Origin: Algibacter mikhailovii
GTDB taxonomy: Bacteria; Bacteroidota; Bacteroidia; Flavobacteriales; Flavobacteriaceae
Assembly (NCBI RefSeq): GCF_014651495.1
Contig: NZ_BMWZ01000001.1
Coordinates: 684,575 to 748,574, forward strand
Direction: 5' to 3'
DNA: 64,000 nucleotides
Positions 1 to 64,000 of the stretch are shown here, piece after piece. A program made the position numbers and the translations under genes. Position 1 is the stretch's first letter. The number at the start of each line of letters is the position of its first letter. Below the pieces are notes generated by a model, which worked only from the letters and a program-made list of their open reading frames with translations, did no database searches and had not been told where the DNA came from.

Positions 1-5
1 GGGTA

Positions 6-557
6 CTACTGGCGTATAAAGGACAGTACAGTTTCAATCAGGCTTGTAGTGGTCACATCGTCTTCAATATCCTCTTCTTTTTCTACTATACCTATAACAA
101 GCTCTTTATTGGTGAGTTTATAGACCCTTACTATACGCTCCTCGCCATCTTCTTCTTCCACGTCTTCTTCAACAACTTCATTGGGATCTGTTATAATCAA
201 TTCACTACCCTGTATTTCCCATGTGCCTTCACCCAAAAGCTCAAAACCCTTTATATCTTCAAAAATGACGTCATCATCTGTGGTATAGGAAATAATCATA
301 TTTAATTCCCCAGCTGATGCCACTAAATTAGGAGACGGACTAAAAACTAATGTATTGGTTAAATCATAACCCTCACCACTTAAAATGGTGATGACACTTT
401 CACCGCCACGCTCAGTTTCAATTTCCCCTGACACCCTTAGATCTGTACCAATCCAAGTACCTATAATGTTTTCATTCACTGAAGTCTCGGCATCATCACT
501 TGAGCAAGAGGTTATAAGCAAAATTAAGAACACTAATATGGGACTAAACGCTTTCAT
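6..557 (-). CDS. Lipoprotein, lipocalin-like, unknown function
   Basis: A 183-residue protein that starts with a hydrophobic signal peptide ending in the lipobox ITSC with Cys18, followed by SSDD. It is therefore expected to be lipid-anchored in the envelope, and the Ser/Asp residues after the Cys resemble flavobacterial surface-export signals. The mature part has the 'IIGTWIGTDLRV' opening and alternating strands typical of small lipocalin-like lipoproteins of Bacteroidota. A very acidic stretch (runs of Glu/Asp) lies near residues 128-141. The gene lies downstream of dnaK on the same strand, but a hairpin terminator separates them. The substrate is unknown. The lipoprotein call is firm; the fold is inferred from general resemblance. 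Confidence 0.75.
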   Translation of the reverse strand: MKAFSPILVFLILLITSCSSDDAETSVNENIIGTWIGTDLRVSGEIETERGGESVITILSGEGYDLTNTLVFSPSPNLVASAGELNMIISYTTDDDVIFEDIKGFELLGEGTWEIQGSELIITDPNEVVEEDVEEEDGEERIVRVYKLTNKELVIGIVEKEEDIEDDVTTTSLIETVLSFIRQ

Positions 558-601
558 TTCATTTTTTTTAAAGAAACAATATTACAAGAATATGCTTATA
601 T

Positions 602-634
602 AAAAAAACGCAACCATCTCTAGTTGCGTTTTTT
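602..634 (-). terminator. Rho-independent terminator after dnaK
   Basis: An A/T-flanked hairpin with arms AAAAAACGCAAC and GTTGCGTTTTTT and an 8-nt loop. On the minus strand it lies 40 bp past the dnaK stop and before the lipoprotein gene, so it should end dnaK transcription. Confidence 0.8.
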
Positions 635-674
635 ACTTTATTATGATTCTGAAACCTGTTCAGAATTATAGTAC

Positions 675-2585
675 TTATTTTACTTCTTCGAAGTCTACAT
701 CTTCTACATCACTACCTTCTTCAGATTGTGGTTGCTCACCGGCACCAGCATCTGGTCCTGGTTGTGCACCACCTTGTGCTTCAGCTTGCGCCTTGTACAT
801 TTCTTCAGAAGCTACTTTCCAAGCTTCGTTTATTTTATCTAAAGCTGGCGTAATTACCGCTATATCTTTAGATTCATAAGCTTTTTTCAACTCTTCTAAA
901 GCATCAATAATAGGTTGTTTTTTATCTTCTGATAATTTATCACCAAACTCTTCTAATTGCTTTTCTGTTTGGAAAATCATAGAATCTGCTTCATTTAATT
1001 TCTGAGCATTTTCAGCTGCAGCTTTATCAGCTTCAGCGTTTGCTTCAGCATCAGCTTTCATTTTCTCAATTTCCTCTTCGCTTAAACCAGAAGATGCTTC
1101 AATTCTAATATCTTGTTTCTTACCAGTCGCTTTATCTTCAGCTGATACTTTAATAATACCATTGGCATCAATATCAAACGTTACTTCAATTTGTGGCGTT
1201 CCACGTCTTGCTGGTGGAATATCACTTAAATGGAAACGTCCAATAGTTTTGTTATCTGCCGCCATAGCTCTTTCACCTTGTAACACGTGAATTTCTACTG
1301 AAGGCTGATTATCTGCTGCCGTAGAGAATACCTGTGATTTCTTAGTAGGAATCGTAGTATTTGCTTCAATAAGCTTGGTAAATACATTACCCATAGTTTC
1401 AATACCAAGAGATAAAGGCGTTACATCTAAAAGTAATACATCTTTAACATCTCCTGTTAATACACCACCTTGAATACCAGCTCCTAGAGATACAACCTCA
1501 TCTGGATTTACACCTTTACTTGGTGCTTTTCCGAAGAATTTCTCAACCGCTTCTTGTACTGCAGGAATACGTGTAGATCCACCTACTAAAATTACTTCAT
1601 CAATATCACTCTTACTTAAACCAGCAGCTTTTAAAGCAGACTCACATGGCTCTATAGTACGTCTTACTAAATCGTCAATTAATTGCTCAAATTTAGATTT
1701 TGTTAAGGTACGCACTAAGTGTTTTGGTCCACTAGCTGTAGCTGTGATATAAGGTAAGTTAATTTCTGTTTGTGCAGAAGATGATAATTCTATCTTCGCT
1801 TTTTCAGCAGCCTCTTTTAAACGTTGTAAAGACATAGGATCTTCTCTTAAATCCATAGACTCTTCCGCTTTAAACTCATCAGCTAACCAGTTAATGATTT
1901 TCTCATCAACATCATCACCTCCTAAGTGTGTATCACCATCTGTAGATAACACTTCAAATACACCATCACCCAATTCAAGGATAGATACATCATGTGTTCC
2001 TCCACCAAAGTCAAATACAACTATTTTTTGGTCAGTACCTTTCTTGTCCATACCGTATGCTAAAGCAGCAGCAGTAGGCTCATTAATAATACGCTCTACT
2101 TTTAAACCAGCAATCTCACCAGCTTCTTTAGTTGCTTGACGTTGGCTATCGTTAAAGTATGCTGGTACAGTAATTACGGCACGACTAACATCTGTTCCTA
2201 AATAATCTTCAGCTGTTTTCTTCATTTTTTGAAGAATCATTGCCGATAATTCTTGAGGTGTATATAATCGACCATCTATATCAACTCTAGGTGTGTCATT
2301 ATCACCTTTAACTACATTATATGGTACGCGTTCTGCTTCATTTTTTGACTCAGAATATTTATTACCCATAAAACGCTTAATAGAATAAACGGTTTTTGTT
2401 GGGTTTGTAACTGCTTGTCTTTTTGCTGGATCACCAACTTTAATTTCACCGCCTTCTACAAAAGCAATAACAGATGGTGTTGTTCTTTTACCCTCTGCGT
2501 TAGGAATAACTACAGGCTCATTACCTTCCATTACAGAAACGCAAGAGTTGGTTGTTCCTAAATCAATTCCAATAATCTTACTCAT
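675..2585 (-). CDS. dnaK: Chaperone protein DnaK (Hsp70)
   Basis: A 636-residue cytoplasmic Hsp70 chaperone that binds exposed hydrophobic peptides in an ATP-driven cycle with DnaJ and GrpE. The N-terminus carries the phosphate-1 motif [10 protein letters not shown] at residues 6-15. The actin-like ATPase domain runs to about residue 380, with phosphate-2 [10 protein letters not shown] near residue 195. The linker [13 protein letters not shown] leads into the substrate-binding domain (about 390-500). A helical lid and an acidic tail ending EEVK follow. Length is normal for bacteria. dnaJ and grpE are not adjacent, so dnaK appears to be a single-gene unit here, ended by the hairpin at 602-634. 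A perfect 17-bp palindrome lies about 80 bp upstream of the start and may be its operator. Confidence 0.98.
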
Positions 2586-2663
2586 AATTTTATAATTTAT
2601 ATTTTTAAATAATCATTTTTTATTTCGAGTTGTTTAAGTCAATCATTATGCCAACTCAAAAAG

Positions 2664-2680
2664 TATGACACAGTGTCATA
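2664..2680. promoter_or_regulatory. Perfect 17-bp palindrome upstream of dnaK
   Basis: TATGACAC-A-GTGTCATA has 8-bp arms around a single central base. It lies 79-95 bp upstream of the dnaK start codon, in the 338-bp gap between dnaK and the divergent serine dehydratase gene. On the dnaK strand it is followed directly by TACTTTTTG, which resembles the -7 motif TAnnTTTG with one extra T, so the palindrome would sit between the -33 and -7 elements, where a repressor could act. I do not recognise the regulator. No other clear signal was seen in the gap. Confidence 0.5.
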
Positions 2681-2923
2681 TTACATTCCCTTAATAATTC
2701 CTATTTGCGCAAAACAATATTAATAAGGGTGCGATAATTAAGGCAGTCCAACCCTTCTAAGCACTAAAGAATGCCTTACCTTACACCTTCACTACTGCCC
2801 CATTTGGTGCTCTAAATACCATAATATGAAGGCCATGTCATAAGCTCTCAATATAATCCTTAGTCAAAGATGGCAAGCAGAAAACTATATTTATATTTGT
2901 TGAATCATAATGTTTACGCAATC

Positions 2924-4345
2924 ATGGAAAGTATCTCTGTTTTCGACATGCTAAAAATTGGCATTGGCCCGTCAAGTTCGCACACCTTAGGCCCATGGCG
3001 TGCTGCAGAACGTTGGATTACCGAATTGAAGGAAAGCAATCAATTTGAAAACATTGAAAGCATAAGCATTAATCTATATGGATCGTTGTCTTTAACAGGT
3101 AAAGGCCATGCTACAGACTACGCCCTGATGCTGGGATTATCTGGCGCTGATCCGGAACGCATTCCCACAGACCAAATAGAAGGTATTATTGATCGAATTA
3201 AACATGATCACTGTATTCTTCTAAACAATGAAAAACGGGTACCCTTCAACCCGAGTAGCCATATTATCTTCAATAAACAATTTCTCCCATATCACGCCAA
3301 CGGATTAACCTTTATTGGACATATAGGCAAGAAAACCATGGCATCTACTTTCTACTCCATTGGTGGTGGTTTTGTGGTAAAAGAAGATGCTAACAATGCC
3401 AAAAAGAATTTTGAGATTAAATGTTCCTTCCCCTATCCTATAGAACATGGTGACGATTTACTAAAATTCTGTAATAATCTAAATTCATCTATTTCTCAGG
3501 TGGTTTTAGAAAACGAAAAATCTATTCGGTCAAATCAAGACATTGATTTTGAGTTGAAACGTATTTGGGATACCATGTTAGAATCTATGTATGTTGGTTG
3601 CCATACTGAAGGCAAATTACCTGGTGGTCTAAATGTCACGCGACGCGCCTATAATATGCACCAAAACCTAAAAGGGAATACAGCCTATAGCACCCCTGTA
3701 GAATGGGTTTACGCCATTAGAGATACTGAAGTTAAATTTCGCCAAATCCTTAAATGGGTCAGTTGTTTTGCCTTAGCTGTTAATGAAGTGAATGCGGCCT
3801 TAGGCCGTGTAGTTACCGCTCCAACAAATGGTAGTGCTGGAGTTATACCATCCGTTTTAATGTACTATCTAGTGATTGAAAACCACGATGGTAATTTTGA
3901 AGACATCAAACGCTTTTTATTAACCGCCGGAGAAATAGGAAGCATCTTTAAAAAAGGGGCTACCATCAGTGCTGCCATGGGTGGCTGTCAAGCAGAAATA
4001 GGCGTATCTTCTGCGATGGCGGCAGGTGCTTTATGCGAACTTTTAGGTGGAACTCCTGAGCAGGTTTTAGTAGCAGCCGAAATCGCCATGGAACACCATT
4101 TAGGTCTAACCTGTGACCCTATTGGCGGCCTTGTTCAAATTCCTTGTATTGAACGCAATGCCATGGGCGCCATTAAAGCTATAAATGCCGCTGAGCTAGC
4201 GCTAGACACAAACCCCGAAAACGTAAAAGTCCCATTAGACAAAGTTGTAGCCACCATGTGGGAGACCGCAAAAGATATGCATTCCAAATACAAAGAAACT
4301 TCGGAAGGCGGCTTAGCGGTGGGCGTAAATTTAACAGATTGCTAG
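2924..4345 (+). CDS. sdaA: L-serine ammonia-lyase, iron-sulfur type, single chain
   Basis: Deaminates L-serine to pyruvate and ammonia using a [4Fe-4S] cluster. The start chosen here gives 473 residues beginning [21 protein letters not shown], the usual family start; an upstream ATG at 2870 would add 18 unrelated residues. The N-terminal beta domain (about 5-155) contains [14 protein letters not shown]. The catalytic alpha domain contains [12 protein letters not shown], and three cysteines at 355, 397 and 408 (GGCQAE, LTCDP, IPCIE). Their spacing of 42 and 11 residues equals that of the cluster cysteines known from the Legionella enzyme. Both domains are fused in one chain, as in type 2 enzymes. 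It is monocistronic, divergent from dnaK and convergent with the agarase gene. Confidence 0.95.
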
Positions 4346-4419
4346 ATAGACCTCTTTAAAGTTTTAAGATTAATTCATTTAGCGTTTATCGCTTTGAACT
4401 AACCTTACCTATCATGCTA

Positions 4420-5604
4420 TTATTCTATAACCAACTTTCCAGAGTACCAATTCCCTGAATGCAATTGGACTCTAATTAAATACATTCCAGATGATAAGGT
4501 ATCAACCGAAAGCGATTGTTGCTGTTTTGAAATATTTTTAACTGATTTGACTAATACCCCATTAATTTGATAAAGGTCAACTTGATTAATATCTGAATCC
4601 GAATCAATAGTTATGTGCTCGCCTCTTTTAATAGGATTATTAAAACCTAAAAACTTTGAAATATTATGGTCCTCTGTAGATAAAACATTCACTCTTTTGT
4701 AGGTTCTTATCCAGTCAATTTGAAAAATATTATTAGCTTCGACAGCCAATTCATTCACTGTAGGCCAAACGCCTCCGTTCACTTGCCACTGTTGTGCTGC
4801 TCCCGAAAAAATAATCGTTTCTGGACGAGATAATCCATTGCCTCCTAAATGTTCGTTAGGGTCTATAACACTAGGACCAGATACGGTTCTCACCAAAACG
4901 CCGTCAATATAATATTCTAAATGAAACGGATCTCTCCAATACATCCCTACTCTATGAAAACTATTTCTCCAATATTGACCATCTGCAACGGGTAAAACAT
5001 ACCAACTACCCGAATCTGTTGGCTGATAATCCTCACCACTTGATGAGAACGTGTGATGGCTTAAATGCATTCGCCTTGCAAACCAATCTCTAGAAGCGCC
5101 TTTACTTTCAGAGTAACTTGACCCATAGGCTTCAACAATATCGATTTCTTCTTTACTATTACTGCTTAGCAACCATACGGCATTGGCCATTACCGAATTC
5201 ATGATTTTCATTCTTGTCTCAATAAACACAGGATATATTATTTCAGACCTTGCATGAATGGCAGCAAAATTATTTGTGTTTAAAGCCCCGTTTAACGAGG
5301 TTGCTTTAAGTTCTAAGTTTCCTCCAGTGACTTTAGAATTATTGGGAGACCAGGTGGTATTTCCAAAACCAGGCCAAGGGTTTATAAAACCATCTTCCCA
5401 TCTTTCATTAAACGTAGTGCCCTTATTTGAACCTGATGGTGTTTCATAATTAAAACTGTCTGACAATTCATCTACTAACTCCCATTTTATATCAGAATTA
5501 CCTGATTCTGCAGGAATGGCTATTCCCGCCCAATCTTGAGCACCTGAAATCATCGTTGTTAAAAAACAAAATAAATAGCTGAATTGAATACAATACCTTT
5601 TCAT
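4420..5604 (-). CDS. GH16 beta-agarase with type IX sorting tail
   Basis: A secreted endo-hydrolase expected to cut beta-1,4 linkages in agarose from red algae. It has 394 residues: a signal peptide (about 1-22), then a GH16 catalytic domain opening with DWAGIAIPAESGNSDIKWEL and SDSFNY, which closely resembles characterised GH16_16 agarases. The catalytic motif is E153-I-D155-I-V-E158, and RMHLSHHTF follows as in agarases. The domain closes near residue 310 with IDWIRTYKRV. The last ~80 residues form a typical Por secretion-system sorting domain (INGVLVKSV, LSSGMYLIRV, KLVIE), so type IX export to the surface or medium is expected. No SusC/SusD or other agar-degradation genes are adjacent, which is unusual. 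Porphyranase or another GH16 specificity is less likely but not excluded. Confidence 0.88.
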   Translation of the reverse strand: MKRYCIQFSYLFCFLTTMISGAQDWAGIAIPAESGNSDIKWELVDELSDSFNYETPSGSNKGTTFNERWEDGFINPWPGFGNTTWSPNNSKVTGGNLELKATSLNGALNTNNFAAIHARSEIIYPVFIETRMKIMNSVMANAVWLLSSNSKEEIDIVEAYGSSYSESKGASRDWFARRMHLSHHTFSSSGEDYQPTDSGSWYVLPVADGQYWRNSFHRVGMYWRDPFHLEYYIDGVLVRTVSGPSVIDPNEHLGGNGLSRPETIIFSGAAQQWQVNGGVWPTVNELAVEANNIFQIDWIRTYKRVNVLSTEDHNISKFLGFNNPIKRGEHITIDSDSDINQVDLYQINGVLVKSVKNISKQQQSLSVDTLSSGMYLIRVQLHSGNWYSGKLVIE

Positions 5605-5757
5605 AGTTTTACATTAGGGGTGTTTACTTATACCTTCATAATTGGTATAATTTTAATCTCCAACAAACCTACAATTAATTGGACTTCTGATTTAAATAAT
5701 GAACTTGACAAAAACTTTACAGGTATGACAAAACCATGAAACAAAAGGCATTACACC

Positions 5758-5794
5758 TAAATCGCTAATTGGTATTATGTATTGTAGCGATTTA
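5758..5794. promoter_or_regulatory. 10-bp inverted repeat upstream of agarase gene
   Basis: TAAATCGCTA (5758-5767) and TAGCGATTTA (5785-5794) are perfect inverted repeats with a 17-nt spacer, about 155-190 bp upstream of the agarase start. A second, weaker repeat, TTATACC/GGTATAA (5628-5634 and 5644-5650), lies nearer the gene. There is no T-run, so a terminator is unlikely and an operator is possible. The rest of the 443-bp gap to panB shows no gene; an AT-rich stretch before panB probably holds its promoter. Confidence 0.4.
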
Positions 5795-6047
5795 TAAAAT
5801 GCATTAAATAAAGTAAAAATCAAGAACTACAATGCTCTATTACGTCCCTGAACAGCTCATATCATATGGAAAAAGTCCTGGTACTTTTTAAGTCCATATT
5901 AAAAGCGTTACACAAATTGTAATTGGGAGATGCCTAATTATTTTTTCCACGCGGGTAATATCAAATTGGTAAGATATGCCGTAAATAAAAGTTTAACACC
6001 ATAACTCTTAATTTAGTATTTTTACATGCTTAATTAAACTAAAAAAA

Positions 6048-6866
6048 ATGTCTGTAGCCAAAAAAGAATACAAACGCGTCACTGTTAAAACATTAGTAGA
6101 TATGAAAGCCAATGGCGAAAAGATATCTATGCTCACGGCCTATGATTACACCATGGCAAAAATTGTGGATGGCGCTGGTGTTGATGCTATTCTTGTTGGT
6201 GATTCTGCCAGTAATGTCATGGCTGGACATGAGACCACTTTACCAATAACCTTAGACCAGATGATATACCATGCATCATCGGTGGTACGTGCGGTATACC
6301 GTGCTTTGATTGTGGTAGACCTGCCTTTTGGTAGCTACCAAAGTGATCCTAAAGAAGCTTTACGCTCTGCTATTAGAATCATGAAAGAAAGCGGTGCACA
6401 CTCTGTAAAACTTGAAGGTGGTAAAGAAATTAAAGAATCTATTAAACGCATTTTAAATGCTGGAATTCCTGTAATGGGTCACTTGGGCTTAACACCACAA
6501 TCCATTTATAAATTTGGAACCTATACGGTACGTGCTAAACAAGAGGAAGAAGCTGAACGTCTTATTGAAGACGCAAAAATGCTAGAACGCATTGGATGCT
6601 TTGCTATTGTATTAGAAAAAATCCCTGCGGCACTAGCCAAAAAAGTTGCAGAAAGCGTGAGTATCCCTATTATTGGTATTGGTGCTGGTCCTGATGTTGA
6701 CGGACAGGTTTTGGTGCTTCATGACATGCTGGGCATGACGCATGAATTTAATCCACGGTTTCTACGCCGCTATTTACATCTGTATGAAGAAATGACAACA
6801 GGCATTTCAAAATACGTTGAAGATGTTAAGACGCAAGATTTTCCTAATGAAAGTGAGAAATATTAA
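6048..6866 (+). CDS. panB: 3-methyl-2-oxobutanoate hydroxymethyltransferase
   Basis: First committed step of pantothenate (coenzyme A) synthesis: transfers a hydroxymethyl group from 5,10-methylene-tetrahydrofolate to 2-oxoisovalerate to give ketopantoate. It has 272 residues in a TIM-barrel fold. Visible family motifs are [38 protein letters not shown] (metal and substrate contacts), [22 protein letters not shown] (catalytic Glu region) and [20 protein letters not shown]. The length is slightly above the usual 260-270. It is the first gene of a same-strand group with an RluA-type enzyme and an aldehyde dehydrogenase; the panB-rluA adjacency is common in Flavobacteriia and is interrupted here by a four-helix-bundle gene. 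Confidence 0.97.
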
Positions 6867-6914
6867 TTTAGACATTTTAGATATAGAGATTATCAGACCG
6901 TTTAGATAATTAGA
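6867..6914 (+). repeat. Left flank of inserted gene: TTAGA repeats
   Basis: The 58 bp between panB and the next gene contain four TTAGA words (at 6868, 6877, 6902 and 6910). The right flank of that gene has the complementary word TCTAA four times, so the two flanks could pair across the gene. Confidence 0.55.
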
Positions 6915-6924
6915 CTTAAGTTTT

Positions 6925-7278
6925 ATGCATAGATTTAAAGAACTTGAAATTTGGAAACGAAGTCGGTTATTTTGTTCTGAAGTGTATGCAATAACATCAA
7001 AGTTTCCTGAATCTGAAAAATTTGGATTAACCAATCAATTACGTAGAGCGTCAGTTTCCATGCCTTCAAATATTGCAGAAGGTTCTTCAAGACAATCAAA
7101 TAAGGATTTTACAAGGTTTTTACAAATAGCATTAGGGTCTGCATATGAAATTGAAACACAATTACTCATAGCTCAAGATTTAAATTTCGTTAAAGATTCA
7201 GAATTAGAGTATGTCTTTTCAGAATTACAAGAAATCATCAAAATGATCTCCAAATTTAAATCAACGCTAAAAATTTAG
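6925..7278 (+). CDS. Four helix bundle protein (S23/IVS family)
   Basis: A 117-residue small protein of the 23S rRNA-intervening-sequence (S23) / bAvd-like four-helix-bundle family. Family signatures are FKELEIWKRSRLFCSEVY in helix 1, FPESEKFGLTNQLRRASVSMPSNIAEGSSR in helices 1-2, and DFTRFLQIALGSAYEIETQLLIA in helix 3. Helix 4 is the Leu/Ile-rich C-terminal segment. Members are known inside rRNA intervening sequences, as stand-alone genes, and as accessory proteins of diversity-generating retroelements; the biochemical role of stand-alone copies is unsettled. No reverse transcriptase or template repeat is nearby. It sits between two housekeeping genes and is bordered by complementary TTAGA/TCTAA repeats, which suggests it arrived as a unit. 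Confidence 0.9.
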   Translation: MHRFKELEIWKRSRLFCSEVYAITSKFPESEKFGLTNQLRRASVSMPSNIAEGSSRQSNKDFTRFLQIALGSAYEIETQLLIAQDLNFVKDSELEYVFSELQEIIKMISKFKSTLKI

Positions 7279-7281
7279 AAA

Positions 7282-7311
7282 TCTAACAATTCTAATCATC
7301 TAAAAATCTAA
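7282..7311 (+). repeat. Right flank of inserted gene: TCTAA repeats
   Basis: Four TCTAA words begin at 7282, 7291, 7299 and 7307, immediately after the four-helix-bundle gene. Each is the reverse complement of the TTAGA words on its left side. The repeat ends just before the GTG start at 7314. Confidence 0.55.
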
Positions 7312-7313
7312 CT

Positions 7314-8012
7314 GTGTCTAAAATCCTTTCAAATAAAAATAATCTCCAAGTCTTATTTGAGGACAATCACATTATCATTGTAAACAAACGCGCTGGTGAT
7401 ATTGTTCAGGGTGATAAAACCGGAGACAAACCTTTAAGTGATGTTGTCAAAGAATATATAAAGGATAAATACAATAAACCTGGGAACGTTTTTTTAGGTA
7501 CGGTACACCGCCTAGATAGGCCAACATCTGGCCTTGTTATTTTTGCCAAAACCAGCAAAGTGCTACCTAGGCTAAATAAATTGTTTCTTTCAAAAGACAT
7601 CCAGAAAACCTATTGGGCATTGGTTAAAAATGAACCAGCAAAAAAAGAGGATACCTTAATTCATTGGTTAAAAAAGAATCCAAAAAACAATAAATCTCTA
7701 GCCCATTTCAAAGAAGTAACCGATAGTAAAAAAGGCATACTGCATTATAAGCTGATTAAAAAACTGGATACTTATGCCTTACTTGAAATAAATTTAGAAA
7801 CCGGACGGCATCATCAAATTCGGGCACAGCTAGCCTCTATTGGCTCGCCCATTAAAGGAGATTTAAAATACGGATTTAACCGAAGCAACAAAGATGCAAG
7901 TATCAGTTTGCACGCCAGGCATATTACCTTTACACATCCCGTGAAAAAAGAACCTATTTCGGTTAGTGCCCCTGTACCCCATGATCCGATATGGAAGGCC
8001 TGTGTATCATAA
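7314..8012 (+). CDS. RluA-family RNA pseudouridine synthase
   Basis: Isomerises specific uridines in rRNA or tRNA to pseudouridine. It has 232 residues and starts with GTG, since no ATG gives a full N-terminus. The protein opens with VLFEDNHIIIVNKRAGDIVQGD, typical of the family, and carries motif II TVHRLDRPTSGLVIFAKT with catalytic Asp68. LETGRHHQIRAQLASIGSPIKGDLKYG is the conserved C-terminal block. There is no S4 RNA-binding domain, so it is closer to the RluA/RluC-core or TruC type than to RluD. The exact target cannot be read from sequence. It is probably co-transcribed with panB upstream and the aldehyde dehydrogenase 28 bp downstream. Confidence 0.92.
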   Translation: MSKILSNKNNLQVLFEDNHIIIVNKRAGDIVQGDKTGDKPLSDVVKEYIKDKYNKPGNVFLGTVHRLDRPTSGLVIFAKTSKVLPRLNKLFLSKDIQKTYWALVKNEPAKKEDTLIHWLKKNPKNNKSLAHFKEVTDSKKGILHYKLIKKLDTYALLEINLETGRHHQIRAQLASIGSPIKGDLKYGFNRSNKDASISLHARHITFTHPVKKEPISVSAPVPHDPIWKACVS

Positions 8013-8040
8013 TTTATAATATCTTTATAAAAAACATGTA

Positions 8041-9420
8041 TTGGATACCATAGCAAACATTATTGAACAACAGCGTAGCTGTTTTAAATCGCAACAAACT
8101 AAAGCGGTCTCCTTTAGATTAGAACTACTAAAGGCGCTAAAATTCGAAATAGAATCTCAAGAACAGGCTATTTATGATGCTTTACATAAGGATTTTAAAA
8201 AATCTCAATTTGAAGCTTTTATTAGTGAAGTAGGCTTGGTGCTTTCGCAGTTAAACTTAGTCATCAACAACCTTGAGTCATGGTCTAAACCCAAACGTAT
8301 CCGCGCTTCTCTACTAACCTTTCCTTCTAAAGATTACATCTATAAAACGCCATATGGTACTACGCTGGTTATTGCCCCATGGAATTACCCATTCTTGCTG
8401 GCTATGGAACCTTTAATTATGGCTATTGCTGCAGGAAATACTGTGGTTTTAAAACCTAGTGAATTAACAGGCCATACCTCAAAAATACTCACTCAAATTA
8501 TCAAAAAAGTATTCCCAGAAACCATAGCGACTTCCATTGAAGGCGGTGTAGAAACTGCTACAAAACTTTTGAGTGAAAAATGGGATTTTATATTTTTTAC
8601 CGGTAGTACAAAAGTTGGTCATATTATTGCAAAAGCTGCTGCCAAAAATCTAACGCCCGTTGTTTTAGAACTTGGCGGAAAATCCCCGTGCATTATTGAT
8701 GATTCCATGGATTTGAAACTAGTTGCTAGGCGCGTTGTTTGGGGCAAGTTTTTCAATGGTGGCCAAACCTGTATTGCGCCAGATTACATTATAGTAAAAT
8801 CGAATAAAAAAGAGGCACTCATAGCGGCCCTAAAAGCTGAAATAATTAAAAGATATAGCGAGACCCCTAAAACCTCTGCCGACTTTCCTAGAATTATAGA
8901 CAAAAAAAACACAACTAGGCTTGCCGCACTACTTGTGGATGTCAATATTGTTTATGGTGGTGACATTGATGAAGCCCAGTGCTATATCTCGCCTACTATA
9001 GTAGATGAGCCTGCTTTGGATAGCCCCTTGATGAGCGAAGAAATATTTGGACCTATTTTACCCATTTTAACCTATAATACCGAGAAAGATATAGAGCAAA
9101 TTATTGGACACAAAGACACGCCATTAGCCCTTTATATTTTTTCTAATCACAAGGGCTTTATTGAAAATACCATTAATACCTATAGGTTTGGTGGTGGTGT
9201 TGTTAATGACACACTCATTCATTTTGGCAATCATAGATTGCCATTTGGCGGTATAGGAACTAGTGGCATGGGAAAATATCATGGAAAACATGGGTTTGAC
9301 GCCTTTTCGCATGATAAAGCCATGATGAAACGTGGTAATTGGATCGACCCATCGTTTCGATATCCACCATATAAAGGAAAATTGAATTTACTTAAAAAAG
9401 TCTTTAAGTATTTTGGATAA
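8041..9420 (+). CDS. Aldehyde dehydrogenase, class 3-like
   Basis: NAD(P)-dependent oxidation of aldehydes to acids. It has 459 residues, and TTG at 8041 is the only start that gives the full-length N-terminus. Visible motifs are APWNYPFLLAMEPL, GNTVVLKPSE, FTGSTKVGHIIAKAAAKNLTPVVLELGGKSP (cofactor loop and general-base Glu) and GKFFNGGQTCIAPDY with catalytic Cys244. EEIFGPILPI and LPFGGIGTSGMGKYHGKHGFDAFSH are also present. The short length, the C-terminus ending in a hydrophobic/basic KGKLNLLKKVFKYFG, and these motifs fit the class 3 / fatty-aldehyde group (ALDH3). The last gene before the long repeat array; no terminator was recognised before the repeats. Confidence 0.93.
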   Translation: MDTIANIIEQQRSCFKSQQTKAVSFRLELLKALKFEIESQEQAIYDALHKDFKKSQFEAFISEVGLVLSQLNLVINNLESWSKPKRIRASLLTFPSKDYIYKTPYGTTLVIAPWNYPFLLAMEPLIMAIAAGNTVVLKPSELTGHTSKILTQIIKKVFPETIATSIEGGVETATKLLSEKWDFIFFTGSTKVGHIIAKAAAKNLTPVVLELGGKSPCIIDDSMDLKLVARRVVWGKFFNGGQTCIAPDYIIVKSNKKEALIAALKAEIIKRYSETPKTSADFPRIIDKKNTTRLAALLVDVNIVYGGDIDEAQCYISPTIVDEPALDSPLMSEEIFGPILPILTYNTEKDIEQIIGHKDTPLALYIFSNHKGFIENTINTYRFGGGVVNDTLIHFGNHRLPFGGIGTSGMGKYHGKHGFDAFSHDKAMMKRGNWIDPSFRYPPYKGKLNLLKKVFKYFG

Positions 9421-9429
9421 ATTTTCTTC

Positions 9430-10509
9430 AAAAACAGGGATGGTTGATACATCGCATGGTTCATTTTAACTGATGCGCTTTATGTGATTTCTCCTTTAGT
9501 CGAAATGACTTACCCAATATAAATAAATCCTTTAGTCATGTCGAAATGAGGTACGATTGAGACATCACATTACAGTGGGCTTTGGAACGTTTTACTCCCT
9601 GTATTGTGTGATTTCTCCTGGCGTCGAAATGACTTAACTAATATAAATAAATATTTTAGTCATGTCGATATGAGGTACGATGGAGACAGCGCATTACAGT
9701 GAGTTTGCGAACGCCTTGTATCCTGTATTATGTGATTTCTCCTAACGTCGAAATGACTGAACTAATACAAATAAATAATTTTTTTGTCATGTCGAAATGA
9801 GGCACGATTGAGACATCTCATTATAGTGCGCTTTTGGAACGCTTTGTACCCTGTATTGTGTGATTTCTCCTAACGTCGAAATGACTTACCGCTTACTAAT
9901 TAACCGTTTAGTCATGTCGATATGAGGTACGATTGAGACATCGCATTGCAATGCGCTTTGGAACGTTTTGCTTCCTGTTTTATGTGATTTCTCCTTGCGT
10001 CGAAATGACACTGAACTCATTAAAATAAATCCTTTAGTCATGTCGATATGAGGTACGATTGAGACATCACGTTACAATGCGCTTTGGAACGCTTTGTACC
10101 CTGTATTATGTGATTTCTCCTGGCGTCGAAATGACTTAGCTAATACAAATAAATCTTTTGGTCATGTCGATATGAGGCACGATTGAGACATCGCATTGCA
10201 ATGCGCTTTGGAACGTTTTGCTTCCTGTTTTATGTGATTTCTCCTTGCGTCGAAATGACACTGAACTCATAAAAATAAATCCTTTAGTCATGTCGATATG
10301 AGGTACGATTGAGACATCACATTACAATGCGCTTTGGAACGCTTTGCTGTCTAAATTATGTGATTTCTCCCGGCGTTTAAATGACTGAACTAATATAAAA
10401 AATCTTTAGGTCATGTCGAAATGAGGTACGATTGAGACATCACATTATAGTGCGCTTTGGAACGCTTTACTCCCTGTATTTTGTGATTTCGCCTAACGTC
10501 GGAATGACT
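9430..10509. repeat. Palindromic 124-bp repeat array, left part (8 units)
   Basis: Eight near-complete units start at 9535, 9659, 9786, 9911, 10037, 10161, 10287 and 10410, so the period is 123-127 bp. A decayed unit (about 9430-9510) precedes them. Each unit is about 99 bp: it opens with GTCATGTCGAWATGAGGYAC, continues with GATTGAGACATCRCATTA, has a core like GCGCTTTGGAACGCTTTGTA, and closes with ATGTGATTTCTCC and GCGTCGAAATGAC. The two ends are imperfect inverted repeats (GTCAT/ATGAC; GAGACATCACAT against ATGTGATTTCTC). An AT-rich ~25-bp spacer such as TTAACTAATATAAATAAATC follows. Units 4+5 and 6+7 form an almost identical ~250-bp double unit, evidence of recent tandem amplification. I see no coding potential in the units. 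Confidence 0.93.
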
Positions 10510-10522
10510 GGCGTGATATCTC

Positions 10523-10822
10523 TTAAAAGGTTTGGGTGTTTAAATTTTCCCATTTTGGATTAAAATCAGAGATTAATTTATTTTTCTTTTCACGACGCCA
10601 TTTCTTCAATTCCTTTTCTCTTGAAATTCCTAATTTTGGATATTCAAAAGTTTCATAGTAGACCAAATAAATACAATTATACTTTCCTGCAAACGACTTT
10701 TTAGCGTTCTGACTATCAAAATAGTGTTGAGATAATCTGTTTTGTATATTATTTGTAAATCCTATGTATAGCGTTGTTCTATATTGGTTTGTGGTTATAT
10801 ATACATAGTAAGTATTTTGCAT
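10523..10822 (-). CDS. Small GIY-YIG nuclease embedded in repeat array
   Basis: A 99-residue single-domain GIY-YIG endonuclease of the UPF0213/YhbQ type. The two short motifs appear as YYVYI (residues 5-9) and LYIGFT (18-23), followed by the Arg/His helix NRLSQHY. A central YLVYYETFEYPKLGISREKELKKWRREKK block carries the catalytic-type Glu and the basic helix. The family cuts DNA with one metal ion; stand-alone copies in Bacteroidota are abundant but mostly uncharacterised. There is no extra DNA-binding domain. The gene lies between a complete repeat unit ending at 10509 and an isolated right half-unit at about 10871-10901, so it occupies the place of repeat DNA. It is the only gene in 2.27 kb of repeats. 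Confidence 0.9.
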   Translation of the reverse strand: MQNTYYVYITTNQYRTTLYIGFTNNIQNRLSQHYFDSQNAKKSFAGKYNCIYLVYYETFEYPKLGISREKELKKWRREKKNKLISDFNPKWENLNTQTF

Positions 10823-10870
10823 AAATGAATATTAAATTTTTCCTGATAATATGTTGTTATTGCTCCTTGC

Positions 10871-11684
10871 CTTATGTTATTTCTCCTGGCGTCGAAATGA
10901 CTTAAGTAATATAAATAAATCTTTTGTCTTGTTGGAATGACTTACACAATATAAATAAATCCTTTAGTCATGTCGATATGAGGTACGATTGAGACAGCGC
11001 ATTACAGTATGCTTTGGAACGTTGTACTCCTTATATTATGTGATTTCTCCTTACGTCGAAATGACTTACCCAATATAAATAAATCCTTTAGTCATGTCGA
11101 AATGAGGCACGATTGAGACATCACATTACAATGAGTTTTGGAACGTTTTGCTTCCTGTATTATGTGATTTCTCCTTGCGTCGAAATGACTTAGCTAATAC
11201 AAAAAATCTTTAAGTCATGTCGAAATGAGGCACGATTGAGACATCGCATTACAGTGGGCTTTGGAACGCATTGTACCCTGTATTATGTGATTTCTCTTGG
11301 CGTCGAAATGACTTAACTAATACTAATAAATTGTTTAGTCATGTCGATATGAGGCACGATTGAGACATCGCATTACAGTGGGCTTTGGAACGCTTTGTAC
11401 CCTGTATTATGTGATTTCTCCTGGCGTCGAAATGACTTACCGCTTACTAATTAACCGTTTAGTCATGTCGAAATGAGGCACGATTGAGACATCACATTAC
11501 AATGCGCTTTGGAACGCTTTGTACCATGAATTATGTGATTTCTCCAAACGTCGAAATGACTTAACTAATATAAATAAATCCTTTAGTCATGTCGAAATGA
11601 GGTACGATTGAGACATCGCATTACAATGCCCTTTAGAACGGTTTGTTCCCTATATTATGTGATTTCTCCTGGCGTCGAAATGAC
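10871..11684. repeat. Palindromic 124-bp repeat array, right part (6 units)
   Basis: Begins with a right half-unit (about 10871-10901) and a shrunken remnant (about 10924-10941). Six near-complete units follow at 10967, 11091, 11214, 11338, 11462 and 11586, with a period of 123-124 bp. Sequence and orientation match the left part. The rare spacer ending TTACTAATTAACCGTTTA occurs once on each side of the nuclease gene (9887-9910 and 11438-11461), so the two halves have exchanged or share units. The array stops 10 bp before the stop codon of the histidine kinase gene. Confidence 0.93.
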
Positions 11685-11693
11685 AAAAACGTT

Positions 11694-12494
11694 TTAATTT
11701 AACGGATAATCTAAAACCATTTCAACCCCGGTATCAGGTTTAGAATTTATTTGGAATTGCGCATGAATTAAAGCCGCTCTGCTTTCCATATTAATTAATC
11801 CAGAACCCTTGCTTTGCGTTTCTAGATCAAATCCTTTGCCATCATCTTTGGCGGTAATCATTAGAGATTCGGGACGGTAATCTAATACAATACTAATATT
11901 TTGAGCCTCAGAATATTTGACAGAGTTAGACAAAAATTCTTGAATAATTCTAAAGAGTATTATTTCATGTTTTCTATCGGAAAAAGGCACCGTATCACCT
12001 TGAATTATAAGCTCAGCCGACTTGAATTTCATCTTTTTTAAACGGTTCATTTCAGTTCTAATGGATGGTACAAAACCATTGTTCAATACAACCTCGTGAT
12101 TTAGCGTTCTAGATAAGGCCCTAACTTCAGCCAAACTTTCTTTTAAAGCTTCAGAGGTGTCCGCAAATTTTTCTTTAACCTCATCTTCAACATTCATTTT
12201 TAAAATACTGAGTTGCATACTAGCAAATGACAGCAACTGCCCAATATTGTCATGAAGCTCCCAACCAATATTTTTCAAGGTCTGCTCCTGGCTTTCTGTT
12301 TGTGCCTTTGCTATTTCGGCCTCAAAGGCCTTTTCTTGCGCTAAGCGTTCTTCTAATAATTTATTCTTACGTTTTTGAAACACCACAAAAAACACAATAA
12401 CCAGTGCCGTAATGACCACTAAAACCACGACCATATACACCAATAAATAACGCTCTGCGGCTGTACTCACTAATCGTTCTCCGGTCTGCACCAT
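11694..12494 (-). CDS. Sensor histidine kinase, NarL/LuxR-linked type
   Basis: A 266-residue membrane-anchored kinase with one strong TM helix (about 18-40) and a coiled-coil linker rich in Glu/Lys (about 41-75). The phospho-acceptor H-box ELHDNIGQLLSFA has His81. A GHKL ATPase domain carries N-box FLSNSVKYS (Asn190), DDGKGFD (217-223) and GSGL (230-233). This is the HisKA_3/HATPase arrangement whose partners are normally LuxR-type response regulators, but no regulator gene is adjacent. Its start lies 25 bp inside the upstream 7-TM gene, suggesting translational coupling. With almost no periplasmic domain, it probably senses through that partner or the membrane (inference). Confidence 0.9.
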   Translation of the reverse strand: MVQTGERLVSTAAERYLLVYMVVVLVVITALVIVFFVVFQKRKNKLLEERLAQEKAFEAEIAKAQTESQEQTLKNIGWELHDNIGQLLSFASMQLSILKMNVEDEVKEKFADTSEALKESLAEVRALSRTLNHEVVLNNGFVPSIRTEMNRLKKMKFKSAELIIQGDTVPFSDRKHEIILFRIIQEFLSNSVKYSEAQNISIVLDYRPESLMITAKDDGKGFDLETQSKGSGLINMESRAALIHAQFQINSKPDTGVEMVLDYPLN

Positions 12495-13186
12495 ATTAAA
12501 GCAAAGGTAAAGGTTAAATACATGATAACATTAGAAGAAAGATAAATTAGTCTTCTTACAAATACAAAATCTAAATCTTGATTCAACGTTTCTATATCAT
12601 AAACAAGATAAATATCAAAAAATACAATGGGTGTTATGATGAGCCACCAGATAAAAATGGCTGCACTAATATAAAAATTAATCGATTTATAAAAAGTTAA
12701 TATGGATGGGCTATTAAGAATTTCTAAAAAATAAAACGTGGTACACAAAAAAATAATGGCAGCACCAAAAACACTTATTGAAGGAAAAAATTTTATAAAA
12801 AAATCATTCCAATTGAAGACAATACAAACTAAAGCATACACAAAAAAAGAAATACCAGCAAACTTCACACCGTTTTTTAACCGCTTAGTTTTCAAAATTT
12901 TATAATAATAAAAACTAAAAAATAAAATGGCGCCAATTTTCCAATACACTGTTGTCCACCAATAATTTTTTTCAAGCCCAGTGCCTATTAAAAAATGTAA
13001 AAACCGGTCTGGATGCGCAAAATAAACATATACATTTAATAAATCGCAAATACTTAAATACCATAAAAACCAAATAAAGTATTTAGCGGGATAAGGTTTA
13101 AATTTAGAGTAAAAAAATAATCCTGTAAACGCCGCTAAAAACTCTACAAAATGTGTCGTAATAACATATAATACACCTATTTGCAT
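12470..13186 (-). CDS. Seven-TM membrane protein, kinase partner candidate
   Basis: A 238-residue integral membrane protein with about seven hydrophobic segments, e.g. VEFLAAFTGLFFYS, YFIWFLWYLSICDLLNVYVYF, IGAILFFSFYYY, ISFFVYALVCIVF, VFGAAIIFLCTTFYFL, IFIWWLIITPIVFF and NVIMYLTFTFALIW. It is rich in aromatic residues and has no enzyme motif I recognise. The stop overlaps the start of the histidine kinase gene, and a small anchored protein precedes it by 30 bp. The order suggests that the 7-TM protein provides the input for the kinase, like split 7TM-kinase sensors, but this is inference from position only. Confidence 0.75.
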   Translation of the reverse strand: MQIGVLYVITTHFVEFLAAFTGLFFYSKFKPYPAKYFIWFLWYLSICDLLNVYVYFAHPDRFLHFLIGTGLEKNYWWTTVYWKIGAILFFSFYYYKILKTKRLKNGVKFAGISFFVYALVCIVFNWNDFFIKFFPSISVFGAAIIFLCTTFYFLEILNSPSILTFYKSINFYISAAIFIWWLIITPIVFFDIYLVYDIETLNQDLDFVFVRRLIYLSSNVIMYLTFTFALIWCRPEND

Positions 13187-13216
13187 AACTACATTATTAC
13201 TTTAAATAAACTTTTT

Positions 13217-13753
13217 TCATGGGTAACCTCCACTTCCTGTGCCTTCATTTAAAGGTGGTATATTAGGTACTTGAAGACTCATTAGAGGGAAACTACTGGC
13301 TTCAGCGGTAAGTTTATGGCCTTTAGGCGCTATAAACATGGTGGTGTAATTCGCTTTCTTTTTTGGTGCTTTTTTGCCATACACCCCAAGATAGACATAA
13401 ATACTATCCATTGCATAGCCTTGATTTTCAGATTCCGCCTCTGCCCAGTTAAGATAATCTCTAATGTCTTTAACTGCCCAGCCAACAGAACGCCTGTCTA
13501 TAGCTCTGCCTTCTTTCTTAGAAGCCGAGTCTACCGCTTTTTTTCTAAATTTGGTCCAGTTGTCATTTAATGCTATGGCCTCTTTAACAGTAATCACGCC
13601 TCGAGGTTTAACAAGCGCTGGTGCTTCCTGTGCTTCAATGCCTTTTTCCGCAGCGGTTTCTGTAGCCTCAGAATCCTCTGGGCGCGGACAAAAATAATAG
13701 GTTAAAAGGGCTCCAACAGCAAAACCTAAAATAATGTAAGGTAATTTTTTCAT
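13217..13753 (-). CDS. Membrane-anchored protein of unknown function
   Basis: 178 residues. An N-terminal helix (LPYIILGFAVGALLTYYF) ends in CPRP, followed by a short Glu/Ala-rich linker. A soluble domain then has ITVKEAIALNDNWTKFRKKAVDSA and a Tyr/Trp-containing middle part, and the tail is Pro/Gly-rich (NIPPLNEGTGSGGYP). The protein is probably exposed to the periplasm or cytoplasm through one anchor. I do not recognise the family. It is the first gene of a tight three-gene group with the 7-TM protein and the histidine kinase, so a role in the same signalling unit is plausible. Confidence 0.7.
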   Translation of the reverse strand: MKKLPYIILGFAVGALLTYYFCPRPEDSEATETAAEKGIEAQEAPALVKPRGVITVKEAIALNDNWTKFRKKAVDSASKKEGRAIDRRSVGWAVKDIRDYLNWAEAESENQGYAMDSIYVYLGVYGKKAPKKKANYTTMFIAPKGHKLTAEASSFPLMSLQVPNIPPLNEGTGSGGYP

Positions 13754-13822
13754 GGTTAATTGGGTTTAGTTATAGGACAACTAATATAGTATTTTTTTTT
13801 ATTGTAAGAATACATTCAAACC

Positions 13823-14449
13823 TTAAGAAGGAAAACCTAGCATATCCCCCATACCAACCGTAAATAGCCAACAGCCATAAATAGCATGTTCTATAGTGAC
13901 CAATAGCGTTGATTTTGTGTTTTGATAGGTTAAAGCAAATACAATACCGCCTAAAAAAGTAAGCACTAAAACCAACATGTTTTTAAAAAACAAATGCGCA
14001 AGTGCAAACAAAAAGGCATTCAATACCACATATAAAACCTTATTTTCAACAAGATTGGGATACCTTTTAAAATAAAACGTTCTATATAATAGTTCTTGGG
14101 GATATACAGAAAACACACTATAAACAAACACTATAAACACCCATAATTTGGGCTTATTAACCAGCACATTAAAAAGTAAGTCTTTATTGGCATCCCAAAC
14201 AAATGCTGTGGTTATTGCGGCGATTATTATAAATTTAATGCAGACCGACTTCACAAAGGGCATCCAATGGATCCGCTTTGCTATTTTAAAGGGTAGTTTT
14301 TCTACTGCGGTTATCACATAGATTACATAAACAAATCCTAAAACACCTACCGCCAATTTAACCCAAGGCGAATAGTTAAAAACAAAGCTTATAGGAATGA
14401 TTACAAAAATAATAAGGCACTCTAGGTTTTTGTATTTGAGTGTATTCAT
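13823..14449 (-). CDS. CPBP-family intramembrane metalloprotease
   Basis: 208 residues with about six to seven TM segments. The family motifs are Q118-E119-L-L-Y-R123 (normally EExxxR), FALAH with His152, and the last motif EHAIYG with His188. These residues bind the catalytic metal in CAAX-protease/bacteriocin-processing (CPBP, Abi) proteins. The first Glu of motif 1 is replaced by Gln, so activity is not certain, although the second Glu is usually the more important. The start MNTLKYKN was chosen because it lies one base past the stop of the upstream AsnC-type gene; an earlier ATG would overlap that gene. Possible roles are prenyl-type protease, immunity or peptide processing. Confidence 0.82.
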   Translation of the reverse strand: MNTLKYKNLECLIIFVIIPISFVFNYSPWVKLAVGVLGFVYVIYVITAVEKLPFKIAKRIHWMPFVKSVCIKFIIIAAITTAFVWDANKDLLFNVLVNKPKLWVFIVFVYSVFSVYPQELLYRTFYFKRYPNLVENKVLYVVLNAFLFALAHLFFKNMLVLVLTFLGGIVFALTYQNTKSTLLVTIEHAIYGCWLFTVGMGDMLGFPS

Positions 14450-14450
14450 A

Positions 14451-14909
14451 TTATAATGTAATAGCGGTGTCATGTTTTACTTCGTTAATCACAAACATAC
14501 TTTGGGTACTCCCAATATGATTAATGGTGGTGAGCCGTTCAACCATAAAGGTTCTAAAAGCAGCCATATCTTTAACTATAACTTTGAGTAAATAATCATA
14601 TTCACCACTAACATGATAACATTCTAAGACCTCGCTAATTTTATTCACTTCCTTTTCAAAACTAATCACAAAATCTTGACTATGTTTTACCAGTTTTATA
14701 TGACAAAACACCACAAAATTCCTGTCTATTTTTTCTTTGTTAACGATGGCTATATAACCATCTATAAACCCTGCTTTTTCTAACTTTTTTATACGTTCAT
14801 AAACAGCCGTAACAGAAAGTTCTAACTTATTTGAAAGTTCTTTATTGGTTTGCTTACTGTCCTGTTGTAAATAGGCCAACAACTTTTTATCAGTGGAATC
14901 AAATATCAT
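14451..14909 (-). CDS. Lrp/AsnC family transcriptional regulator
   Basis: A 152-residue DNA-binding regulator that responds to amino acids. An N-terminal winged HTH (TDKKLLAYLQQDSKQTNKELSNKLELSVTAVYERIKKLEKAGFI, residues 6-49) is followed by a RAM ligand-binding domain (about 65-140; VSGEYDYLLKVIV is its core). Proteins of this family assemble into octamers. It is followed directly by the CPBP gene. Upstream, a 48-bp element that also stands before the methionine gamma-lyase-like gene is followed by a decayed copy of the start of that enzyme. The regulator probably controls the lyase, and possibly itself, from these sites (inference). Confidence 0.93.
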   Translation of the reverse strand: MIFDSTDKKLLAYLQQDSKQTNKELSNKLELSVTAVYERIKKLEKAGFIDGYIAIVNKEKIDRNFVVFCHIKLVKHSQDFVISFEKEVNKISEVLECYHVSGEYDYLLKVIVKDMAAFRTFMVERLTTINHIGSTQSMFVINEVKHDTAITL

Positions 14910-14983
14910 AATTGTTTTTTTGTATGCTGAGACTTCATCAAAGGAAAATTACAATTTTAAATCTAAAGAAATTTACAAATGCC

Positions 14984-15031
14984 GTTTTATTTTCTACGAT
15001 AAACAATTATAACTGATTAATATTCAACTTA
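14984..15031. promoter_or_regulatory. 48-bp element, copy 1 (upstream of AsnC-type gene)
   Basis: Runs from GTTTTATTTTCTAC to GATTAATATTCAACTTA. It matches the 48 bp at 16773-16820 at 39 of 48 positions without gaps, and its ends are nearly identical. It lies 75 bp upstream of the divergently read AsnC-type gene. It is probably the ancestral operator/promoter region between the regulator and a lyase gene. Confidence 0.7.
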
Positions 15032-15035
15032 CAAT

Positions 15036-15165
15036 ACATTTAAAATCAAATCCAACATTTGCAGTACTTTGATGAATCTGCCAGTTTTAACTGCTCCATA
15101 TCTAATTTATAAACCCAAACCCTTTTTTATGAGCTAAACCTTGTTTAACCGTTTAAAAAAGGCCT
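15036..15165 (+). pseudogene. Decayed 5' fragment of methionine gamma-lyase-like gene
   Basis: After the 48-bp element, the DNA resembles the start of the intact lyase gene at 16857. TTTAAAATCAAATCCAACAT corresponds to its codons 3-9. After a short deletion, 15062-15117 matches 16893-16948 at about 39 of 56 positions. In frame this reads QYFDESASFNCSISNL and then a stop, against QYFGEFGGVNPSISDS in the intact enzyme. The start codon is lost, there is a frameshift, and similarity fades before the porin gene. I read this as a dead N-terminal remnant of a duplicated gene. Confidence 0.65.
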
Positions 15166-15187
15166 TGTATAAAACAACTTTAGCGTT

Positions 15188-16420
15188 TTAAAAATAGAAC
15201 ATCAAGCCAAAACTTATACGCATGGCATCTCTTTTTTTAGTCAAAACCAATTGGTTATCATTTACTGTACCATCAATATCTAATTTTTTGGTACCAAAAT
15301 CAAGCTCCAAACCATAGGTCATTCTGGTAAAATGATCGTACATAATATTAACAATCCCATAGGTATGCACATGGTTTATATTGCCGTTAAGCACAACGGT
15401 ATCAACATCCTCTATTTGAGCTACCAATACTCTAGAAACATCATCTGTAAAGAATCTAGTATATCCCAGCACAAGGTTTGTGTGTAATTTGGGGGTCCAA
15501 AAATGCTCATAAGCCATCCAGCCACCATAAGAAGGTGTTGCATCTAATTCTCCATTAATTGTAGGGAACCCATCATAGCCAAAACCTGCTATACTAGTAA
15601 TATATGAGGTTATCCCTTTTCCTACAGTGCCTTGGAATTGAAAATTATTTTGTGCTTTAGCCAGTCTACCAGAAAAAGAGAGGCCATATCCAAAAAATGA
15701 ACTTTTCTCACTATCGTACTCGTAATTGATATGTCTAAAAATAGTTGCCATTCTTAAATGGCCCCAATTTTTTTCATGTTTAATTCCTAAAATTAGGTCG
15801 GGGGTGGTTTGATACGCATCCCCAATCAATGGTTCTATCTCATCATATCTATTATAATCTGTTATTGGAGCGTCTAATGCAATTATATAGCGCCAATTGG
15901 GATTGCTCCCAAGGGTATTGAAATATTTAATATGCGGGCTACGCACCCAAACCCCAGAAGGTGGGCCTTCCCATTCTAATATATTTGGCCATAGTGCTTC
16001 ATCTCCAAAAGAGGCCCAACCCTGACCTATTTGCCAATGATTGAATTCTACATAGGCTTTTCTTAACCGCATTTTGCCGTTACCACCCCAAAAGTCAAAC
16101 TCAACAACCGCATAAATATCATCTCCATTTTTAGTGACTATGGTAGATTCAAATTTCATTTGTGTTTGATACATATCTACTTTGAAACTATCAGAATCAT
16201 CAGTGCCAAATACATTTATGGCGCCTACATTAAAGGTTTCACTATCCTGTAAGCCCCCATAAACATCATAATACCCGTTTAATTTTATGTTAGCACCAAA
16301 ACTGCCTTTAAATTGAGCCTGTCCATTTATAGAATCTTTTGAGGCAAAGGTTAAGATCCGCTCTTGACTATATACGCCTGTAAAAAATAAACCTAAAAGG
16401 AAAAGAATAGGATGTTTCAT
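15188..16420 (-). CDS. DcaP-like outer-membrane porin
   Basis: A 410-residue outer-membrane beta-barrel with a signal peptide (MKHPILFLLGLFFTGVYSQ). The start was set at MKHPIL because the six residues before it do not belong to a signal peptide. The barrel is rich in amphipathic strands and ends in SFGLMFYF with a terminal Phe, as barrel-assembly substrates do. Blocks such as AVVEFDFWGGNGKMRLRKAYVEF, WQIGQGWASFGD and WVRSPHIKYF are typical of DcaP-type trimeric porins, which take up dicarboxylates, aromatic acids or other small anions. It is a single gene, lying between the decayed and intact copies of the lyase gene start, so it or its region may have been inserted there. Confidence 0.82.
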   Translation of the reverse strand: MKHPILFLLGLFFTGVYSQERILTFASKDSINGQAQFKGSFGANIKLNGYYDVYGGLQDSETFNVGAINVFGTDDSDSFKVDMYQTQMKFESTIVTKNGDDIYAVVEFDFWGGNGKMRLRKAYVEFNHWQIGQGWASFGDEALWPNILEWEGPPSGVWVRSPHIKYFNTLGSNPNWRYIIALDAPITDYNRYDEIEPLIGDAYQTTPDLILGIKHEKNWGHLRMATIFRHINYEYDSEKSSFFGYGLSFSGRLAKAQNNFQFQGTVGKGITSYITSIAGFGYDGFPTINGELDATPSYGGWMAYEHFWTPKLHTNLVLGYTRFFTDDVSRVLVAQIEDVDTVVLNGNINHVHTYGIVNIMYDHFTRMTYGLELDFGTKKLDIDGTVNDNQLVLTKKRDAMRISFGLMFYF

Positions 16421-16438
16421 AACTATAATTTTAATCAA

Positions 16439-16772
16439 ATTTTAGGCGAACTACACCAATTAAAACCGTTGTTTTATAAAAAGCAAACAACACAATATGT
16501 ATTCCCCAAATAACAAAAACACTGCGCTTAATGATATCCTTAAATTTTCATTATTAGCACATTAAAAAGGTACGTCTTATTAATAAACCAAACAAGATTG
16601 TTCTATCATCGAACAAAATTTATTTAATAATTGTCTTTATTAAAGCGTTCCACATCCATATTCTAGACCCTTTTATAGATAGAATCACACCCCATAAAAG
16701 GAACATTTTTCATCAGCAAGGGCCTTATTGGAGCCATATCAGATATTAAATCTAAATTTAATAATAAATTCA
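16439..16772. other. Intergenic region without recognised gene
   Basis: The 334 bp between the porin gene and the 48-bp element are AT-rich. No ORF with family resemblance, RNA gene or hairpin terminator was seen. The promoter of the porin gene is expected at its left end. Confidence 0.5.
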
Positions 16773-16820
16773 GTTTTATTTTCTACAATATAGGATTTGT
16801 ATTGATTAATATTCAATTTA
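16773..16820. promoter_or_regulatory. 48-bp element, copy 2 (upstream of lyase gene)
   Basis: GTTTTATTTTCTAC to GATTAATATTCAATTTA, 36 bp upstream of the lyase start codon. It matches copy 1 at 39 of 48 positions. It is a candidate binding site for the AsnC-type regulator at 14451-14909. Confidence 0.65.
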
Positions 16821-16856
16821 TCACGAATTTTGAATAGCATAAACACAATAGATACC

Positions 16857-18083
16857 ATGGCTTTTAAACCCGCAAACAACATACAAGATTTACAATACTT
16901 TGGTGAATTTGGAGGTGTCAACCCGTCCATTTCTGATTCTTCAACCTATACCTTTCTATCAGCAAAAACAATGTTTGATACCTTTGAAGGCAATGCCGAC
17001 GGTTGTTATTTATACTCGCGGCACTCCTCACCTTCCAATCTGTATCTTGGTGAAGCTTTAGCAGCCATGGAAGGCACAGAAACAGCTAATGTTTCAGCTT
17101 CAGGTATGGGGGCTATTACTCCAGTAATTTTACAACTATGCGGTGCAGGAGATCATATTATTTCTAGTCGAACCATTTATGGCGGTACCTATGCGTTTTT
17201 GAAAAACTTTACGCCAAAATTTAATATCCACACCAATTTTGTGGATATTACTAAATTGGATTTAGTTGAAGCATTAATTACCGACCGGACTAAAATCATT
17301 TATTGTGAATCTGTGAGTAATCCGCTTCTAGAAGTTGCCGATATTAAGGCCTTGGCAGAAATAGCAAAAAAGCACAACTTAAAACTGGTGGTAGACAATA
17401 CGTTTTCTCCCCTTTCCATTTCTCCAGCGGTATGGGGTGCTGATGTGGTGATACACAGTTTGACTAAATTCATAAATGGAACTAGTGATACCGTTGGTGG
17501 CGTAGCATGCGGTACCCAAGACTTTATCAATGCACTGCGCAATGTGAATGATGGTGCATCCATGCTTTTAGGTTCAACCATGGATAGTTTAAGAGCAGCT
17601 TCTGTTTTAAAAAATTTAAGAACCTTACATATTAGAATGCAACAGCATAGTAAAAATGCCATGTTTCTAGCTAAAAAGTTTGAATCAGATGGCTTAAAAA
17701 CGGTGTATCCAGGGCTTCCATCACACCCTTCACATACACTCTTTAAGCGCATGATGAATGAAGCCTATGGTTTTGGAGGCATGCTAACTATTGATGTGGG
17801 CAGCTTAGACAAAGCCAATGAACTCATGGAAATGATGCAGGATAAAAACTTAGGATATCTTGCGGTGAGTTTGGGTTTTTACAAAACCTTATTTAGCGCA
17901 CCAGGAAGTTCTACATCTTCTGAAATCCCTAAAGAAGAGCAACAAGACATGGGATTAACTGATGGGCTTATCCGTTTTTCCATAGGTCTAGATGCCGATA
18001 TTGAACGTACCTATAACACCATAAAATCCTGTATGCTAAGCATAGGTGTTTTAAAAGAAACTATGGCATCTCATGTACAATAA
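16857..18083 (+). CDS. PLP-dependent Cys/Met metabolism enzyme, likely methionine gamma-lyase
   Basis: A 408-residue fold-type I PLP enzyme of the Cys/Met metabolism family. Visible signatures are the substrate/PLP contacts YSRHSSPSNLYLGEALAAMEGTE, SASGMGAI, YGGTYAFL, VVDNTFSPL, and HSLTKFINGTSDTVGG with PLP-binding Lys204. Reactions in this family include methionine gamma-lyase, cystathionine gamma-lyase or beta-lyase, and O-acylhomoserine sulfhydrylase; sequence alone does not settle the choice. An AsnC-type regulator nearby and its shared upstream element favour a catabolic gamma-lyase. The start at 16857 was chosen because the family alignment begins at MAFKPANN; an earlier ATG adds nine unrelated residues. 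It is monocistronic. Confidence 0.85.
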   Translation: MAFKPANNIQDLQYFGEFGGVNPSISDSSTYTFLSAKTMFDTFEGNADGCYLYSRHSSPSNLYLGEALAAMEGTETANVSASGMGAITPVILQLCGAGDHIISSRTIYGGTYAFLKNFTPKFNIHTNFVDITKLDLVEALITDRTKIIYCESVSNPLLEVADIKALAEIAKKHNLKLVVDNTFSPLSISPAVWGADVVIHSLTKFINGTSDTVGGVACGTQDFINALRNVNDGASMLLGSTMDSLRAASVLKNLRTLHIRMQQHSKNAMFLAKKFESDGLKTVYPGLPSHPSHTLFKRMMNEAYGFGGMLTIDVGSLDKANELMEMMQDKNLGYLAVSLGFYKTLFSAPGSSTSSEIPKEEQQDMGLTDGLIRFSIGLDADIERTYNTIKSCMLSIGVLKETMASHVQ

Positions 18084-18126
18084 AAAAACCTGCAAAAGGT
18101 ATTGGATAGCTTGTACATAACTCACG

Positions 18127-19149
18127 TTAAATACCTTTTATCCGCTTCCAAAGTGTGGCCAGAGCATCACTAAGTTTACCAAATTTGGGCTTAAAAGGTT
18201 TCATATTCAATCTCTCCTTTTCTTTATAAAGGATAAGACTAAATACCGATGAATCTGGGTCATTTAAATCTAAAAGCGGGTAGCGTAAATCATTATAGCG
18301 ATAGGTCTCGTCATCCAATTTATAAACACTGTAGTAATCATTACTAAACCAAGCAAGATTTGCAACATCTTCAAATTCAGCTGGCTTTAAATCACGATGT
18401 TTGGCTACTTTAGTAAATGTTGAAAACTTTGTATCGGTATCAAATAAGGAATAATCTGCTACATAATAACTGTTTGCAGTTTCCGCAATGCCATACCACA
18501 ATATGTTATTAAAAATAGAAGGCTGTGCACTAAACCGGATATAATCTATTTGACTGTCTTCGGCTGATGATTTAAATAAGGCGTCAATATAGAGTTTGTT
18601 TCCTACCGTAAAAAGCATATACAGCGAACTCATAGTCAGCCCCAATTTTAACCAAATTTTCCGCTTAGGTGATGTCCTATTAAAAAACATCACGGCAATC
18701 ATACAGATTAAAAAAGGCAACGTATATAAAGGATCTACAACGGCTATATTATTAAATGCCACTCTATAATGACTTATAGGCGCAAATAACTGGGTGCCAT
18801 AGGGTGTAAAACAATCCAATATGGGATGGGTAAAAAGCGACCAAAAAAACAGGGCAATCCAATCCTGCCTTGTGGTATTACCCCGCCTCTGCCGTGTATT
18901 GTATAATCTATGCACCACCCAACCAAGTAACAAAGCTGCAATAACAGAAAAGAATATGGAGTGCATAAATCCACGATGAAAAAGCATGGCATCAATGGCA
19001 TTACCATATAACAAATTCCCCACATAGACATCTAAGTCCGGTATGGTTCCCCCAATAGCACCAAATAGTAATGCCTTATTTCCTATTTTCTTTCCTAAAA
19101 CCGCTTCTCCACAAGCCGCGCCTAGAACAATTTGGGTTATTGAATCCAT
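18127..19149 (-). CDS. YdjM-type membrane-bound metal-dependent hydrolase
   Basis: A 340-residue protein. The N-terminal half is the YdjM/LexA-binding hydrolase fold: MDSITQIVLGAACGEAVLGKKIGNKALL, GTIPDLDV, FHRGFMHS and HPILDCFTPYGTQLFAP, whose His and Asp residues are the expected metal ligands. About four to five TM segments follow. The C-terminal ~140 residues form a soluble domain with no motif that I recognise. Members are inner-membrane proteins related to phospholipase C/zinc hydrolases; their physiological substrate is unknown. It is divergent from nhaC, with a 94-bp promoter region between them. Confidence 0.9.
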   Translation of the reverse strand: MDSITQIVLGAACGEAVLGKKIGNKALLFGAIGGTIPDLDVYVGNLLYGNAIDAMLFHRGFMHSIFFSVIAALLLGWVVHRLYNTRQRRGNTTRQDWIALFFWSLFTHPILDCFTPYGTQLFAPISHYRVAFNNIAVVDPLYTLPFLICMIAVMFFNRTSPKRKIWLKLGLTMSSLYMLFTVGNKLYIDALFKSSAEDSQIDYIRFSAQPSIFNNILWYGIAETANSYYVADYSLFDTDTKFSTFTKVAKHRDLKPAEFEDVANLAWFSNDYYSVYKLDDETYRYNDLRYPLLDLNDPDSSVFSLILYKEKERLNMKPFKPKFGKLSDALATLWKRIKGI

Positions 19150-19243
19150 CCTTGATTTTTGATGAGCAGCAAAAGTAAGGAACTATTTTCATTTGCATAC
19201 ATTGCTTGAAAATCGTAACATTACGAGACCAATTTATTTCTAA

Positions 19244-20710
19244 ATGCAAGATCAAAAGAATATTTCTGAGTTCAAGGCTAATCAACAAACTATTATTGAA
19301 AATAAAGCGCTTAGTTTCTCAGAAGCCCTATTGCCAGTTGTCTTATTAATGGGCCTCCTATTTTACAATATCATGTTTGCTGAGGGTGCTTTATTAGGCG
19401 ATTATTCCAATCAATTTATTTTACTCATTGGTGGTGCCATAGCAGCGGTTGTAGGTTTTTATAATAAAGTACCGCTAACCCTCATGGGTTCTGAAATCTG
19501 GGAAAACTTAAAAAGCGTTTTTATTCCCATACTCATTTTGTGCTTAGTTGGCGCCTTGGGTGGTACTTGGTTGGTTAGTGGCGTTATTCCGGCCATGGTT
19601 TATTATGGCCTTCAAGTGTTAAGTCCGGAGATATTTCTGCCAGCATCGGTTATCATCTCTGCTATCATTTCAATCGCAACAGGTAGTTCATGGACCACAT
19701 CGGCCACCGTAGGTATTGCGCTTATTGGTATTGGGAATGCTTTAGGTATTAATCCCGGTATGATTGCTGGAGCAGTAATATCTGGGGCTTATTTTGGCGA
19801 CAAAATGTCTCCTTTAAGTGATACTACAAACCTGGCTCCTGCAATGGCTGGCACCGATTTATTTAGCCATATCAAATACATGACCATTACTACGGTTCCA
19901 ACGATACTGGTAACCTTGGTGGTTTTTTCTGTTTTAAGCTTTACCATTGACACCTCAGGCAGTGCAGATTTAAGTCATTTATTAGACACCATAGATGCCA
20001 CTTTTAATATTTCACCTTGGTTGTTTTTAGTCCCCCTATGCGTGATTGGTTTAATTCTTTTAAAAACGAAACCACTTTTAGCCTTAAGTGCGGGTGTTCT
20101 ATTGGCAGCTCTATTCGCTTTTATTTTTCAACCTGAGATTTTAAATGCTTTAGGAGATTCCCAATTATCTGCTGTAATAACATCCATTTTTACAGATACC
20201 CAAATAACTACAGATAATGAAAAACTGAATGATTTGTTTGCCGCTGGCGGCATAAAGGGCATGCTTTGGACCATCCTTTTAATTATTTGCGCTATGGTTT
20301 TCGGCGGTATTATGGATGGTATTGGTGCCCTTTCTAGAATCACAAGCGCGCTATTGGCTGTAGCCTCTTCTGTTTTTGGATTATTTGCTAGTACTGTAAT
20401 TAGCTGTTTAGGACTAAACGCTATTGCTTCCGATCAATATTTAGCTATTGTTATCCCAGGTAAAATGTTTAAAAAAGCCTATGAAGATAAAGGCCTAGCC
20501 CCAGAAAACTTAAGTAGAACCCTTGAAGATTCAGGAACTGTTACTTCTGTATTAATTCCTTGGAATACCTGTGGAGCCTACCAGTCTGGCGTATTAGGCG
20601 TAGATGTGGGCGAGTATTTTATTTATGCCATATTCAATTGGTTGAGTCCTTTTACAACCTTATTATTTGCCGCCTTACGAATCAAAATCAAACTCATAGT
20701 ATCAAAATAG
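19244..20710 (+). CDS. nhaC: Na+/H+ antiporter NhaC family
   Basis: A 488-residue polytopic inner-membrane antiporter expected to exchange Na+ for H+ and thereby support pH and sodium homeostasis in a marine cell. It has about 11-12 hydrophobic segments. Family motifs are AIISIATGSSWTTSATVGIALIGIG, ISGAYFGDKMSPLSDTTNLAPAMAGTDLFSHI (the conserved GDKxSPLSDTTNLAP block) and LEDSGTVTSVLIPWNTCGAYQSGVLGV near the C-terminus. Some relatives in this family are amino acid or malate-lactate antiporters, so the substrate is likely but not certain. A single gene that precedes the sigma-54 activator by 87 bp on the same strand. Confidence 0.93.
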   Translation: MQDQKNISEFKANQQTIIENKALSFSEALLPVVLLMGLLFYNIMFAEGALLGDYSNQFILLIGGAIAAVVGFYNKVPLTLMGSEIWENLKSVFIPILILCLVGALGGTWLVSGVIPAMVYYGLQVLSPEIFLPASVIISAIISIATGSSWTTSATVGIALIGIGNALGINPGMIAGAVISGAYFGDKMSPLSDTTNLAPAMAGTDLFSHIKYMTITTVPTILVTLVVFSVLSFTIDTSGSADLSHLLDTIDATFNISPWLFLVPLCVIGLILLKTKPLLALSAGVLLAALFAFIFQPEILNALGDSQLSAVITSIFTDTQITTDNEKLNDLFAAGGIKGMLWTILLIICAMVFGGIMDGIGALSRITSALLAVASSVFGLFASTVISCLGLNAIASDQYLAIVIPGKMFKKAYEDKGLAPENLSRTLEDSGTVTSVLIPWNTCGAYQSGVLGVDVGEYFIYAIFNWLSPFTTLLFAALRIKIKLIVSK

Positions 20711-20797
20711 AATAGCTATTAACATGTTTCATCGTACACCCTTAATATTAAATATTTTAAACAACCCATCCATTCTCTTTGATAAAAGCTAAAATAA

Positions 20798-22837
20798 ATG
20801 TCTGATTATATTTTTATTTTTTTCGCAGGTTTCGCCATTACCACAGGGATATCCTATTTATGGCTTGGGTTGGTTGAACGCAATTATAAGTCTACTTTAT
20901 TTTTTGGCCTGTTTGCTATAGCTGCTGGGGTCTATTTCATACTTAAATCTACAGAGATATCCGGTAAACTCACATTACTTATTGCGGTTTGCATGTTTGT
21001 TTTATTTCCCTGGTATTTTAGTTATGAAGCAAAATATAGAAACAAACCCCTGCTTTGGGGCATCACCTTTCTCGGGCTCTGTTACTATATCACCACCTTT
21101 TTTGGTATCCAATTCGGATGGTTTCGCCTTCAATATGTATTCAGTTATACGGCCTACATATTAACCATAACATGTTGCTACCTCGCCTTAAAAAACATGC
21201 TAAAAACCACAAGAAAAATAGTATACCCTCTGGTTTTTGTAACCATTTATTACACCTTATTTGTTACCGAAGAAATACTCTATAATTATTTTGGTAATGC
21301 TTTACCTTGGCGCGAGGTACTCAGTTTTACCTATTTAGACTTGTTTCCTGTATTTATTATTGGCACGCAATTGGTTATTTTGGTTTCTCATGACTTGGAA
21401 AAAACGAAGCTTGAAAAGTCAATACAGTTTTATAAAAACAATCTAAATTGCATCCTAGATCAAACCAATACCATAGTGGCCTCTATTGATCTCAACGGAA
21501 ACATCCTGTACGCAAATACATTTTTTAAAAGTTCTTTCCTTACTGAGGACCTTATAAAAACAACCAACTTCAAAAAACTCATTTCTAGAGATACTAGCGA
21601 TGCCTTTGAAGCACAGGTGTTTAATGAAAACAATATCACCGGCAATATTATTTCCAAATGCACACAACAGCATAAAGAAGTGTCTATTGCATGGTCCTTT
21701 GTAAAAGTGAAAGCTTCACATACTTCAAAAGCACACAGTTATATATACTTATTTGGTCAAGACATCACCTCTCTAGTAGAAACAGAGGAAAACCTGCGTA
21801 TTGCTAATAAAGATTTAGAAATCTTAAAAAACAAACTGCAGGAAGAAAACATTCAACTCAAAAATGAGTCAACCTTCTTAAACGATTCAAATCAACTTAT
21901 TGGAGAAAGCCCGAATTTTAATTATGTCATGAACCGTATAGAAGATGTCGCTCCATTAGATGTCCCTGTACTTCTGGAGGGCGAAACAGGTGTTGGAAAA
22001 GAACTCTTTGCCAATGAAATTCATAAAAAAAGTAAACGTAGTGACAAACCCTTTATAAAAATAAATTGTTCTGCCATTCCCAAAGAATTAATTGAAAGTG
22101 AATTATTTGGTTATGAGAAAGGAGCATTCACTGGGGCAGACAAATTAAAACGCGGCATGTTTGAGCTGGCTGATACAGGCACCTTATTTCTGGATGAATT
22201 TGGAGAATTACCACTGGCACTTCAGCCCAAGCTTTTAAGGGTTTTACAAGAAGGTGAAATACAACGTCTGGGCGCTGAGAAAATTATTAAAATTGATACG
22301 CGTATCATTGCCGCCACTAATTTGAATTTAGCAACACTTGTTGAAAAAGGACAATTTAGATCAGATTTATACTATCGTATTAATGTATTCCCTGTTACAA
22401 TTCCGCCACTAAGAAATAGAAAAGCAGACATTCCATTGCTCATTGACGCATTTATTAATTTGTTTAATAGAAAATATACAAGGCAGGTTAAACAAATATC
22501 ACAAACATTAATGGACGACTTGACCAACCATAGTTGGCCGGGGAACATCAGGCAATTAAAAAACATTATTGAACGCGCAATAATCACTTCCGATGGCAGC
22601 AAATTAAAGCTAGCTGAAGCCCTACCAAAACATAAGGACCATGTTGCCAACCAAAGCTCTAATGAAAATGCAACGCTGGACACTCTAGCAGATTGCGAAC
22701 GCAAGCATATCATACATGTCTTAGAACACTGCAATTGGCAAATTTCAGGTAAAAATGGCGCTGCTCAAATACTAAATCTTCCAGCCAGTACATTGCGATC
22801 TAAAATGAAAAAGTTAGAGATTATGAAACAAAGTTAA
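20798..22837 (+). CDS. Membrane-anchored sigma-54 enhancer-binding activator with PAS domain
   Basis: A 679-residue transcriptional activator. The N-terminal ~200 residues contain about six to seven TM helices. A PAS-like sensor follows (about 215-330; ILDQTNTIVASIDLNGNILYAN), then a coiled coil (about 335-365). The AAA+ domain has Walker A GETGVGKE (395-402), the sigma-54 contact loop GAFTGA (442-447), Walker B GTLFLDEFGEL and the sensor segment PPLRNRKADIP. A C-terminal Fis-type HTH ends in GKNGAAQILNLPASTLRSKMKKL. The intact GAFTGA loop means real sigma-54 activation. It is transcribed toward the sulfatase locus, whose first gene has a sigma-54 promoter 246 bp downstream, so it is very probably its activator. 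Direct fusion of a multi-TM region to an activator is uncommon. Confidence 0.95.
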   Translation: MSDYIFIFFAGFAITTGISYLWLGLVERNYKSTLFFGLFAIAAGVYFILKSTEISGKLTLLIAVCMFVLFPWYFSYEAKYRNKPLLWGITFLGLCYYITTFFGIQFGWFRLQYVFSYTAYILTITCCYLALKNMLKTTRKIVYPLVFVTIYYTLFVTEEILYNYFGNALPWREVLSFTYLDLFPVFIIGTQLVILVSHDLEKTKLEKSIQFYKNNLNCILDQTNTIVASIDLNGNILYANTFFKSSFLTEDLIKTTNFKKLISRDTSDAFEAQVFNENNITGNIISKCTQQHKEVSIAWSFVKVKASHTSKAHSYIYLFGQDITSLVETEENLRIANKDLEILKNKLQEENIQLKNESTFLNDSNQLIGESPNFNYVMNRIEDVAPLDVPVLLEGETGVGKELFANEIHKKSKRSDKPFIKINCSAIPKELIESELFGYEKGAFTGADKLKRGMFELADTGTLFLDEFGELPLALQPKLLRVLQEGEIQRLGAEKIIKIDTRIIAATNLNLATLVEKGQFRSDLYYRINVFPVTIPPLRNRKADIPLLIDAFINLFNRKYTRQVKQISQTLMDDLTNHSWPGNIRQLKNIIERAIITSDGSKLKLAEALPKHKDHVANQSSNENATLDTLADCERKHIIHVLEHCNWQISGKNGAAQILNLPASTLRSKMKKLEIMKQS

Positions 22838-22949
22838 ACCGCTTTTATCGAATACCAAAACATCCATCACAGGCCTTTTTAGCTTCGCTTAGCGCATCAA
22901 TACTAAACATAAATCCCCCGAGTTTATAATACCATTTGCACCGAAAAAA

Positions 22950-22976
22950 CACGATATAAAGTCACGATATGTCGTG
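22950..22976. promoter_or_regulatory. Probable enhancer (UAS) for the sigma-54 activator
   Basis: The word CACGATAT occurs at 22950 and 22963, and the second copy is part of the inverted repeat CACGA-TATG-TCGTG (22963-22976). The centre lies about 127 bp upstream of the -12 element of the sigma-54 promoter, a normal distance for an activator binding site. It lies just after the activator gene itself. Confidence 0.7.
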
Positions 22977-23082
22977 CTAAACGGTATATAACAAATCTCT
23001 AAAATTGATAAAAATAAAAATACAAATTATAAGCAGCTAATTATCAGATACTTAAAAATTAACATTCTTTAACATTTCGTCT

Positions 23083-23098
23083 TGGCACGCAACTTGCC
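23083..23098 (+). promoter_or_regulatory. Sigma-54 (-24/-12) promoter of the sulfatase locus
   Basis: TTGGCACGCAACTTGCC matches the consensus TGGCACGNNNNTTGCW at all but the last base. GG (23084-23085) and GC (23096-23097) have the required 12-bp offset. Transcription should start near 23109, which rules out the ATG at 23104 and supports the start at 23131 for the first gene. Confidence 0.9.
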
Positions 23099-23130
23099 AT
23101 TGAATGGCCATAACCAAACCATCAACCAAG

Positions 23131-23418
23131 ATGTACATGCTGCTTTTACAGTTCGAAATCCACAAAGACAAGCTTTACGAGTTTGATATTGCCATGGGCA
23201 GGTTAGTTAAATGGCCCATGTTTACACTTTACGGTTCGCGTATAGAATCTCCCACCAAATCTTTTGAGTTCGTCAAGCAGTGGTCTAATAAAACCGACAT
23301 GCAGCAAGACCTAGACAGTCCTATTTATGAGAATCTCATTGGGGCTGTAAAAGTATTAGGCCATTTAAATGAGGCTGTTATTTATGAAACCAAACCATTT
23401 GACGCCCCAAACACTTAA
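23131..23418 (+). CDS. Small conserved protein, first gene of sulfatase locus
   Basis: A 95-residue soluble protein, MYMLLLQFEIHKDKLYEFDI at the start, with no signal peptide, TM segment or cysteine pair. The pattern of an N-terminal strand, a helix, and a repeated strand/helix (MFTLYGSRIES, SFEFVKQWSNKTDMQQDLDSP, LIGAVKVLG, AVIYETKPF) resembles the dimeric alpha/beta-barrel (antibiotic-biosynthesis monooxygenase-like) fold; this is a guess. The start at 23131 is used because the sigma-54 promoter places the transcript start at about 23109. It is 44 bp upstream of the first sulfatase, so the two are probably co-transcribed. Function unknown; a sensory or binding role for a substrate is possible. 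Confidence 0.75.
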   Translation: MYMLLLQFEIHKDKLYEFDIAMGRLVKWPMFTLYGSRIESPTKSFEFVKQWSNKTDMQQDLDSPIYENLIGAVKVLGHLNEAVIYETKPFDAPNT

Positions 23419-23461
23419 AACAGGAACAAACTATTAAAATCAAACAATAAACAACAACAGT

Positions 23462-25759
23462 ATGAAATCATTTAAACTATTTCTTCTTATTACTGGGCTT
23501 TTAATTTTTAGCAAAATTGATGCTCAGGATAAGGAATTTAAAGGTAAAATTGGTACCACTCTAGCCGATTCAGAAGAATATTGGCCAGATCCAGTGACGG
23601 CTCCAGAAGGAGCTCCAAATGTATTAATTTGGTTAATTGACGATATGGGCTACGGACATTCTAGTGCCTTTGGCGGATTAACACCCATGCCGACAATAGA
23701 AAAATTGGCTAATAATGGCTTGCGCTATAATAACTTCCATACTACGGCATTATGTTCGCCCTCAAGAGCAGCCATTGCTGCTGGGCGTAATCACCATAAT
23801 ATTGGTATGGGATCACATTCCTTAACAGCTATGGGGTTTCCAGGGTACAATGCCCACCCACCTGAATCGGCTAAAGGATTTTCAGAAATCTTAAAACGAG
23901 AAGGTTGGTCTACCATGTTTATTGGTAAATGGGATCACACCCCGCAATGGGAAAGTACCTTTGCAGGACCATTTGACAGATGGCCTTCTGGTGATGGTTG
24001 GGAACACTTTTATGGTTTTATGTCTGGTGACATGAATAATTTCAATCCCATCATGTGGACAGACCACACCCCTATGCAACCCAATTATGACCAACCCGGA
24101 TACCACGTCAATGAAGATATGGCGGATACAGCAATCAATTGGATTTCAATGTTAAAAGCATCAGACCACAAAAAACCTTTCTGTATGTTCTGGGCTACTG
24201 GCGCAGTTCATGCCCCACACCAAGCACCAAAAAACTGGGTAGAAAAGTTTAAAGGTAAATTCAGTATGGGATATGACAAGGCAAGAGAACTGATATTGGC
24301 CAACCAAATTGAAATGGGTATTGTACCTAAAGGCACTAAATTGTCGCCTCGAGACGAAACCATTCCTGCCTGGGAAACGCTTAATGATCAAGAAAAAGCA
24401 TTATATGGCAGACAGATGGAAGCTTTTGCTGGTCAGTTAGCCTATACTGATTATGAGTTTGGTCGTGTTTTAGAATATCTTGAAAAAATTGGAGAGCTTG
24501 ATAATACCGTGGTGATTTTTACATCTGATAATGGCGGCTCTGGAGAAGGTGGTTTACACGGTACCTTTAATGAAAATGGTTTCTTTAATGGTGTCCCTAA
24601 TATTCCTTATGAAACCAATAGCCAATATATCAATGAATGGGGTAATAAAGTGGGTGTTTGGCACGTCACTGCTGGATGGACCCAAGCGGGAAACACGCCA
24701 TTTCAATATTACAAACAATCTGCTCATAGAGGTGGTAATGCAGATGCCATGGTTATTTCTTGGCCAAAGGGTATTGACAAAGAAAATAACGGACAAGTAA
24801 GAGAACAATACCATCACATTATTGATATTGCCCCTACCATTCTTGAAGCTGCAGGTGTTGAAGCTCCAGAGGTTATTGATGGGGTAAAACAAATGCCTTT
24901 TGATGGGGTGCCTATGAACTATTCGTTTAATAAACCAAAAGCAAAAGACACCCGCAATGTGCAGTACTATGAGCTATTTGGTAACCGTGCTATTTATGCC
25001 AATGGTTGGACAGCAGTAACGCTGCACAGAGGCAAAAGACCATGGGTACTTAATGCCACGGGATCTATAGAGGATGATAAATGGGAGCTTTATAATTTAA
25101 AAGAGGATTTTTCTCAAAGTCATGATGTTGCCGATAAGTATCCTGAAAAACTCGCTGAACTTAGAGCGCTTTTCAAAGAAGAGGCACTCAAAAACAATGT
25201 ATTACCTATAGATGGCGATGTAGGGCCGCGTTTAGCAAAAATGCAAGCGCAAGCAGCTCCTCAAGAAAAAGAATTGGTGTACTGGCCGCCTGCGGCAATT
25301 CGTGTGCATGAGTCGGTGGCACCTCCAGTGAAAAACAAATCTCATGAGTTAATTGCAGAAATGGAAATTCCTGCCTCTGGTGCAGATGGTATGCTAGTCA
25401 CAGCTGGCGGCCGTACGTCTGGATATGCACTCATGATTTTAGATAATCAATTAATATATATCTATAACTATATAGGGCACAGAACGGTACTCATGTCCTC
25501 TGAGAATGTTCCTGTTGGTAAATCAGAATTAAAAATGGTATTTACAAAAACAGGTGAGTTTAAAGGCGATGCCGAACTTTTCATAAACGGAAAAAGTGTG
25601 GGGAAAGTAGAAATTCCTAAAACCATACCGGCCACCTATAGTATAGAGGAAACCTTTGATGTTGGTCAAGACACAGGATCTCCTATTATAGAAGATACCT
25701 ACGCAGTACCATTTAAAAACACGGCCTTACAAAAATTAACGGTCTTGGTTGGAGAATAA
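23462..25759 (+). CDS. Arylsulfatase, S1 family, secreted (paralogue A)
   Basis: A 765-residue periplasmic or exported sulfatase that hydrolyses sulfate esters. A signal peptide (residues 1-22, ending DAQ) precedes the alkaline-phosphatase-like core. The core has WLIDDMGYGHSSAFGG (metal-binding Asp pair) and the formylglycine motif CSPSR with Cys98, then GKWDHTP, and FTSDNGGSGEGG (metal ligands). A C-terminal extension (about 600-765, including FDVGQDTGSPI) resembles the large PAS-like arylsulfatases. Cys98 must be oxidised by a formylglycine-generating enzyme, which is not encoded in this window. The closest relative in the window is the sulfatase at 27275. It is followed by a terminator, so it may be expressed more strongly than the genes beyond. 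Confidence 0.95.
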   Translation: MKSFKLFLLITGLLIFSKIDAQDKEFKGKIGTTLADSEEYWPDPVTAPEGAPNVLIWLIDDMGYGHSSAFGGLTPMPTIEKLANNGLRYNNFHTTALCSPSRAAIAAGRNHHNIGMGSHSLTAMGFPGYNAHPPESAKGFSEILKREGWSTMFIGKWDHTPQWESTFAGPFDRWPSGDGWEHFYGFMSGDMNNFNPIMWTDHTPMQPNYDQPGYHVNEDMADTAINWISMLKASDHKKPFCMFWATGAVHAPHQAPKNWVEKFKGKFSMGYDKARELILANQIEMGIVPKGTKLSPRDETIPAWETLNDQEKALYGRQMEAFAGQLAYTDYEFGRVLEYLEKIGELDNTVVIFTSDNGGSGEGGLHGTFNENGFFNGVPNIPYETNSQYINEWGNKVGVWHVTAGWTQAGNTPFQYYKQSAHRGGNADAMVISWPKGIDKENNGQVREQYHHIIDIAPTILEAAGVEAPEVIDGVKQMPFDGVPMNYSFNKPKAKDTRNVQYYELFGNRAIYANGWTAVTLHRGKRPWVLNATGSIEDDKWELYNLKEDFSQSHDVADKYPEKLAELRALFKEEALKNNVLPIDGDVGPRLAKMQAQAAPQEKELVYWPPAAIRVHESVAPPVKNKSHELIAEMEIPASGADGMLVTAGGRTSGYALMILDNQLIYIYNYIGHRTVLMSSENVPVGKSELKMVFTKTGEFKGDAELFINGKSVGKVEIPKTIPATYSIEETFDVGQDTGSPIIEDTYAVPFKNTALQKLTVLVGE

Positions 25760-25767
25760 AACAACTA

Positions 25768-25797
25768 AAAACAGCCTGCTTTTTAGTAGGCTGTTTT
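25768..25797 (+). terminator. Hairpin terminator inside the sulfatase locus
   Basis: AAAACAGCCTGC-TTTTTA-GTAGGCTGTTTT: a stem of about 11 bp with one mismatch, followed by T residues. It lies 8 bp past the first sulfatase stop and 16 bp before the MORN gene, so it may reduce rather than abolish downstream transcription. Confidence 0.75.
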
Positions 25798-25813
25798 CAA
25801 TGGCATTTATATT

Positions 25814-26671
25814 ATGAAAAAAAAGCTCATAGTTATTATTACCCTTGTGTTCACCATGTATTGTATACCTCATGGCAATGCACAGGATAAGGACAAATCT
25901 AGTGAAGAAGGCGTCTGGCTTAAAGACCCCATTACCGGCTGTAGTATTTGGAATTCTTCACCAACAGAAAACGAAAGCATCAGCTGGTCTGGAACCTGCG
26001 ATGACAAAGGTAAAGCTTCTGGGAACGGTGTACTTGTTTGGCTTGAAAACGGCAAAATAGTAGGACGCTTTACAGGAACTATGGCTAATGGCAAAGCAGA
26101 AGGTATGGGTAAACTTTATTTTGAAGTAGAAGATGGTTTTGCGCAATACAACGGTGATTTTAAAAATAGTGAAATGCATGGTCGCGGATTACTCATTTTC
26201 CCTGACGGGAGTCGCGCTGAAGGCGACTTCAAAAACGATCATATGAATGGCTACATAAAAGCAACACTTGCCGATGGAAGTAGTTATGAAGGCGAAGTGA
26301 AAAACAACCTGCCTCATGGCGAAGGTCATCAAATAACGCCTGAAGGCGAAGAGTATTATGGTGATTTTCAAAATGGCAAGCGCCAAGGAAGAGGCACACT
26401 GTTAGTTCCTAATGGCGATACTTATATAGGCCAATTTAAAAATGAACTGGCGGAAGGTACTGGAACGTTAAAAACTGTTCAAGGTGATCAATATGAAGGT
26501 GCATTTAAGGCCGGAAAACCTAATGGAAAAGGTGTTTTTACTGCATTTGATGGTGACGTTGCTACAGGTCAGTTTGTTAACGGAGAGCCAGACGGCATCA
26601 TTGTTTTTAATCTTAAGAATGGAAAAACAAAAGAAGAAACATGGAAAAACGGTAAAAAGGTAGCACCATGA
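25814..26671 (+). CDS. MORN-repeat protein
   Basis: A 285-residue exported protein with a signal peptide ending near residue 24 (PHGNAQ). About nine MORN-type repeats of ~23 residues cover about 60-280, with the pattern Y-x-G-x-F-x-N-x-x-x-x-G-x-G (e.g. YNGDFKNSEMHGRGLLIFPDG, YEGEVKNNLPHGEGHQITPEG, YIGQFKNELAEGTGTLKTVQG). MORN repeats make extended beta-hairpin rods that bind lipids or proteins and can act as envelope scaffolds. The stop overlaps the next gene by 4 bp (ATGA), so both are made together. The role in a sulfatase locus is unknown; surface attachment or scaffolding of the enzymes is possible. Confidence 0.88.
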   Translation: MKKKLIVIITLVFTMYCIPHGNAQDKDKSSEEGVWLKDPITGCSIWNSSPTENESISWSGTCDDKGKASGNGVLVWLENGKIVGRFTGTMANGKAEGMGKLYFEVEDGFAQYNGDFKNSEMHGRGLLIFPDGSRAEGDFKNDHMNGYIKATLADGSSYEGEVKNNLPHGEGHQITPEGEEYYGDFQNGKRQGRGTLLVPNGDTYIGQFKNELAEGTGTLKTVQGDQYEGAFKAGKPNGKGVFTAFDGDVATGQFVNGEPDGIIVFNLKNGKTKEETWKNGKKVAP

Positions 26672-27198
26672 AAACAAAACAAAAAAGAATCATTGTTACG
26701 TTAACCTTCCTGCTTTGTGGGGTTATATTTCAATCAGCAGTACAAGCTCAGGCATTAGGTAGAGCTTTTGGAGGTGCCTTAGGTGGTGCCGCACTTGGCT
26801 CACTAGTTGGAGGACGTGATGGTGCTCAAACAGGCGCTATAATTGGTGGTGTGGTGGGGCTTGCACAAGGTGCTAAAGAGAAAAAACAACGCGAAGCACA
26901 ACAGGCAGCTTATGCGCGACAACAAGCTGAACGTGAAAGACTTCAAAAAGCCCAGCAAAAAGCCGAAATGGAACGTTTAAAAAAACAAGAGGAACAGCAA
27001 GAAAATTTCGAATCTGGCACGGTACTAGAAATACAAAAATCATTAATGCGCATGGGGTTTGATCCTGGCGACATTAATGGTAAAATGCAACCCGCCACAG
27101 AAAATGCCATACGCCTCTATGAAAATAAGTACGGCCTACTAGAAACGGGCAGGCCATCACAAGAGCTACTCAAGCATATGCTTCAGCATGGTGGTTAA
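26668..27198 (+). CDS. Glycine-zipper and peptidoglycan-binding domain protein
   Basis: 176 residues: a signal peptide (about 1-27), then a glycine-zipper segment (GRAFGGALGGAALGSLVGG and GAIIGGVVGLAQG) that can insert in or span a membrane. An Arg/Gln/Lys/Glu-rich helix (about 70-112) follows. A PG_binding_1-type domain (about 117-172; EIQKSLMRMGFDPGDINGKMQPATENAIRLYE) ends the protein. This layout suggests an outer-membrane-to-peptidoglycan link. It overlaps the MORN gene by 4 bp and precedes the second sulfatase by 76 bp. The specific function is unknown. Confidence 0.85.
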   Translation: MKTKQKRIIVTLTFLLCGVIFQSAVQAQALGRAFGGALGGAALGSLVGGRDGAQTGAIIGGVVGLAQGAKEKKQREAQQAAYARQQAERERLQKAQQKAEMERLKKQEEQQENFESGTVLEIQKSLMRMGFDPGDINGKMQPATENAIRLYENKYGLLETGRPSQELLKHMLQHGG

Positions 27199-27274
27199 GT
27201 ACATAATCGTAGCTAACCATAGCTAGTGTTTCAACTAAAGCAATTTAAAACTATCAATAAAGAATAACAATAAA

Positions 27275-29587
27275 ATGAAAAACTATATAATCTTACTGTG
27301 TAGCGCATTTTTGGTTTTCTCTTGCCAAACTAAGCAAGAAACCTCAAAAGAAGAAGATCCAAGAATGGCGGGATTCAAAGGAAAAATTGCGAAGACCTTT
27401 GAGGACTCTGTAGAAGACTGGCCTGAAGTGGAAACCTTTACAGGTAAAGACCCTAATGTCCTTATCATTCTTTTGGATGATGTGGGTTATGGGCAGCTAG
27501 GCCCTTACGGCGGTTTAACTGAAACGCCTAACATAGACAAGCTTGCTAAAGGCGGTTTGCTTTACAACAACTTCCATACCACAGCACTTTGTTCACCTTC
27601 GCGAGCCGCTATTCTTGCGGGACGGAATACACATTCCATCGGAATGGGCTCCCACGCCCTAAGTGCTATGGGGTTCCCTGGTTATGCAGGTCGTGTGCCT
27701 ATGGAGGCACAAGAGGTCACAAAAATCGCTCAGAAAGGCGGATGGACAACCTATGCTCTTGGAAAATGGGACCATACCCCAGGGTTTCAAACCCACCAGA
27801 TAGGTCCATATACGTATTGGCCAACGAATGACGGTTTCGATCATACCTACACCTTTATGGCTGCCGATGCCAATAACTTTACCCCAGTGATGTATGCCGG
27901 TCATGAGCCTATAGAACCCTCTCGTGGGAATCCAGATTATCACTTATCTACAGACCTTTCAAATAAAGCAACACATTATTTAACAGGACAAGCTTCTATT
28001 GATCCAGACCGACCATTTTTTATGTTTTGGGCGCCGGGAGGTATGCATGCTCCGCATCATGCACCCAAAGAATATATAGAAAAATACAAGGGCAAGTTTG
28101 ACATGGGTTGGGACGAAGCCAGAAAAAAAATACACAAACGCCAGCTTGAATTAGGGGTGATACCAGCAGGGTCTGCCCTAACAGAACGTAATAAAGAAAT
28201 CCCCGCTTGGGATTCACTGACCGCGGATGAAAAACGCATGTATGCGCGTCAGATGGAAGCCTTTGCTGGCCAACTAGAACATCTAGACATGGAGATTGGC
28301 CGCATGCTAGCTACTCTAGAACGCATAGGGAAACTAGATAACACCCTCATCATTCTAACCTCCGACAATGGCGCTAGTGGTGAAGGCGGCTTATCAGGTT
28401 CGCATAACGAAATGCTCATTGTTAACAGCCAACAAACGCGCCTTGAAGAGAACCTAGACCGCTATGACGAATGGGGATCAGAAGCAACAGATAATCACTA
28501 CCACGCAGGTTGGGCATTGGCAGGAAACACCCCATTTAAGTATTTTAAGCAAACGGTTCATAACGGTGGGATTAAAGATCCATTAATCGTTCACTGGCCA
28601 GCTGGAATAAAAGGTAAAGGAGAAGTTCGCAATCAATACCACCATATCATTGATATTGCACCAACCATCTTAGAAGTACTAGATCTTGATTTCATGGAAG
28701 AGATTGATGGTATTAAGCAAATGCCTATAGACGGTGGCAGTTTTGCTTATTCCTTTAATGCACCAGATGCCCCAGACCAACACACCACCCAGTATTATGA
28801 GATGTATGGTAATAGAGCCATTTACAAGGATGGTTGGAAAGCAGTAACCATTCATGGCAATCGTATGCCTTGGGATTTTGCGGGAACATACCCTTTTGAT
28901 GATGATGTTTGGGAACTTTACAATGTGAAAGAAGACTTCACAGAGTCCAACGACTTGTCCCAAAAGTTTCCTGAGAAACTGGAAGATTTAAAAGCGGCAT
29001 GGGAAGAAGAAGCTTGGAAATATAATGTATTCCCACTATATGATGATTTAGGAGCGCGGTTTTCTAATGTGGCCAAAATATATGCTCCTCAGCGTAAAGA
29101 ATTCATATTCTATCCTCCAGGTGCTGTTCGAATTTCGGAGCCATATTCTCCTCCTGTGAAAAACAAAAACCATAGCATAACCGCCTATGTCGATATGCCA
29201 AAAGAAGGTGCAAGTGGCGTACTTGTGGCTGCTGGTGGCCTTTATGGCGGTTATACGTTATATGTAAAAGACAACCGCTTAGTTTACGAATACAATGCCT
29301 ATAACGAGGACAGATTCACTATTAAATCCAATACTGCCCTTCCAAAAGGTGAAGTGGTATTAAAAGCTGTTTATGAAGTTAATGAGGATAAGACCGCAGT
29401 AGTAACGCTATTTGTAAACGGTGAACAAGTGGGCCAAGGTCCGGTAAACCGCACACACCCCGGTCAATACTCGCTTTCTGAGACTTTTGACGTTGGACAA
29501 GATACAGGCACGCCTGTTTCAAAGCACTTCACCCGTGAAAATAAATTCACAGGTAATTTAGACAGGCTTGTTGTTTCCTTGAAATAG
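27275..29587 (+). CDS. Arylsulfatase, S1 family, lipoprotein (paralogue B)
   Basis: A 770-residue sulfatase, closely similar along its length to the one at 23462. It differs at the N-terminus, where a lipobox (FSC, Cys17) followed by QTKQETS makes it a lipoprotein instead of a freely exported enzyme. The core has LLDDVGYGQLGPYGG, the formylglycine motif CSPSR with Cys106, GKWDHTP and LTSDNGASGEGG. The C-terminal domain contains SETFDVGQDTGTPV. The pair therefore gives one anchored and one soluble enzyme, possibly with related substrates. It is followed after 23 bp by the DUF1254 gene. Activity depends on a maturation enzyme encoded elsewhere. Confidence 0.95.
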   Translation: MKNYIILLCSAFLVFSCQTKQETSKEEDPRMAGFKGKIAKTFEDSVEDWPEVETFTGKDPNVLIILLDDVGYGQLGPYGGLTETPNIDKLAKGGLLYNNFHTTALCSPSRAAILAGRNTHSIGMGSHALSAMGFPGYAGRVPMEAQEVTKIAQKGGWTTYALGKWDHTPGFQTHQIGPYTYWPTNDGFDHTYTFMAADANNFTPVMYAGHEPIEPSRGNPDYHLSTDLSNKATHYLTGQASIDPDRPFFMFWAPGGMHAPHHAPKEYIEKYKGKFDMGWDEARKKIHKRQLELGVIPAGSALTERNKEIPAWDSLTADEKRMYARQMEAFAGQLEHLDMEIGRMLATLERIGKLDNTLIILTSDNGASGEGGLSGSHNEMLIVNSQQTRLEENLDRYDEWGSEATDNHYHAGWALAGNTPFKYFKQTVHNGGIKDPLIVHWPAGIKGKGEVRNQYHHIIDIAPTILEVLDLDFMEEIDGIKQMPIDGGSFAYSFNAPDAPDQHTTQYYEMYGNRAIYKDGWKAVTIHGNRMPWDFAGTYPFDDDVWELYNVKEDFTESNDLSQKFPEKLEDLKAAWEEEAWKYNVFPLYDDLGARFSNVAKIYAPQRKEFIFYPPGAVRISEPYSPPVKNKNHSITAYVDMPKEGASGVLVAAGGLYGGYTLYVKDNRLVYEYNAYNEDRFTIKSNTALPKGEVVLKAVYEVNEDKTAVVTLFVNGEQVGQGPVNRTHPGQYSLSETFDVGQDTGTPVSKHFTRENKFTGNLDRLVVSLK

Positions 29588-29610
29588 AAATGAATATACT
29601 CTAGAAAAAT

Positions 29611-31164
29611 ATGAAAAATATGAAAAATAAAACTATATTAATTTACATTTCAGCAGTTATCTTTTCGTTACCGATTTTTGCTCAACAAAAGACAAGTGTT
29701 ATTCAAACAGAAGAAGAATTCCAAAGTTTAATGCCAGTAACAGGAACCGTCGAAACTTTTTTCGGTGATTATGAGCTTGATCACAGTTTTCCAGCAGTTG
29801 GGGAAGGCGATAAAATATTTAAACTTATGGATCATCAGAGAGCTTCTCAACTGTATCTATGGGGTTTACCAATTGTCGCTATGACCACATGGATTGAGGG
29901 TAATAGAGAAGTTTATGGCTGTGGTTATAATGATCTTCTTTCTGTAAAAACATTTAATGAACGACGAGGACTTCTTACAGCAAACGAAACTACTGATTAT
30001 TATTTTGGTGCTTCCAATACAAAAGATGGTGCTGTTATTGTAGAAATACCTGAAGGACTAGCGGTTGGTTTGGTAGATGACATGTGGCAGCAGGGAATAA
30101 CAGACCTTGGTTTGTTTGGGCCCAACTCAGGTAATGGCGGTACTCATGTATTCATAGGGCCAAATACACCGCCTGAATTAATTCCCGAGACAAAGGACGG
30201 ACAGATTCTACATAAAGTAAATACCAATCAGGTTTTTTATCTTTTGAGATTGCTCGGTGCACCAGATCAAGTTCAGAAACTTATTGGCAAGGTTGAAATT
30301 TATAATTATGGCAGTAAGAAGCCAAAAAAAGTAATCCAAGGAAATGACAAATTTCTTGCGAATTATCAACAAAGAGGTCTCGATTTTTGGAAAGTGCTAC
30401 ATATGGCAATAAATAATGAAGAAGTTCAAGATCGCGATCGATTCTTTATGTATTGGTTAAGAAATCTGGGAATTGAAAAAGGAAAACCTTTTAATCCTAG
30501 TCCTGAACAAATTGAAATCCTTGAAGATGGAGCTAAGGTTGGTGAACTAATGGCAAAAACGTTGGTTTACGATGAGAGACTTGAAGGTGTTTTACGTCAG
30601 AATAACTGGAGAATGATTCTTGGCGGAGAATGGGGCGATGGTATAAAGAACACTCAGAGAATGAAACATTATGACACATTTGATCCTAGAGCAAGGTACA
30701 ATTATGAAGCTGTTACGACCTCTCCCGCTATGACCATACCAACGCCAGGTAAGGCGCAGGCTTATATTGGGAAATTTGAGGATGAAGAAGGCAACCGTCT
30801 GCAAGGTGGAAACAATTATATTATAAAAATCAATGGACCAGTACCGGCAGAATTATTTTGGTCGACTGTGATATATGATACAGATACACGATGTCTCATT
30901 GATAATCGCAAAGGAGCGCACGGCGGGAAAGCAACAGTAGGCAGTAAAACAGAAGGATTGAGAATCAATGAAGATGGATCGTACACCATGCTTTTAGGTC
31001 CTGGAGATCCACCAAAAGGCTGGGAAGCCAATTATGTACAAACATTGTCAGGTAGAGGGTGGTTTCCTTACATGAGAGCCTATGGAGCTCAGAAAGATTT
31101 TTTTAATGATGCCTATAAATTTCCAACTATTAATAAAGTTAAAGACTTTTCAAAATTAGATTAA
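29611..31164 (+). CDS. DUF1254/DUF1214 domain protein, exported
   Basis: 517 residues with a signal peptide (cleavage near IFAQ, about residue 25). An N-terminal DUF1254 region has YLWGLPIVAMTTW and VVEIPEGLAVGLVDDMWQ-like blocks (about 60-200). A C-terminal DUF1214 region follows (about 380-490; PAELFWSTVIYDTDTRCLI and the ending GWFPYMRAYGAQKDFFNDAYKFPTI). Such proteins are frequent in bacteria next to sulfatases and aromatic-degradation genes, but no reaction has been assigned with confidence. The co-directional position between two sulfatases suggests a periplasmic accessory role in the same pathway. An alternative start three codons later changes nothing of substance. Confidence 0.9.
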   Translation: MKNMKNKTILIYISAVIFSLPIFAQQKTSVIQTEEEFQSLMPVTGTVETFFGDYELDHSFPAVGEGDKIFKLMDHQRASQLYLWGLPIVAMTTWIEGNREVYGCGYNDLLSVKTFNERRGLLTANETTDYYFGASNTKDGAVIVEIPEGLAVGLVDDMWQQGITDLGLFGPNSGNGGTHVFIGPNTPPELIPETKDGQILHKVNTNQVFYLLRLLGAPDQVQKLIGKVEIYNYGSKKPKKVIQGNDKFLANYQQRGLDFWKVLHMAINNEEVQDRDRFFMYWLRNLGIEKGKPFNPSPEQIEILEDGAKVGELMAKTLVYDERLEGVLRQNNWRMILGGEWGDGIKNTQRMKHYDTFDPRARYNYEAVTTSPAMTIPTPGKAQAYIGKFEDEEGNRLQGGNNYIIKINGPVPAELFWSTVIYDTDTRCLIDNRKGAHGGKATVGSKTEGLRINEDGSYTMLLGPGDPPKGWEANYVQTLSGRGWFPYMRAYGAQKDFFNDAYKFPTINKVKDFSKLD

Positions 31165-31241
31165 AATGAAGAAGAAGTTTGCTAAAACTGACCTCTTCTT
31201 GTATCAAGCAATTAGCAAAAATTAACAACTTAATAAAAAAA

Positions 31242-32921
31242 ATGAATTCAAAATTTAACAAGTACTTATCAGTAATATTACTTACTGTAATAATCACTTT
31301 TATAGGTTGTAAAGAACAACAGAAAAAAGAAAAAAATGAGAGCGGTAAAAAGGTAGAAAAAGTTATAGAAAATACTTCAAATGAATTGAGCTATCAACTC
31401 CCTCCTACTAATCCCTTCTTAATTGCGAATAGTAGTTATCCGTCAGTACATTCAAACCCTGCCCAAAGCGACGTTACCAAATGGGCAACTTGGAATGAAA
31501 ACATAGCCATTAAGGCAGAAAACACACAATGGTTACCGTGGGTAACTTCCATAGGTACAGTACATCGTCCTTATGGTAATGGTGAGGAAGCTTTGTTTGT
31601 TTCTGGAACCAATAAAATTGGAAAAATCAAAATCACTAATGGCGCTTTTGAATGGGTTGATGAAGTGGTGGTGCCTGGCTATGACTATGACGTACCCTCT
31701 GAGAACGAAATAGAAGCAACCGTTAATGAGATGATCTCCGGTGGAACCGATGAATCTAAATACCTACCGCCCTATGCAAAACATGTTAAAGCGATTAAGC
31801 AAAGTTCGGCAAATATTGGAAATGGTATATATACCATGATGGACCATGAAGGGAACTATTTCTGCGGATTCGGAACCTCTATATTCAAGGTTAGTGATAA
31901 AACACCTGGAGATATCAATTCTAAAATTGAAATTGTAAAAGCATTTGATGTCAAAGATGGTGTTACACCAGAAGAAGCCAAACAAATAAGTAGAATATTT
32001 GCATTAGGGATGACCTATGATGGTAATATTGCTGTGGCGATGCCGGGTATTATAGCGGTTTTAGACAGAAACCTTGAAAATATGCAATATGTTATTCTTG
32101 AAGGTGAAGCAGTAGATAATGGTATTAGTATCGATGATAAAGGGGGGATTTATTGTGTAACCTCAAAGTACATGCGGAAGATTGTATGGGATGGTAAAAA
32201 AATATCGGATAAGGAAGAAGATGGCGCATGGAAATCAGAATACGATTATGTTCCCAATCCAAAAGCACTTTCAAGAGGCTCAGGAAATACACCATCTTTA
32301 ATGGGGTATGGCCCCGATGAAGACCACTTAGTTTTTGTTGCCGATGCTGGAGATGATATTAGTGCGGTAGCATTTTGGCGCGATGACATCCCTGAAGATT
32401 TCAAACAAAAAGAAGGCACCAAATCAAGACGAATTGCAGACCAGATAAAACTTAAAATAGATGTTCCTGCAACTATTGAGTGGTCGCCACATATTTACGG
32501 AAATGGCGTGATGATGATGGCTTCTGCTTGGCCAGACCCTGTCTATGATGAACATGGCAAACTAGCAATTTTTGAAACGGTTTTAACTGCAGGTGTGACT
32601 AGACAACCTCCTACTGGCGTAGAAAAATGGAGTTGGGATAAGGAAACCTACAGTCTAAAAAGCGATTGGACAATACAACGTGGGTTGCAATGGGCACTCT
32701 ATCCTGTTTCTGCTTCGGCCAATACGGTAACACTTACTATTGCTGAAGAAGGAAATTATTCCTTACAAACCGTGGATTGGGATACCGGTAAAGAAATCTC
32801 TACTACTAATTTGGGTAATAATCCAATTTTTAACACGGCTGGAGGATTATTTATCCCAATTGATGAAGATAGAATATACATTACTGGGGTTATGGGCCCG
32901 GTTATGATTACCAAACCATAA
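31242..32921 (+). CDS. Lipoprotein, probable beta-propeller
   Basis: A 559-residue lipoprotein with signal peptide and lipobox IGC (Cys23), followed by a Lys/Glu-rich linker (about 24-45). The rest has repeated Trp/Gly-rich strands with GGIYCVTSKYMRKI, GMTYDGNIAVAMPGIIAVLDRNLENM and LVFVADAGDDISAVAFW. Such strands resemble SMP-30/PQQ-type propeller blades, though I cannot fix the family. The start was set at 31242 because it gives a proper signal peptide; an ATG 63 bp earlier would place hydrophilic residues in front. It lies in the middle of the sulfatase locus, and a role in substrate binding or conversion in the periplasm is plausible. Confidence 0.75.
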   Translation: MNSKFNKYLSVILLTVIITFIGCKEQQKKEKNESGKKVEKVIENTSNELSYQLPPTNPFLIANSSYPSVHSNPAQSDVTKWATWNENIAIKAENTQWLPWVTSIGTVHRPYGNGEEALFVSGTNKIGKIKITNGAFEWVDEVVVPGYDYDVPSENEIEATVNEMISGGTDESKYLPPYAKHVKAIKQSSANIGNGIYTMMDHEGNYFCGFGTSIFKVSDKTPGDINSKIEIVKAFDVKDGVTPEEAKQISRIFALGMTYDGNIAVAMPGIIAVLDRNLENMQYVILEGEAVDNGISIDDKGGIYCVTSKYMRKIVWDGKKISDKEEDGAWKSEYDYVPNPKALSRGSGNTPSLMGYGPDEDHLVFVADAGDDISAVAFWRDDIPEDFKQKEGTKSRRIADQIKLKIDVPATIEWSPHIYGNGVMMMASAWPDPVYDEHGKLAIFETVLTAGVTRQPPTGVEKWSWDKETYSLKSDWTIQRGLQWALYPVSASANTVTLTIAEEGNYSLQTVDWDTGKEISTTNLGNNPIFNTAGGLFIPIDEDRIYITGVMGPVMITKP

Positions 32922-33021
32922 ATTGCAACGAACTAAAATGTCAAAAAAATATTAAGGTTATTAGCAAATAATCACATTATATAATTTATCTTAAATCATA
33001 TTAATATTAAAAATCAATTTT

Positions 33022-34569
33022 ATGAAAAAAACAAGTTTATCTATGGCCATGCTCCTTTGTATGGTTTTTGGATCTTTTGCTCAAAAAAACAAAAAACCTA
33101 ATATCTTGGTGATATGGGGTGATGATATTGGGCAATTTAACGTAAGTGCCTATAATATGGGTATGATGGGCTATAAAACACCTAATATTGACCGTATAGG
33201 AAAAGAAGGCGCTGTATTTACCGATTGGTATGGCCAACAGAGTTGTACTGCTGGTCGTGCTGCTTTTATTACAGGGCAATCTCCTATTAGAACAGGACTT
33301 ACCAAGGTAGGTTTACCAGGAGCGCCAGAAGGGATGCAAAAAGAAGACCCTACTATTGCCACATTATTAAAAGCTAGAGGGTATACAACTGGGCAATTTG
33401 GAAAAAATCATTTAGGTGATTTAGATGAAATGCTTCCTACAAATCATGGTTTCGACGAGTTTTTTGGAAACCTTTACCATTTAAATGCTGAAGAGGAGCC
33501 AGAACACCCTGATTACCCTAATGATTTTGTTTTTCCGGATGGCACACCATTTAAAGAAAAATTTGGACCACGAGGTGTTATTCACTCTTACGCTGATGGT
33601 AAAATAGAAGATACAGGACCATTAACAAAAAAGCGTATGGAAACTGTGGATACAGAAGTTACTGATGCAGCTTTGCGTTTTATGGATGAGGCGGCAAAAG
33701 CTGATAAACCATTTTTTGTGTGGTGGAACAGTACACGTATGCACGTAAACACGCATTTAAGACCAGAATCTGAAGGAAAAACGGGATTAGGTGTGTATGC
33801 TGATGGTATGGTAGAACATGACGGTATGGTAGGTCAATTATTGGACAAACTGAAAGAATTAGGTATTGAGGATAACACAATTGTTATGTATTCTACAGAT
33901 AATGGTGCTGAAGTTTTTACATGGCCTGATGGAGGAACAACCATGTTTAAAAGTGAAAAAGCAACACAATGGGAAGGTGGTTTCCGTGTACCAACGGTTA
34001 TTCGTTGGCCTGGGGTGATTGAACCTGGCACAGTAATTAATGAGATTGGAGCACATGAAGATATGCTGGCTACATTATTAGCTGCTGCTGGAGACACGAG
34101 TGTGAAAGAAGACCTATTAAAAGGTAGAACAGTGAATGGTAGAAACTATAAAGTACATTTAGATGGTTATAACTTATTACCTGCATTTAAAGGTGAAGCT
34201 GAATGGCCACGTAAAGAGTTTTTATACTGGACTGACGATGGTAGCTGTGCTGCATTTAGATATAACAATTGGAAAATTACATTCTTACAACAAGATGCTG
34301 ATGGTATTGATGTTTGGAGAAACCCTTATACGGCACTTAGAGCACCAATGGTAGCCAATTTAAGAATGGATCCTTTTGAAAAAGCACATGAAGAATCTAT
34401 TGGTTATGAGCAATGGTGGGTAGATCATATGTTTATGATTGCACCATCGGCTGCTTATGTGGGCCAGTGGCTTCAAAGTTTCAAAGAATATCCACCAAGG
34501 CAAAAACCTGGAAGTTTTAGCCTAGACAAGGTGATGGAAGCCGTATCAAGAGGCGCGGGAGATAAATAA
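33022..34569 (+). CDS. Arylsulfatase, S1 family, with CTAGR maturation motif
   Basis: A 515-residue exported sulfatase: a signal peptide to about residue 20, then the core LVIWGDDIGQFNVSAY (metal Asp pair), the maturation motif C75-T-A-G-R79, GKNHLGD, and MYSTDNGAEVFTWPDG (metal ligands). The Pro usual in CxPxR is Ala here; C/S-x-A/P-x-R variants are accepted by known formylglycine-forming systems, so activity is still likely. It is smaller than the two upstream enzymes and belongs to a different subfamily. It ends before a hairpin terminator and starts 100 bp after the propeller lipoprotein gene. A complementary substrate position or a different ester is likely. Confidence 0.93.
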   Translation: MKKTSLSMAMLLCMVFGSFAQKNKKPNILVIWGDDIGQFNVSAYNMGMMGYKTPNIDRIGKEGAVFTDWYGQQSCTAGRAAFITGQSPIRTGLTKVGLPGAPEGMQKEDPTIATLLKARGYTTGQFGKNHLGDLDEMLPTNHGFDEFFGNLYHLNAEEEPEHPDYPNDFVFPDGTPFKEKFGPRGVIHSYADGKIEDTGPLTKKRMETVDTEVTDAALRFMDEAAKADKPFFVWWNSTRMHVNTHLRPESEGKTGLGVYADGMVEHDGMVGQLLDKLKELGIEDNTIVMYSTDNGAEVFTWPDGGTTMFKSEKATQWEGGFRVPTVIRWPGVIEPGTVINEIGAHEDMLATLLAAAGDTSVKEDLLKGRTVNGRNYKVHLDGYNLLPAFKGEAEWPRKEFLYWTDDGSCAAFRYNNWKITFLQQDADGIDVWRNPYTALRAPMVANLRMDPFEKAHEESIGYEQWWVDHMFMIAPSAAYVGQWLQSFKEYPPRQKPGSFSLDKVMEAVSRGAGDK

Positions 34570-34600
34570 GTCACATTGCTAGAATTCTAATCAAGAATAT

Positions 34601-34637
34601 AACAAAAACCGGATATTCTCTTATTCGGTTTTTGTTT
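34601..34637 (+). terminator. Rho-independent terminator after third sulfatase gene
   Basis: AACAAAAACCGGA-TATTCTCTTA-TTCGGTTTTTGTT: a 12-bp stem with a T-rich end, 32 bp past the stop codon. It splits the locus into a sulfatase part and an outer-membrane/channel part. Confidence 0.8.
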
Positions 34638-34689
34638 CAATAACAACGGTGTGGAAACAAAATTTTATAGCATTAAAAATACAGGAGTT

Positions 34690-35613
34690 ATGAAAGGCTT
34701 TAAGTTATTTATTTCTGTTTTCTGTTTCCTTTTTGTTTGGACACCACTGCTAGGGCAAGATTTAGAACCCCGAGCGATTACTAATTTACCTGTAGGGACT
34801 AATTTTCTTTTAGGCAGTTATGCATACACGAGCGGTAATATCCTATTAGACCCTTCCCTACCCATTGATGGCTTAGACGCTAGACTAAACAGCTTTGTTT
34901 TTGCCTATATAAGATCCATTAAGTTTTTTGGTCAATCGGCTAAAATTGATGCTGTACTGCCCTATGTGTTTGGGGATTGGAATGGTGAAGTGGTTGGATT
35001 ACCAGATCGGTTTTCTCAAGACGGCTTTGGTGATTTACGAATTCGTTTATCCTTTAACTTTTTGAATTCGCCAGCCATGTCTGTAAAAGAATTTGCGAAT
35101 TATAAACCTAACGCGGTTTCTGGATTTAGTGTACAAGTGATTATACCAACAGGAAAATATAACCCTAATGAATTGGTAAACTTAGGCTCCAATAGATTTG
35201 CCTTTAAACCACAGTGGGGTTTTGCAAAATCACTTGACCAATGGAATATTGAAACCTATGCCAGCATATGGCTATTTACCAACAATAACAACTATGTAAA
35301 TGGGAACAAATTAGGACAAAAACCATTATACACATTTAAATTTCACCTCATTAGAGACCTACCCAATAATATGTGGATATCGGCGAATATAGGTTATGGT
35401 ATAGGTGGGCGTGTTATAGTAAACGATATAGATCGCGATTCAAAAATATCAGCCATGCGCTTTGGCTTACACTATGCTATACCATTTAATCAGCATGCCT
35501 TTAAAATAGGTTATGTATCTGGAATACGATTTGAAAGAGGCAGTGATTTTGACGCCTTGACACTAACCTATCAATACCGATGGAATAAATCTGCAAAACA
35601 ACTTAAAAATTAA
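34690..35613 (+). CDS. Outer-membrane transporter-like beta-barrel (MetA-pathway/SphA type)
   Basis: A 307-residue protein. The signal peptide starts at MKGFKLFISVF; the earlier ATG would add 13 hydrophilic residues. The mature barrel has ITNLPVGTNFLLGSYAYTSGNILLDPSLPIDGL, YIRSIKFFGQSAKIDAVLPYVFGDWNG and VQVIIPTGKYNPNELVNLGSNRFAFKPQWGF. These blocks are characteristic of the Phenol_MetA_deg/transporter family of outer-membrane proteins linked to small aromatic or lipid-like compounds. It is the first of three successive outer-membrane proteins of about 280-310 residues. It suggests that the product or substrate of the sulfatases is a small molecule that crosses the outer membrane. Confidence 0.85.
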   Translation: MKGFKLFISVFCFLFVWTPLLGQDLEPRAITNLPVGTNFLLGSYAYTSGNILLDPSLPIDGLDARLNSFVFAYIRSIKFFGQSAKIDAVLPYVFGDWNGEVVGLPDRFSQDGFGDLRIRLSFNFLNSPAMSVKEFANYKPNAVSGFSVQVIIPTGKYNPNELVNLGSNRFAFKPQWGFAKSLDQWNIETYASIWLFTNNNNYVNGNKLGQKPLYTFKFHLIRDLPNNMWISANIGYGIGGRVIVNDIDRDSKISAMRFGLHYAIPFNQHAFKIGYVSGIRFERGSDFDALTLTYQYRWNKSAKQLKN

Positions 35614-35624
35614 CGCTTATAATT

Positions 35625-36467
35625 ATGAAACATTTTTTACTTACTTTCTTACTTTGTTCATCTCTAATATCATTTTCGCAGGAAGAAAATACCGAAGAAG
35701 CTGGACAAGATGACACGACCAAAGCTTTAGATGCTACCGCCACACAATGGAGCTTTCAATTTGCTTACCAATCCATGCCCGATTATCATAGTGATATAGT
35801 AAATGGTGCTCCTAGAACAGCGGGCTTAGATAATTATGTCCAATTGCGTATTGTAGCACCAATTCCATTAAAAAATCTAACCATTTTACCTCGAGTGACG
35901 CTAAGACATTATGAAAATGTAAACACGGGTGATAATGGTTTTGGAAACACAGAAATATTTGCTTTAATCATACCTAAAAGCTTTGATTGGGGCACAGGAC
36001 GTACCGGTATTGGTCCCATGGTTACCTTACCTGGTAATAAAAAAGTTGCCAGAGATGAATGGGGATATGGGCTTTCAGGCGCCTTGGTTAATAGTTCTGG
36101 ACGTTGGTTTTACGGGGTATTATTAACGCAATCATGGCGGTCTATTGACCCACGTACTTTACCAGCAGGCTCGTCTACTACCAATCCTTTAGGCATAGCG
36201 CCCTTTTTGAACTATAGAATTGGAGATTCTGGGTTGTATGCTGGAAATGGAGATATGGTAGCCCAATATGACTGGAGTAGCAAAAGCTTCTATTTACCCA
36301 TTGGGTTGCGTTTTGGTAAGGTTTGGGTTTTAGATAAAGGCTCTATTAATGCCTATGCCGAATACCAAACCAGTGCCATATATAATAGTTGGGAAGGTCC
36401 AGCCGTTCAAAATTCTTTCCGCTTAAACTTTACGTATACCATGCCATTTAGTAGTGGAAAAAAATAA
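35625..36467 (+). CDS. Outer-membrane beta-barrel protein
   Basis: 280 residues with a signal peptide (MKHFLLTFLLCSSLISFSQ) and a short acidic linker. A barrel of alternating strands follows, for example YVQLRIVAPIPLKNLTILPRVTLRHYEN, FALIIPKSFDWGTGRTGIGPMVTLPG and FLNYRIGDSGLYAG, which ends in SFRLNFTYTMPF. It is distantly similar in length and pattern to its neighbours at 34690 and 36525, probably the same transporter superfamily. It is 11 bp downstream of the previous gene, so certainly in the same operon. Substrate unknown. Confidence 0.78.
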   Translation: MKHFLLTFLLCSSLISFSQEENTEEAGQDDTTKALDATATQWSFQFAYQSMPDYHSDIVNGAPRTAGLDNYVQLRIVAPIPLKNLTILPRVTLRHYENVNTGDNGFGNTEIFALIIPKSFDWGTGRTGIGPMVTLPGNKKVARDEWGYGLSGALVNSSGRWFYGVLLTQSWRSIDPRTLPAGSSTTNPLGIAPFLNYRIGDSGLYAGNGDMVAQYDWSSKSFYLPIGLRFGKVWVLDKGSINAYAEYQTSAIYNSWEGPAVQNSFRLNFTYTMPFSSGKK

Positions 36468-36524
36468 GCTTTTTATATTTATATACTGGATATAAGGCAA
36501 AAGCATAATGCAAACCGAACACCA

Positions 36525-37370
36525 ATGAAAACTTTCCAATCCATTCTCCGATTCCTTTTTTTTCTGTTAGTATCTAGCTCATTTTTGCAGGGCCAAGAGG
36601 AAAACCATGAGATAGTACATGATGCGCATGAAAGTAACCAACCCATTTATAAATTAGACTCTCAGCGTACATGGCCATTTTTCAGCTTTCTAAATGACCC
36701 AGGAGATGACGCCAGCACTCTGGGTTTAGAATTTGAAAGCACTTTAAAAGTAGGCAAGTATAATGTAAAGAACATCTCTTATTTTGAAGTCAATCAATAT
36801 CCAAGACCCATTCCTGGACAACCTGTTGGTAACCCTATTGAAGGCGGAAATATCAAGGCCGTAGATGGTATTAATGATTTACTTATGGGCTTTTGGTTTA
36901 CCAAAAGGGAGGCACATCATGGTAAACATCATTTAGCCCTAGGTTTTGCGGCTCAGTTACCAACCGCTGCCGACCCAACACTTGGAAGTGGGCAATGGTC
37001 TATTGGGCCTAGTTTTGATTACGAATATGAAAATGGCCGATTATTTGCCGGAGCAATTGCACTTCAACTTTGGTCTTTCGCCGGTTCATCTGAACGTAAA
37101 GATGTAAACATGCTCATGATTAAACCCTTTATAGTCTATAACATAGCTAAACGTTTTGATTTGATTTATATGCCTTATGGGGTATCAGTATATTGGAATA
37201 AACCATCAAGTGAAGCGGTTTACCTTCCACTAGGTGGTGGTGGTCAGTACCAATTTCCTTTAGGAAAAACAACTACCCTTAATACGGGCGTCCAATTTTT
37301 TAAGAATGTGATAAGACCAACAAAAGGAACGGTTTACGATCTGCGCTTTTTAGTAGAATTTGTGTTTTAG
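36525..37370 (+). CDS. Outer-membrane beta-barrel protein
   Basis: 281 residues with a signal peptide (about 1-23, ending LQGQ) and a His/Glu-containing linker. Barrel strands such as LGLEFESTLKVGKYNVKNISYFEV, LALGFAAQLPTAADPTLGSGQWSIGPSFDYEY, LFAGAIALQLWSFAGSS and VKPFIVYNIAKRFDLIY-like segments follow, and it ends in YDLRFLVEFVF with the terminal Phe of outer-membrane proteins. It resembles the two preceding barrel proteins; three tandem related porin-like proteins suggest either different cargos or a complex. Function is inferred only from fold and context. Confidence 0.78.
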   Translation: MKTFQSILRFLFFLLVSSSFLQGQEENHEIVHDAHESNQPIYKLDSQRTWPFFSFLNDPGDDASTLGLEFESTLKVGKYNVKNISYFEVNQYPRPIPGQPVGNPIEGGNIKAVDGINDLLMGFWFTKREAHHGKHHLALGFAAQLPTAADPTLGSGQWSIGPSFDYEYENGRLFAGAIALQLWSFAGSSERKDVNMLMIKPFIVYNIAKRFDLIYMPYGVSVYWNKPSSEAVYLPLGGGGQYQFPLGKTTTLNTGVQFFKNVIRPTKGTVYDLRFLVEFVF

Positions 37371-37405
37371 ACGTATATAGAATAGAAATTATAATAATAA
37401 ATATT

Positions 37406-38041
37406 ATGGTTAACCAGCTACAAGAATTACCAGACAGCATTTACTTAAATCGATTAAGACGATTTATTGATATCGTTTATGCGGTTATTTTTTTTCATAT
37501 GATAACCAATTATCTTCCACTAATAGAAGATATGGAATGGACGCATAAAGAATATGGCCTATTATCGCATATGGCAGACAGTTCCAATGAACTTTTACGG
37601 ATTTTTATTGGTGCTGGCCTCGCACTGATGTACTGGAATCAAAATAACGGCTTATTTAAAAATTTAGTTAAAACTAACGGTACCCATGTGGCGCTTTCAC
37701 TTATTCAACTATTTTTAGTTTGTCTCTATGTATTTTTCGCCATTGCAGACCCCGATTTAGAAACACATTCATCACCGGCACTACAAGCAGCAAGTTTGGC
37801 ATTAGCTGGTTTTATTAGCGTTTGGTCTTGGATTTATGCCTCAAAAAATAATATGATTAATGAATCTTTGACTGAAGAGGATATTAACAATATCACACGC
37901 AGTAATTTTATGGAACCTGCCACTGCTGTTGTTAATATAGGATTAGCTTTTGTGGGTCCTATGGTTTGGACTTTGGCCTGGTTTGTACTGCCACCATTTT
38001 TCATATGGATACTAAATAAAAGAAAAAAACATGTGGATTAA
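37406..38041 (+). CDS. TMEM175-like integral membrane protein
   Basis: A 211-residue inner-membrane protein with about five to six TM segments. The N-terminal RRFIDIVYAVIFFHMI resembles the RxxxFSD-type signature of TMEM175/DUF1211 potassium channels, but the FSD is not conserved (it reads FID), so the assignment is tentative. A helix with ALSLIQLFLVCLYVFFAIADPDLE and a C-terminal pair of TM helices (VVNIGLAFVGPMVWTLAWFVLPPFFIWIL) follow. It precedes a second putative ion channel by 48 bp. Why two channel-like proteins stand in a sulfatase locus is unclear; charge balance during anion uptake is one idea. Confidence 0.65.
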   Translation: MVNQLQELPDSIYLNRLRRFIDIVYAVIFFHMITNYLPLIEDMEWTHKEYGLLSHMADSSNELLRIFIGAGLALMYWNQNNGLFKNLVKTNGTHVALSLIQLFLVCLYVFFAIADPDLETHSSPALQAASLALAGFISVWSWIYASKNNMINESLTEEDINNITRSNFMEPATAVVNIGLAFVGPMVWTLAWFVLPPFFIWILNKRKKHVD

Positions 38042-38089
38042 AGCAATCAAATGACCACCTTTGTAATATAATTTAAGAATTCATTTCTG

Positions 38090-38728
38090 ATGAAGGACAT
38101 GCGTGATATAATAAATAACAAATCCATATCCTCTGTGCTATTGTTACTATGTCTTGCTGTTTTTATTTTTTTGATACCGCTATTTACTTTCCGAGCCCAT
38201 ATAATTTCGGTTGTATTATTGTCAGCAATCATTCTCTTAGCCGGTTATTCCATAAGCACAAGAGTGACACAGGTTGCTATTGCCACCATCTTGGTTGAAC
38301 TCTCTACGAGTGCAACAGATTTTATTTATCTTAATTATTTTGCAGAACTTTTTACAAATATTTTTTTTATTTATATTGTTATTCGGGTAATCTTGGATTT
38401 ATTGCACCGAAAAGAGGTGGACATATATGCCTTAGTCGATGCTATTAATGGTTATTTGCTCATAGGCTTAATGTTTTGTAGCCTTGTTGCTTTTGTTGAC
38501 CTTTATGCTCCAGGGTCCTACAATAGCACTGCTGATTCTAAAATGGAACTGGTATACTATACTATGATTACCTTAACCACAGCTGGGTATGGCGATATTA
38601 CCCCGCAATTGCCATTGGCGCAGTCCTTATCTATGCTTATTGCGGTAACAGGCCAATTTTATGTAGCCGTTATTGTAGCTATACTAGTGGGGAAATTTTC
38701 AAGCTTAAACACCAAAGAAAAAAACTAA
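38090..38728 (+). CDS. Ion channel protein with potassium-type pore
   Basis: 212 residues: about five TM helices, then a pore loop and final helix. The selectivity filter TTAGYGD is in the segment YTMITLTTAGYGDITPQLPLAQSLSMLIAVTGQFYVAVIVAILVG, which fits two-TM-pore ion channel domains, with Ala in place of the usual Val of TVGYG. The N-terminal four helices lack a clear voltage-sensor Arg array. A short Lys-rich C-terminus has no RCK domain. It is expected to conduct K+ or another monovalent cation. Located between the TMEM175-like gene and the PAP2 gene on the same strand. Confidence 0.88.
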   Translation: MKDMRDIINNKSISSVLLLLCLAVFIFLIPLFTFRAHIISVVLLSAIILLAGYSISTRVTQVAIATILVELSTSATDFIYLNYFAELFTNIFFIYIVIRVILDLLHRKEVDIYALVDAINGYLLIGLMFCSLVAFVDLYAPGSYNSTADSKMELVYYTMITLTTAGYGDITPQLPLAQSLSMLIAVTGQFYVAVIVAILVGKFSSLNTKEKN

Positions 38729-38798
38729 CGCTTAAACTTAGATTCAAAAGTCTAAATACATGAAATTACTGATATTAAACCAAACAAAAACTTCAATC

Positions 38799-40334
38799 AT
38801 GAGAATATCATTAGCTTTTATATTTGTCTTAACCATAACCACTGGTTTTGCACAATATGCCGTAAGCCCAAACCATGCCAATAGTTATGCTTCTAACTAC
38901 CGAAGTGTAACTACAAATGTACTACCTTCCCCAAAGGTAAATTTCTCTCAATTATATTTAGATGAAAATGGCAATTACCAAAACAACGATCTTAGCGCCG
39001 CTAATTCAAACTTAAACACATCATCTCACAGCTACATGATGTATCAAGATTCTACAGCGGTTAAGAAAAAATGGTACAAAACAGATACAGGAACGTCTTT
39101 AATTATAGCAGGTGGTTTAATTACTGCAGGTACTATTATGCACTTTAATACCGATTTTAAAGTAGGTGTTAAAGATGAAATCAATCGCTATTTGCCAGAT
39201 TTCCATAATGCGATTGATGATTACACCCAATACATCCCTTACGCTGCAGTATTTGCTCTAGATGCTGCTGGTATAAAAAGTCAACATAGTACATATAGAA
39301 AAATATCAACCATTGGTACGGCAATAGGTATAAATTTAATTGTAGTACAAGGTTTAAAGTATAGTATTGCAGAGCCAAGACCAGACGGTTCTAGTAATAA
39401 TTCTTTTCCTTCAGGACATACAGCAACTGCTTTTATGGGAGCGCATATCTTTCATAAAGAATATAAGCACAGAAGCCCATTTTATAGTATTGCAGCCTAT
39501 ACCTTAGCAACCTTTACAGGTGTTATGAGACAATTAAACGACAGACACTGGATTTCTGATGTTTTTGCTGGTGCAGGTATTGGTATTGGAACAACAGAAC
39601 TTGCCTATTTTTTGAATGATGGCTGGTGGAAAGAGAAAGGTATTAACGAGATTGAAGAAACCAATAGAGTCATTAATGAATCCAAACCGTCTTTCCTAGG
39701 GGTTAAAGTAGGTTATGCCAGTTTAGTAAATTCTACCGATGGAAATGAACCTGGATTAGAAGCCAAAGAAGGTTTTAAAATATCATTTGAAGGGGCCTAT
39801 TTCTTTAATAGAAACTTAGGTGTTGGTGGTGAGATAGGGTTTCAAAGTTTCCCCAATACGATAAGTGACGCTTTAAAACAAGAATTTGCTGATGAAGGTT
39901 TTGAGGTACTGCCACAATCCTCAGGTAACAGACTGTATTACTTTGGTCCGTATTATCAAATTCCATTTGGTAAGAATATCGTTGGAACAAAACTGCATGC
40001 TGGGCTAATTTCAGGTCCTAATACCAAAATTTTTGTTAGAGAAAACCAAGAAACTTTTGACTTGAAGGAAGATGCACCACAGGAATATGTTTATGCAGAT
40101 TATGACCCAAAAAGTTCATTTAGTTACGCCACAGGTATTTATTATAGACGCGTACTGAATAAAAACTTATCTGTTGGCGCTTATTTTGATTATGCTTGGG
40201 CTGATGTAAAATATGATGTAACCTACATGGACGACTTTAATAATGGAAATCCAATTTATTTTCCTAAAGAAAGTAAAACCACTAATTACGACTCCTATTC
40301 ATTTGGTGCCAACGTGAGTATCATGCTTTGGTAA
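38799..40334 (+). CDS. PAP2-family phosphatase fused to an outer-membrane beta-barrel
   Basis: A 511-residue exported protein. The start at 38799 gives a signal peptide (MRISLAFIFVLTITTGFAQ). Residues about 95-280 are a PAP2 acid phosphatase domain with all three motifs: K-x6-R-P (KYSIAEPRP), PSGH (NSFPSGHTATAF), and R-x5-H-x3-D (MRQLNDRHWISD), the usual catalytic set for lipid phosphate or undecaprenyl-pyrophosphate-type substrates. From about 300 the sequence turns into beta-strands (GVKVGYASLVN, GFKISFEGAYFFNRNLGVGGEIGFQ) ending in SFGANVSIMLW, an outer-membrane barrel. The fusion would place the phosphatase at the outer membrane. A terminator follows, so it closes the locus. Confidence 0.9.
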   Translation: MRISLAFIFVLTITTGFAQYAVSPNHANSYASNYRSVTTNVLPSPKVNFSQLYLDENGNYQNNDLSAANSNLNTSSHSYMMYQDSTAVKKKWYKTDTGTSLIIAGGLITAGTIMHFNTDFKVGVKDEINRYLPDFHNAIDDYTQYIPYAAVFALDAAGIKSQHSTYRKISTIGTAIGINLIVVQGLKYSIAEPRPDGSSNNSFPSGHTATAFMGAHIFHKEYKHRSPFYSIAAYTLATFTGVMRQLNDRHWISDVFAGAGIGIGTTELAYFLNDGWWKEKGINEIEETNRVINESKPSFLGVKVGYASLVNSTDGNEPGLEAKEGFKISFEGAYFFNRNLGVGGEIGFQSFPNTISDALKQEFADEGFEVLPQSSGNRLYYFGPYYQIPFGKNIVGTKLHAGLISGPNTKIFVRENQETFDLKEDAPQEYVYADYDPKSSFSYATGIYYRRVLNKNLSVGAYFDYAWADVKYDVTYMDDFNNGNPIYFPKESKTTNYDSYSFGANVSIMLW

Positions 40335-40351
40335 TATAGAACGTATTAATT

Positions 40352-40394
40352 AAATCAGGCCTTCATAACATACTTTGGAAGCCTGATTTTTTTT
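40352..40394 (+). terminator. Rho-independent terminator closing the sulfatase locus
   Basis: AAATCAGGCCTTC-loop-GGAAGCCTGATTTTTTTT: a stem of about 11-12 bp with one bulge and a run of eight T, starting 18 bp past the PAP2 gene stop. Confidence 0.88.
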
Positions 40395-40594
40395 GAATTA
40401 TTTTCAAATGTCTTGTGACTCGAACATAACATCAATTTTAAGTAAAATGAAAATTTAACCCCATTATATTGACAGATTATAGAATTATTTTAAGAATCAA
40501 TTCATATTATTCAATCCTGCAATCATGATAAACAAAATCTATGGATTAATAAGAAATTAAAATTTCTATTTCTGCCAAAACTAACACTGAGTTC

Positions 40595-40602
40595 TATATT
40601 TG
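40595..40602 (+). promoter_or_regulatory. -7 promoter element of peroxiredoxin gene
   Basis: TATATTTG matches the Bacteroidota -7 motif TAnnTTTG exactly. Transcription should begin near 40609, so the ATG at 40639 is used and the in-frame ATG at 40600 is not. The -33 box is not clear. The rest of the 304-bp gap from the PAP2 gene holds only the terminator and AT-rich DNA. Confidence 0.7.
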
Positions 40603-40638
40603 CATTCGAAATTTACAAACATTAAAAAAGATATAAAA

Positions 40639-41283
40639 ATGGCATTAGTAGGAAAAAAATTTCCAGATTTAAACGTTGACGCAATGAATGATATGGGCGA
40701 TACTTTTAAAGTAAACGTTCTTGAAGAAGCTGTTAACAATAAGAAAAAAGTAGTATTGTTTTGGTACCCAAAAGATTTCACTTTTGTTTGCCCAACTGAA
40801 TTACACGCTTTTCAAGCGGCTTTAGGTGAATTCGAAAAAAGAAATACTATTGTTATAGGTGCTTCTTGTGATACACCAGAGGTGCACTTTGCTTGGTTAA
40901 GTACAGCAAAAGATAATGGTGGTATTGAGGGTGTTACTTATCCAATATTAGCAGATAGCAACAGAAATTTATCAAGTGTTTTAGGTATCCTTGATATTAC
41001 AAACGAAACTTTTGATGAAGAAACTGGTACAGTTCAAGTTGAAGGCGATAATGTAACATACAGAGCTACATATATTATTGATGAAGATGGTGTTGTACAA
41101 CACGAAAGTATAAACAACATGCCTTTAGGAAGAAACGTTGGAGAGTACCTTCGTTTGGTTGATGCTTTAACGCACGTACAAGAAAAAGGAGAAGTTTGTC
41201 CAGCAAACTGGGAAGAAGGTAAAAGTGCTATGAATGCAAATGCAAAAGCTACGGCTGAGTATTTAGCAGCTCATGCAAACTAA
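40639..41283 (+). CDS. 2-Cys peroxiredoxin (AhpC/Prx1 type)
   Basis: A 214-residue cytoplasmic peroxidase that reduces hydrogen peroxide and organic peroxides. The peroxidatic cysteine Cys51 is in the motif FTFVCPTELHAFQ and the resolving cysteine Cys187 in GEVCPANW, so it is a typical 2-Cys enzyme. DTPEVHFAW and the MPLGRNVGEYLR block are typical of the Prx1/AhpC subfamily. The start at 40639 is supported by the -7 element at 40595. A thioredoxin-fold gene follows 93 bp downstream, with a palindromic repeat between, and probably supplies its electrons; the peroxiredoxin-thioredoxin-small protein order is known from Flavobacteriaceae. Confidence 0.95.
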   Translation: MALVGKKFPDLNVDAMNDMGDTFKVNVLEEAVNNKKKVVLFWYPKDFTFVCPTELHAFQAALGEFEKRNTIVIGASCDTPEVHFAWLSTAKDNGGIEGVTYPILADSNRNLSSVLGILDITNETFDEETGTVQVEGDNVTYRATYIIDEDGVVQHESINNMPLGRNVGEYLRLVDALTHVQEKGEVCPANWEEGKSAMNANAKATAEYLAAHAN

Positions 41284-41293
41284 AAACCTAAAG

Positions 41294-41361
41294 GTCATTG
41301 CGGGCAAAGTGTGGCAATCTGTTCAATTTTAGTAAGATCGCTTCATTTCTCTCGCAATGAC
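41294..41361. repeat. Solitary palindromic (REP-like) element
   Basis: A 68-bp element bounded by GTCATTGCGGG and CTCGCAATGAC, which are inverted repeats with one mismatch. Inside are GTGGCAATCTG and AGATCGCTTC, which also pair imperfectly. It resembles the GTCATTGCGAG...CTCGCAATGAC palindromes dispersed in Bacteroidota genomes (my recollection, not searched). It lies between the peroxiredoxin and thioredoxin genes. Confidence 0.8.
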
Positions 41362-41376
41362 AATAAAATATAAGTT

Positions 41377-41691
41377 ATGGTTAAAGAATTAAACGAAGAC
41401 AATCTACAAAGCTTAGTCGCTGATAATGATACGGTTGTTGTACAATATTCAGCAACATGGTGCGGTAATTGTAGAATCATGAAACCAAAAGTAAAAAAGT
41501 TGGCGTCTGAGTTAGAAGACGTAACTTTTATCATTGCTGATGCGGAAAAATTTCCTGAAAGCAGAAAACTGGCTACGGTAGATAATTTACCAACTTTTGC
41601 CACTTTTAAAAATGGGGCATTTGTAAACCAAGTTCAGACTAATAAATTTGATGTTTTAAAAGACTTAGTAAATGAAGTTACCAGTAATTAA
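41377..41691 (+). CDS. Thioredoxin-family protein
   Basis: A 104-residue cytoplasmic thioredoxin-fold protein with the redox motif WCGNC (Cys29 and Cys32; CGNC instead of CGPC, so the redox potential may differ). The conserved cis-Pro is in NLPTFATFKNGA (about residues 70-80). It is shorter in the N-terminal helix than classic TrxA. The reading frame overlaps the next gene by 20 bp. The neighbouring 2-Cys peroxiredoxin is the probable electron acceptor (inference from gene order). Confidence 0.92.
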   Translation: MVKELNEDNLQSLVADNDTVVVQYSATWCGNCRIMKPKVKKLASELEDVTFIIADAEKFPESRKLATVDNLPTFATFKNGAFVNQVQTNKFDVLKDLVNEVTSN

Positions 41692-41929
41692 GCATTTAAC
41701 GCAATTTATTGACGATAATGACGAAGATTTTGTAGTTGAAACTATTGAAACTCTGGAAGCATTAACAGAAGTATCATCCCTTAAGGATGAAGAATTAGAC
41801 GTTATTGGTGAGCTTATCTCTAATATGTATGGCGCCATTGAAGTTAACAAAATGACTAAAGATGGTACGCCTAAAAAAGAAGCATTAAATAGTTTTATGG
41901 GCAGAGTTATGGGCTCAATAGATACATAA
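41672..41929 (+). CDS. Small conserved acidic protein of the peroxiredoxin operon
   Basis: An 85-residue acidic helical protein without Cys, signal peptide or TM segment. Its core, FIDDNDEDFVVETIETLEALTEVSSLKDEELDVIGELISNMYGAIEV, is typical of an unnamed family (I recall it as DUF6952) found after thioredoxin in flavobacteria. It overlaps the thioredoxin gene by 20 bp, so the two are translationally coupled. A function in peroxide defence is inferred from position only. Confidence 0.82.
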   Translation: MKLPVIKHLTQFIDDNDEDFVVETIETLEALTEVSSLKDEELDVIGELISNMYGAIEVNKMTKDGTPKKEALNSFMGRVMGSIDT

Positions 41930-41951
41930 TTGAAAAAGAAAAATGGATCTT

Positions 41952-41990
41952 AAAAAAACCACTTTGTGTATGCAAAGTGGTTTTTTGTTT
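41952..41990 (+). terminator. Rho-independent terminator after peroxiredoxin operon
   Basis: AAAAAAACCACTTTG-TGTATG-CAAAGTGGTTTTTTG: a 14-bp perfect stem and T-run, 23 bp past the last stop codon of the operon. Confidence 0.92.
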
Positions 41991-42083
41991 TTATTATCCA
42001 TAACTTTCTCCAGAATAGATTCTATTGCACTGATAATACACACTTGGAAAGAATACTATTAGGACAATAAATACCACGGAACC

Positions 42084-43736
42084 ATGACACACAACAAACA
42101 CCTTAATCCATTTATTGTATGCTTTTTTATACTTGCTTTCATACATTCTTGTAAAAAAACTGCTGATTATGAGCAAGCGTCCAAAAAAAGCAAAAAACCT
42201 AATATCCTATTTATCATGTCTGATGACCATGCATACCAAGCTATCAGTGCATATTCAGATAGGTTAATTCAGACGCCAAACATTGACCGAATTGCTGATG
42301 AAGGCATCTTATTTACAAATGCCTGTGTTACCAATTCCATATGCGCGCCATCGCGAGCAACGATTCTTACCGGTAAACATACCCATTTAAATGGAAAAAT
42401 TGATAATAAAATGCCATTTGACACTACCCAAGTTACGTTTCCGCAGCTCTTCCAAAATGCAGGATACGAAACGGCTATGTATGGTAAATTACATTTTGGA
42501 AATAACCCGAAAGGTGTAGATGATTTTATGATATTACCCGGGCAGGGTAATTATATAAACCCTAAGTTTATTACTAAAGATGGTGATACTACTATCACGG
42601 GCTACGTTACGGATATAATTACGGATTTAACCATTAACTGGCTCGACAAAAAGCGAAATAAGGACAAGCCTTTTATGATGATGTATTTACATAAAGCACC
42701 ACATAGACCTTGGTGGCCAAGTCCTGAAAAATTTAAAGAATACACCCAAAAAACATTTCCTGAACCTGCCACACTTTTTGATGATTATTCCAATAGAGGG
42801 ACTGCAGCTAAAACTGCTGAGATGAATTTACTCACCCACATGACTTACGGACATGATTCAAAAATAAGACCAGAAACCATTGAAGCCATGGGATCGGTTC
42901 AGCCATACGTAGCGCCAATAAAATGGGGTAAAATAGATGGATTTACAGGACCTTATGGTAGAGCCAATAAAGAACAAAAAGAATTATATGACCCTATAAT
43001 TGATTCCATCAATAGCCGGTTCAAAACCCATTGGCTTACCATGAATGATAAAGAAAAAATGAAGTGGAAATATCAGCGCTATATGCAAGATTATCTCGGT
43101 TGTATTTCTTCTGTAGATGATAATGTTGGTCGGGTTTTAGATTATTTAGATGACAGTGCGTTGGCAAAAAACACCATCGTTGTATACACCTCAGACCAAG
43201 GCTTTTATCTTGGGGAACATGGTTGGTTTGATAAACGTTTTATCTACGATGAATCTTTTAAAACACCATTATTAATTCGTTGGCCAAATGAAATAAAACC
43301 AGGAACTACGAATGATGAAATGGTACAAAATTTAGACTTTGCCCAAACCTTTTTAGAGGCCGCTCAAATAGAAGCACCTGAAGATATGCAAGGAGAAAGC
43401 TTAATGCCTTTACTGCGGGGCAATGACAAACAGTGGAATCGTGACGCGGTCTACTACCACTACTATGAATATCCTTCGGTGCATATGGTAAAGCGTCATT
43501 ATGGCATGGTAACCAAAGCATACAAATTAGCGCATTTTTATTATGATGTTGACGAATGGGAGCTATACGATAGAAAGAAAGATCCACAAGAAATGCATAA
43601 TGAATATAATAATCCTGCGTATGCGAATATCGTTGCGGAATTGAAACATAAATTAAAAGACTTAAGGCTAAAATATAAAGACGCTCCTGAGTTAGACGAA
43701 AAATATATTGACCTGTATAAAAATCATAGTCATTGA
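42084..43736 (+). CDS. Sulfatase, S1 family, lipoprotein
   Basis: A 550-residue lipoprotein sulfatase. The signal peptide ends at lipobox HSC (Cys23). The core includes LFIMSDDHAYQAISAY (metal Asp pair), the maturation motif CAPSR with Cys87, GKLHFG, KAPHRPWWPSPEKF and VYTSDQGFYLGEHGWFDKRFIYDESFKTPL. This is the iduronate-2-sulfatase-like group (S1_7/S1_8/S1_16-type), common in polysaccharide-utilising marine Bacteroidota and different from the three enzymes upstream. It stands alone between the peroxiredoxin operon terminator and convergent ankyrin/katG genes. No polysaccharide-uptake genes accompany it. Maturation again requires an enzyme outside the window. Confidence 0.94.
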   Translation: MTHNKHLNPFIVCFFILAFIHSCKKTADYEQASKKSKKPNILFIMSDDHAYQAISAYSDRLIQTPNIDRIADEGILFTNACVTNSICAPSRATILTGKHTHLNGKIDNKMPFDTTQVTFPQLFQNAGYETAMYGKLHFGNNPKGVDDFMILPGQGNYINPKFITKDGDTTITGYVTDIITDLTINWLDKKRNKDKPFMMMYLHKAPHRPWWPSPEKFKEYTQKTFPEPATLFDDYSNRGTAAKTAEMNLLTHMTYGHDSKIRPETIEAMGSVQPYVAPIKWGKIDGFTGPYGRANKEQKELYDPIIDSINSRFKTHWLTMNDKEKMKWKYQRYMQDYLGCISSVDDNVGRVLDYLDDSALAKNTIVVYTSDQGFYLGEHGWFDKRFIYDESFKTPLLIRWPNEIKPGTTNDEMVQNLDFAQTFLEAAQIEAPEDMQGESLMPLLRGNDKQWNRDAVYYHYYEYPSVHMVKRHYGMVTKAYKLAHFYYDVDEWELYDRKKDPQEMHNEYNNPAYANIVAELKHKLKDLRLKYKDAPELDEKYIDLYKNHSH

Positions 43737-43763
43737 ATTTAAAAAAAAATAAACTAGCCGGTT

Positions 43764-44234
43764 TTATTCTAAAAGACCAATAAGTTTTTGATATCCTTTA
43801 TCTTTTGCATAGTCCACTGCTATTTTACCGGACTTGTCGGTCACTGTTTTATCTGCACCATGTTTTAATAATAAGGCTACCATTTCAGTTTGGTCATACA
43901 TGGAAGCAAAAATTAAGGGGGTATATCCCAGATTGTTTTGTGCGTTTATTTGGGCTCCATGTTCTATCAAATATTTGGCAATTGGGAGATTCCCTTTAAA
44001 AGACACACCTATTAAAGCTGTATTACCCATAGCATCTACATCATCTACAGGCGCCTTTTGTGCTATTAAAATTTTGACTATGGCTTCTTTATCAAAATAA
44101 GCAGCAAAAATTAAAGGAGTAAACCCCCTTGTATCTTTAACCTTAATGAGTCCTGAGGTCTTATCTAGTTGGGCTTTAAGTTGTTCTAGACTTCCAGATT
44201 GTATGGTATTAAAAAAGAGAGCGCTATCGTTCAT
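43764..44234 (-). CDS. Ankyrin-repeat protein next to katG
   Basis: A 156-residue protein of about four ankyrin repeats (GFTPLIFAAYFDKEAIVKILIAQKA, GNTALIGVSFKGNLPIAKYLIEHGA, GYTPLIFASMYDQTEMVALLLKHGA and a degenerate last repeat). It lacks a signal peptide, so it is cytoplasmic. It is 62 bp downstream of katG on the same strand and probably in the same operon. An analogous pair is known in Pseudomonas, where the ankyrin protein AnkB supports catalase KatB; the same support role is inferred here. Confidence 0.9.
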   Translation of the reverse strand: MNDSALFFNTIQSGSLEQLKAQLDKTSGLIKVKDTRGFTPLIFAAYFDKEAIVKILIAQKAPVDDVDAMGNTALIGVSFKGNLPIAKYLIEHGAQINAQNNLGYTPLIFASMYDQTEMVALLLKHGADKTVTDKSGKIAVDYAKDKGYQKLIGLLE

Positions 44235-44296
44235 AAAGTCATTTAAATAAAACAGGGATGCATATATTAAACCTGCACCCCTTTTTATTAATCTAT

Positions 44297-46501
<2,205 letters not shown>

Positions 46502-46636
46502 TTATAATGTTTTTAAATTTCTTAATGAACTAAATTTAATCATTTAATAGTCACGAATAAACAATTCTCTATTTCTTAACATTATTTGCCAATTGATAAT
46601 ATTTATGAAATAAAAAAACAGACTATTACTAAACCT

Positions 46637-46668
46637 AAAAAAAGTGCTACCTATAAAGTAGCACTTTT
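46637..46668 (-). terminator. Rho-independent terminator of lipoprotein gene
   Basis: AAAAAGTGCTAC-CTATAAA-GTAGCACTTTTA: a 12-bp stem. On the minus strand it lies 67 bp past the stop of the lipoprotein gene at 46736 and before katG. Confidence 0.8.
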
Positions 46669-46735
46669 ATAATTTCAATTTTAATAGGTCTTAGATATCC
46701 AATATAATAACCTATTCTAAGGATTCTCTATTAAA

Positions 46736-47581
46736 TTAACTTGATTGTATTTTCACAGCTATGGTATACACTTTCATTTTTTCAGAAAAATCAAAATCAA
46801 GTTGATGATAATTAAGTCGGTCTTGAACAAACTTTTTAACATCTGCATTTTCAGTTTCTATGCCTAAAACAATAATTTGGTTAGCAGAGTTCACCGTTAA
46901 TCTCACTTGACCTTTAGAATTTTCATCTACAGCAAAATCAGGATTACGAAGCAACTCACCAATAGTTTCTGACAAGTCTTGTTCGTCTTTTTTGGCACTA
47001 TCAGACATGCTTGCTTTAGGCATTTCCTTAATTTCAGAAACTTGCTGCACTTGTGCTCTGTCACTCTCTTCGCTTCCAGCGCTTGCGGAATTCCCAGAAG
47101 ATGCACTTGCCATTTTTTGCATAGCGGCAATAACCTCCGAACTATTCCACATGCCTACTTGTCGTACAATCTTGCCTTCGGCAAATCGATATGTTAAATG
47201 TACAGGAACATCCACAACCTGCTCACTTCCTTTTAATTTACATTGCCAATCTAGCCAACAATTTACCCAGGTCTCACCGTCATCTGTTACAACCATTTCA
47301 TATTCCTGATCCTTATCTAAAAATTTACGACTTGAATAATTAGCTTCATTGCCTTTATGATATGCCAATAATTCGTCATTAGACATGGCTTTGGTTTTTG
47401 AATTGAAGTAGGTTTTGCAAGTATCAGCCATTGCACTGAAATCGTAATTCTTGGCGTTATATTCGCTTATAAGCGTTTTAACAACATCTATTTCAGGTGA
47501 CTGTTGCGTGTAACGTTCTTTTGGCTGCTGGCAAGCGGTTAGAGCAATTGCAAGCATTACTAATACTAATTTTGTCTTCAT
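46736..47581 (-). CDS. Lipoprotein with NTF2/SnoaL-like N-terminal domain
   Basis: A 281-residue lipoprotein: lipobox LTAC (Cys17), then QQPKERYTQQ. Residues about 30-155 resemble the NTF2/SnoaL-like fold (DVVKTLISEYNAKNYDF and the strand WVNCWLDWQCKLKGSEQVVDVPVHLTYRFAEGKIV). A Ser/Ala/Glu-rich linker (about 158-200) follows. The last ~70 residues read like a secretin/STN-type or BON-type small alpha/beta domain (QVRLTVNSANQIIVLGIETENADVKKFVQDRLNY). Both assignments rest on general resemblance. It is a single gene with its own terminator. Confidence 0.7.
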   Translation of the reverse strand: MKTKLVLVMLAIALTACQQPKERYTQQSPEIDVVKTLISEYNAKNYDFSAMADTCKTYFNSKTKAMSNDELLAYHKGNEANYSSRKFLDKDQEYEMVVTDDGETWVNCWLDWQCKLKGSEQVVDVPVHLTYRFAEGKIVRQVGMWNSSEVIAAMQKMASASSGNSASAGSEESDRAQVQQVSEIKEMPKASMSDSAKKDEQDLSETIGELLRNPDFAVDENSKGQVRLTVNSANQIIVLGIETENADVKKFVQDRLNYHQLDFDFSEKMKVYTIAVKIQSS

Positions 47582-48063
47582 AATTTAAAAAATATTTATT
47601 GATAGTTGGTTAAAATACACGACTAATAATGCAAAAACATAATCAATAAGGTCAAGAAAACCTGTTTACATTAATCTCAAAAAAGTAGAAGAAAGGGCGA
47701 GCTATCTGCTTAAAAATAGTTAAATCTCTGTTAATTAAGAAATTATTGATAAACTATTTGATTCCGAAATATCTAATGAATTTATATCCAGCTTATTAGA
47801 CATCCAAGGGCTATTTCCAAGATAACTTTAAATCCTAATCTTGGTACATTTTTATTGCATTCAAAAAAGCAATTGCTGCTTTTCGATGATTAACTAGCCT
47901 TAAAATCAAAGGCATAACATCTGTTTTTTAATCCAAATGGATATTCCAATCTTTTAGTCTTTAAAGGAAGTAAGCCCAATGTTAAAAAAAACAATCAAAC
48001 TATTCTTAAATTATTTTCGAATCAAATAAATATTGCTACTTTTAAAATCTTAAAAAATATACT
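47582..48063. other. Intergenic region without recognised gene
   Basis: 482 bp of AT-rich DNA between the divergent lipoprotein and thiol peroxidase genes. No coding frame with family resemblance, RNA gene or long hairpin was seen. A weak promoter-like TACTTTTA stands about 30 bp before the peroxidase start. Confidence 0.5.
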
Positions 48064-48570
48064 ATGGCTAATATCACATTGGGAGGAACACCCGTAAAAA
48101 CATCAGGAGAATTACCTAAAATAGGCTCTGAATTACAAGACTTTGAATTGGTTGCTATTGACTTATCTACCAAAACACTAAAAGATTTTGAAGGCGGTAA
48201 ATTGCTTTTAAATATTTTTCCAAGTGTAAACACTGGAGTGTGTTCGGCATCGGTAAGACAGTTTAATACAGAAGCGAGTGAATTAGAGAACACTAAAGTA
48301 CTATGTATTTCGAGAGACCTGCCCTTTGCTCAAGATCAATTCTGTGCTGCCGAAGGCTTAGATAATGTTATCATGCTATCTGATTTTAAAACTGGCGATT
48401 TTGGAAAAAACAATGGTTTAATTTTTGAAACCGGTGGTTTTAGCGGTTTGCTTTCAAGAAGCGTTATTGTTGTAGATGCCCAAGGCAAAGTAATCTACAC
48501 AGAACAAGTTCCCGAAACTGGTGAAGAGCCAAATTATAAAGCTGCCTTAGAAGCGCTTTACAATGCATAA
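48064..48570 (+). CDS. tpx: Thiol peroxidase Tpx
   Basis: A 168-residue atypical 2-Cys peroxiredoxin that reduces peroxides with thioredoxin. Peroxidatic Cys60 (TGVCSASVRQF) and resolving Cys94 (DQFCAAEG) have the same spacing as Cys61/Cys95 of E. coli Tpx. NITLGGTPVKTSGELPKIG and ISRDLPFAQ are typical of the family. The last codons overlap the diacylglycerol kinase gene by 8 bp, so the two genes form an operon. With katG and the Prx/Trx operon it is the third peroxide-removal system in 8 kb. Confidence 0.96.
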   Translation: MANITLGGTPVKTSGELPKIGSELQDFELVAIDLSTKTLKDFEGGKLLLNIFPSVNTGVCSASVRQFNTEASELENTKVLCISRDLPFAQDQFCAAEGLDNVIMLSDFKTGDFGKNNGLIFETGGFSGLLSRSVIVVDAQGKVIYTEQVPETGEEPNYKAALEALYNA

Positions 48571-48931
48571 AAAAGAACCTTTTTTTGTTAACCGATTAAA
48601 AAGTGTAGGGTACGCCTTTAAAGGTGCGCTTTTGCTTTTAAAAACTGAGGCCAGCATTAAAGTGCAATTGGTTATTTCACTGATTGTAATTACTGCAGGA
48701 TTTTATTTCCAAATTTCTTCAAATGAATGGATTTTACAACTTTTAGCCATTGGTTTGGTGATGAGTATGGAAGGTATGAATACCGCCATTGAAGAAATTG
48801 CCAATTTTATCCATCCAGAACGTCATAACAAAATAGGTTTAATCAAAGATATAGCTGCAGGGGCTGTTTTTATAGCCTCTGTATTTGCTTCAATCATTGG
48901 GCTTATTATATACCTCCCCAAGATTTTTTAA
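48563..48931 (+). CDS. Diacylglycerol kinase (DgkA family)
   Basis: A 122-residue small inner-membrane kinase with three TM helices. N-terminal FVNRLKSVGYAFKGALLLLKTEASIKVQL and the catalytic motif MEGMNTAIEEIANFI are characteristic; the Glu residues bind Mg-ATP. Proteins of this size in Bacteroidota and Gram-positives may act on undecaprenol rather than diacylglycerol, and sequence does not decide. It overlaps the preceding tpx by 8 bp. Confidence 0.92.
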   Translation: MHKKEPFFVNRLKSVGYAFKGALLLLKTEASIKVQLVISLIVITAGFYFQISSNEWILQLLAIGLVMSMEGMNTAIEEIANFIHPERHNKIGLIKDIAAGAVFIASVFASIIGLIIYLPKIF

Positions 48932-49042
48932 AATACTATTACTTTAGGATAAACGTTTGTAATTTGTATTTTTGTTGCATTGTGAAAACAATTCAATCAA
49001 GAACATATTTTATGCATCTTAATTTGAATCAACAATCCATTA

Positions 49043-51451
49043 ATGGCCAAGCGTAAACCCAAAACTAAAAAAGCACCTAGAAAAAAATTAAAAGCACCTA
49101 GTTTTAAGCTATCAAGTCAACAAAAACTTGTAATGGGTAGTTTTTTAGTGCTTGCTGGTTTACTACTCTTTATATCCTTCATTTCCTTTTTATTTACAGG
49201 CGAAGCCGATCAAAGTACACTAACGGAATTTGGTTCGCGAGAAATTAAAACTCAAAATTGGCTTCGTAAATCTGGAGCTTGGTTAAGTGATTTTTTCATA
49301 CAACGTAGCTTTGGTATTGCCTCTTTTATATTTTCGGGACTTATTTTTCTATCCGGAGTTTATGTTTTAATGAATTTAAATAAAGCCAAATTACTCAAAC
49401 ATTGGTTTTGGGGAATTTTGATTATCATTTGGCTGTCTTTGTTCTTTGGCTTTTTTGGAAATCAAAGTGCTATTCTTGGTGGCACTATTGGTTTTGAAAT
49501 GAATACCTACCTGCAAGACTACGTGGGCAAAATTGGAACCGCACTATTATTATTGTTTGGTCTTATTACCTACTTGGCCATGCGTTTCAACGTTACGTTT
49601 GACAGTATCATCAAGGTTTTTAAATCGACTAAAAGAGAAATTAAAACAGATCTTACAGAGTTAAAAGATGACCTTATTGTTCCCCTAGACAACAACTTAT
49701 CTGAAGAAGCTGAAGCTATTAAATCAGCATTTGAAATCCCATTAGATAAACCAGAAGTAAAACAGGAAAATAAGGAAGTAAAACCCAAAACAGAACCTGC
49801 TCCTGTAAAAATCACGGTTGAAACACCGCAAATTGAAATAGAACCTGAAATTGAAGCGGAGCCAGAATTAGAAATTAAAGTTGAAGATGTTACAGAGGAA
49901 ACTTCTGAAACTAATAATCTAGCCAATAAATTGGTAGAAGATTTTGGGCTATTTGACCCCACGCTTGAATTGGCGAAATACCAATTTCCCAACTTAAACT
50001 TATTAAAGAAATACGATACAGAAGGCATAAAAATTAATCAAGAGGAACTTGAAGAAAACAAAAATCGTATTGTTGACACGCTAAGCAATTACAAAATAGG
50101 TATTGCGAGTATTAAAGCGACTATTGGGCCAACAGTCACTTTATATGAAATTGTACCTGAGGCCGGTATCCGGATTTCGAAAATTAAAAACTTAGAAGAT
50201 GATATTGCATTATCATTATCGGCATTAGGTATCCGTATAATTGCGCCTATTCCAGGAAAAGGAACCATAGGTATTGAAGTTCCTAATAAGAATTCTACTA
50301 TTGTATCCATGCGATCTGTCATTGCTTCTAAGAAATTTCAAACTTCTGAAATGCAATTACCCATTGCCTTAGGAAAAACCATTAGTAATGAAACTTTTGT
50401 AGTAGACCTTGCAAAAATGCCCCACCTGCTAATGGCCGGTGCTACTGGGCAAGGTAAATCCGTTGGATTAAATGCGGTCTTAACCTCATTACTTTACAAA
50501 AAACATCCGGCGGAAGTTAAGTTTATTTTGGTTGACCCTAAAAAAGTTGAACTTACGCTATTCAATAAAATAGAACGTCATTATTTGGCAAAACTACCAG
50601 ATAGTGAAGATGCTATTATTACTGACAATACTAAAGTAATCAATACTTTGAATTCCCTTTGTATTGAAATGGATAACCGTTATGAACTGCTTAAAAATGC
50701 CATGTGTAGAAACATTGCGGAATATAACGCCAAGTTTAAATCAAGAAAATTAAATCCAAATGACGGGCATCAATTTTTACCCTACATTGTACTTGTAGTT
50801 GATGAGTTTGCAGATTTAATTATGACCGCTGGGAAAGAAGTAGAAACGCCTATTGCCCGTTTAGCACAATTAGCTCGAGCCATTGGTATTCATTTAATAA
50901 TTGCAACCCAGCGTCCATCTGTTAACGTTATTACTGGTATTATAAAAGCGAATTTCCCTGCCAGAATAGCCTTTAGAGTAACCTCTAAAATTGATTCTCG
51001 CACCATTTTAGACGGCTCAGGGGCAGACCAACTTATTGGCCGCGGTGATATGTTGTATACCCAAGGCAATGACTTAATTCGTGTACAATGTGCGTTTGTT
51101 GACACACCTGAAGTTGAAAAAATAACCGATTTTATAGGTTCACAGAAAGCTTATCCAGATGCCTATTTACTCCCTGAGTACGTGGGTGAAGAGAGTGGCA
51201 CAAGTCTTGATGTAGACATTTCTGATCGCGATAAACTCTTTAAAGATGCCGCTATTGTATTGGTTACCGCGCAACAAGGGTCGGCGTCCTTATTACAACG
51301 GAAATTAAAACTAGGCTATAATAGAGCTGGACGCTTAATTGACCAATTGGAAGCTGCAGGTATTGTAGGCCCTTTTGAAGGCAGTAAAGCTAGACAAGTT
51401 TTAATTCCAGATTTAATAGCCTTAGATCAGCATTTAGAAAATGAAATTTAA
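49043..51451 (+). CDS. ftsK: DNA translocase FtsK
   Basis: An 802-residue membrane-anchored motor that pumps chromosome ends through the division septum. A Lys-rich start and four TM helices (about 28-185) are followed by an acidic Pro/Glu-rich linker (about 190-300) and then the motor: alpha domain, RecA-like beta domain with Walker A GATGQGKSVG and Walker B VLVVDEFADL. TQRPSVNVITGIIKANFPARIAF follows. A C-terminal gamma winged-helix domain (about 735-800; GSASLLQRKLKLGYNRAGRLIDQLEAAGIVG) recognises KOPS-like orienting sequences. The linker is much shorter than in E. coli. Immediately upstream of the LolA and LptF/G genes, a conserved flavobacterial order. Confidence 0.96.
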   Translation: MAKRKPKTKKAPRKKLKAPSFKLSSQQKLVMGSFLVLAGLLLFISFISFLFTGEADQSTLTEFGSREIKTQNWLRKSGAWLSDFFIQRSFGIASFIFSGLIFLSGVYVLMNLNKAKLLKHWFWGILIIIWLSLFFGFFGNQSAILGGTIGFEMNTYLQDYVGKIGTALLLLFGLITYLAMRFNVTFDSIIKVFKSTKREIKTDLTELKDDLIVPLDNNLSEEAEAIKSAFEIPLDKPEVKQENKEVKPKTEPAPVKITVETPQIEIEPEIEAEPELEIKVEDVTEETSETNNLANKLVEDFGLFDPTLELAKYQFPNLNLLKKYDTEGIKINQEELEENKNRIVDTLSNYKIGIASIKATIGPTVTLYEIVPEAGIRISKIKNLEDDIALSLSALGIRIIAPIPGKGTIGIEVPNKNSTIVSMRSVIASKKFQTSEMQLPIALGKTISNETFVVDLAKMPHLLMAGATGQGKSVGLNAVLTSLLYKKHPAEVKFILVDPKKVELTLFNKIERHYLAKLPDSEDAIITDNTKVINTLNSLCIEMDNRYELLKNAMCRNIAEYNAKFKSRKLNPNDGHQFLPYIVLVVDEFADLIMTAGKEVETPIARLAQLARAIGIHLIIATQRPSVNVITGIIKANFPARIAFRVTSKIDSRTILDGSGADQLIGRGDMLYTQGNDLIRVQCAFVDTPEVEKITDFIGSQKAYPDAYLLPEYVGEESGTSLDVDISDRDKLFKDAAIVLVTAQQGSASLLQRKLKLGYNRAGRLIDQLEAAGIVGPFEGSKARQVLIPDLIALDQHLENEI

Positions 51452-51461
51452 TTTTAAAAAC

Positions 51462-52100
51462 ATGAAAAAAATACTAACTCTATTATTAATCATTGCCTGT
51501 TCTGCAAACCTCATGGCTCAGGACAAGGCTAAAGCCCTTTTAAATGAAGTTTCTTCAAAAGTAAAAAGTTATGATAATATTGCTTTAGACTTTAAATATA
51601 CCTTGGAAAACACCGCTGAAAATATCAAACAAGAGACAAAAGGCGATGTGGTCATGCAAGGCGATAAGTATAGGCTAAACATTCTTGGTATCACAAGACT
51701 TTTTGACGGCAAAACACTGTATAATATTAGTACAGAAGACGAAGAAGTTAGTATCACCACGAATATTGATGAAGACAGCAATGCAATAACACCAAGTAGC
51801 ATGTTATCATTTTATGAAGATGGCTACACCTATAAACTGGATATAGAACAGGATATAAAGGGCAGAAAAATACAATATGTCAAACTTATTCCCATTGACT
51901 CTAACTCTGAAATCAAAGAACTTCTATTGGGTATAGATGCGCAGACCAAACACATTTATAACTTAATTCAAATTGGTAAAAACGGTACCAAGACAACATT
52001 AACTGTTAATTCTTTTGAAACAAATCAACCGTTACCTGAAACTTTATTTACTTTTGACGCGAATAAATATGCAGATTATTACATTAATAATCTTGACTAA
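51462..52100 (+). CDS. lolA: LolA-like outer-membrane lipoprotein carrier
   Basis: A 212-residue periplasmic carrier expected to shuttle lipoproteins to the outer membrane. A signal peptide (MKKILTLLLIIACSANLMAQ) was taken as the N-terminus; an upstream ATG at 51441 inside the ftsK end would add seven residues, and both are possible. The mature part is LolA-like: SSKVKSYDNIALDFKYTLEN, GDVVMQGDKYRLNILGITRLFDGKTLYNI and TLTVNSFETNQPLPETLFTFD. It follows ftsK after 10 bp and precedes the LptF/G gene by 8 bp, so it belongs to the same operon. Confidence 0.88.
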   Translation: MKKILTLLLIIACSANLMAQDKAKALLNEVSSKVKSYDNIALDFKYTLENTAENIKQETKGDVVMQGDKYRLNILGITRLFDGKTLYNISTEDEEVSITTNIDEDSNAITPSSMLSFYEDGYTYKLDIEQDIKGRKIQYVKLIPIDSNSEIKELLLGIDAQTKHIYNLIQIGKNGTKTTLTVNSFETNQPLPETLFTFDANKYADYYINNLD

Positions 52101-52108
52101 ATTTAGGT

Positions 52109-54127
52109 GTGAAAATCTTAGACCGCTACATACTAACCTCTTACCTTAAAACATTTATCAGCGTATTTTTAATACTTATGCTGATATTCATTTTGCAAAC
52201 CATTTGGTTGTATATCAAGGAGCTTGCGGGTAAAGATTTAGACATAATCGTTATTGTAAAGTTTTTGGTTTATTTCATGCCAAAACTTATTCCTTTAGTT
52301 GTGCCTTTAACCATTTTGTTGGCCTCCATTATGGTATTTGGTAGTTTTGCTGAGAACTATGAATTTGCCGCTATGAAATCTACCGGCATCTCATTACAGA
52401 GAGCCATGACGGGTCTAAGCCTCTTCATTGTTTTGTTGGGTATTGTCACATTTTTCTTTTCAAACAACGTCATTCCTTGGGCTGAACTTAATTCGTATAA
52501 CCTAAGACGGAATATCGCCAAATTAAAACCAGCTATGTTACTCGCTGAAGGGCAGTTTAATGAGGTGGGCACATATAACATCAAATTTGCAGATAAAAGC
52601 GGCGATCGAGATCAATTTTTAAAAGATGTCACTATACACGTTAAAGGTGCCGACGGCAGAACCAATACTACCGTTATTAAATCTAAAACCGGTGAACTGG
52701 CAAGTGAAAAAGACTCCAATGTTTTAAAACTTATATTACTTGATGGTTATCAGTATAGTGCGTTAGTGCCTAAGAAAACAAAAGACAAAATCAAAAAACC
52801 CTTTATAAAAAGTTCGTTTGAAAAAAAGATTATTAATATCGATTTATCAAAATTAAACGACGTCGATTTCGATGAACAATCTCAAACCGATAAATACAAT
52901 ATGCTGAGTGTTGTAGGGTTAACTTACACCATAGATTCCTTGGTTAAGCGCAGTGAAAATGACCATAAATCTGTTTCTAAGAACTTGTTTCAACGGTCTG
53001 GCTTTTTAAGATTTAATGCCGAATCTCCAATAAGCAAAAATGAAAAACGAAAAGCCATTGAACCCAAAAAAGACTATTCCGGTGAGCTTATTGATATTTT
53101 TAAAACTAAAAACAAAATTGAATTAGTAGACCTTGGTCTGAAAAGTTTAAAAAGTTCAAAACAAATATTACAATCTAAAGAAACATCAACTAAAAATGCT
53201 AAGGCATGGCTTAACCGTCATATCATTTCTTTTCATGAGAAATTTGCTTTAGGTTTTGCTTGTATCATTCTATTTTTTGTGGGTGCTCCTTTAGGCGCTT
53301 TAATTAGAAAAGGTGGGATAGGCCTACCAATGGTTATTGCAATAGTTTTATTTTTAACCTATCATTTCATTGGTATTTTTGCCACCAATAGTGCTAAAAG
53401 TGACGGATTCAATCCTATTCTTGCCAGTTGGTTCTCAACATTAATCATGCTCCCACTAGGTGTGTTTTTAACGAAAAGAGCAACTGCCGATCGTGGATTA
53501 TTTGAAGGACAAGGTATTTTTGAACCGCTTAAAAAAGTGTTGGGATTGAAAAAAGCAAGTATCGATCCAGATGTTTCTTTTTACCAACCAGGAACCGAAT
53601 ACTATCTGGAATTAGATAATTTTGACAATAACAGACTTATAGATATCATAAAAAACTATAGGGAATATGATTATTCAATAACCTATAAAAATACAGCGTT
53701 AACAATACTAAATAGCCGAGGAATAACGAACCAACAGTTAAAATTTGCTGGACATTTTACAAACCAGAAATACGAAGAAGCCTTAAGGTTAAAGAATGTC
53801 TTCATGGAGGACTCCCAACTTGCCTTAATCCTATACACCATTTTTGCAATACTGGCTATCACTGGAAAAATTCTAGAAAACAATTATTATGATTCTTTTG
53901 GCACCCCCTTATTTAAAGTAAGCATCGGATTTGGCGTAATATATTTCTTTGCCTTTTTAAGATCGTTTATAAGTGGCTCTATATTCAACAAACATATAGG
54001 TCAAGATTCCTTAACAAAATCAGTTTTGTTTATCGTGATTGGCTTGCCATTAAATTTTGTTGTGTATATCATCCAAATGAGAAAAGCAAACAAAAACATT
54101 CATCTAGCTGATAAAACGGAAAGCTAA
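52109..54127 (+). CDS. LptF/LptG-family permease with long C-terminal extension
   Basis: A 672-residue inner-membrane permease of the lipopolysaccharide export ABC system (starts GTG). The N-terminus ILDRYILTSYLKTFISVFLILMLIFI and FMPKLIPLVVPLTILLASIMVFG are the YjgP/YjgQ hallmark. A periplasmic domain (about 125-365) is followed by more TM helices (about 385-460; GFACIILFFVGAPLGALIRKGGIG). E. coli LptF and LptG are about 360 residues; this protein has a ~200-residue tail with a soluble part and three further TM helices (LILYTIFAILAITGK, IYFFAFLRSF, IGLPLNFVVYII). Long forms are usual in Bacteroidota. Which of LptF or LptG it is cannot be settled here. Confidence 0.9.
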   Translation: MKILDRYILTSYLKTFISVFLILMLIFILQTIWLYIKELAGKDLDIIVIVKFLVYFMPKLIPLVVPLTILLASIMVFGSFAENYEFAAMKSTGISLQRAMTGLSLFIVLLGIVTFFFSNNVIPWAELNSYNLRRNIAKLKPAMLLAEGQFNEVGTYNIKFADKSGDRDQFLKDVTIHVKGADGRTNTTVIKSKTGELASEKDSNVLKLILLDGYQYSALVPKKTKDKIKKPFIKSSFEKKIINIDLSKLNDVDFDEQSQTDKYNMLSVVGLTYTIDSLVKRSENDHKSVSKNLFQRSGFLRFNAESPISKNEKRKAIEPKKDYSGELIDIFKTKNKIELVDLGLKSLKSSKQILQSKETSTKNAKAWLNRHIISFHEKFALGFACIILFFVGAPLGALIRKGGIGLPMVIAIVLFLTYHFIGIFATNSAKSDGFNPILASWFSTLIMLPLGVFLTKRATADRGLFEGQGIFEPLKKVLGLKKASIDPDVSFYQPGTEYYLELDNFDNNRLIDIIKNYREYDYSITYKNTALTILNSRGITNQQLKFAGHFTNQKYEEALRLKNVFMEDSQLALILYTIFAILAITGKILENNYYDSFGTPLFKVSIGFGVIYFFAFLRSFISGSIFNKHIGQDSLTKSVLFIVIGLPLNFVVYIIQMRKANKNIHLADKTES

Positions 54128-54293
54128 TACTTAAGAAGACTAACAACGTCAAAAGAGTCAATTAAGGCTTATACAAGGAAGCACTGCTCAAAACTAATTT
54201 CGCCATTTAGAATCTGTAACCAGACTTGTTCTTAATGAAAAATATTAAGGAAGACTTAAGAGTTAATTATTAAGAATGTTTTAAAATAAGCAA

Positions 54294-54301
54294 TATCTTT
54301 G
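54294..54301 (+). promoter_or_regulatory. -7 promoter element of ribB-type gene
   Basis: TATCTTTG matches TAnnTTTG. It ends five bases before the ATG at 54306, so the transcript should start at or after that codon. This favours the second ATG at 54321 as the true start. The -33 box is weak. Confidence 0.65.
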
Positions 54302-54320
54302 CAACATGATAGCAAATACT

Positions 54321-55466
54321 ATGATTACAAAAAGCACTCAGGAGTTTAAACTAAATACCATTAGCGAGGCTATTGATGACATTAGAAACGGTAAGGTTAT
54401 TATTGTTGTTGATGACGAAAACCGTGAGAATGAAGGAGACTTTTTAGCAGCCGCTGATAAGGTAACCCCCGAGATGATTAATTTTATGGCCACGCATGGC
54501 CGAGGCCTTATATGTGCTCCTCTAACGGAAAACCGATGTAAGGAGTTAGAATTAAACATGATGGTGCGCAACAATACCGATCCTATGGAGACTGCTTTTA
54601 CCGTGTCGGTAGATCTGAGAGGTAATGGTGTTACTACAGGTATTTCAGCCAGTGATAGAGCTAAAACAGTAAAAGCTTTAATAGATCATGGCACCAAACC
54701 TTTTGAATTAGCGCGCCCAGGTCATATTTTCCCTCTAGTAGCGAAAGAAGGTGGTGTTTTAAGACGTACAGGACATACTGAAGCGGCTATTGATTTTGCG
54801 CGTTTAGCAGGATTAAATCCAGCAGGCGTTATTGTTGAAATCATGAATGAAGATGGTAGTATGGCACGTCTGCCTGAATTATTTGAAGTAGCTAAAAAGT
54901 TAGATTTGAAAATTGTCTCTATTGAAGATTTGGTGGCTTATAGAATGCAACACGATTCCTTAATTGAGAAAAAAGAAGATTTTGAAATCAAAACACGTTT
55001 TGGAAGCTTTAGATTAAGAGCCTACAAGCAAACCACTAATAATCAAATACATATAGCTCTAACAAAAGGACAGTGGCGTGAGCAAGAAGAAGTACTTACG
55101 CGTATAAATTCGACCTTAGTAAATAATGATATTCTTGGCACTTTAACCAATAATGCAGATAAGCAACTTGATGATATGTTTCAAGTAATCAATGATGCAG
55201 GCAAAGGCGCTATTATTTTTATCAACCAGGAATCTCAATCTATGAATATCTTAAGTAGACTGGCCTTTTTAAAAGATAATCAATCTGCTCATGACATAGT
55301 GAAAGCCCCCAAAATTAATATGGACAATAGAGATTTTGGAATAGGTGCACAGATTTTACATGACCTTAATATCCACAAACTTCGTTTAATATCTAACACC
55401 AAACAGACAAAGCGAGTTGGTTTAATAGGTTACGGCTTAGAAATTGTAGAATACGTTAATTATTAA
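54321..55466 (+). CDS. ribB: 3,4-dihydroxy-2-butanone 4-phosphate synthase with degenerate GTP cyclohydrolase II domain
   Basis: A 381-residue riboflavin-biosynthesis enzyme. The N-terminal domain (about 1-205) is RibB, with DDENRENEGDFL, THGRGLICAPL, GHIFPLVAKEGGVLRRTGHTEAAIDFARLAG and EIMNEDGSMARLPEL; it converts ribulose 5-phosphate to dihydroxybutanone phosphate. The C-terminal domain aligns with GTP cyclohydrolase II (end motif GIGAQILHDLNIHKLRLISN). However, the only cysteines of the protein are in the RibB domain, so the three-Cys zinc site of active RibA is missing and the domain is shortened. A separate RibA is therefore needed elsewhere in the genome. The start at 54321 is chosen from the promoter position. 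Confidence 0.92.
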   Translation: MITKSTQEFKLNTISEAIDDIRNGKVIIVVDDENRENEGDFLAAADKVTPEMINFMATHGRGLICAPLTENRCKELELNMMVRNNTDPMETAFTVSVDLRGNGVTTGISASDRAKTVKALIDHGTKPFELARPGHIFPLVAKEGGVLRRTGHTEAAIDFARLAGLNPAGVIVEIMNEDGSMARLPELFEVAKKLDLKIVSIEDLVAYRMQHDSLIEKKEDFEIKTRFGSFRLRAYKQTTNNQIHIALTKGQWREQEEVLTRINSTLVNNDILGTLTNNADKQLDDMFQVINDAGKGAIIFINQESQSMNILSRLAFLKDNQSAHDIVKAPKINMDNRDFGIGAQILHDLNIHKLRLISNTKQTKRVGLIGYGLEIVEYVNY

Positions 55467-55551
55467 CGGGGAAAACCTTATGTATCTCTCTATGCATTCG
55501 AAATGCAGTATTTCTAAAGTATAAACATACAATAGTTATATACTTAAAAGT

Positions 55552-55600
55552 AAAAGCCCAAATAAGTCTAAAATAATAGACTTATTTGGGCTTTTTTATT
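55552..55600. terminator. Bidirectional rho-independent terminator
   Basis: AAAAGCCCAAATAAGTCTA and TAGACTTATTTGGGCTTTT form a perfect 19-bp stem with a short AAATAA loop, flanked by A and T runs. It lies between the ribB-type gene and the convergent aminotransferase gene and can serve both. Confidence 0.93.
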
Positions 55601-55622
55601 CCTTTACTAATGTGCTTTCGGG

Positions 55623-56816
55623 TTACAAACTACTTTTAATAGCTTCTACCATTTTAGCAGCACGCTCCTTTACCTGTTCTTCCGTCCAAGATAACTTTAT
55701 TAAACAAGAAATGTTTCTTGCAATATAGTCGTCAGATTGTGGATATTCAGCAGTTTTAAGATAGGCCAACCCGTCTTTAACTTCCTTACTAATTGGGAAT
55801 AAGGATTTCAGTTCTTTTAAATGATCCCAACGTCTGATATAATGCCAGTTATTATTATAATAATGGAAACAGGCATCTACCCCACTGTCTTTAAACGCAG
55901 CTGCAACTTTATTTGTGGTCTCTAGATCTGGCAGAAAGAAACTTAAAAACCCATAATTTTCAACGCCGCCTTCAGGAACCGTTCTAAAGGTTACTTCAGG
56001 AATTTCTGCTAATGCCTCTCTAATTATCATGAAATTCTTTTCTTGAATACTAAGAAATTCTGGCAATCTTCTGGCTTGCGCCAAACCAACAGCTGCATGC
56101 AGTTCTGAAATTCTGAAATTATAGCCCAAAAATGGGTGCGTCTCTGCCCCCCTATCATTGCCAACATGGTCATGACCATGATCGGTATAATGATCGGCAT
56201 TCACATAAAAGTCCTCGTTATTTGTAATCACGGCTCCACCCTCTGCACTTGTAATCGTTTTTACAAAATCAAAAGAAAAACACCCTACGTCACCAATGCT
56301 CCCTAATGGCTTACCGTTATATGTGGCCCCAATAGCTTGACAAGCATCTTCTATGAGCAATAAATTATGCTTTTCAGCAATGGCTTTAAGCTCACCCATT
56401 CGTCCCATACTACCGCACATCTGCACGACCATAATGGCTTTGGTTTTGGGCGTGATAGCCGCTTCTACCGCCTTTGGATCTAAACCTAAGGTATCATCAA
56501 TATCTACTAATACAGGTACGCCGCCAAGAATCATTATAGATTCAAAACTAGCCACAAAAGTAAATGTAGGCATAATAACTTCATCACCAGCACCTACTCC
56601 AGAAGCTGCCAAAGCAACAGTTACCGCCGCCGTTCCATTAGACACTAACTGCACATGTTTAGACTGCAATTGCTTGCCTATTTCAGCCTCTAGTTCTTTA
56701 GCTTTCCAGTGACCGTTACGCATACCATCAAATCCATAGCGCATAAAAACACCATTATCTAACACATCGTTTACTTCTTTTCTTTCTAAATCTCCAATTA
56801 ACTCAAATCCTGGCAT
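55623..56816 (-). CDS. DegT/DnrJ/EryC1-type sugar aminotransferase
   Basis: A 397-residue PLP enzyme of the DegT/DnrJ/EryC1/StrS family, which aminates keto-sugars bound to nucleotides. VSNGTAAVTVALAASGVGAGDEVIMPTFTFVAS is the N-terminal PLP-phosphate loop. IEDACQA holds Asp157, which contacts the pyridine nitrogen, and SFDFVKTITSAEGG holds PLP-binding Lys186. YNFRISELHAAVGLAQARRL follows, as in sugar aminotransferases. No nucleotide-sugar or glycosyltransferase genes are nearby, so the sugar cannot be named. It runs convergently to the ribB-type gene and follows the nitroreductase gene after 119 bp on the same strand. Confidence 0.92.
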   Translation of the reverse strand: MPGFELIGDLERKEVNDVLDNGVFMRYGFDGMRNGHWKAKELEAEIGKQLQSKHVQLVSNGTAAVTVALAASGVGAGDEVIMPTFTFVASFESIMILGGVPVLVDIDDTLGLDPKAVEAAITPKTKAIMVVQMCGSMGRMGELKAIAEKHNLLLIEDACQAIGATYNGKPLGSIGDVGCFSFDFVKTITSAEGGAVITNNEDFYVNADHYTDHGHDHVGNDRGAETHPFLGYNFRISELHAAVGLAQARRLPEFLSIQEKNFMIIREALAEIPEVTFRTVPEGGVENYGFLSFFLPDLETTNKVAAAFKDSGVDACFHYYNNNWHYIRRWDHLKELKSLFPISKEVKDGLAYLKTAEYPQSDDYIARNISCLIKLSWTEEQVKERAAKMVEAIKSSL

Positions 56817-56935
56817 AATTTTTATATTTTATTTTAATTGTATCCTTTTTAGCGCTGACCTTAATGCTAATTTATGCACTTTGCTTGAAACACACCGGGC
56901 ACCTAAATTGGCTCTAACGCTTTATTAATTATATT

Positions 56936-57565
56936 TTAAAGTTCAATAACCGCTTCTTTTAAGGGTTTTCTAACCTTTTTAAAATCGGCAAACATATCAT
57001 CATCAGCACGATACCCTATAGGCAAAAGCAACACAGACTTCAGGCCTTTATCCTCCAAATGAAGTATCTCGTCATACTTAGAAGGCACAAATCCTTCCAT
57101 TGGACAAGAATCAATACCTTCAAAAGCACAGACTGTCATTAAATTACCCAATGCAATAAAAGCCTGGTTGGTGGACCATTGCTGACGCTGTTCAAGTGTC
57201 ATACTCGTCATCATTTTAATTAAATCTTGTTTGTAGGGGTCTAATATGGCAACAGAAGTTTGTCTAATTTCCTGAATATTATCATAGTAGGCCTCTACAT
57301 CTTCCTTAATGACGTCATTTTGAATACATAATACCAATAGATGCGACGCCTCTAAAACCTGTTTTTGATAATAGGAATGAGGCACCAAACTTTCCCTAAT
57401 AGTCTTGTCTTCAATAATGATGAGCTTAATGGTTTGCAAGCCAAAAGAGGTCGCTGTCAAATTAAATGCCTGTTTCACAACATCCAACTGAGTTTGTGAA
57501 AGCTTTTTATCAGCATTGAATTTTTTTGTAGCATAGCGCCATTTAAGCTGCTTGATGGTATCCAT
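56936..57565 (-). CDS. NAD(P)H-dependent nitroreductase family oxidoreductase
   Basis: A 209-residue FMN enzyme of the NfsB/nitroreductase type. The N-terminal RYATKKFNADKKLSQTQLDVVKQAFNLTATSFGLQTIKLIII block binds the FMN phosphate and riboflavin edge. QAFIALGNLMTVCAFEGIDSCPMEGFVPSKYDEIL and the C-terminal VLLLPIGYRADDDMFADFKKVRKP are conserved in the NfsB group. It forms homodimers in related proteins and reduces quinones, flavins or nitro-compounds. Its natural substrate is not known. The length is normal. Confidence 0.93.
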   Translation of the reverse strand: MDTIKQLKWRYATKKFNADKKLSQTQLDVVKQAFNLTATSFGLQTIKLIIIEDKTIRESLVPHSYYQKQVLEASHLLVLCIQNDVIKEDVEAYYDNIQEIRQTSVAILDPYKQDLIKMMTSMTLEQRQQWSTNQAFIALGNLMTVCAFEGIDSCPMEGFVPSKYDEILHLEDKGLKSVLLLPIGYRADDDMFADFKKVRKPLKEAVIEL

Positions 57566-57686
57566 TGTTCTTTTTAATTTTACCCTGCAAAAATAAGGGA
57601 TGTAAATTGGATTCTAAGTAGAATGAAGGAAAAAAATAGACCGTAGCTAGGCTACCAAAATTATTTACAAAAAAGTGAAGATTTAT

Positions 57687-57717
57687 TTGAATGAATTAAA
57701 AAAGGGTTTTATATTTG
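57687..57717 (+). promoter_or_regulatory. tRNA-Ser promoter (TTTG -33 / TATATTTG -7)
   Basis: TTTG (57686-57689) is followed, after 20 nt, by TATATTTG (57710-57717), an exact match of TAnnTTTG. It lies 38 bp upstream of the mature tRNA end, a clear Bacteroidota housekeeping promoter. Confidence 0.82.
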
Positions 57718-57755
57718 CACCCGCATTCAGGCAAATAGCCTGATGAGGCACTCAA

Positions 57756-57840
57756 GGAGAAATGGCAGAGTGGTCGAATGCGGCAGTCTTGAAAACTGTT
57801 GAGGGTCACACCTCCGGGGGTTCGAATCCCTCTTTCTCCG
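57756..57840 (+). tRNA. tRNA-Ser (anticodon UGA)
   Basis: 85 nt. Acceptor arms GGAGAAA and TTTCTCC pair, with G as discriminator base. The anticodon loop CTTGAAA gives TGA, which reads UCA serine codons. A long variable arm (class II) and a T-arm GGGGGTTCGAATCCCTC are present. The CCA end is not encoded. A short hairpin terminator follows. Confidence 0.97.
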
Positions 57841-57843
57841 CAA

Positions 57844-57876
57844 AAAAACCTACAATGAAAATTGTAGGTTTTTTAT
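57844..57876 (+). terminator. Rho-independent terminator after tRNA-Ser
   Basis: AAAAACCTACAAT-GAAA-ATTGTAGGTTTTT: a perfect 13-bp stem with a GAAA loop, starting 4 bp past the tRNA. Confidence 0.93.
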
Positions 57877-58388
57877 TTTTATATATGTGCAGAGCGTGAT
57901 TTTGCCAATAGCTGCTCACAAAAAAATATGCAGGTTTAACTTCCTTGAAGTGCAATACTTCTTCGCGATACGTATTTGGGTATCTTAACATTAAATCCCT
58001 AGCACTACATGCCATCAATAAAACCGTAATATACAGGCAACTACATTGAAACTTCACAAAACTAAGAGGTTCTACCCATTAAGAGCCCTTAAATTCAACG
58101 AAAGTACATGAAAACAACAGTTGAAACCAGTTCGCTTTATCCTATATAGCTATTCAGAAAATCATTTGTTCGATGAACGGTACATCACCTCAAATAAACG
58201 TAAGAATAATATTAAAAAACATGGTAATTGGATATATTTGGGCATGTAATTTAACCTAATGTCGAAGTACCTTTTTGTAATTAGATAAACCAAACCCTGA
58301 TTACGTTTATCTGGAAACTGACGCCGACAAATAGTATATTATGTTAGGATATAACCAGTTAGCTTGCATTTAAAACCAACATCGAGAA
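57877..58388. other. Gap between tRNA-Ser and accessory region
   Basis: About 510 bp. No protein family match was seen; a frame on the opposite strand is only the reverse complement of the tRNA. Near the right end, GGATATAACCAGTTAGCTTGC (about 58347-58367) resembles the right edge of the spacer at 59923-60115, so it may be the outer boundary of the first gene module. No repeat of the tRNA 3' end was found. Confidence 0.45.
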
Positions 58389-59927
58389 TTGAACAATATT
58401 AAAACAAAACTACAAGAAGTATATATTCCATTTTTAATAGTTTCGATAGGAACTATTCTTTTTTACAACATTTTTCGTTGGACTTTAGATATCAAACTCG
58501 GAATTTTACCCTTAAAAGAAAACTTATTGAATTTTTGGATTCCTTTCGCTCTTCCTTGGATTCCAATACTTATTTGGTTACGAAGAAGAATTCGAATTTT
58601 AAATGTTAGAGGCAAAAGAGGTAATGGGTATTTTGGATATCAATTTGCTATGGCAGCAGCAATGGCTGTACCAATAATAATAAGTCAAAACTACATTGAG
58701 AAAAGTTCTTTTGACTTAAACGAAATATCTTCAATCTCAAAAATTAAAGAATTAAAAAACGAAAAATATTTTAAAATAAGCTCATTTAATATTGACCATA
58801 ACTCAAGTCTTCCTTATGTAACTGCTAGAACTTCTGGTCGAAATAATGATAATCTGAACTTTTACTTATATCTCGCTTGTCCGTTTGAAGAAACGAGCTC
58901 TGTTTGGTACGGAGTTGAGTATAAAAAGAATTTAAGTAATCGTATTAATGAACAAAGGAAAAATTCAGAATACAGAACTTTTTTAAACAAATCAGAACAA
59001 GAATTTAAAACCTATAATTTTCAAGATGTAGAATATTTTGAACGGCTAGGATATTCAGACGACAGAGATGGATTTATAGAAGCAATAAAAGAAAGAAACG
59101 CTAATCTAAACGAAAAGGAACAAATAATACTTGTACCTAAAAATGATGTTTTTGAAGAAAGACTCGGCAATTCATTTCCTTGGATTTTTGGGTCTTTTGG
59201 AATTGGAGCATTAGCTCTTTTGTTAATGGTAGTAATTCCAAAAATTGACGAAAAGGAATTAAACGATTTTAAAAAGAACAAACCACTAAAGGAAGATGAT
59301 TTAAAAGATATGATTGGCTTTTTAAATCCAATGGGCGAAAATAAAGCCACAGCAATTTTATTGCTTCTAAATATTATTGTTTTTCTAATTATGACATTTG
59401 ACGGACTAAACATAGTTTCGCCTACACCAAAAGAATTACTCGAAATTGGAGGTAATAGAAGATTTGAAGTTATGAATGGCGAGTATTGGAGGTTATTTTC
59501 TTCTATGTTTATTCACGGTGGACTTTTACACTTGTTTATGAACTTAATAGGTCTTGGGCTTGGAAGTAGTTTATTAGAAAATGTACTCGGTTCAGTAAAG
59601 CTGATAGTTATTTATGTTATTTGCGGAATACTCGCGAGTTTAGCGAGTATTTATTGGCACGAAAACACAGTTAGTGTCGGAGCATCTGGAGCAATTTTTG
59701 GACTTTATGGACTGATTTTAGCGTTTACAGTTTTCAAAATTTACCCAAATTATATGAGAGGAATGACTTGGATGTTGTTGGGACTTTATGCAGGAGTAAG
59801 TCTATTATTCGGGTTTTTAGGCGGTATTGATAATGCAGCCCATTTTGGAGGACTAATAAGCGGATTTATTATTGGAGGAGTTTTGATTTTAGTAAATAAA
59901 GAACAGCTGAAGAAAAACGCAAGCTAA
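58389..59927 (+). CDS. Rhomboid-family intramembrane serine protease with large N-terminal part
   Basis: 512 residues starting with TTG. The N-terminal ~325 residues contain about four TM helices and a soluble region (about 110-260) that I do not recognise. The C-terminal ~190 residues are a rhomboid domain: YWRLFSSMFIHGGLLHLFMNLIGLG, the catalytic Ser433 in VGASGAIFGLYG, and catalytic His485 in NAAHFGGLISG. It should cut TM segments of membrane proteins. The stop codon TAA is part of the next spacer's first word (GCTAAC). Gly and Arg codons lean to GGA and CGA more than in neighbouring core genes, which would fit a transferred gene. Confidence 0.9.
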   Translation: MNNIKTKLQEVYIPFLIVSIGTILFYNIFRWTLDIKLGILPLKENLLNFWIPFALPWIPILIWLRRRIRILNVRGKRGNGYFGYQFAMAAAMAVPIIISQNYIEKSSFDLNEISSISKIKELKNEKYFKISSFNIDHNSSLPYVTARTSGRNNDNLNFYLYLACPFEETSSVWYGVEYKKNLSNRINEQRKNSEYRTFLNKSEQEFKTYNFQDVEYFERLGYSDDRDGFIEAIKERNANLNEKEQIILVPKNDVFEERLGNSFPWIFGSFGIGALALLLMVVIPKIDEKELNDFKKNKPLKEDDLKDMIGFLNPMGENKATAILLLLNIIVFLIMTFDGLNIVSPTPKELLEIGGNRRFEVMNGEYWRLFSSMFIHGGLLHLFMNLIGLGLGSSLLENVLGSVKLIVIYVICGILASLASIYWHENTVSVGASGAIFGLYGLILAFTVFKIYPNYMRGMTWMLLGLYAGVSLLFGFLGGIDNAAHFGGLISGFIIGGVLILVNKEQLKKNAS

Positions 59928-60115
59928 CAATGTATATAAAAAATAGGGCAAAAAGTGCTAAACCAAAGGTTTGTGCTGATTTGCAAAGTTCGCCATATTT
60001 TTAATTTGTATTTTAGAAAACGAAAAGATAAAAATAAAATGAAAAGTATGGCTACGTACAAAACTGAAAGTAATTGCTTATCAACCGCCCTACTTTTCAT
60101 ATACTAACCGTTGGC
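59923..60115. repeat. attC-like structured spacer 1
   Basis: The left arm GCTAACAATGTATATAAAAAATAGGGC (59923-59949) and the right arm (60087-60115) are imperfect inverted repeats. The reverse complement of the right arm begins GCCAAC and ends TATATGAAAAGTAGGGC, against TATATAAAAAATAGGGC on the left (two mismatches in 17). The core contains GCTAAACCAAAG. The first word overlaps the stop of the rhomboid gene, as attC sites do in integron cassettes. Confidence 0.75.
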
Positions 60116-60145
60116 AGTAAGTGTGAAGGAAAACTCCGAAAAACA

Positions 60146-60541
60146 TTGACAAACGAAAAAAAAAGTAGAATACTGATTTATCTTATTGCAGCCATTTGGA
60201 TAGCGAACGGGCTTTTTTGCAAAGTGTTAAACCTCGTTCCCCGACACGAAGAAATTGTTGCCCGAATTTTAGGAAACGATTATTCTAGACTACTAACAAT
60301 TCTCATCGGACTTGCCGAAATTGTAATGGCAATTTGGATTTTGACAAAATTTAAATCAAAACTAAACGCCATATTTCAAATGGTAGTTGTTGCAACAATG
60401 AACATCATTGAATTTATTGCTGTTCCTGACTTGCTTCTCTGGGGAAAACTAAATATTATTTTTGCTTTCCTATTCATCGGACTTGTTTACTACAACGAAT
60501 TTGTTTTAAACAAAAAACCTAACTCACCTATCACAATATGA
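60146..60541 (+). CDS. DoxX-like small membrane protein
   Basis: A 131-residue protein with four TM helices. The start TTG at 60146 was chosen because the annotated-looking earlier ATG lies inside the structured spacer. Helix 1 SRILIYLIAAIWIANGLFCKVLNLVPRHEEIVARIL and LLTILIGLAEIVMAIWIL are typical of the DoxX-like family. NIIEFIAVPDLLLWGKLNIIFAFLFIGLVYYNEFV ends the protein. It shares ATGA with the next gene and is the first of four overlapping or adjacent genes. Function unknown. Confidence 0.8.
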   Translation: MTNEKKSRILIYLIAAIWIANGLFCKVLNLVPRHEEIVARILGNDYSRLLTILIGLAEIVMAIWILTKFKSKLNAIFQMVVVATMNIIEFIAVPDLLLWGKLNIIFAFLFIGLVYYNEFVLNKKPNSPITI

Positions 60542-61272
60542 ACTTCCTAAAAAACCATCCGTTTGCCGTTGAAGCATTTTTTGAAAGTTCGTTGGTTATG
60601 ACTTTTGCCGTGCCCAAAGAAAAACTTCAAAATTTCATTCCTAAATGTTTGGAATTAGACACTTTTCAAGACAAATGGGCTTTTTTAGCAATTGCAATGG
60701 TTCAGACAAAAGGGCTTAAACCAAAGGGCTTTCCAAAATTTATGGGTAATGATTTCTTCTTAATCGGTTATCGAATTTTTGTCCGCTACACCAACAACGC
60801 GGGAAAACGATTAAGAGGTTTGTACATCATCAAATCGCAAACTGACAAAAAGAAAATGGAATTATTTGGTAATATATTCACACATTACAATTACACTACA
60901 ACTGACATCACAAAAACAACAAACGGAAATTTACGAACCATTAAATCCGAACAATCAAAATTTCAAATTTCAGTTGAACAAACTAACAACGAAATAAAAA
61001 TCCCTGAAAACTCCCCGTTTACCGACTGGAAGGATGCTCGAAAGTTTGCAGGTCCTTTGCCTCATACTTTTACCGTTAACAAAAAAGATAAAACCATACT
61101 TACTATTTTGGGCGTTCGACAAAATTGGAAACCCGAACCTGTAAAAGTGGAAAGTTACCATTTTGATTTTCTGAACAGTTTGAAACTTCAAAACATAGTT
61201 CTGGCAAATGCTTTTGAGATTAAGAATATACCATATCATTGGGAAAAAGGTAAAATTGAAAAATGGAAATAA
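60538..61272 (+). CDS. DUF2071 (YqjF-like) family protein
   Basis: A 244-residue soluble protein with the family's opening pattern, FAVEAFFESSLVMTFAVPKEKLQNFIPKCLELDTF, where a polar core resembles the YqjF/acetoacetate-decarboxylase-like fold. Internal blocks are KWAFLAIAMVQTKGLKPKGFPKFMGNDFFLIGYRIFVRY and RRLRGLYIIKSQ-like, and ASFEIKNIPYHWEKGKIEKW ends the protein. The catalytic function of the family is unknown. The start overlaps the DoxX-like gene by 4 bp and the stop overlaps the methyltransferase by 10 bp, so the three genes are coupled. Confidence 0.85.
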   Translation: MNFLKNHPFAVEAFFESSLVMTFAVPKEKLQNFIPKCLELDTFQDKWAFLAIAMVQTKGLKPKGFPKFMGNDFFLIGYRIFVRYTNNAGKRLRGLYIIKSQTDKKKMELFGNIFTHYNYTTTDITKTTNGNLRTIKSEQSKFQISVEQTNNEIKIPENSPFTDWKDARKFAGPLPHTFTVNKKDKTILTILGVRQNWKPEPVKVESYHFDFLNSLKLQNIVLANAFEIKNIPYHWEKGKIEKWK

Positions 61273-62012
61273 GCAGACGAAAATTTCAGGGAGTTCTTAA
61301 TATCTTAAGTTTCAACAGGCATTTTTACGTGTTTGGACTAATTGCTTTGGTGCTAATTATTGGAAGCAAATATATTTTCAACTGGAATAATAACTTGTTT
61401 TGGTTGGTCATTTGTGGGTTTATCTACGGTCTTACAATGCCCTTAATCGTTTCCGCCTACGTTTACGATTTTTCAGGTTTCTATCATTTCGACTGGCTAA
61501 AAAAAATAAATCTTGACGATTCAAAACAAAATCTTAATCTAAATATCAATGCCGGTTTTGATGAAACAAGCTATATCATAAAAAACGTTTTGCCTAAATC
61601 AGAATTACAAGTTTATGATTTTTACAATGCCAAACAGCATACAGAACCTGCAATAATCAGAGCAAGAAAAGTCAGTTTGGTCTATCCAAACACCGAACAA
61701 ATAAAATCAAATACAATTCCACTATCAGACAATTCGGTTAACAACATTTTTTTACTTTCAGCTATCCACGAAATACGGAAACAAGACGAAAAAATACAGT
61801 TTTTAAAAGAATGCAGAAGGGTTTGCAAACCCAATGGAAATGTAATTATGGTAGAACATTTAAGGGATTTACCTAACTTTTTTGCTTTTACCATCGGCTT
61901 TACACATTTCTTTTCAAAAACAACTTGGGTTAAGGCGTTCAAAGAAGCTGGTTTTACATCAATCAACGAAACAAAATTCACACCGTTTATGTCAATTTTC
62001 GAGTCTAAATAA
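61263..62012 (+). CDS. Class I SAM-dependent methyltransferase with N-terminal TM helices
   Basis: A 249-residue protein. Two TM helices (FYVFGLIALVLIIGSKYIF and LFWLVICGFIYGLTMPLIV, about 22-70) precede a Rossmann-like methyltransferase core. The glycine-rich SAM motif is unusual (NINAGFDETSY), but the later part is clear: NSVNNIFLLSAIHEIR, FLKECRRVCKPNGNVIMVEHLRD and WVKAFKEAGF are the post-I and beta5-7 elements of class I enzymes. The weak motif I makes catalytic activity uncertain. Membrane attachment suggests a lipid or quinone-like substrate. It follows DUF2071 and precedes a four-TM protein by 2 bp. Confidence 0.8.
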   Translation: MEISRRKFQGVLNILSFNRHFYVFGLIALVLIIGSKYIFNWNNNLFWLVICGFIYGLTMPLIVSAYVYDFSGFYHFDWLKKINLDDSKQNLNLNINAGFDETSYIIKNVLPKSELQVYDFYNAKQHTEPAIIRARKVSLVYPNTEQIKSNTIPLSDNSVNNIFLLSAIHEIRKQDEKIQFLKECRRVCKPNGNVIMVEHLRDLPNFFAFTIGFTHFFSKTTWVKAFKEAGFTSINETKFTPFMSIFESK

Positions 62013-62014
62013 CA

Positions 62015-62410
62015 ATGGAGGTACACTTAAAAATTATTGGAGTTTTATTAATGGCTTTAGCGTCAATTCACGTCTTTTTTCCAAAATATTTCAGCTGGAA
62101 AGAAGAACTAAAATCCTTGAGTTTGATAAACCGACAAATGATGACAGTTCATACCTTTTTCATTGCCTTTGTGGTATTTCTAATGGGCTTACTTTGTCTG
62201 ACATCTGCAACAGACTTAACTCAAACCAAATTTGGAAGAACAATAGCACTCGGACTTGGATTTTTTTGGGCAACCCGATTAATTTTTCAACTCTTTGTGT
62301 ATTCAACAAAACTTTGGAAAGGCAAGACCTTTGAAACAACAATCCACATCGTATTTACGATATTTTGGATATATTTAACAAGCGTATTTTTATGGACTGG
62401 ATTAAAATAA
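62015..62410 (+). CDS. Four-TM membrane protein of unknown family
   Basis: 131 residues with four TM helices (IIGVLLMALASIHVFFP, TFFIAFVVFLMGLLCL, IALGLGFFWATRLIFQLFVY, IVFTIFWIYLTSVFLW). WKEELKSLSLINRQMMTVHTF lies between helices 1 and 2. No catalytic motif is seen. It is the last gene of the four-gene operon and is followed by the second structured spacer. Function unknown; probably works with the methyltransferase and DoxX-like proteins. Confidence 0.78.
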   Translation: MEVHLKIIGVLLMALASIHVFFPKYFSWKEELKSLSLINRQMMTVHTFFIAFVVFLMGLLCLTSATDLTQTKFGRTIALGLGFFWATRLIFQLFVYSTKLWKGKTFETTIHIVFTIFWIYLTSVFLWTGLK

Positions 62411-62441
62411 TAAACCGCGTTACGGTAGAAAAACTCCAACT

Positions 62442-62553
62442 GCCAACACCGTACATAAAAAATTGCTAGTTTTAGCTAAACCAAAGTTAGTTGCTCGTTT
62501 GCTTGCTTCTGATTTTCCTTCGGAAAATCCTCGCACACAAACTCGCAACTAAC
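62442..62553. repeat. attC-like structured spacer 2
   Basis: Starts GCCAACACCGTACATAAAAA and continues to the shared core GCTAAACCAAAG. Then the arms GTTAGTTGCTCGTTTG (62486-62501) and CAAACTCGCAACTAAC (62538-62553) pair almost perfectly around an inner hairpin GATTTTCC-TTC-GGAAAATC (62511-62529). Its left end aligns with spacer 1 (for instance TAAAAAAT and the core GCTAAACCAAAG). Confidence 0.8.
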
Positions 62554-62592
62554 TCTACAAAAACACTTTACAAGCAAGTAAAGTTAAAGAAA

Positions 62593-63843
62593 ATGAAAAA
62601 AATTATAATATTAATTATAGGAGTGCATATTTGTATTTCCTGTAATAAAAAAAAACGTCATACAAATGAGTTGTTAGACCCTATGCAAATCGTTAGAGAT
62701 TCTCTAACAACAGAACTGGAAGATATTTATGCACAAGGACTCACAAACGGTTTTGGAGTTGCTATAGTTAATGAAAAAGGAACATTGTATAGCAATGGAT
62801 TTGGGTGGGCTGATAAAGCAAATCATATTGCTTATACCGAAAATACAATTCAACATATTGCTTCTATTTCTAAAACCTTTATCGGATTAGCATTAATGAA
62901 GGCACACGAATTAGGAAAATTAAAATTAGATGACCCTATAGACAAATACCTTTTATTTGATGTGTCAAATCCTAATTACCCCAATGAAAAGATTACGATA
63001 CAACATTTAACTACTCATACGTCAACAATTGTAGACACAAAACATTATATGGAAAATGCTTGGATAATAGCACCTAATCAAGATTTATCAAATGTCTATG
63101 AAAATTATCCATATCAGCGTTTAAATCCTTCAACTACAGAAATATCAATGGAGCGTTTTTTGAAAGACTTTCTTACGGTTAAAGGCAAATATTATGATAA
63201 AGAAAATGGTTTTTTGAAGAACAAACCTGGTGGAAAATTTGAATATTCTAATATCGGAGCAACTCTGGCTGCCTTGATTATAGAGAAATCAACTGGGATA
63301 CCGTTTAATGAATTTACAAAGAAATACATTCTTCAACCCTTAGAAATGAACGCTACAGGTTGGGCATTAGAGGACGTTGATATATCCAAGCATTCAAGAT
63401 TGTATTATGATTTGAATATACCATTACCATTTTATGCGGCGATAACTTATCCAGACGGAATGCTTATTTCTTCCAGTAATGACATGGCAAAATATTTAAC
63501 AGAATTAATTAAGGGATACTCAGGTAATGGCACTCTGCTCAACAAAAAAAATTACAAAGCATTATTTACGCCCTATTTAAGTGAAGATAACTTCGATACC
63601 CGTAATGAACAAAACCCTTATAACGATGAGTATAACACCGGCATTTTTATGGGCTTTAGTGCCAAAGGGTATATTGGTCATACAGGAGGAGATGCTGGAG
63701 TTGTATCTTTTATGTTTTTTGATAAAGAAACCAAAACAGGGAGATATTTAATACGAAATACAAATAGTGATGATGAAAAAGGCCCTGGTCAATTTTATGA
63801 TATTTGGAAAAAGTTAGGTGAATACACCTTTAAACTGAATTAA
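62593..63843 (+). CDS. Serine hydrolase, beta-lactamase/class C type, lipoprotein
   Basis: A 416-residue lipoprotein with lipobox CISC (Cys17). The start at 62593 gives a proper signal peptide; an in-frame frame opening at 62491 would read through the spacer hairpin. The beta-lactamase-type core has the nucleophile motif S91-I-S-K94 in HIASISKTFIGLALMKAHELGKL, the second motif YSN in FEYSNIGATLAALIIEKSTG, and the third motif HTGG in YIGHTGGDAGVVSF. These fit penicillin-binding-protein-like or esterase-like serine hydrolases (class C, AmpC/EstB type). Substrate unknown. It is a single gene between two structured spacers. Confidence 0.9.
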   Translation: MKKIIILIIGVHICISCNKKKRHTNELLDPMQIVRDSLTTELEDIYAQGLTNGFGVAIVNEKGTLYSNGFGWADKANHIAYTENTIQHIASISKTFIGLALMKAHELGKLKLDDPIDKYLLFDVSNPNYPNEKITIQHLTTHTSTIVDTKHYMENAWIIAPNQDLSNVYENYPYQRLNPSTTEISMERFLKDFLTVKGKYYDKENGFLKNKPGGKFEYSNIGATLAALIIEKSTGIPFNEFTKKYILQPLEMNATGWALEDVDISKHSRLYYDLNIPLPFYAAITYPDGMLISSSNDMAKYLTELIKGYSGNGTLLNKKNYKALFTPYLSEDNFDTRNEQNPYNDEYNTGIFMGFSAKGYIGHTGGDAGVVSFMFFDKETKTGRYLIRNTNSDDEKGPGQFYDIWKKLGEYTFKLN

Positions 63844-63854
63844 TAGTACGTGCT

Positions 63855-63989
63855 GCCGGTAACAAAGTGTATAAATATTGCTATTTATAGCTTGTTTACA
63901 AAAGTTCTCCCGGTTTTTTTATCTCTGATTTATTTGCTAATTTTAGTTTTTAAACCATGTAACAGAACCATACATAAGACGGTTGTAAG
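63855..63989. repeat. attC-like structured spacer 3 (partial similarity)
   Basis: Starts GCCGGTAACAAAGTGTATAAATATTGC directly after the hydrolase gene, resembling the left edges of spacers 1 and 2 (AACA..TGTATA.AA). The right part CCATACATAAGACGGTTGTAAG (63968-63989) pairs only weakly with it. The next module would begin beyond the window. Less certain than the first two. Confidence 0.55.
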
Positions 63990-64000
63990 TAGTTAAATTA

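Follow-up and report, generated by a model that had tools for sequence, protein, structure and literature searches.

The window analysed here is a 64,000-nt stretch of the genome of the marine bacterium Algibacter mikhailovii (assembly GCF_014651495.1, contig NZ_BMWZ01000001.1, positions 684,575-748,574, forward strand). It contains a gene for an AsnC/Lrp-type regulator (asnC) and a gene for a pyridoxal-phosphate (PLP) enzyme of Cys/Met metabolism (the lyase), which remain divergent even though they lie 1950 bp apart. Between them lies a DcaP-like porin gene, as the first-pass annotation of this DNA had described, flanked on either side by a copy of one regulatory region, called copy A and copy B below. 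The features of the locus are as follows.

14451..14909, minus strand: intact AsnC/Lrp-type regulator gene, 152 aa (Pfam AsnC_trans_reg, E 3.3e-22; HTH_24, E 6.2e-15)
14951..15027: predicted copy A operator, three sites (14951-14965, 14982-14996, 15013-15027) at 31-bp spacing, profile score 36.5 bits
15032..15165, plus strand: dead lyase start, with the start codon and ~8 codons deleted, a stop at ~codon 29, indels and the promoter -7 box lost
15188..16420, minus strand: DcaP-like porin gene, 410 aa (PDB 6eus, E 1.9e-5)
16421..16667, no strand assigned: porin upstream stretch, not clearly similar to the DNA found upstream of 14 porin homologues
16668..16695, minus strand: probable dead asnC start (start codon and ~8 codons), at the point where a profile hit begins (16668)
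16740..16816: predicted copy B operator, three sites (16740-16754, 16771-16785, 16802-16816), profile score 48.8 bits
16857..18083, plus strand: intact gene for the Cys/Met-metabolism PLP enzyme, methionine gamma-lyase-like (Pfam PF01053, E 6.7e-97)

Both Pfam domains of the regulator pass their gathering scores. The lyase is, by its sequence, a member of the Cys/Met-metabolism PLP superfamily, and its top PDB matches are methionine gamma-lyases (E 9.2e-73). It reaches no NCBIfam equivalog cut-off, scoring 293.7 bits against the methionine gamma-lyase model TIGR01328, whose cut-off is 549.7. The match of the porin to the DcaP-like chain 6eus covers residues 35-173, one third of the protein, and its score against Pfam DcaP (PF19577) is 24.5 bits, under the 27-bit gathering cut-off. 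Porin matches at E 1e-20 occur in 19 of 397 family genomes, and the same-genus genome G001 has none; from this patchy distribution the gene was probably acquired horizontally; its base composition is ordinary (0.365 vs 0.363 for the window). No transposase was found, the porin being the only ORF of at least 80 aa that starts or ends within 15165-16668. No convincing flavobacterial -33/-7 promoter pair was found upstream of the porin, and alignments of this stretch with the upstream regions of the homologues gave scores of 16-25, values that carry no shuffle control.

The duplicated regulatory region and its decay

A 48-bp element and the beginning of the lyase gene had been reported to occur twice, intact next to the lyase and decayed next to asnC, and this similarity survives both gapped alignment with shuffle statistics and profile search. 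In local alignment the two regions reach a score of 66, while the best of 2000 dinucleotide-preserving shuffle pairs reaches 37. The copies of the 48-bp element (14984-15031 and 16773-16820) are identical at 39 of 48 positions, and the 93-nt direct repeat 14954-15046/16743-16835 is the longest among the matches listed for window positions 12000-20000. A search of the organism's own genome with the intact region returned the region itself first, the remnant second (E 3.8e-10) and the next place at E 0.10, so that a source for the duplication in an operator copy elsewhere in the genome was discarded. A profile search hits the window at 14458-15146 (E 8.7e-120) and 16668-17259 (E 7.9e-157). The repeat is longer than first described: it begins at the asnC start rather than at 14984 and runs through the common regulatory region to lyase codon ~41. 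A still larger extent, suggested by a 40-nt similarity at the CPBP gene (14163-14202/16556-16595), was rejected, as this pair (73%, gap-free) resembles other chance pairs listed.

The lyase start in copy A has decayed in the way the first-pass annotation proposed. Positions 15050-15121 align gap-free to 16881-16952, in phase over 24 codons, where the remnant reads IQHLQYFDESASFNCSISNL*TQT and the intact lyase reads IQDLQYFGEFGGVNPSISDSSTYT. The lesions follow in the order of the deletion that removed the start, the stop at ~codon 29 and then small indels. Of 89 conserved columns over lyase codons 1-41, 54 are kept in copy A and all 89 in copy B; changes hardly seen in relatives affect 6/24, 6/24 and 2/24 of codon positions 1, 2 and 3 in copy A and none in copy B. 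A relaxed -33/-7 promoter pattern upstream of the lyase is likewise present in copy B and absent from copy A. These comparisons of sequence establish a duplication of the region within the window and the decay of its parts. AT-rich regulatory DNA does yield spurious profile hits of up to ~12 bits, and one might suppose that the porin region holds a look-alike AsnC-regulated promoter followed by lyase-like codons, both by chance. The shuffle test, the in-phase match of 24 codons, the profile E-values and the identical geometry described below contradict this, and we consider it next to impossible.

Copy B probably carries the counterpart, a dead asnC start, which was missed in the first-pass annotation and for which support is modest. 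The asnC coding columns together with 27 leader nucleotides score 4.4 bits in copy B, equalled by 1 of 1000 shuffles; the stub keeps 11 of 15 conserved columns; and its CAT lies 80 nt from the box, compared with 79 in relatives. The asnC coding columns alone found no match in copy B by profile search, and a dead asnC longer than ~8 codons was rejected on this ground.

The predicted three-site operator

The 48-bp element corresponds to the second and third of three sites in a predicted operator, composed of 15-bp half-palindromes placed 31 bp apart and separated by 16-bp spacers, as has been reported for octamers of the AsnC type. The beginning of site 3 in copy B is the -33 TTG of the lyase promoter. 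That the element is an AsnC site, as suggested earlier, gains weight from its match with this predicted Lrp/AsnC-type array. With an operator profile built from 88 relatives, nothing in the 64 kb beyond copies B and A exceeds 5.3 bits, and copy A outscores 22 of these 88 when each is scored leave-one-out. Among 85 aligned relatives, CTA stands where the three-site layout predicts it in 56, 66 and 56 sequences, compared with a mean of 0.97 per other position; the count is anchored on site 2, which leaves sites 1 and 3 as the independent evidence.

This layout is also indicated by the E. coli Lrp consensus, in whose derivation these data played no part. Across 100 relatives, 31 bp is the best of all spacings from 15 to 45 (34.7; next 32.5; shuffled 30.7). 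In the window, copy B ranks first of 63,923 positions when the consensus is applied in 31-bp triples, while copy A alone is not exceptional (84 of 1000 shuffles reach its score) and displays several sites in helical register only with the relatives' profile. Distances in relatives are nearly fixed, with 79 nt from the asnC start to the box (94 of 97 within 3) and 29 nt from the box to the -33 TTG (96 of 97); an alignment-free check recovered each distance in 81 of 100 relatives. In the window these values are 77/29 for copy A and 80/29 for copy B. At the level of sequence, the geometry of the array, with its 15-bp AsnC/Lrp-type sites set three in a row at 31 bp, is established, and we infer that the window's AsnC would bind both arrays. 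Copies A and B are identical at 39 of 45 positions in the sites and 18 of 32 in the spacers. Copy A differs at 6 of 45 site positions vs 12 of 48 at lyase codon positions 1 and 2 (p 0.19), and its retention in the element vs the lyase columns gives p 0.10; neither comparison sets retention of the copy A operator significantly apart from plain decay.

Ancestral gene order and the origin of the duplication

The first-pass annotation held that the lyase once lay divergent from the AsnC-type gene and was later moved, and relatives bear this out in outline. asnC and the lyase are divergent neighbours with a gap of 130-288 bp in 78 of 80 named relative loci and adjacent in 27 of 29 unnamed ones, G001 among them. 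Of 122 whole genomes listing both genes, 120 separate them by no more than 450 bp (median 166), and in a further batch the pair is side by side in 78 of 80 genomes, the remaining two being split over contigs. Overall, 276 of 397 family genomes have a lyase, and the survey of whole genomes covers 202. No porin stands between the two genes in these relatives, and G001 retains the ancestral order, its two genes lying 162 bp apart. Among the genomes surveyed, intervening genes occur only in the window (1950 bp, porin) and in genome G006 (3354 bp), where an unrelated cargo, a flavin oxidoreductase/PLP enzyme/OsmC-type operon, separates asnC from the lyase, again with two copies of the regulatory region. 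Genomes G397 and G375 have smaller insertions (gaps of 418 and 426), with extra sequence near the lyase start; they were rejected as further duplication cases, having no second full region and two profile hits that overlap by ~20-27 model positions. As sequence comparison attests, the ancestral state is one of asnC and lyase divergent around a common regulatory region.

Insertion and duplication had been offered as alternatives for the displacement of the lyase. Each is supported, and the two belong together: with high probability, the porin was inserted with duplication of the entire asnC-lyase regulatory region, and the unused halves then decayed. In the ancestor, the two genes would have faced each other around a ~165-bp common region with three 15-bp sites and the lyase -33 box at site 3. 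After the split from G001, the porin gene would have arrived from elsewhere, in an event that left the whole region on each side of it, together with the opening codons of asnC and the lyase, so that each intact gene would have kept a full operator. Copy A would now serve asnC and copy B the lyase, and the useless halves would have decayed: copy A would have lost the lyase start with its promoter, and copy B probably the start of asnC.

On either side of the insert stands a direct copy of the homologous target, as in Campbell-type (single-crossover) integration; tandem duplication equally yields such bounding copies, so this feature is not decisive. A somewhat doubtful but real possibility is that the whole asnC-lyase unit was first duplicated in tandem and that the porin later replaced the middle, comprising the end of the first lyase and the end of the second asnC, with the same end result. 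The dead stubs fit the remains of such a deletion, and transformation-made tandem duplications are documented for Streptococcus pneumoniae (PMC3784515). However, profile search at E up to 1 finds no middle of either gene between 15165 and 16668, and this history needs two events, both of which the G006 parallel would need again. We infer that the slightly more likely route is additive recombination or the integration of a circle by a single crossover, although no circular donor carrying the cargo and the target segment was found.

Trees did not separate a native from an incoming copy, since the regulatory region evolves too fast and the conflict in the AsnC tree is weak. Copy A has an end branch of 2.67 in the regulatory-region tree, both regions being too diverged for placement. 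Either copy A together with asnC or copy B together with the lyase might have come with the porin from another species, so that the divergence of A and B is that of donor and host. Consistent with this, A and B agree at 72 of 123 aligned positions, no closer than regions of different genera, and in the AsnC protein tree the window is set weakly apart from G001, without a clear pairing of the two. Yet the AU test does not reject a grouping of AsnC with G001 (p 0.11), and the lyase, YdjM and CPBP genes, which lie on both sides, pair with G001 (SH-aLRT 97, 99 and 90). Copy A is also closest to copy B in 42 element columns (34/42; next 31), and neither asnC nor the lyase is seen in the 1.5-kb flanks of other porins. 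A foreign origin of one copy is, on balance, quite improbable.

Meaning and comparison with known systems

Insertion with duplication of the regulatory region would provide a dated natural example of a gene entering a common divergent promoter with neither gene disconnected and the control region duplicated along the way. The predicted operator layout found in Flavobacteriaceae, with 15-bp sites in a row of three at 31 bp and a fixed 79/29-nt geometry, is unnamed in the literature searched; it makes the regulon of the AsnC-type protein searchable and binding directly testable. A bolder reading, unlikely in our estimate, is that foreign genes landing between asnC and the lyase bring about a copying of the rigid three-site operator in one piece, which offers a spare AsnC-controlled promoter arm that recruits the newcomers, and that this happened twice independently in ~200 genomes. 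The array would be copied whole because the lyase and asnC each need the whole wrapped array. If so, the asnC-facing arm of copy B would point at the porin and the lyase-facing arm of copy 1 in G006 at its operon, and a single insertion would be enough to bring acquired genes under an amino-acid regulon already in place. The result is a modest one for the evolution of regulation, and the system is not of a new kind.

A literature search that took in few subscription journals returned nothing to the point on a flavobacterial AsnC-lyase pair or on insertion into divergent promoters with duplication. Three known systems are comparable. First, MdeR of the Pseudomonas putida mde operon, named among divergent local regulators and affected by L-methionine (PMC8707732), likewise acts locally and, as an Lrp/AsnC-type regulator, is encoded divergently from a gene of sulfur amino-acid catabolism. 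It differs in belonging to another phylum; the window pair is split by a porin, its regulatory region occurs twice, and its lyase falls under the methionine gamma-lyase equivalog cut-off. Second, BarR of Sulfolobales, with its divergent aminotransferase gene, has regularly spaced 15-bp half-palindromic sites in the common divergent region; the spacers of the Sa- and St-BarR sites are 15-17 bp and are likened to E. coli AsnC (PMC10201364), while those in the window are 16 bp. BarR is archaeal, and binding of its Lrp-type octamer, which wraps the intergenic region, was shown by EMSA and AFM; the window arrays are predicted from sequence. Finally, repeats are described at ~10% of variable segments in bacterial genomes, with homology-assisted illegitimate recombination discussed (PMC2884548); such segments with flanking direct repeats, and additive integration, resemble the inserted gene here, which has a direct repeat at its borders. 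The difference is that the repeat in the window appears to be the functional promoter/operator of a divergent gene pair, each copy of which would still serve a gene.

The asnC-lyase regulatory region is present twice

The locus, in a host genome of 4.44 Mb, contains the following features:

Leftmost, minus strand: CPBP-type protease gene
14451-14909, minus strand: AsnC/Lrp-type regulator gene (asnC)
Between asnC and the porin gene: dead lyase start
15188-16420, minus strand: porin gene
16857-18083, plus strand: lyase gene, encoding a Cys/Met-metabolism PLP enzyme

The porin is similar to DcaP along part of its length and falls slightly below the Pfam score. The nearest named relatives of the lyase come from Flavobacteriaceae such as Algibacter, Hanstruepera, Flavivirga and Psychroserpens. 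Its closest solved structures are methionine gamma-lyases; because it scores below the curated cut-off of that family, it is termed here methionine gamma-lyase-like. Two genes beyond the lyase, an NhaC-type antiporter gene (19244-20710) shares 64% identity with the gene in the same place in G001, the one other genome of this genus in the comparison set, versus 79-85% with those of other genera, and may therefore have been exchanged.

The first-pass annotation proposed that the lyase was once divergent from the AsnC-type gene, and the gene order of relatives bears this out. Among named loci, asnC and lyase are divergent in 78 of 80, with 130-288 bp between starts and no porin between them in any of the 78; of the two exceptions, L109 begins within the lyase gene itself, and the flanks examined for L132 lack an AsnC-like gene. 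The pair is found in 27 of 29 other relatives' loci, including G001 (162 bp), the exceptions belonging to the genomes G006 (L027) and G027 (L033). Family-wide, the lyase is matched in 276 and AsnC in 256 of 397 genomes; among the matches listed, 122 genomes have both genes, 120 of them spaced by no more than 450 bp (median 166), and the outliers are the window (1950) and G006 (3354). A second batch of 80 genomes gives gaps of 151-304 in 78 and separate contigs in two; batches share members with the named loci, and counts are not additive across collections. Several variants occur among relatives. G027 (L136) has the lyase and no AsnC match at E 1e-45. G397 (L137) and G375 (L138) have gaps of 418 and 426 bp, with ~200-250 additional bases near the lyase start and no second full regulatory region. 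G423 carries two AsnC relatives of like strength (C25:248-703 and C116:1611-2063), one adjoining the lyase and the other on a different contig.

The repeat noted in the first pass is real: its similarity holds up in a proper gapped alignment of the copy beside asnC (copy A) with that beside the lyase (copy B), which scores 66, whereas none of 2000 shuffled pairs exceeds 37. No longer direct repeat occurs within the surrounding 8 kb, and searching the host genome with the region returns one other match (E 3.8e-10) before a best E of 0.10. A DNA profile of the asnC end, intergenic region and lyase start, built from 97 relatives with the window excluded, matches at 14458-15146 (E 8.7e-120) and 16668-17259 (E 7.9e-157), values that also cover the intact asnC and the intact lyase, respectively, rather than either remnant alone. 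No third strong match appears across the 64 kb (next E 0.016). An intergenic-only profile recovers copy B at E 1.9e-17 and copy A at E 2.8e-5, followed by E 0.0094.

Copy A extends from intact asnC across the intergenic region into ~41 lyase codons. This lyase stub has lost its start codon and ~8 further codons, is interrupted by a stop near codon 29 and contains small indels. Over 24 codons, changes hardly seen in relatives fall six times on the first codon position, six times on the second and twice on the third, a pattern as expected in decay without selection. Copy B contains the intact lyase, and its likeness to relatives reaches back via the asnC leader to the start and ~8 codons of asnC. 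The conserved intergenic box has a CAT at a distance of 80 nt (79 in relatives), and a fitted alignment shows 11 of 15 conserved asnC columns retained. A profile of the asnC coding columns alone finds no match in copy B, and these columns with 27 nt of leader score 4.4 bits, equalled in 1 of 1000 shuffles; taken on its own, the putative asnC stub is weak.

Origin of the porin and a parallel in G006

Of 397 family genomes, 19 have a porin match, and G001 is not among them; the closest relatives (74-76%) are from another genus, and other porins in the neighbourhoods examined are flanked by unrelated genes. The lyase, YdjM and CPBP genes group with G001 (SH-aLRT 97, 99 and 90), so the locus appears native and the porin was probably acquired, despite its ordinary G+C (0.365 versus 0.363 for the window). 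The window and G001 lyases differ at 97 of 152 fourfold sites, and a rough hand Jukes-Cantor calculation places loss of lyase-stub function at ~0.4 of the time since the split from G001. Candidate recombination routes would include single-crossover or additive integration, or prior tandem duplication.

In G006, asnC and lyase are separated by three other genes (L135, G006:C2:1500-12000, 2859-6215), encoding a flavin-dependent oxidoreductase, a second Cys/Met PLP enzyme and an OsmC-like protein. The regulatory region lies on both sides (E 3e-11 and 6.7e-19), scoring 24.4 bits at asnC, where site 2 of its operator array is degenerate, and 48.0 at the lyase, with an identical 31-bp layout; a spurious reverse-strand match (12.3 bits) marks the AT-rich background. 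Across 98 loci, the intergenic profile gives two matches at E ≤1e-3 in the G006 locus only. The oxidoreductase is likewise rare (5 of 79 genomes), and this insertion is independent of the window's. Among paired genomes, the whole array is doubled in both (2/2) found with genes inside the pair. The simplest reading is survivorship, in which an insertion is retained if both genes keep a complete array, with n=2 and paired genomes only.

A predicted operator array and its proposed use

The region in relatives contains three conserved 15-bp half-palindromes (TAG/TTG ... CTA/CAA) spaced exactly 31 bp. With relatives aligned on the middle site (15 of 100 dropped), CTA occurs at the three sites in 56, 66 and 56 of 85, while other positions average 0.97. 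The E. coli Lrp consensus published in PMC5554404 served as an independent yardstick: when every spacing between 15 and 45 bp is scored in 100 relatives, 31 bp ranks top (mean 34.7; next 32.5; shuffles 30.7). Among consensus triples at 63,923 window positions, 16740 in copy B ranks first and 14951 in copy A shares ranks 4-8, with a score not exceptional in itself (reached in 84 of 1000 shuffles). Under a profile trained on 88 relatives, copy B scores 48.8 bits and copy A 36.5, against 5.3 for the next best place, and copy A outscores 22 of the 88 working relatives. The 48-bp element of the first-pass annotation, suspected there to be an AsnC site, corresponds to sites 2 and 3 of this predicted array.

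Distances around the box are fixed despite unconserved spacer sequence. In 94 of 97 relatives the asnC start is 79 nt (within 3) away from it, and in 96 of 97 a TTG is found at 29 nt; an alignment-free recount gives 81 of 100 for each. Of the four longest-gap relatives, three keep the box in place, with the added length separating promoter from lyase, and one has no recognised box. Both window copies keep the geometry (A 77/29, B 80/29). The -33 TTG of the lyase promoter falls on the start of site 3, and a relaxed -33/-7 pair is found in copy B and missing from copy A. The strict flavobacterial box TAnnTTTG (as given in PMC9723704) has no exact match in copy B either.

Within the sites, copies A and B share 39 of 45 positions, as against 18 of 32 in the spacers (p 0.004), a contrast consistent with a working array in A. 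Measured against lyase-stub decay, this excess is not significant: site differences of 6/45 compared with 12/48 give p 0.19, and element against lyase columns p 0.10. Copy A is likely still in use, being the sole upstream region of asnC, though the counts fall short of proof. Most likely, AsnC would bind array A for its own control and array B for control of the lyase, two separate promoters now replacing one shared region. The porin, separated by 272 bp and the asnC stub from the asnC-facing arm of B, may use that arm as a putative promoter. That AsnC binds here, which amino acid it senses and whether it activates or represses are predictions by analogy with the family as treated in PMC8707732. 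A comparable arrangement is described in PMC10201364 for Sa- and St-BarR, whose 15-bp sites with 15-17 bp spacers are likened to those of E. coli AsnC, with the DNA presumably wrapped around an octamer.
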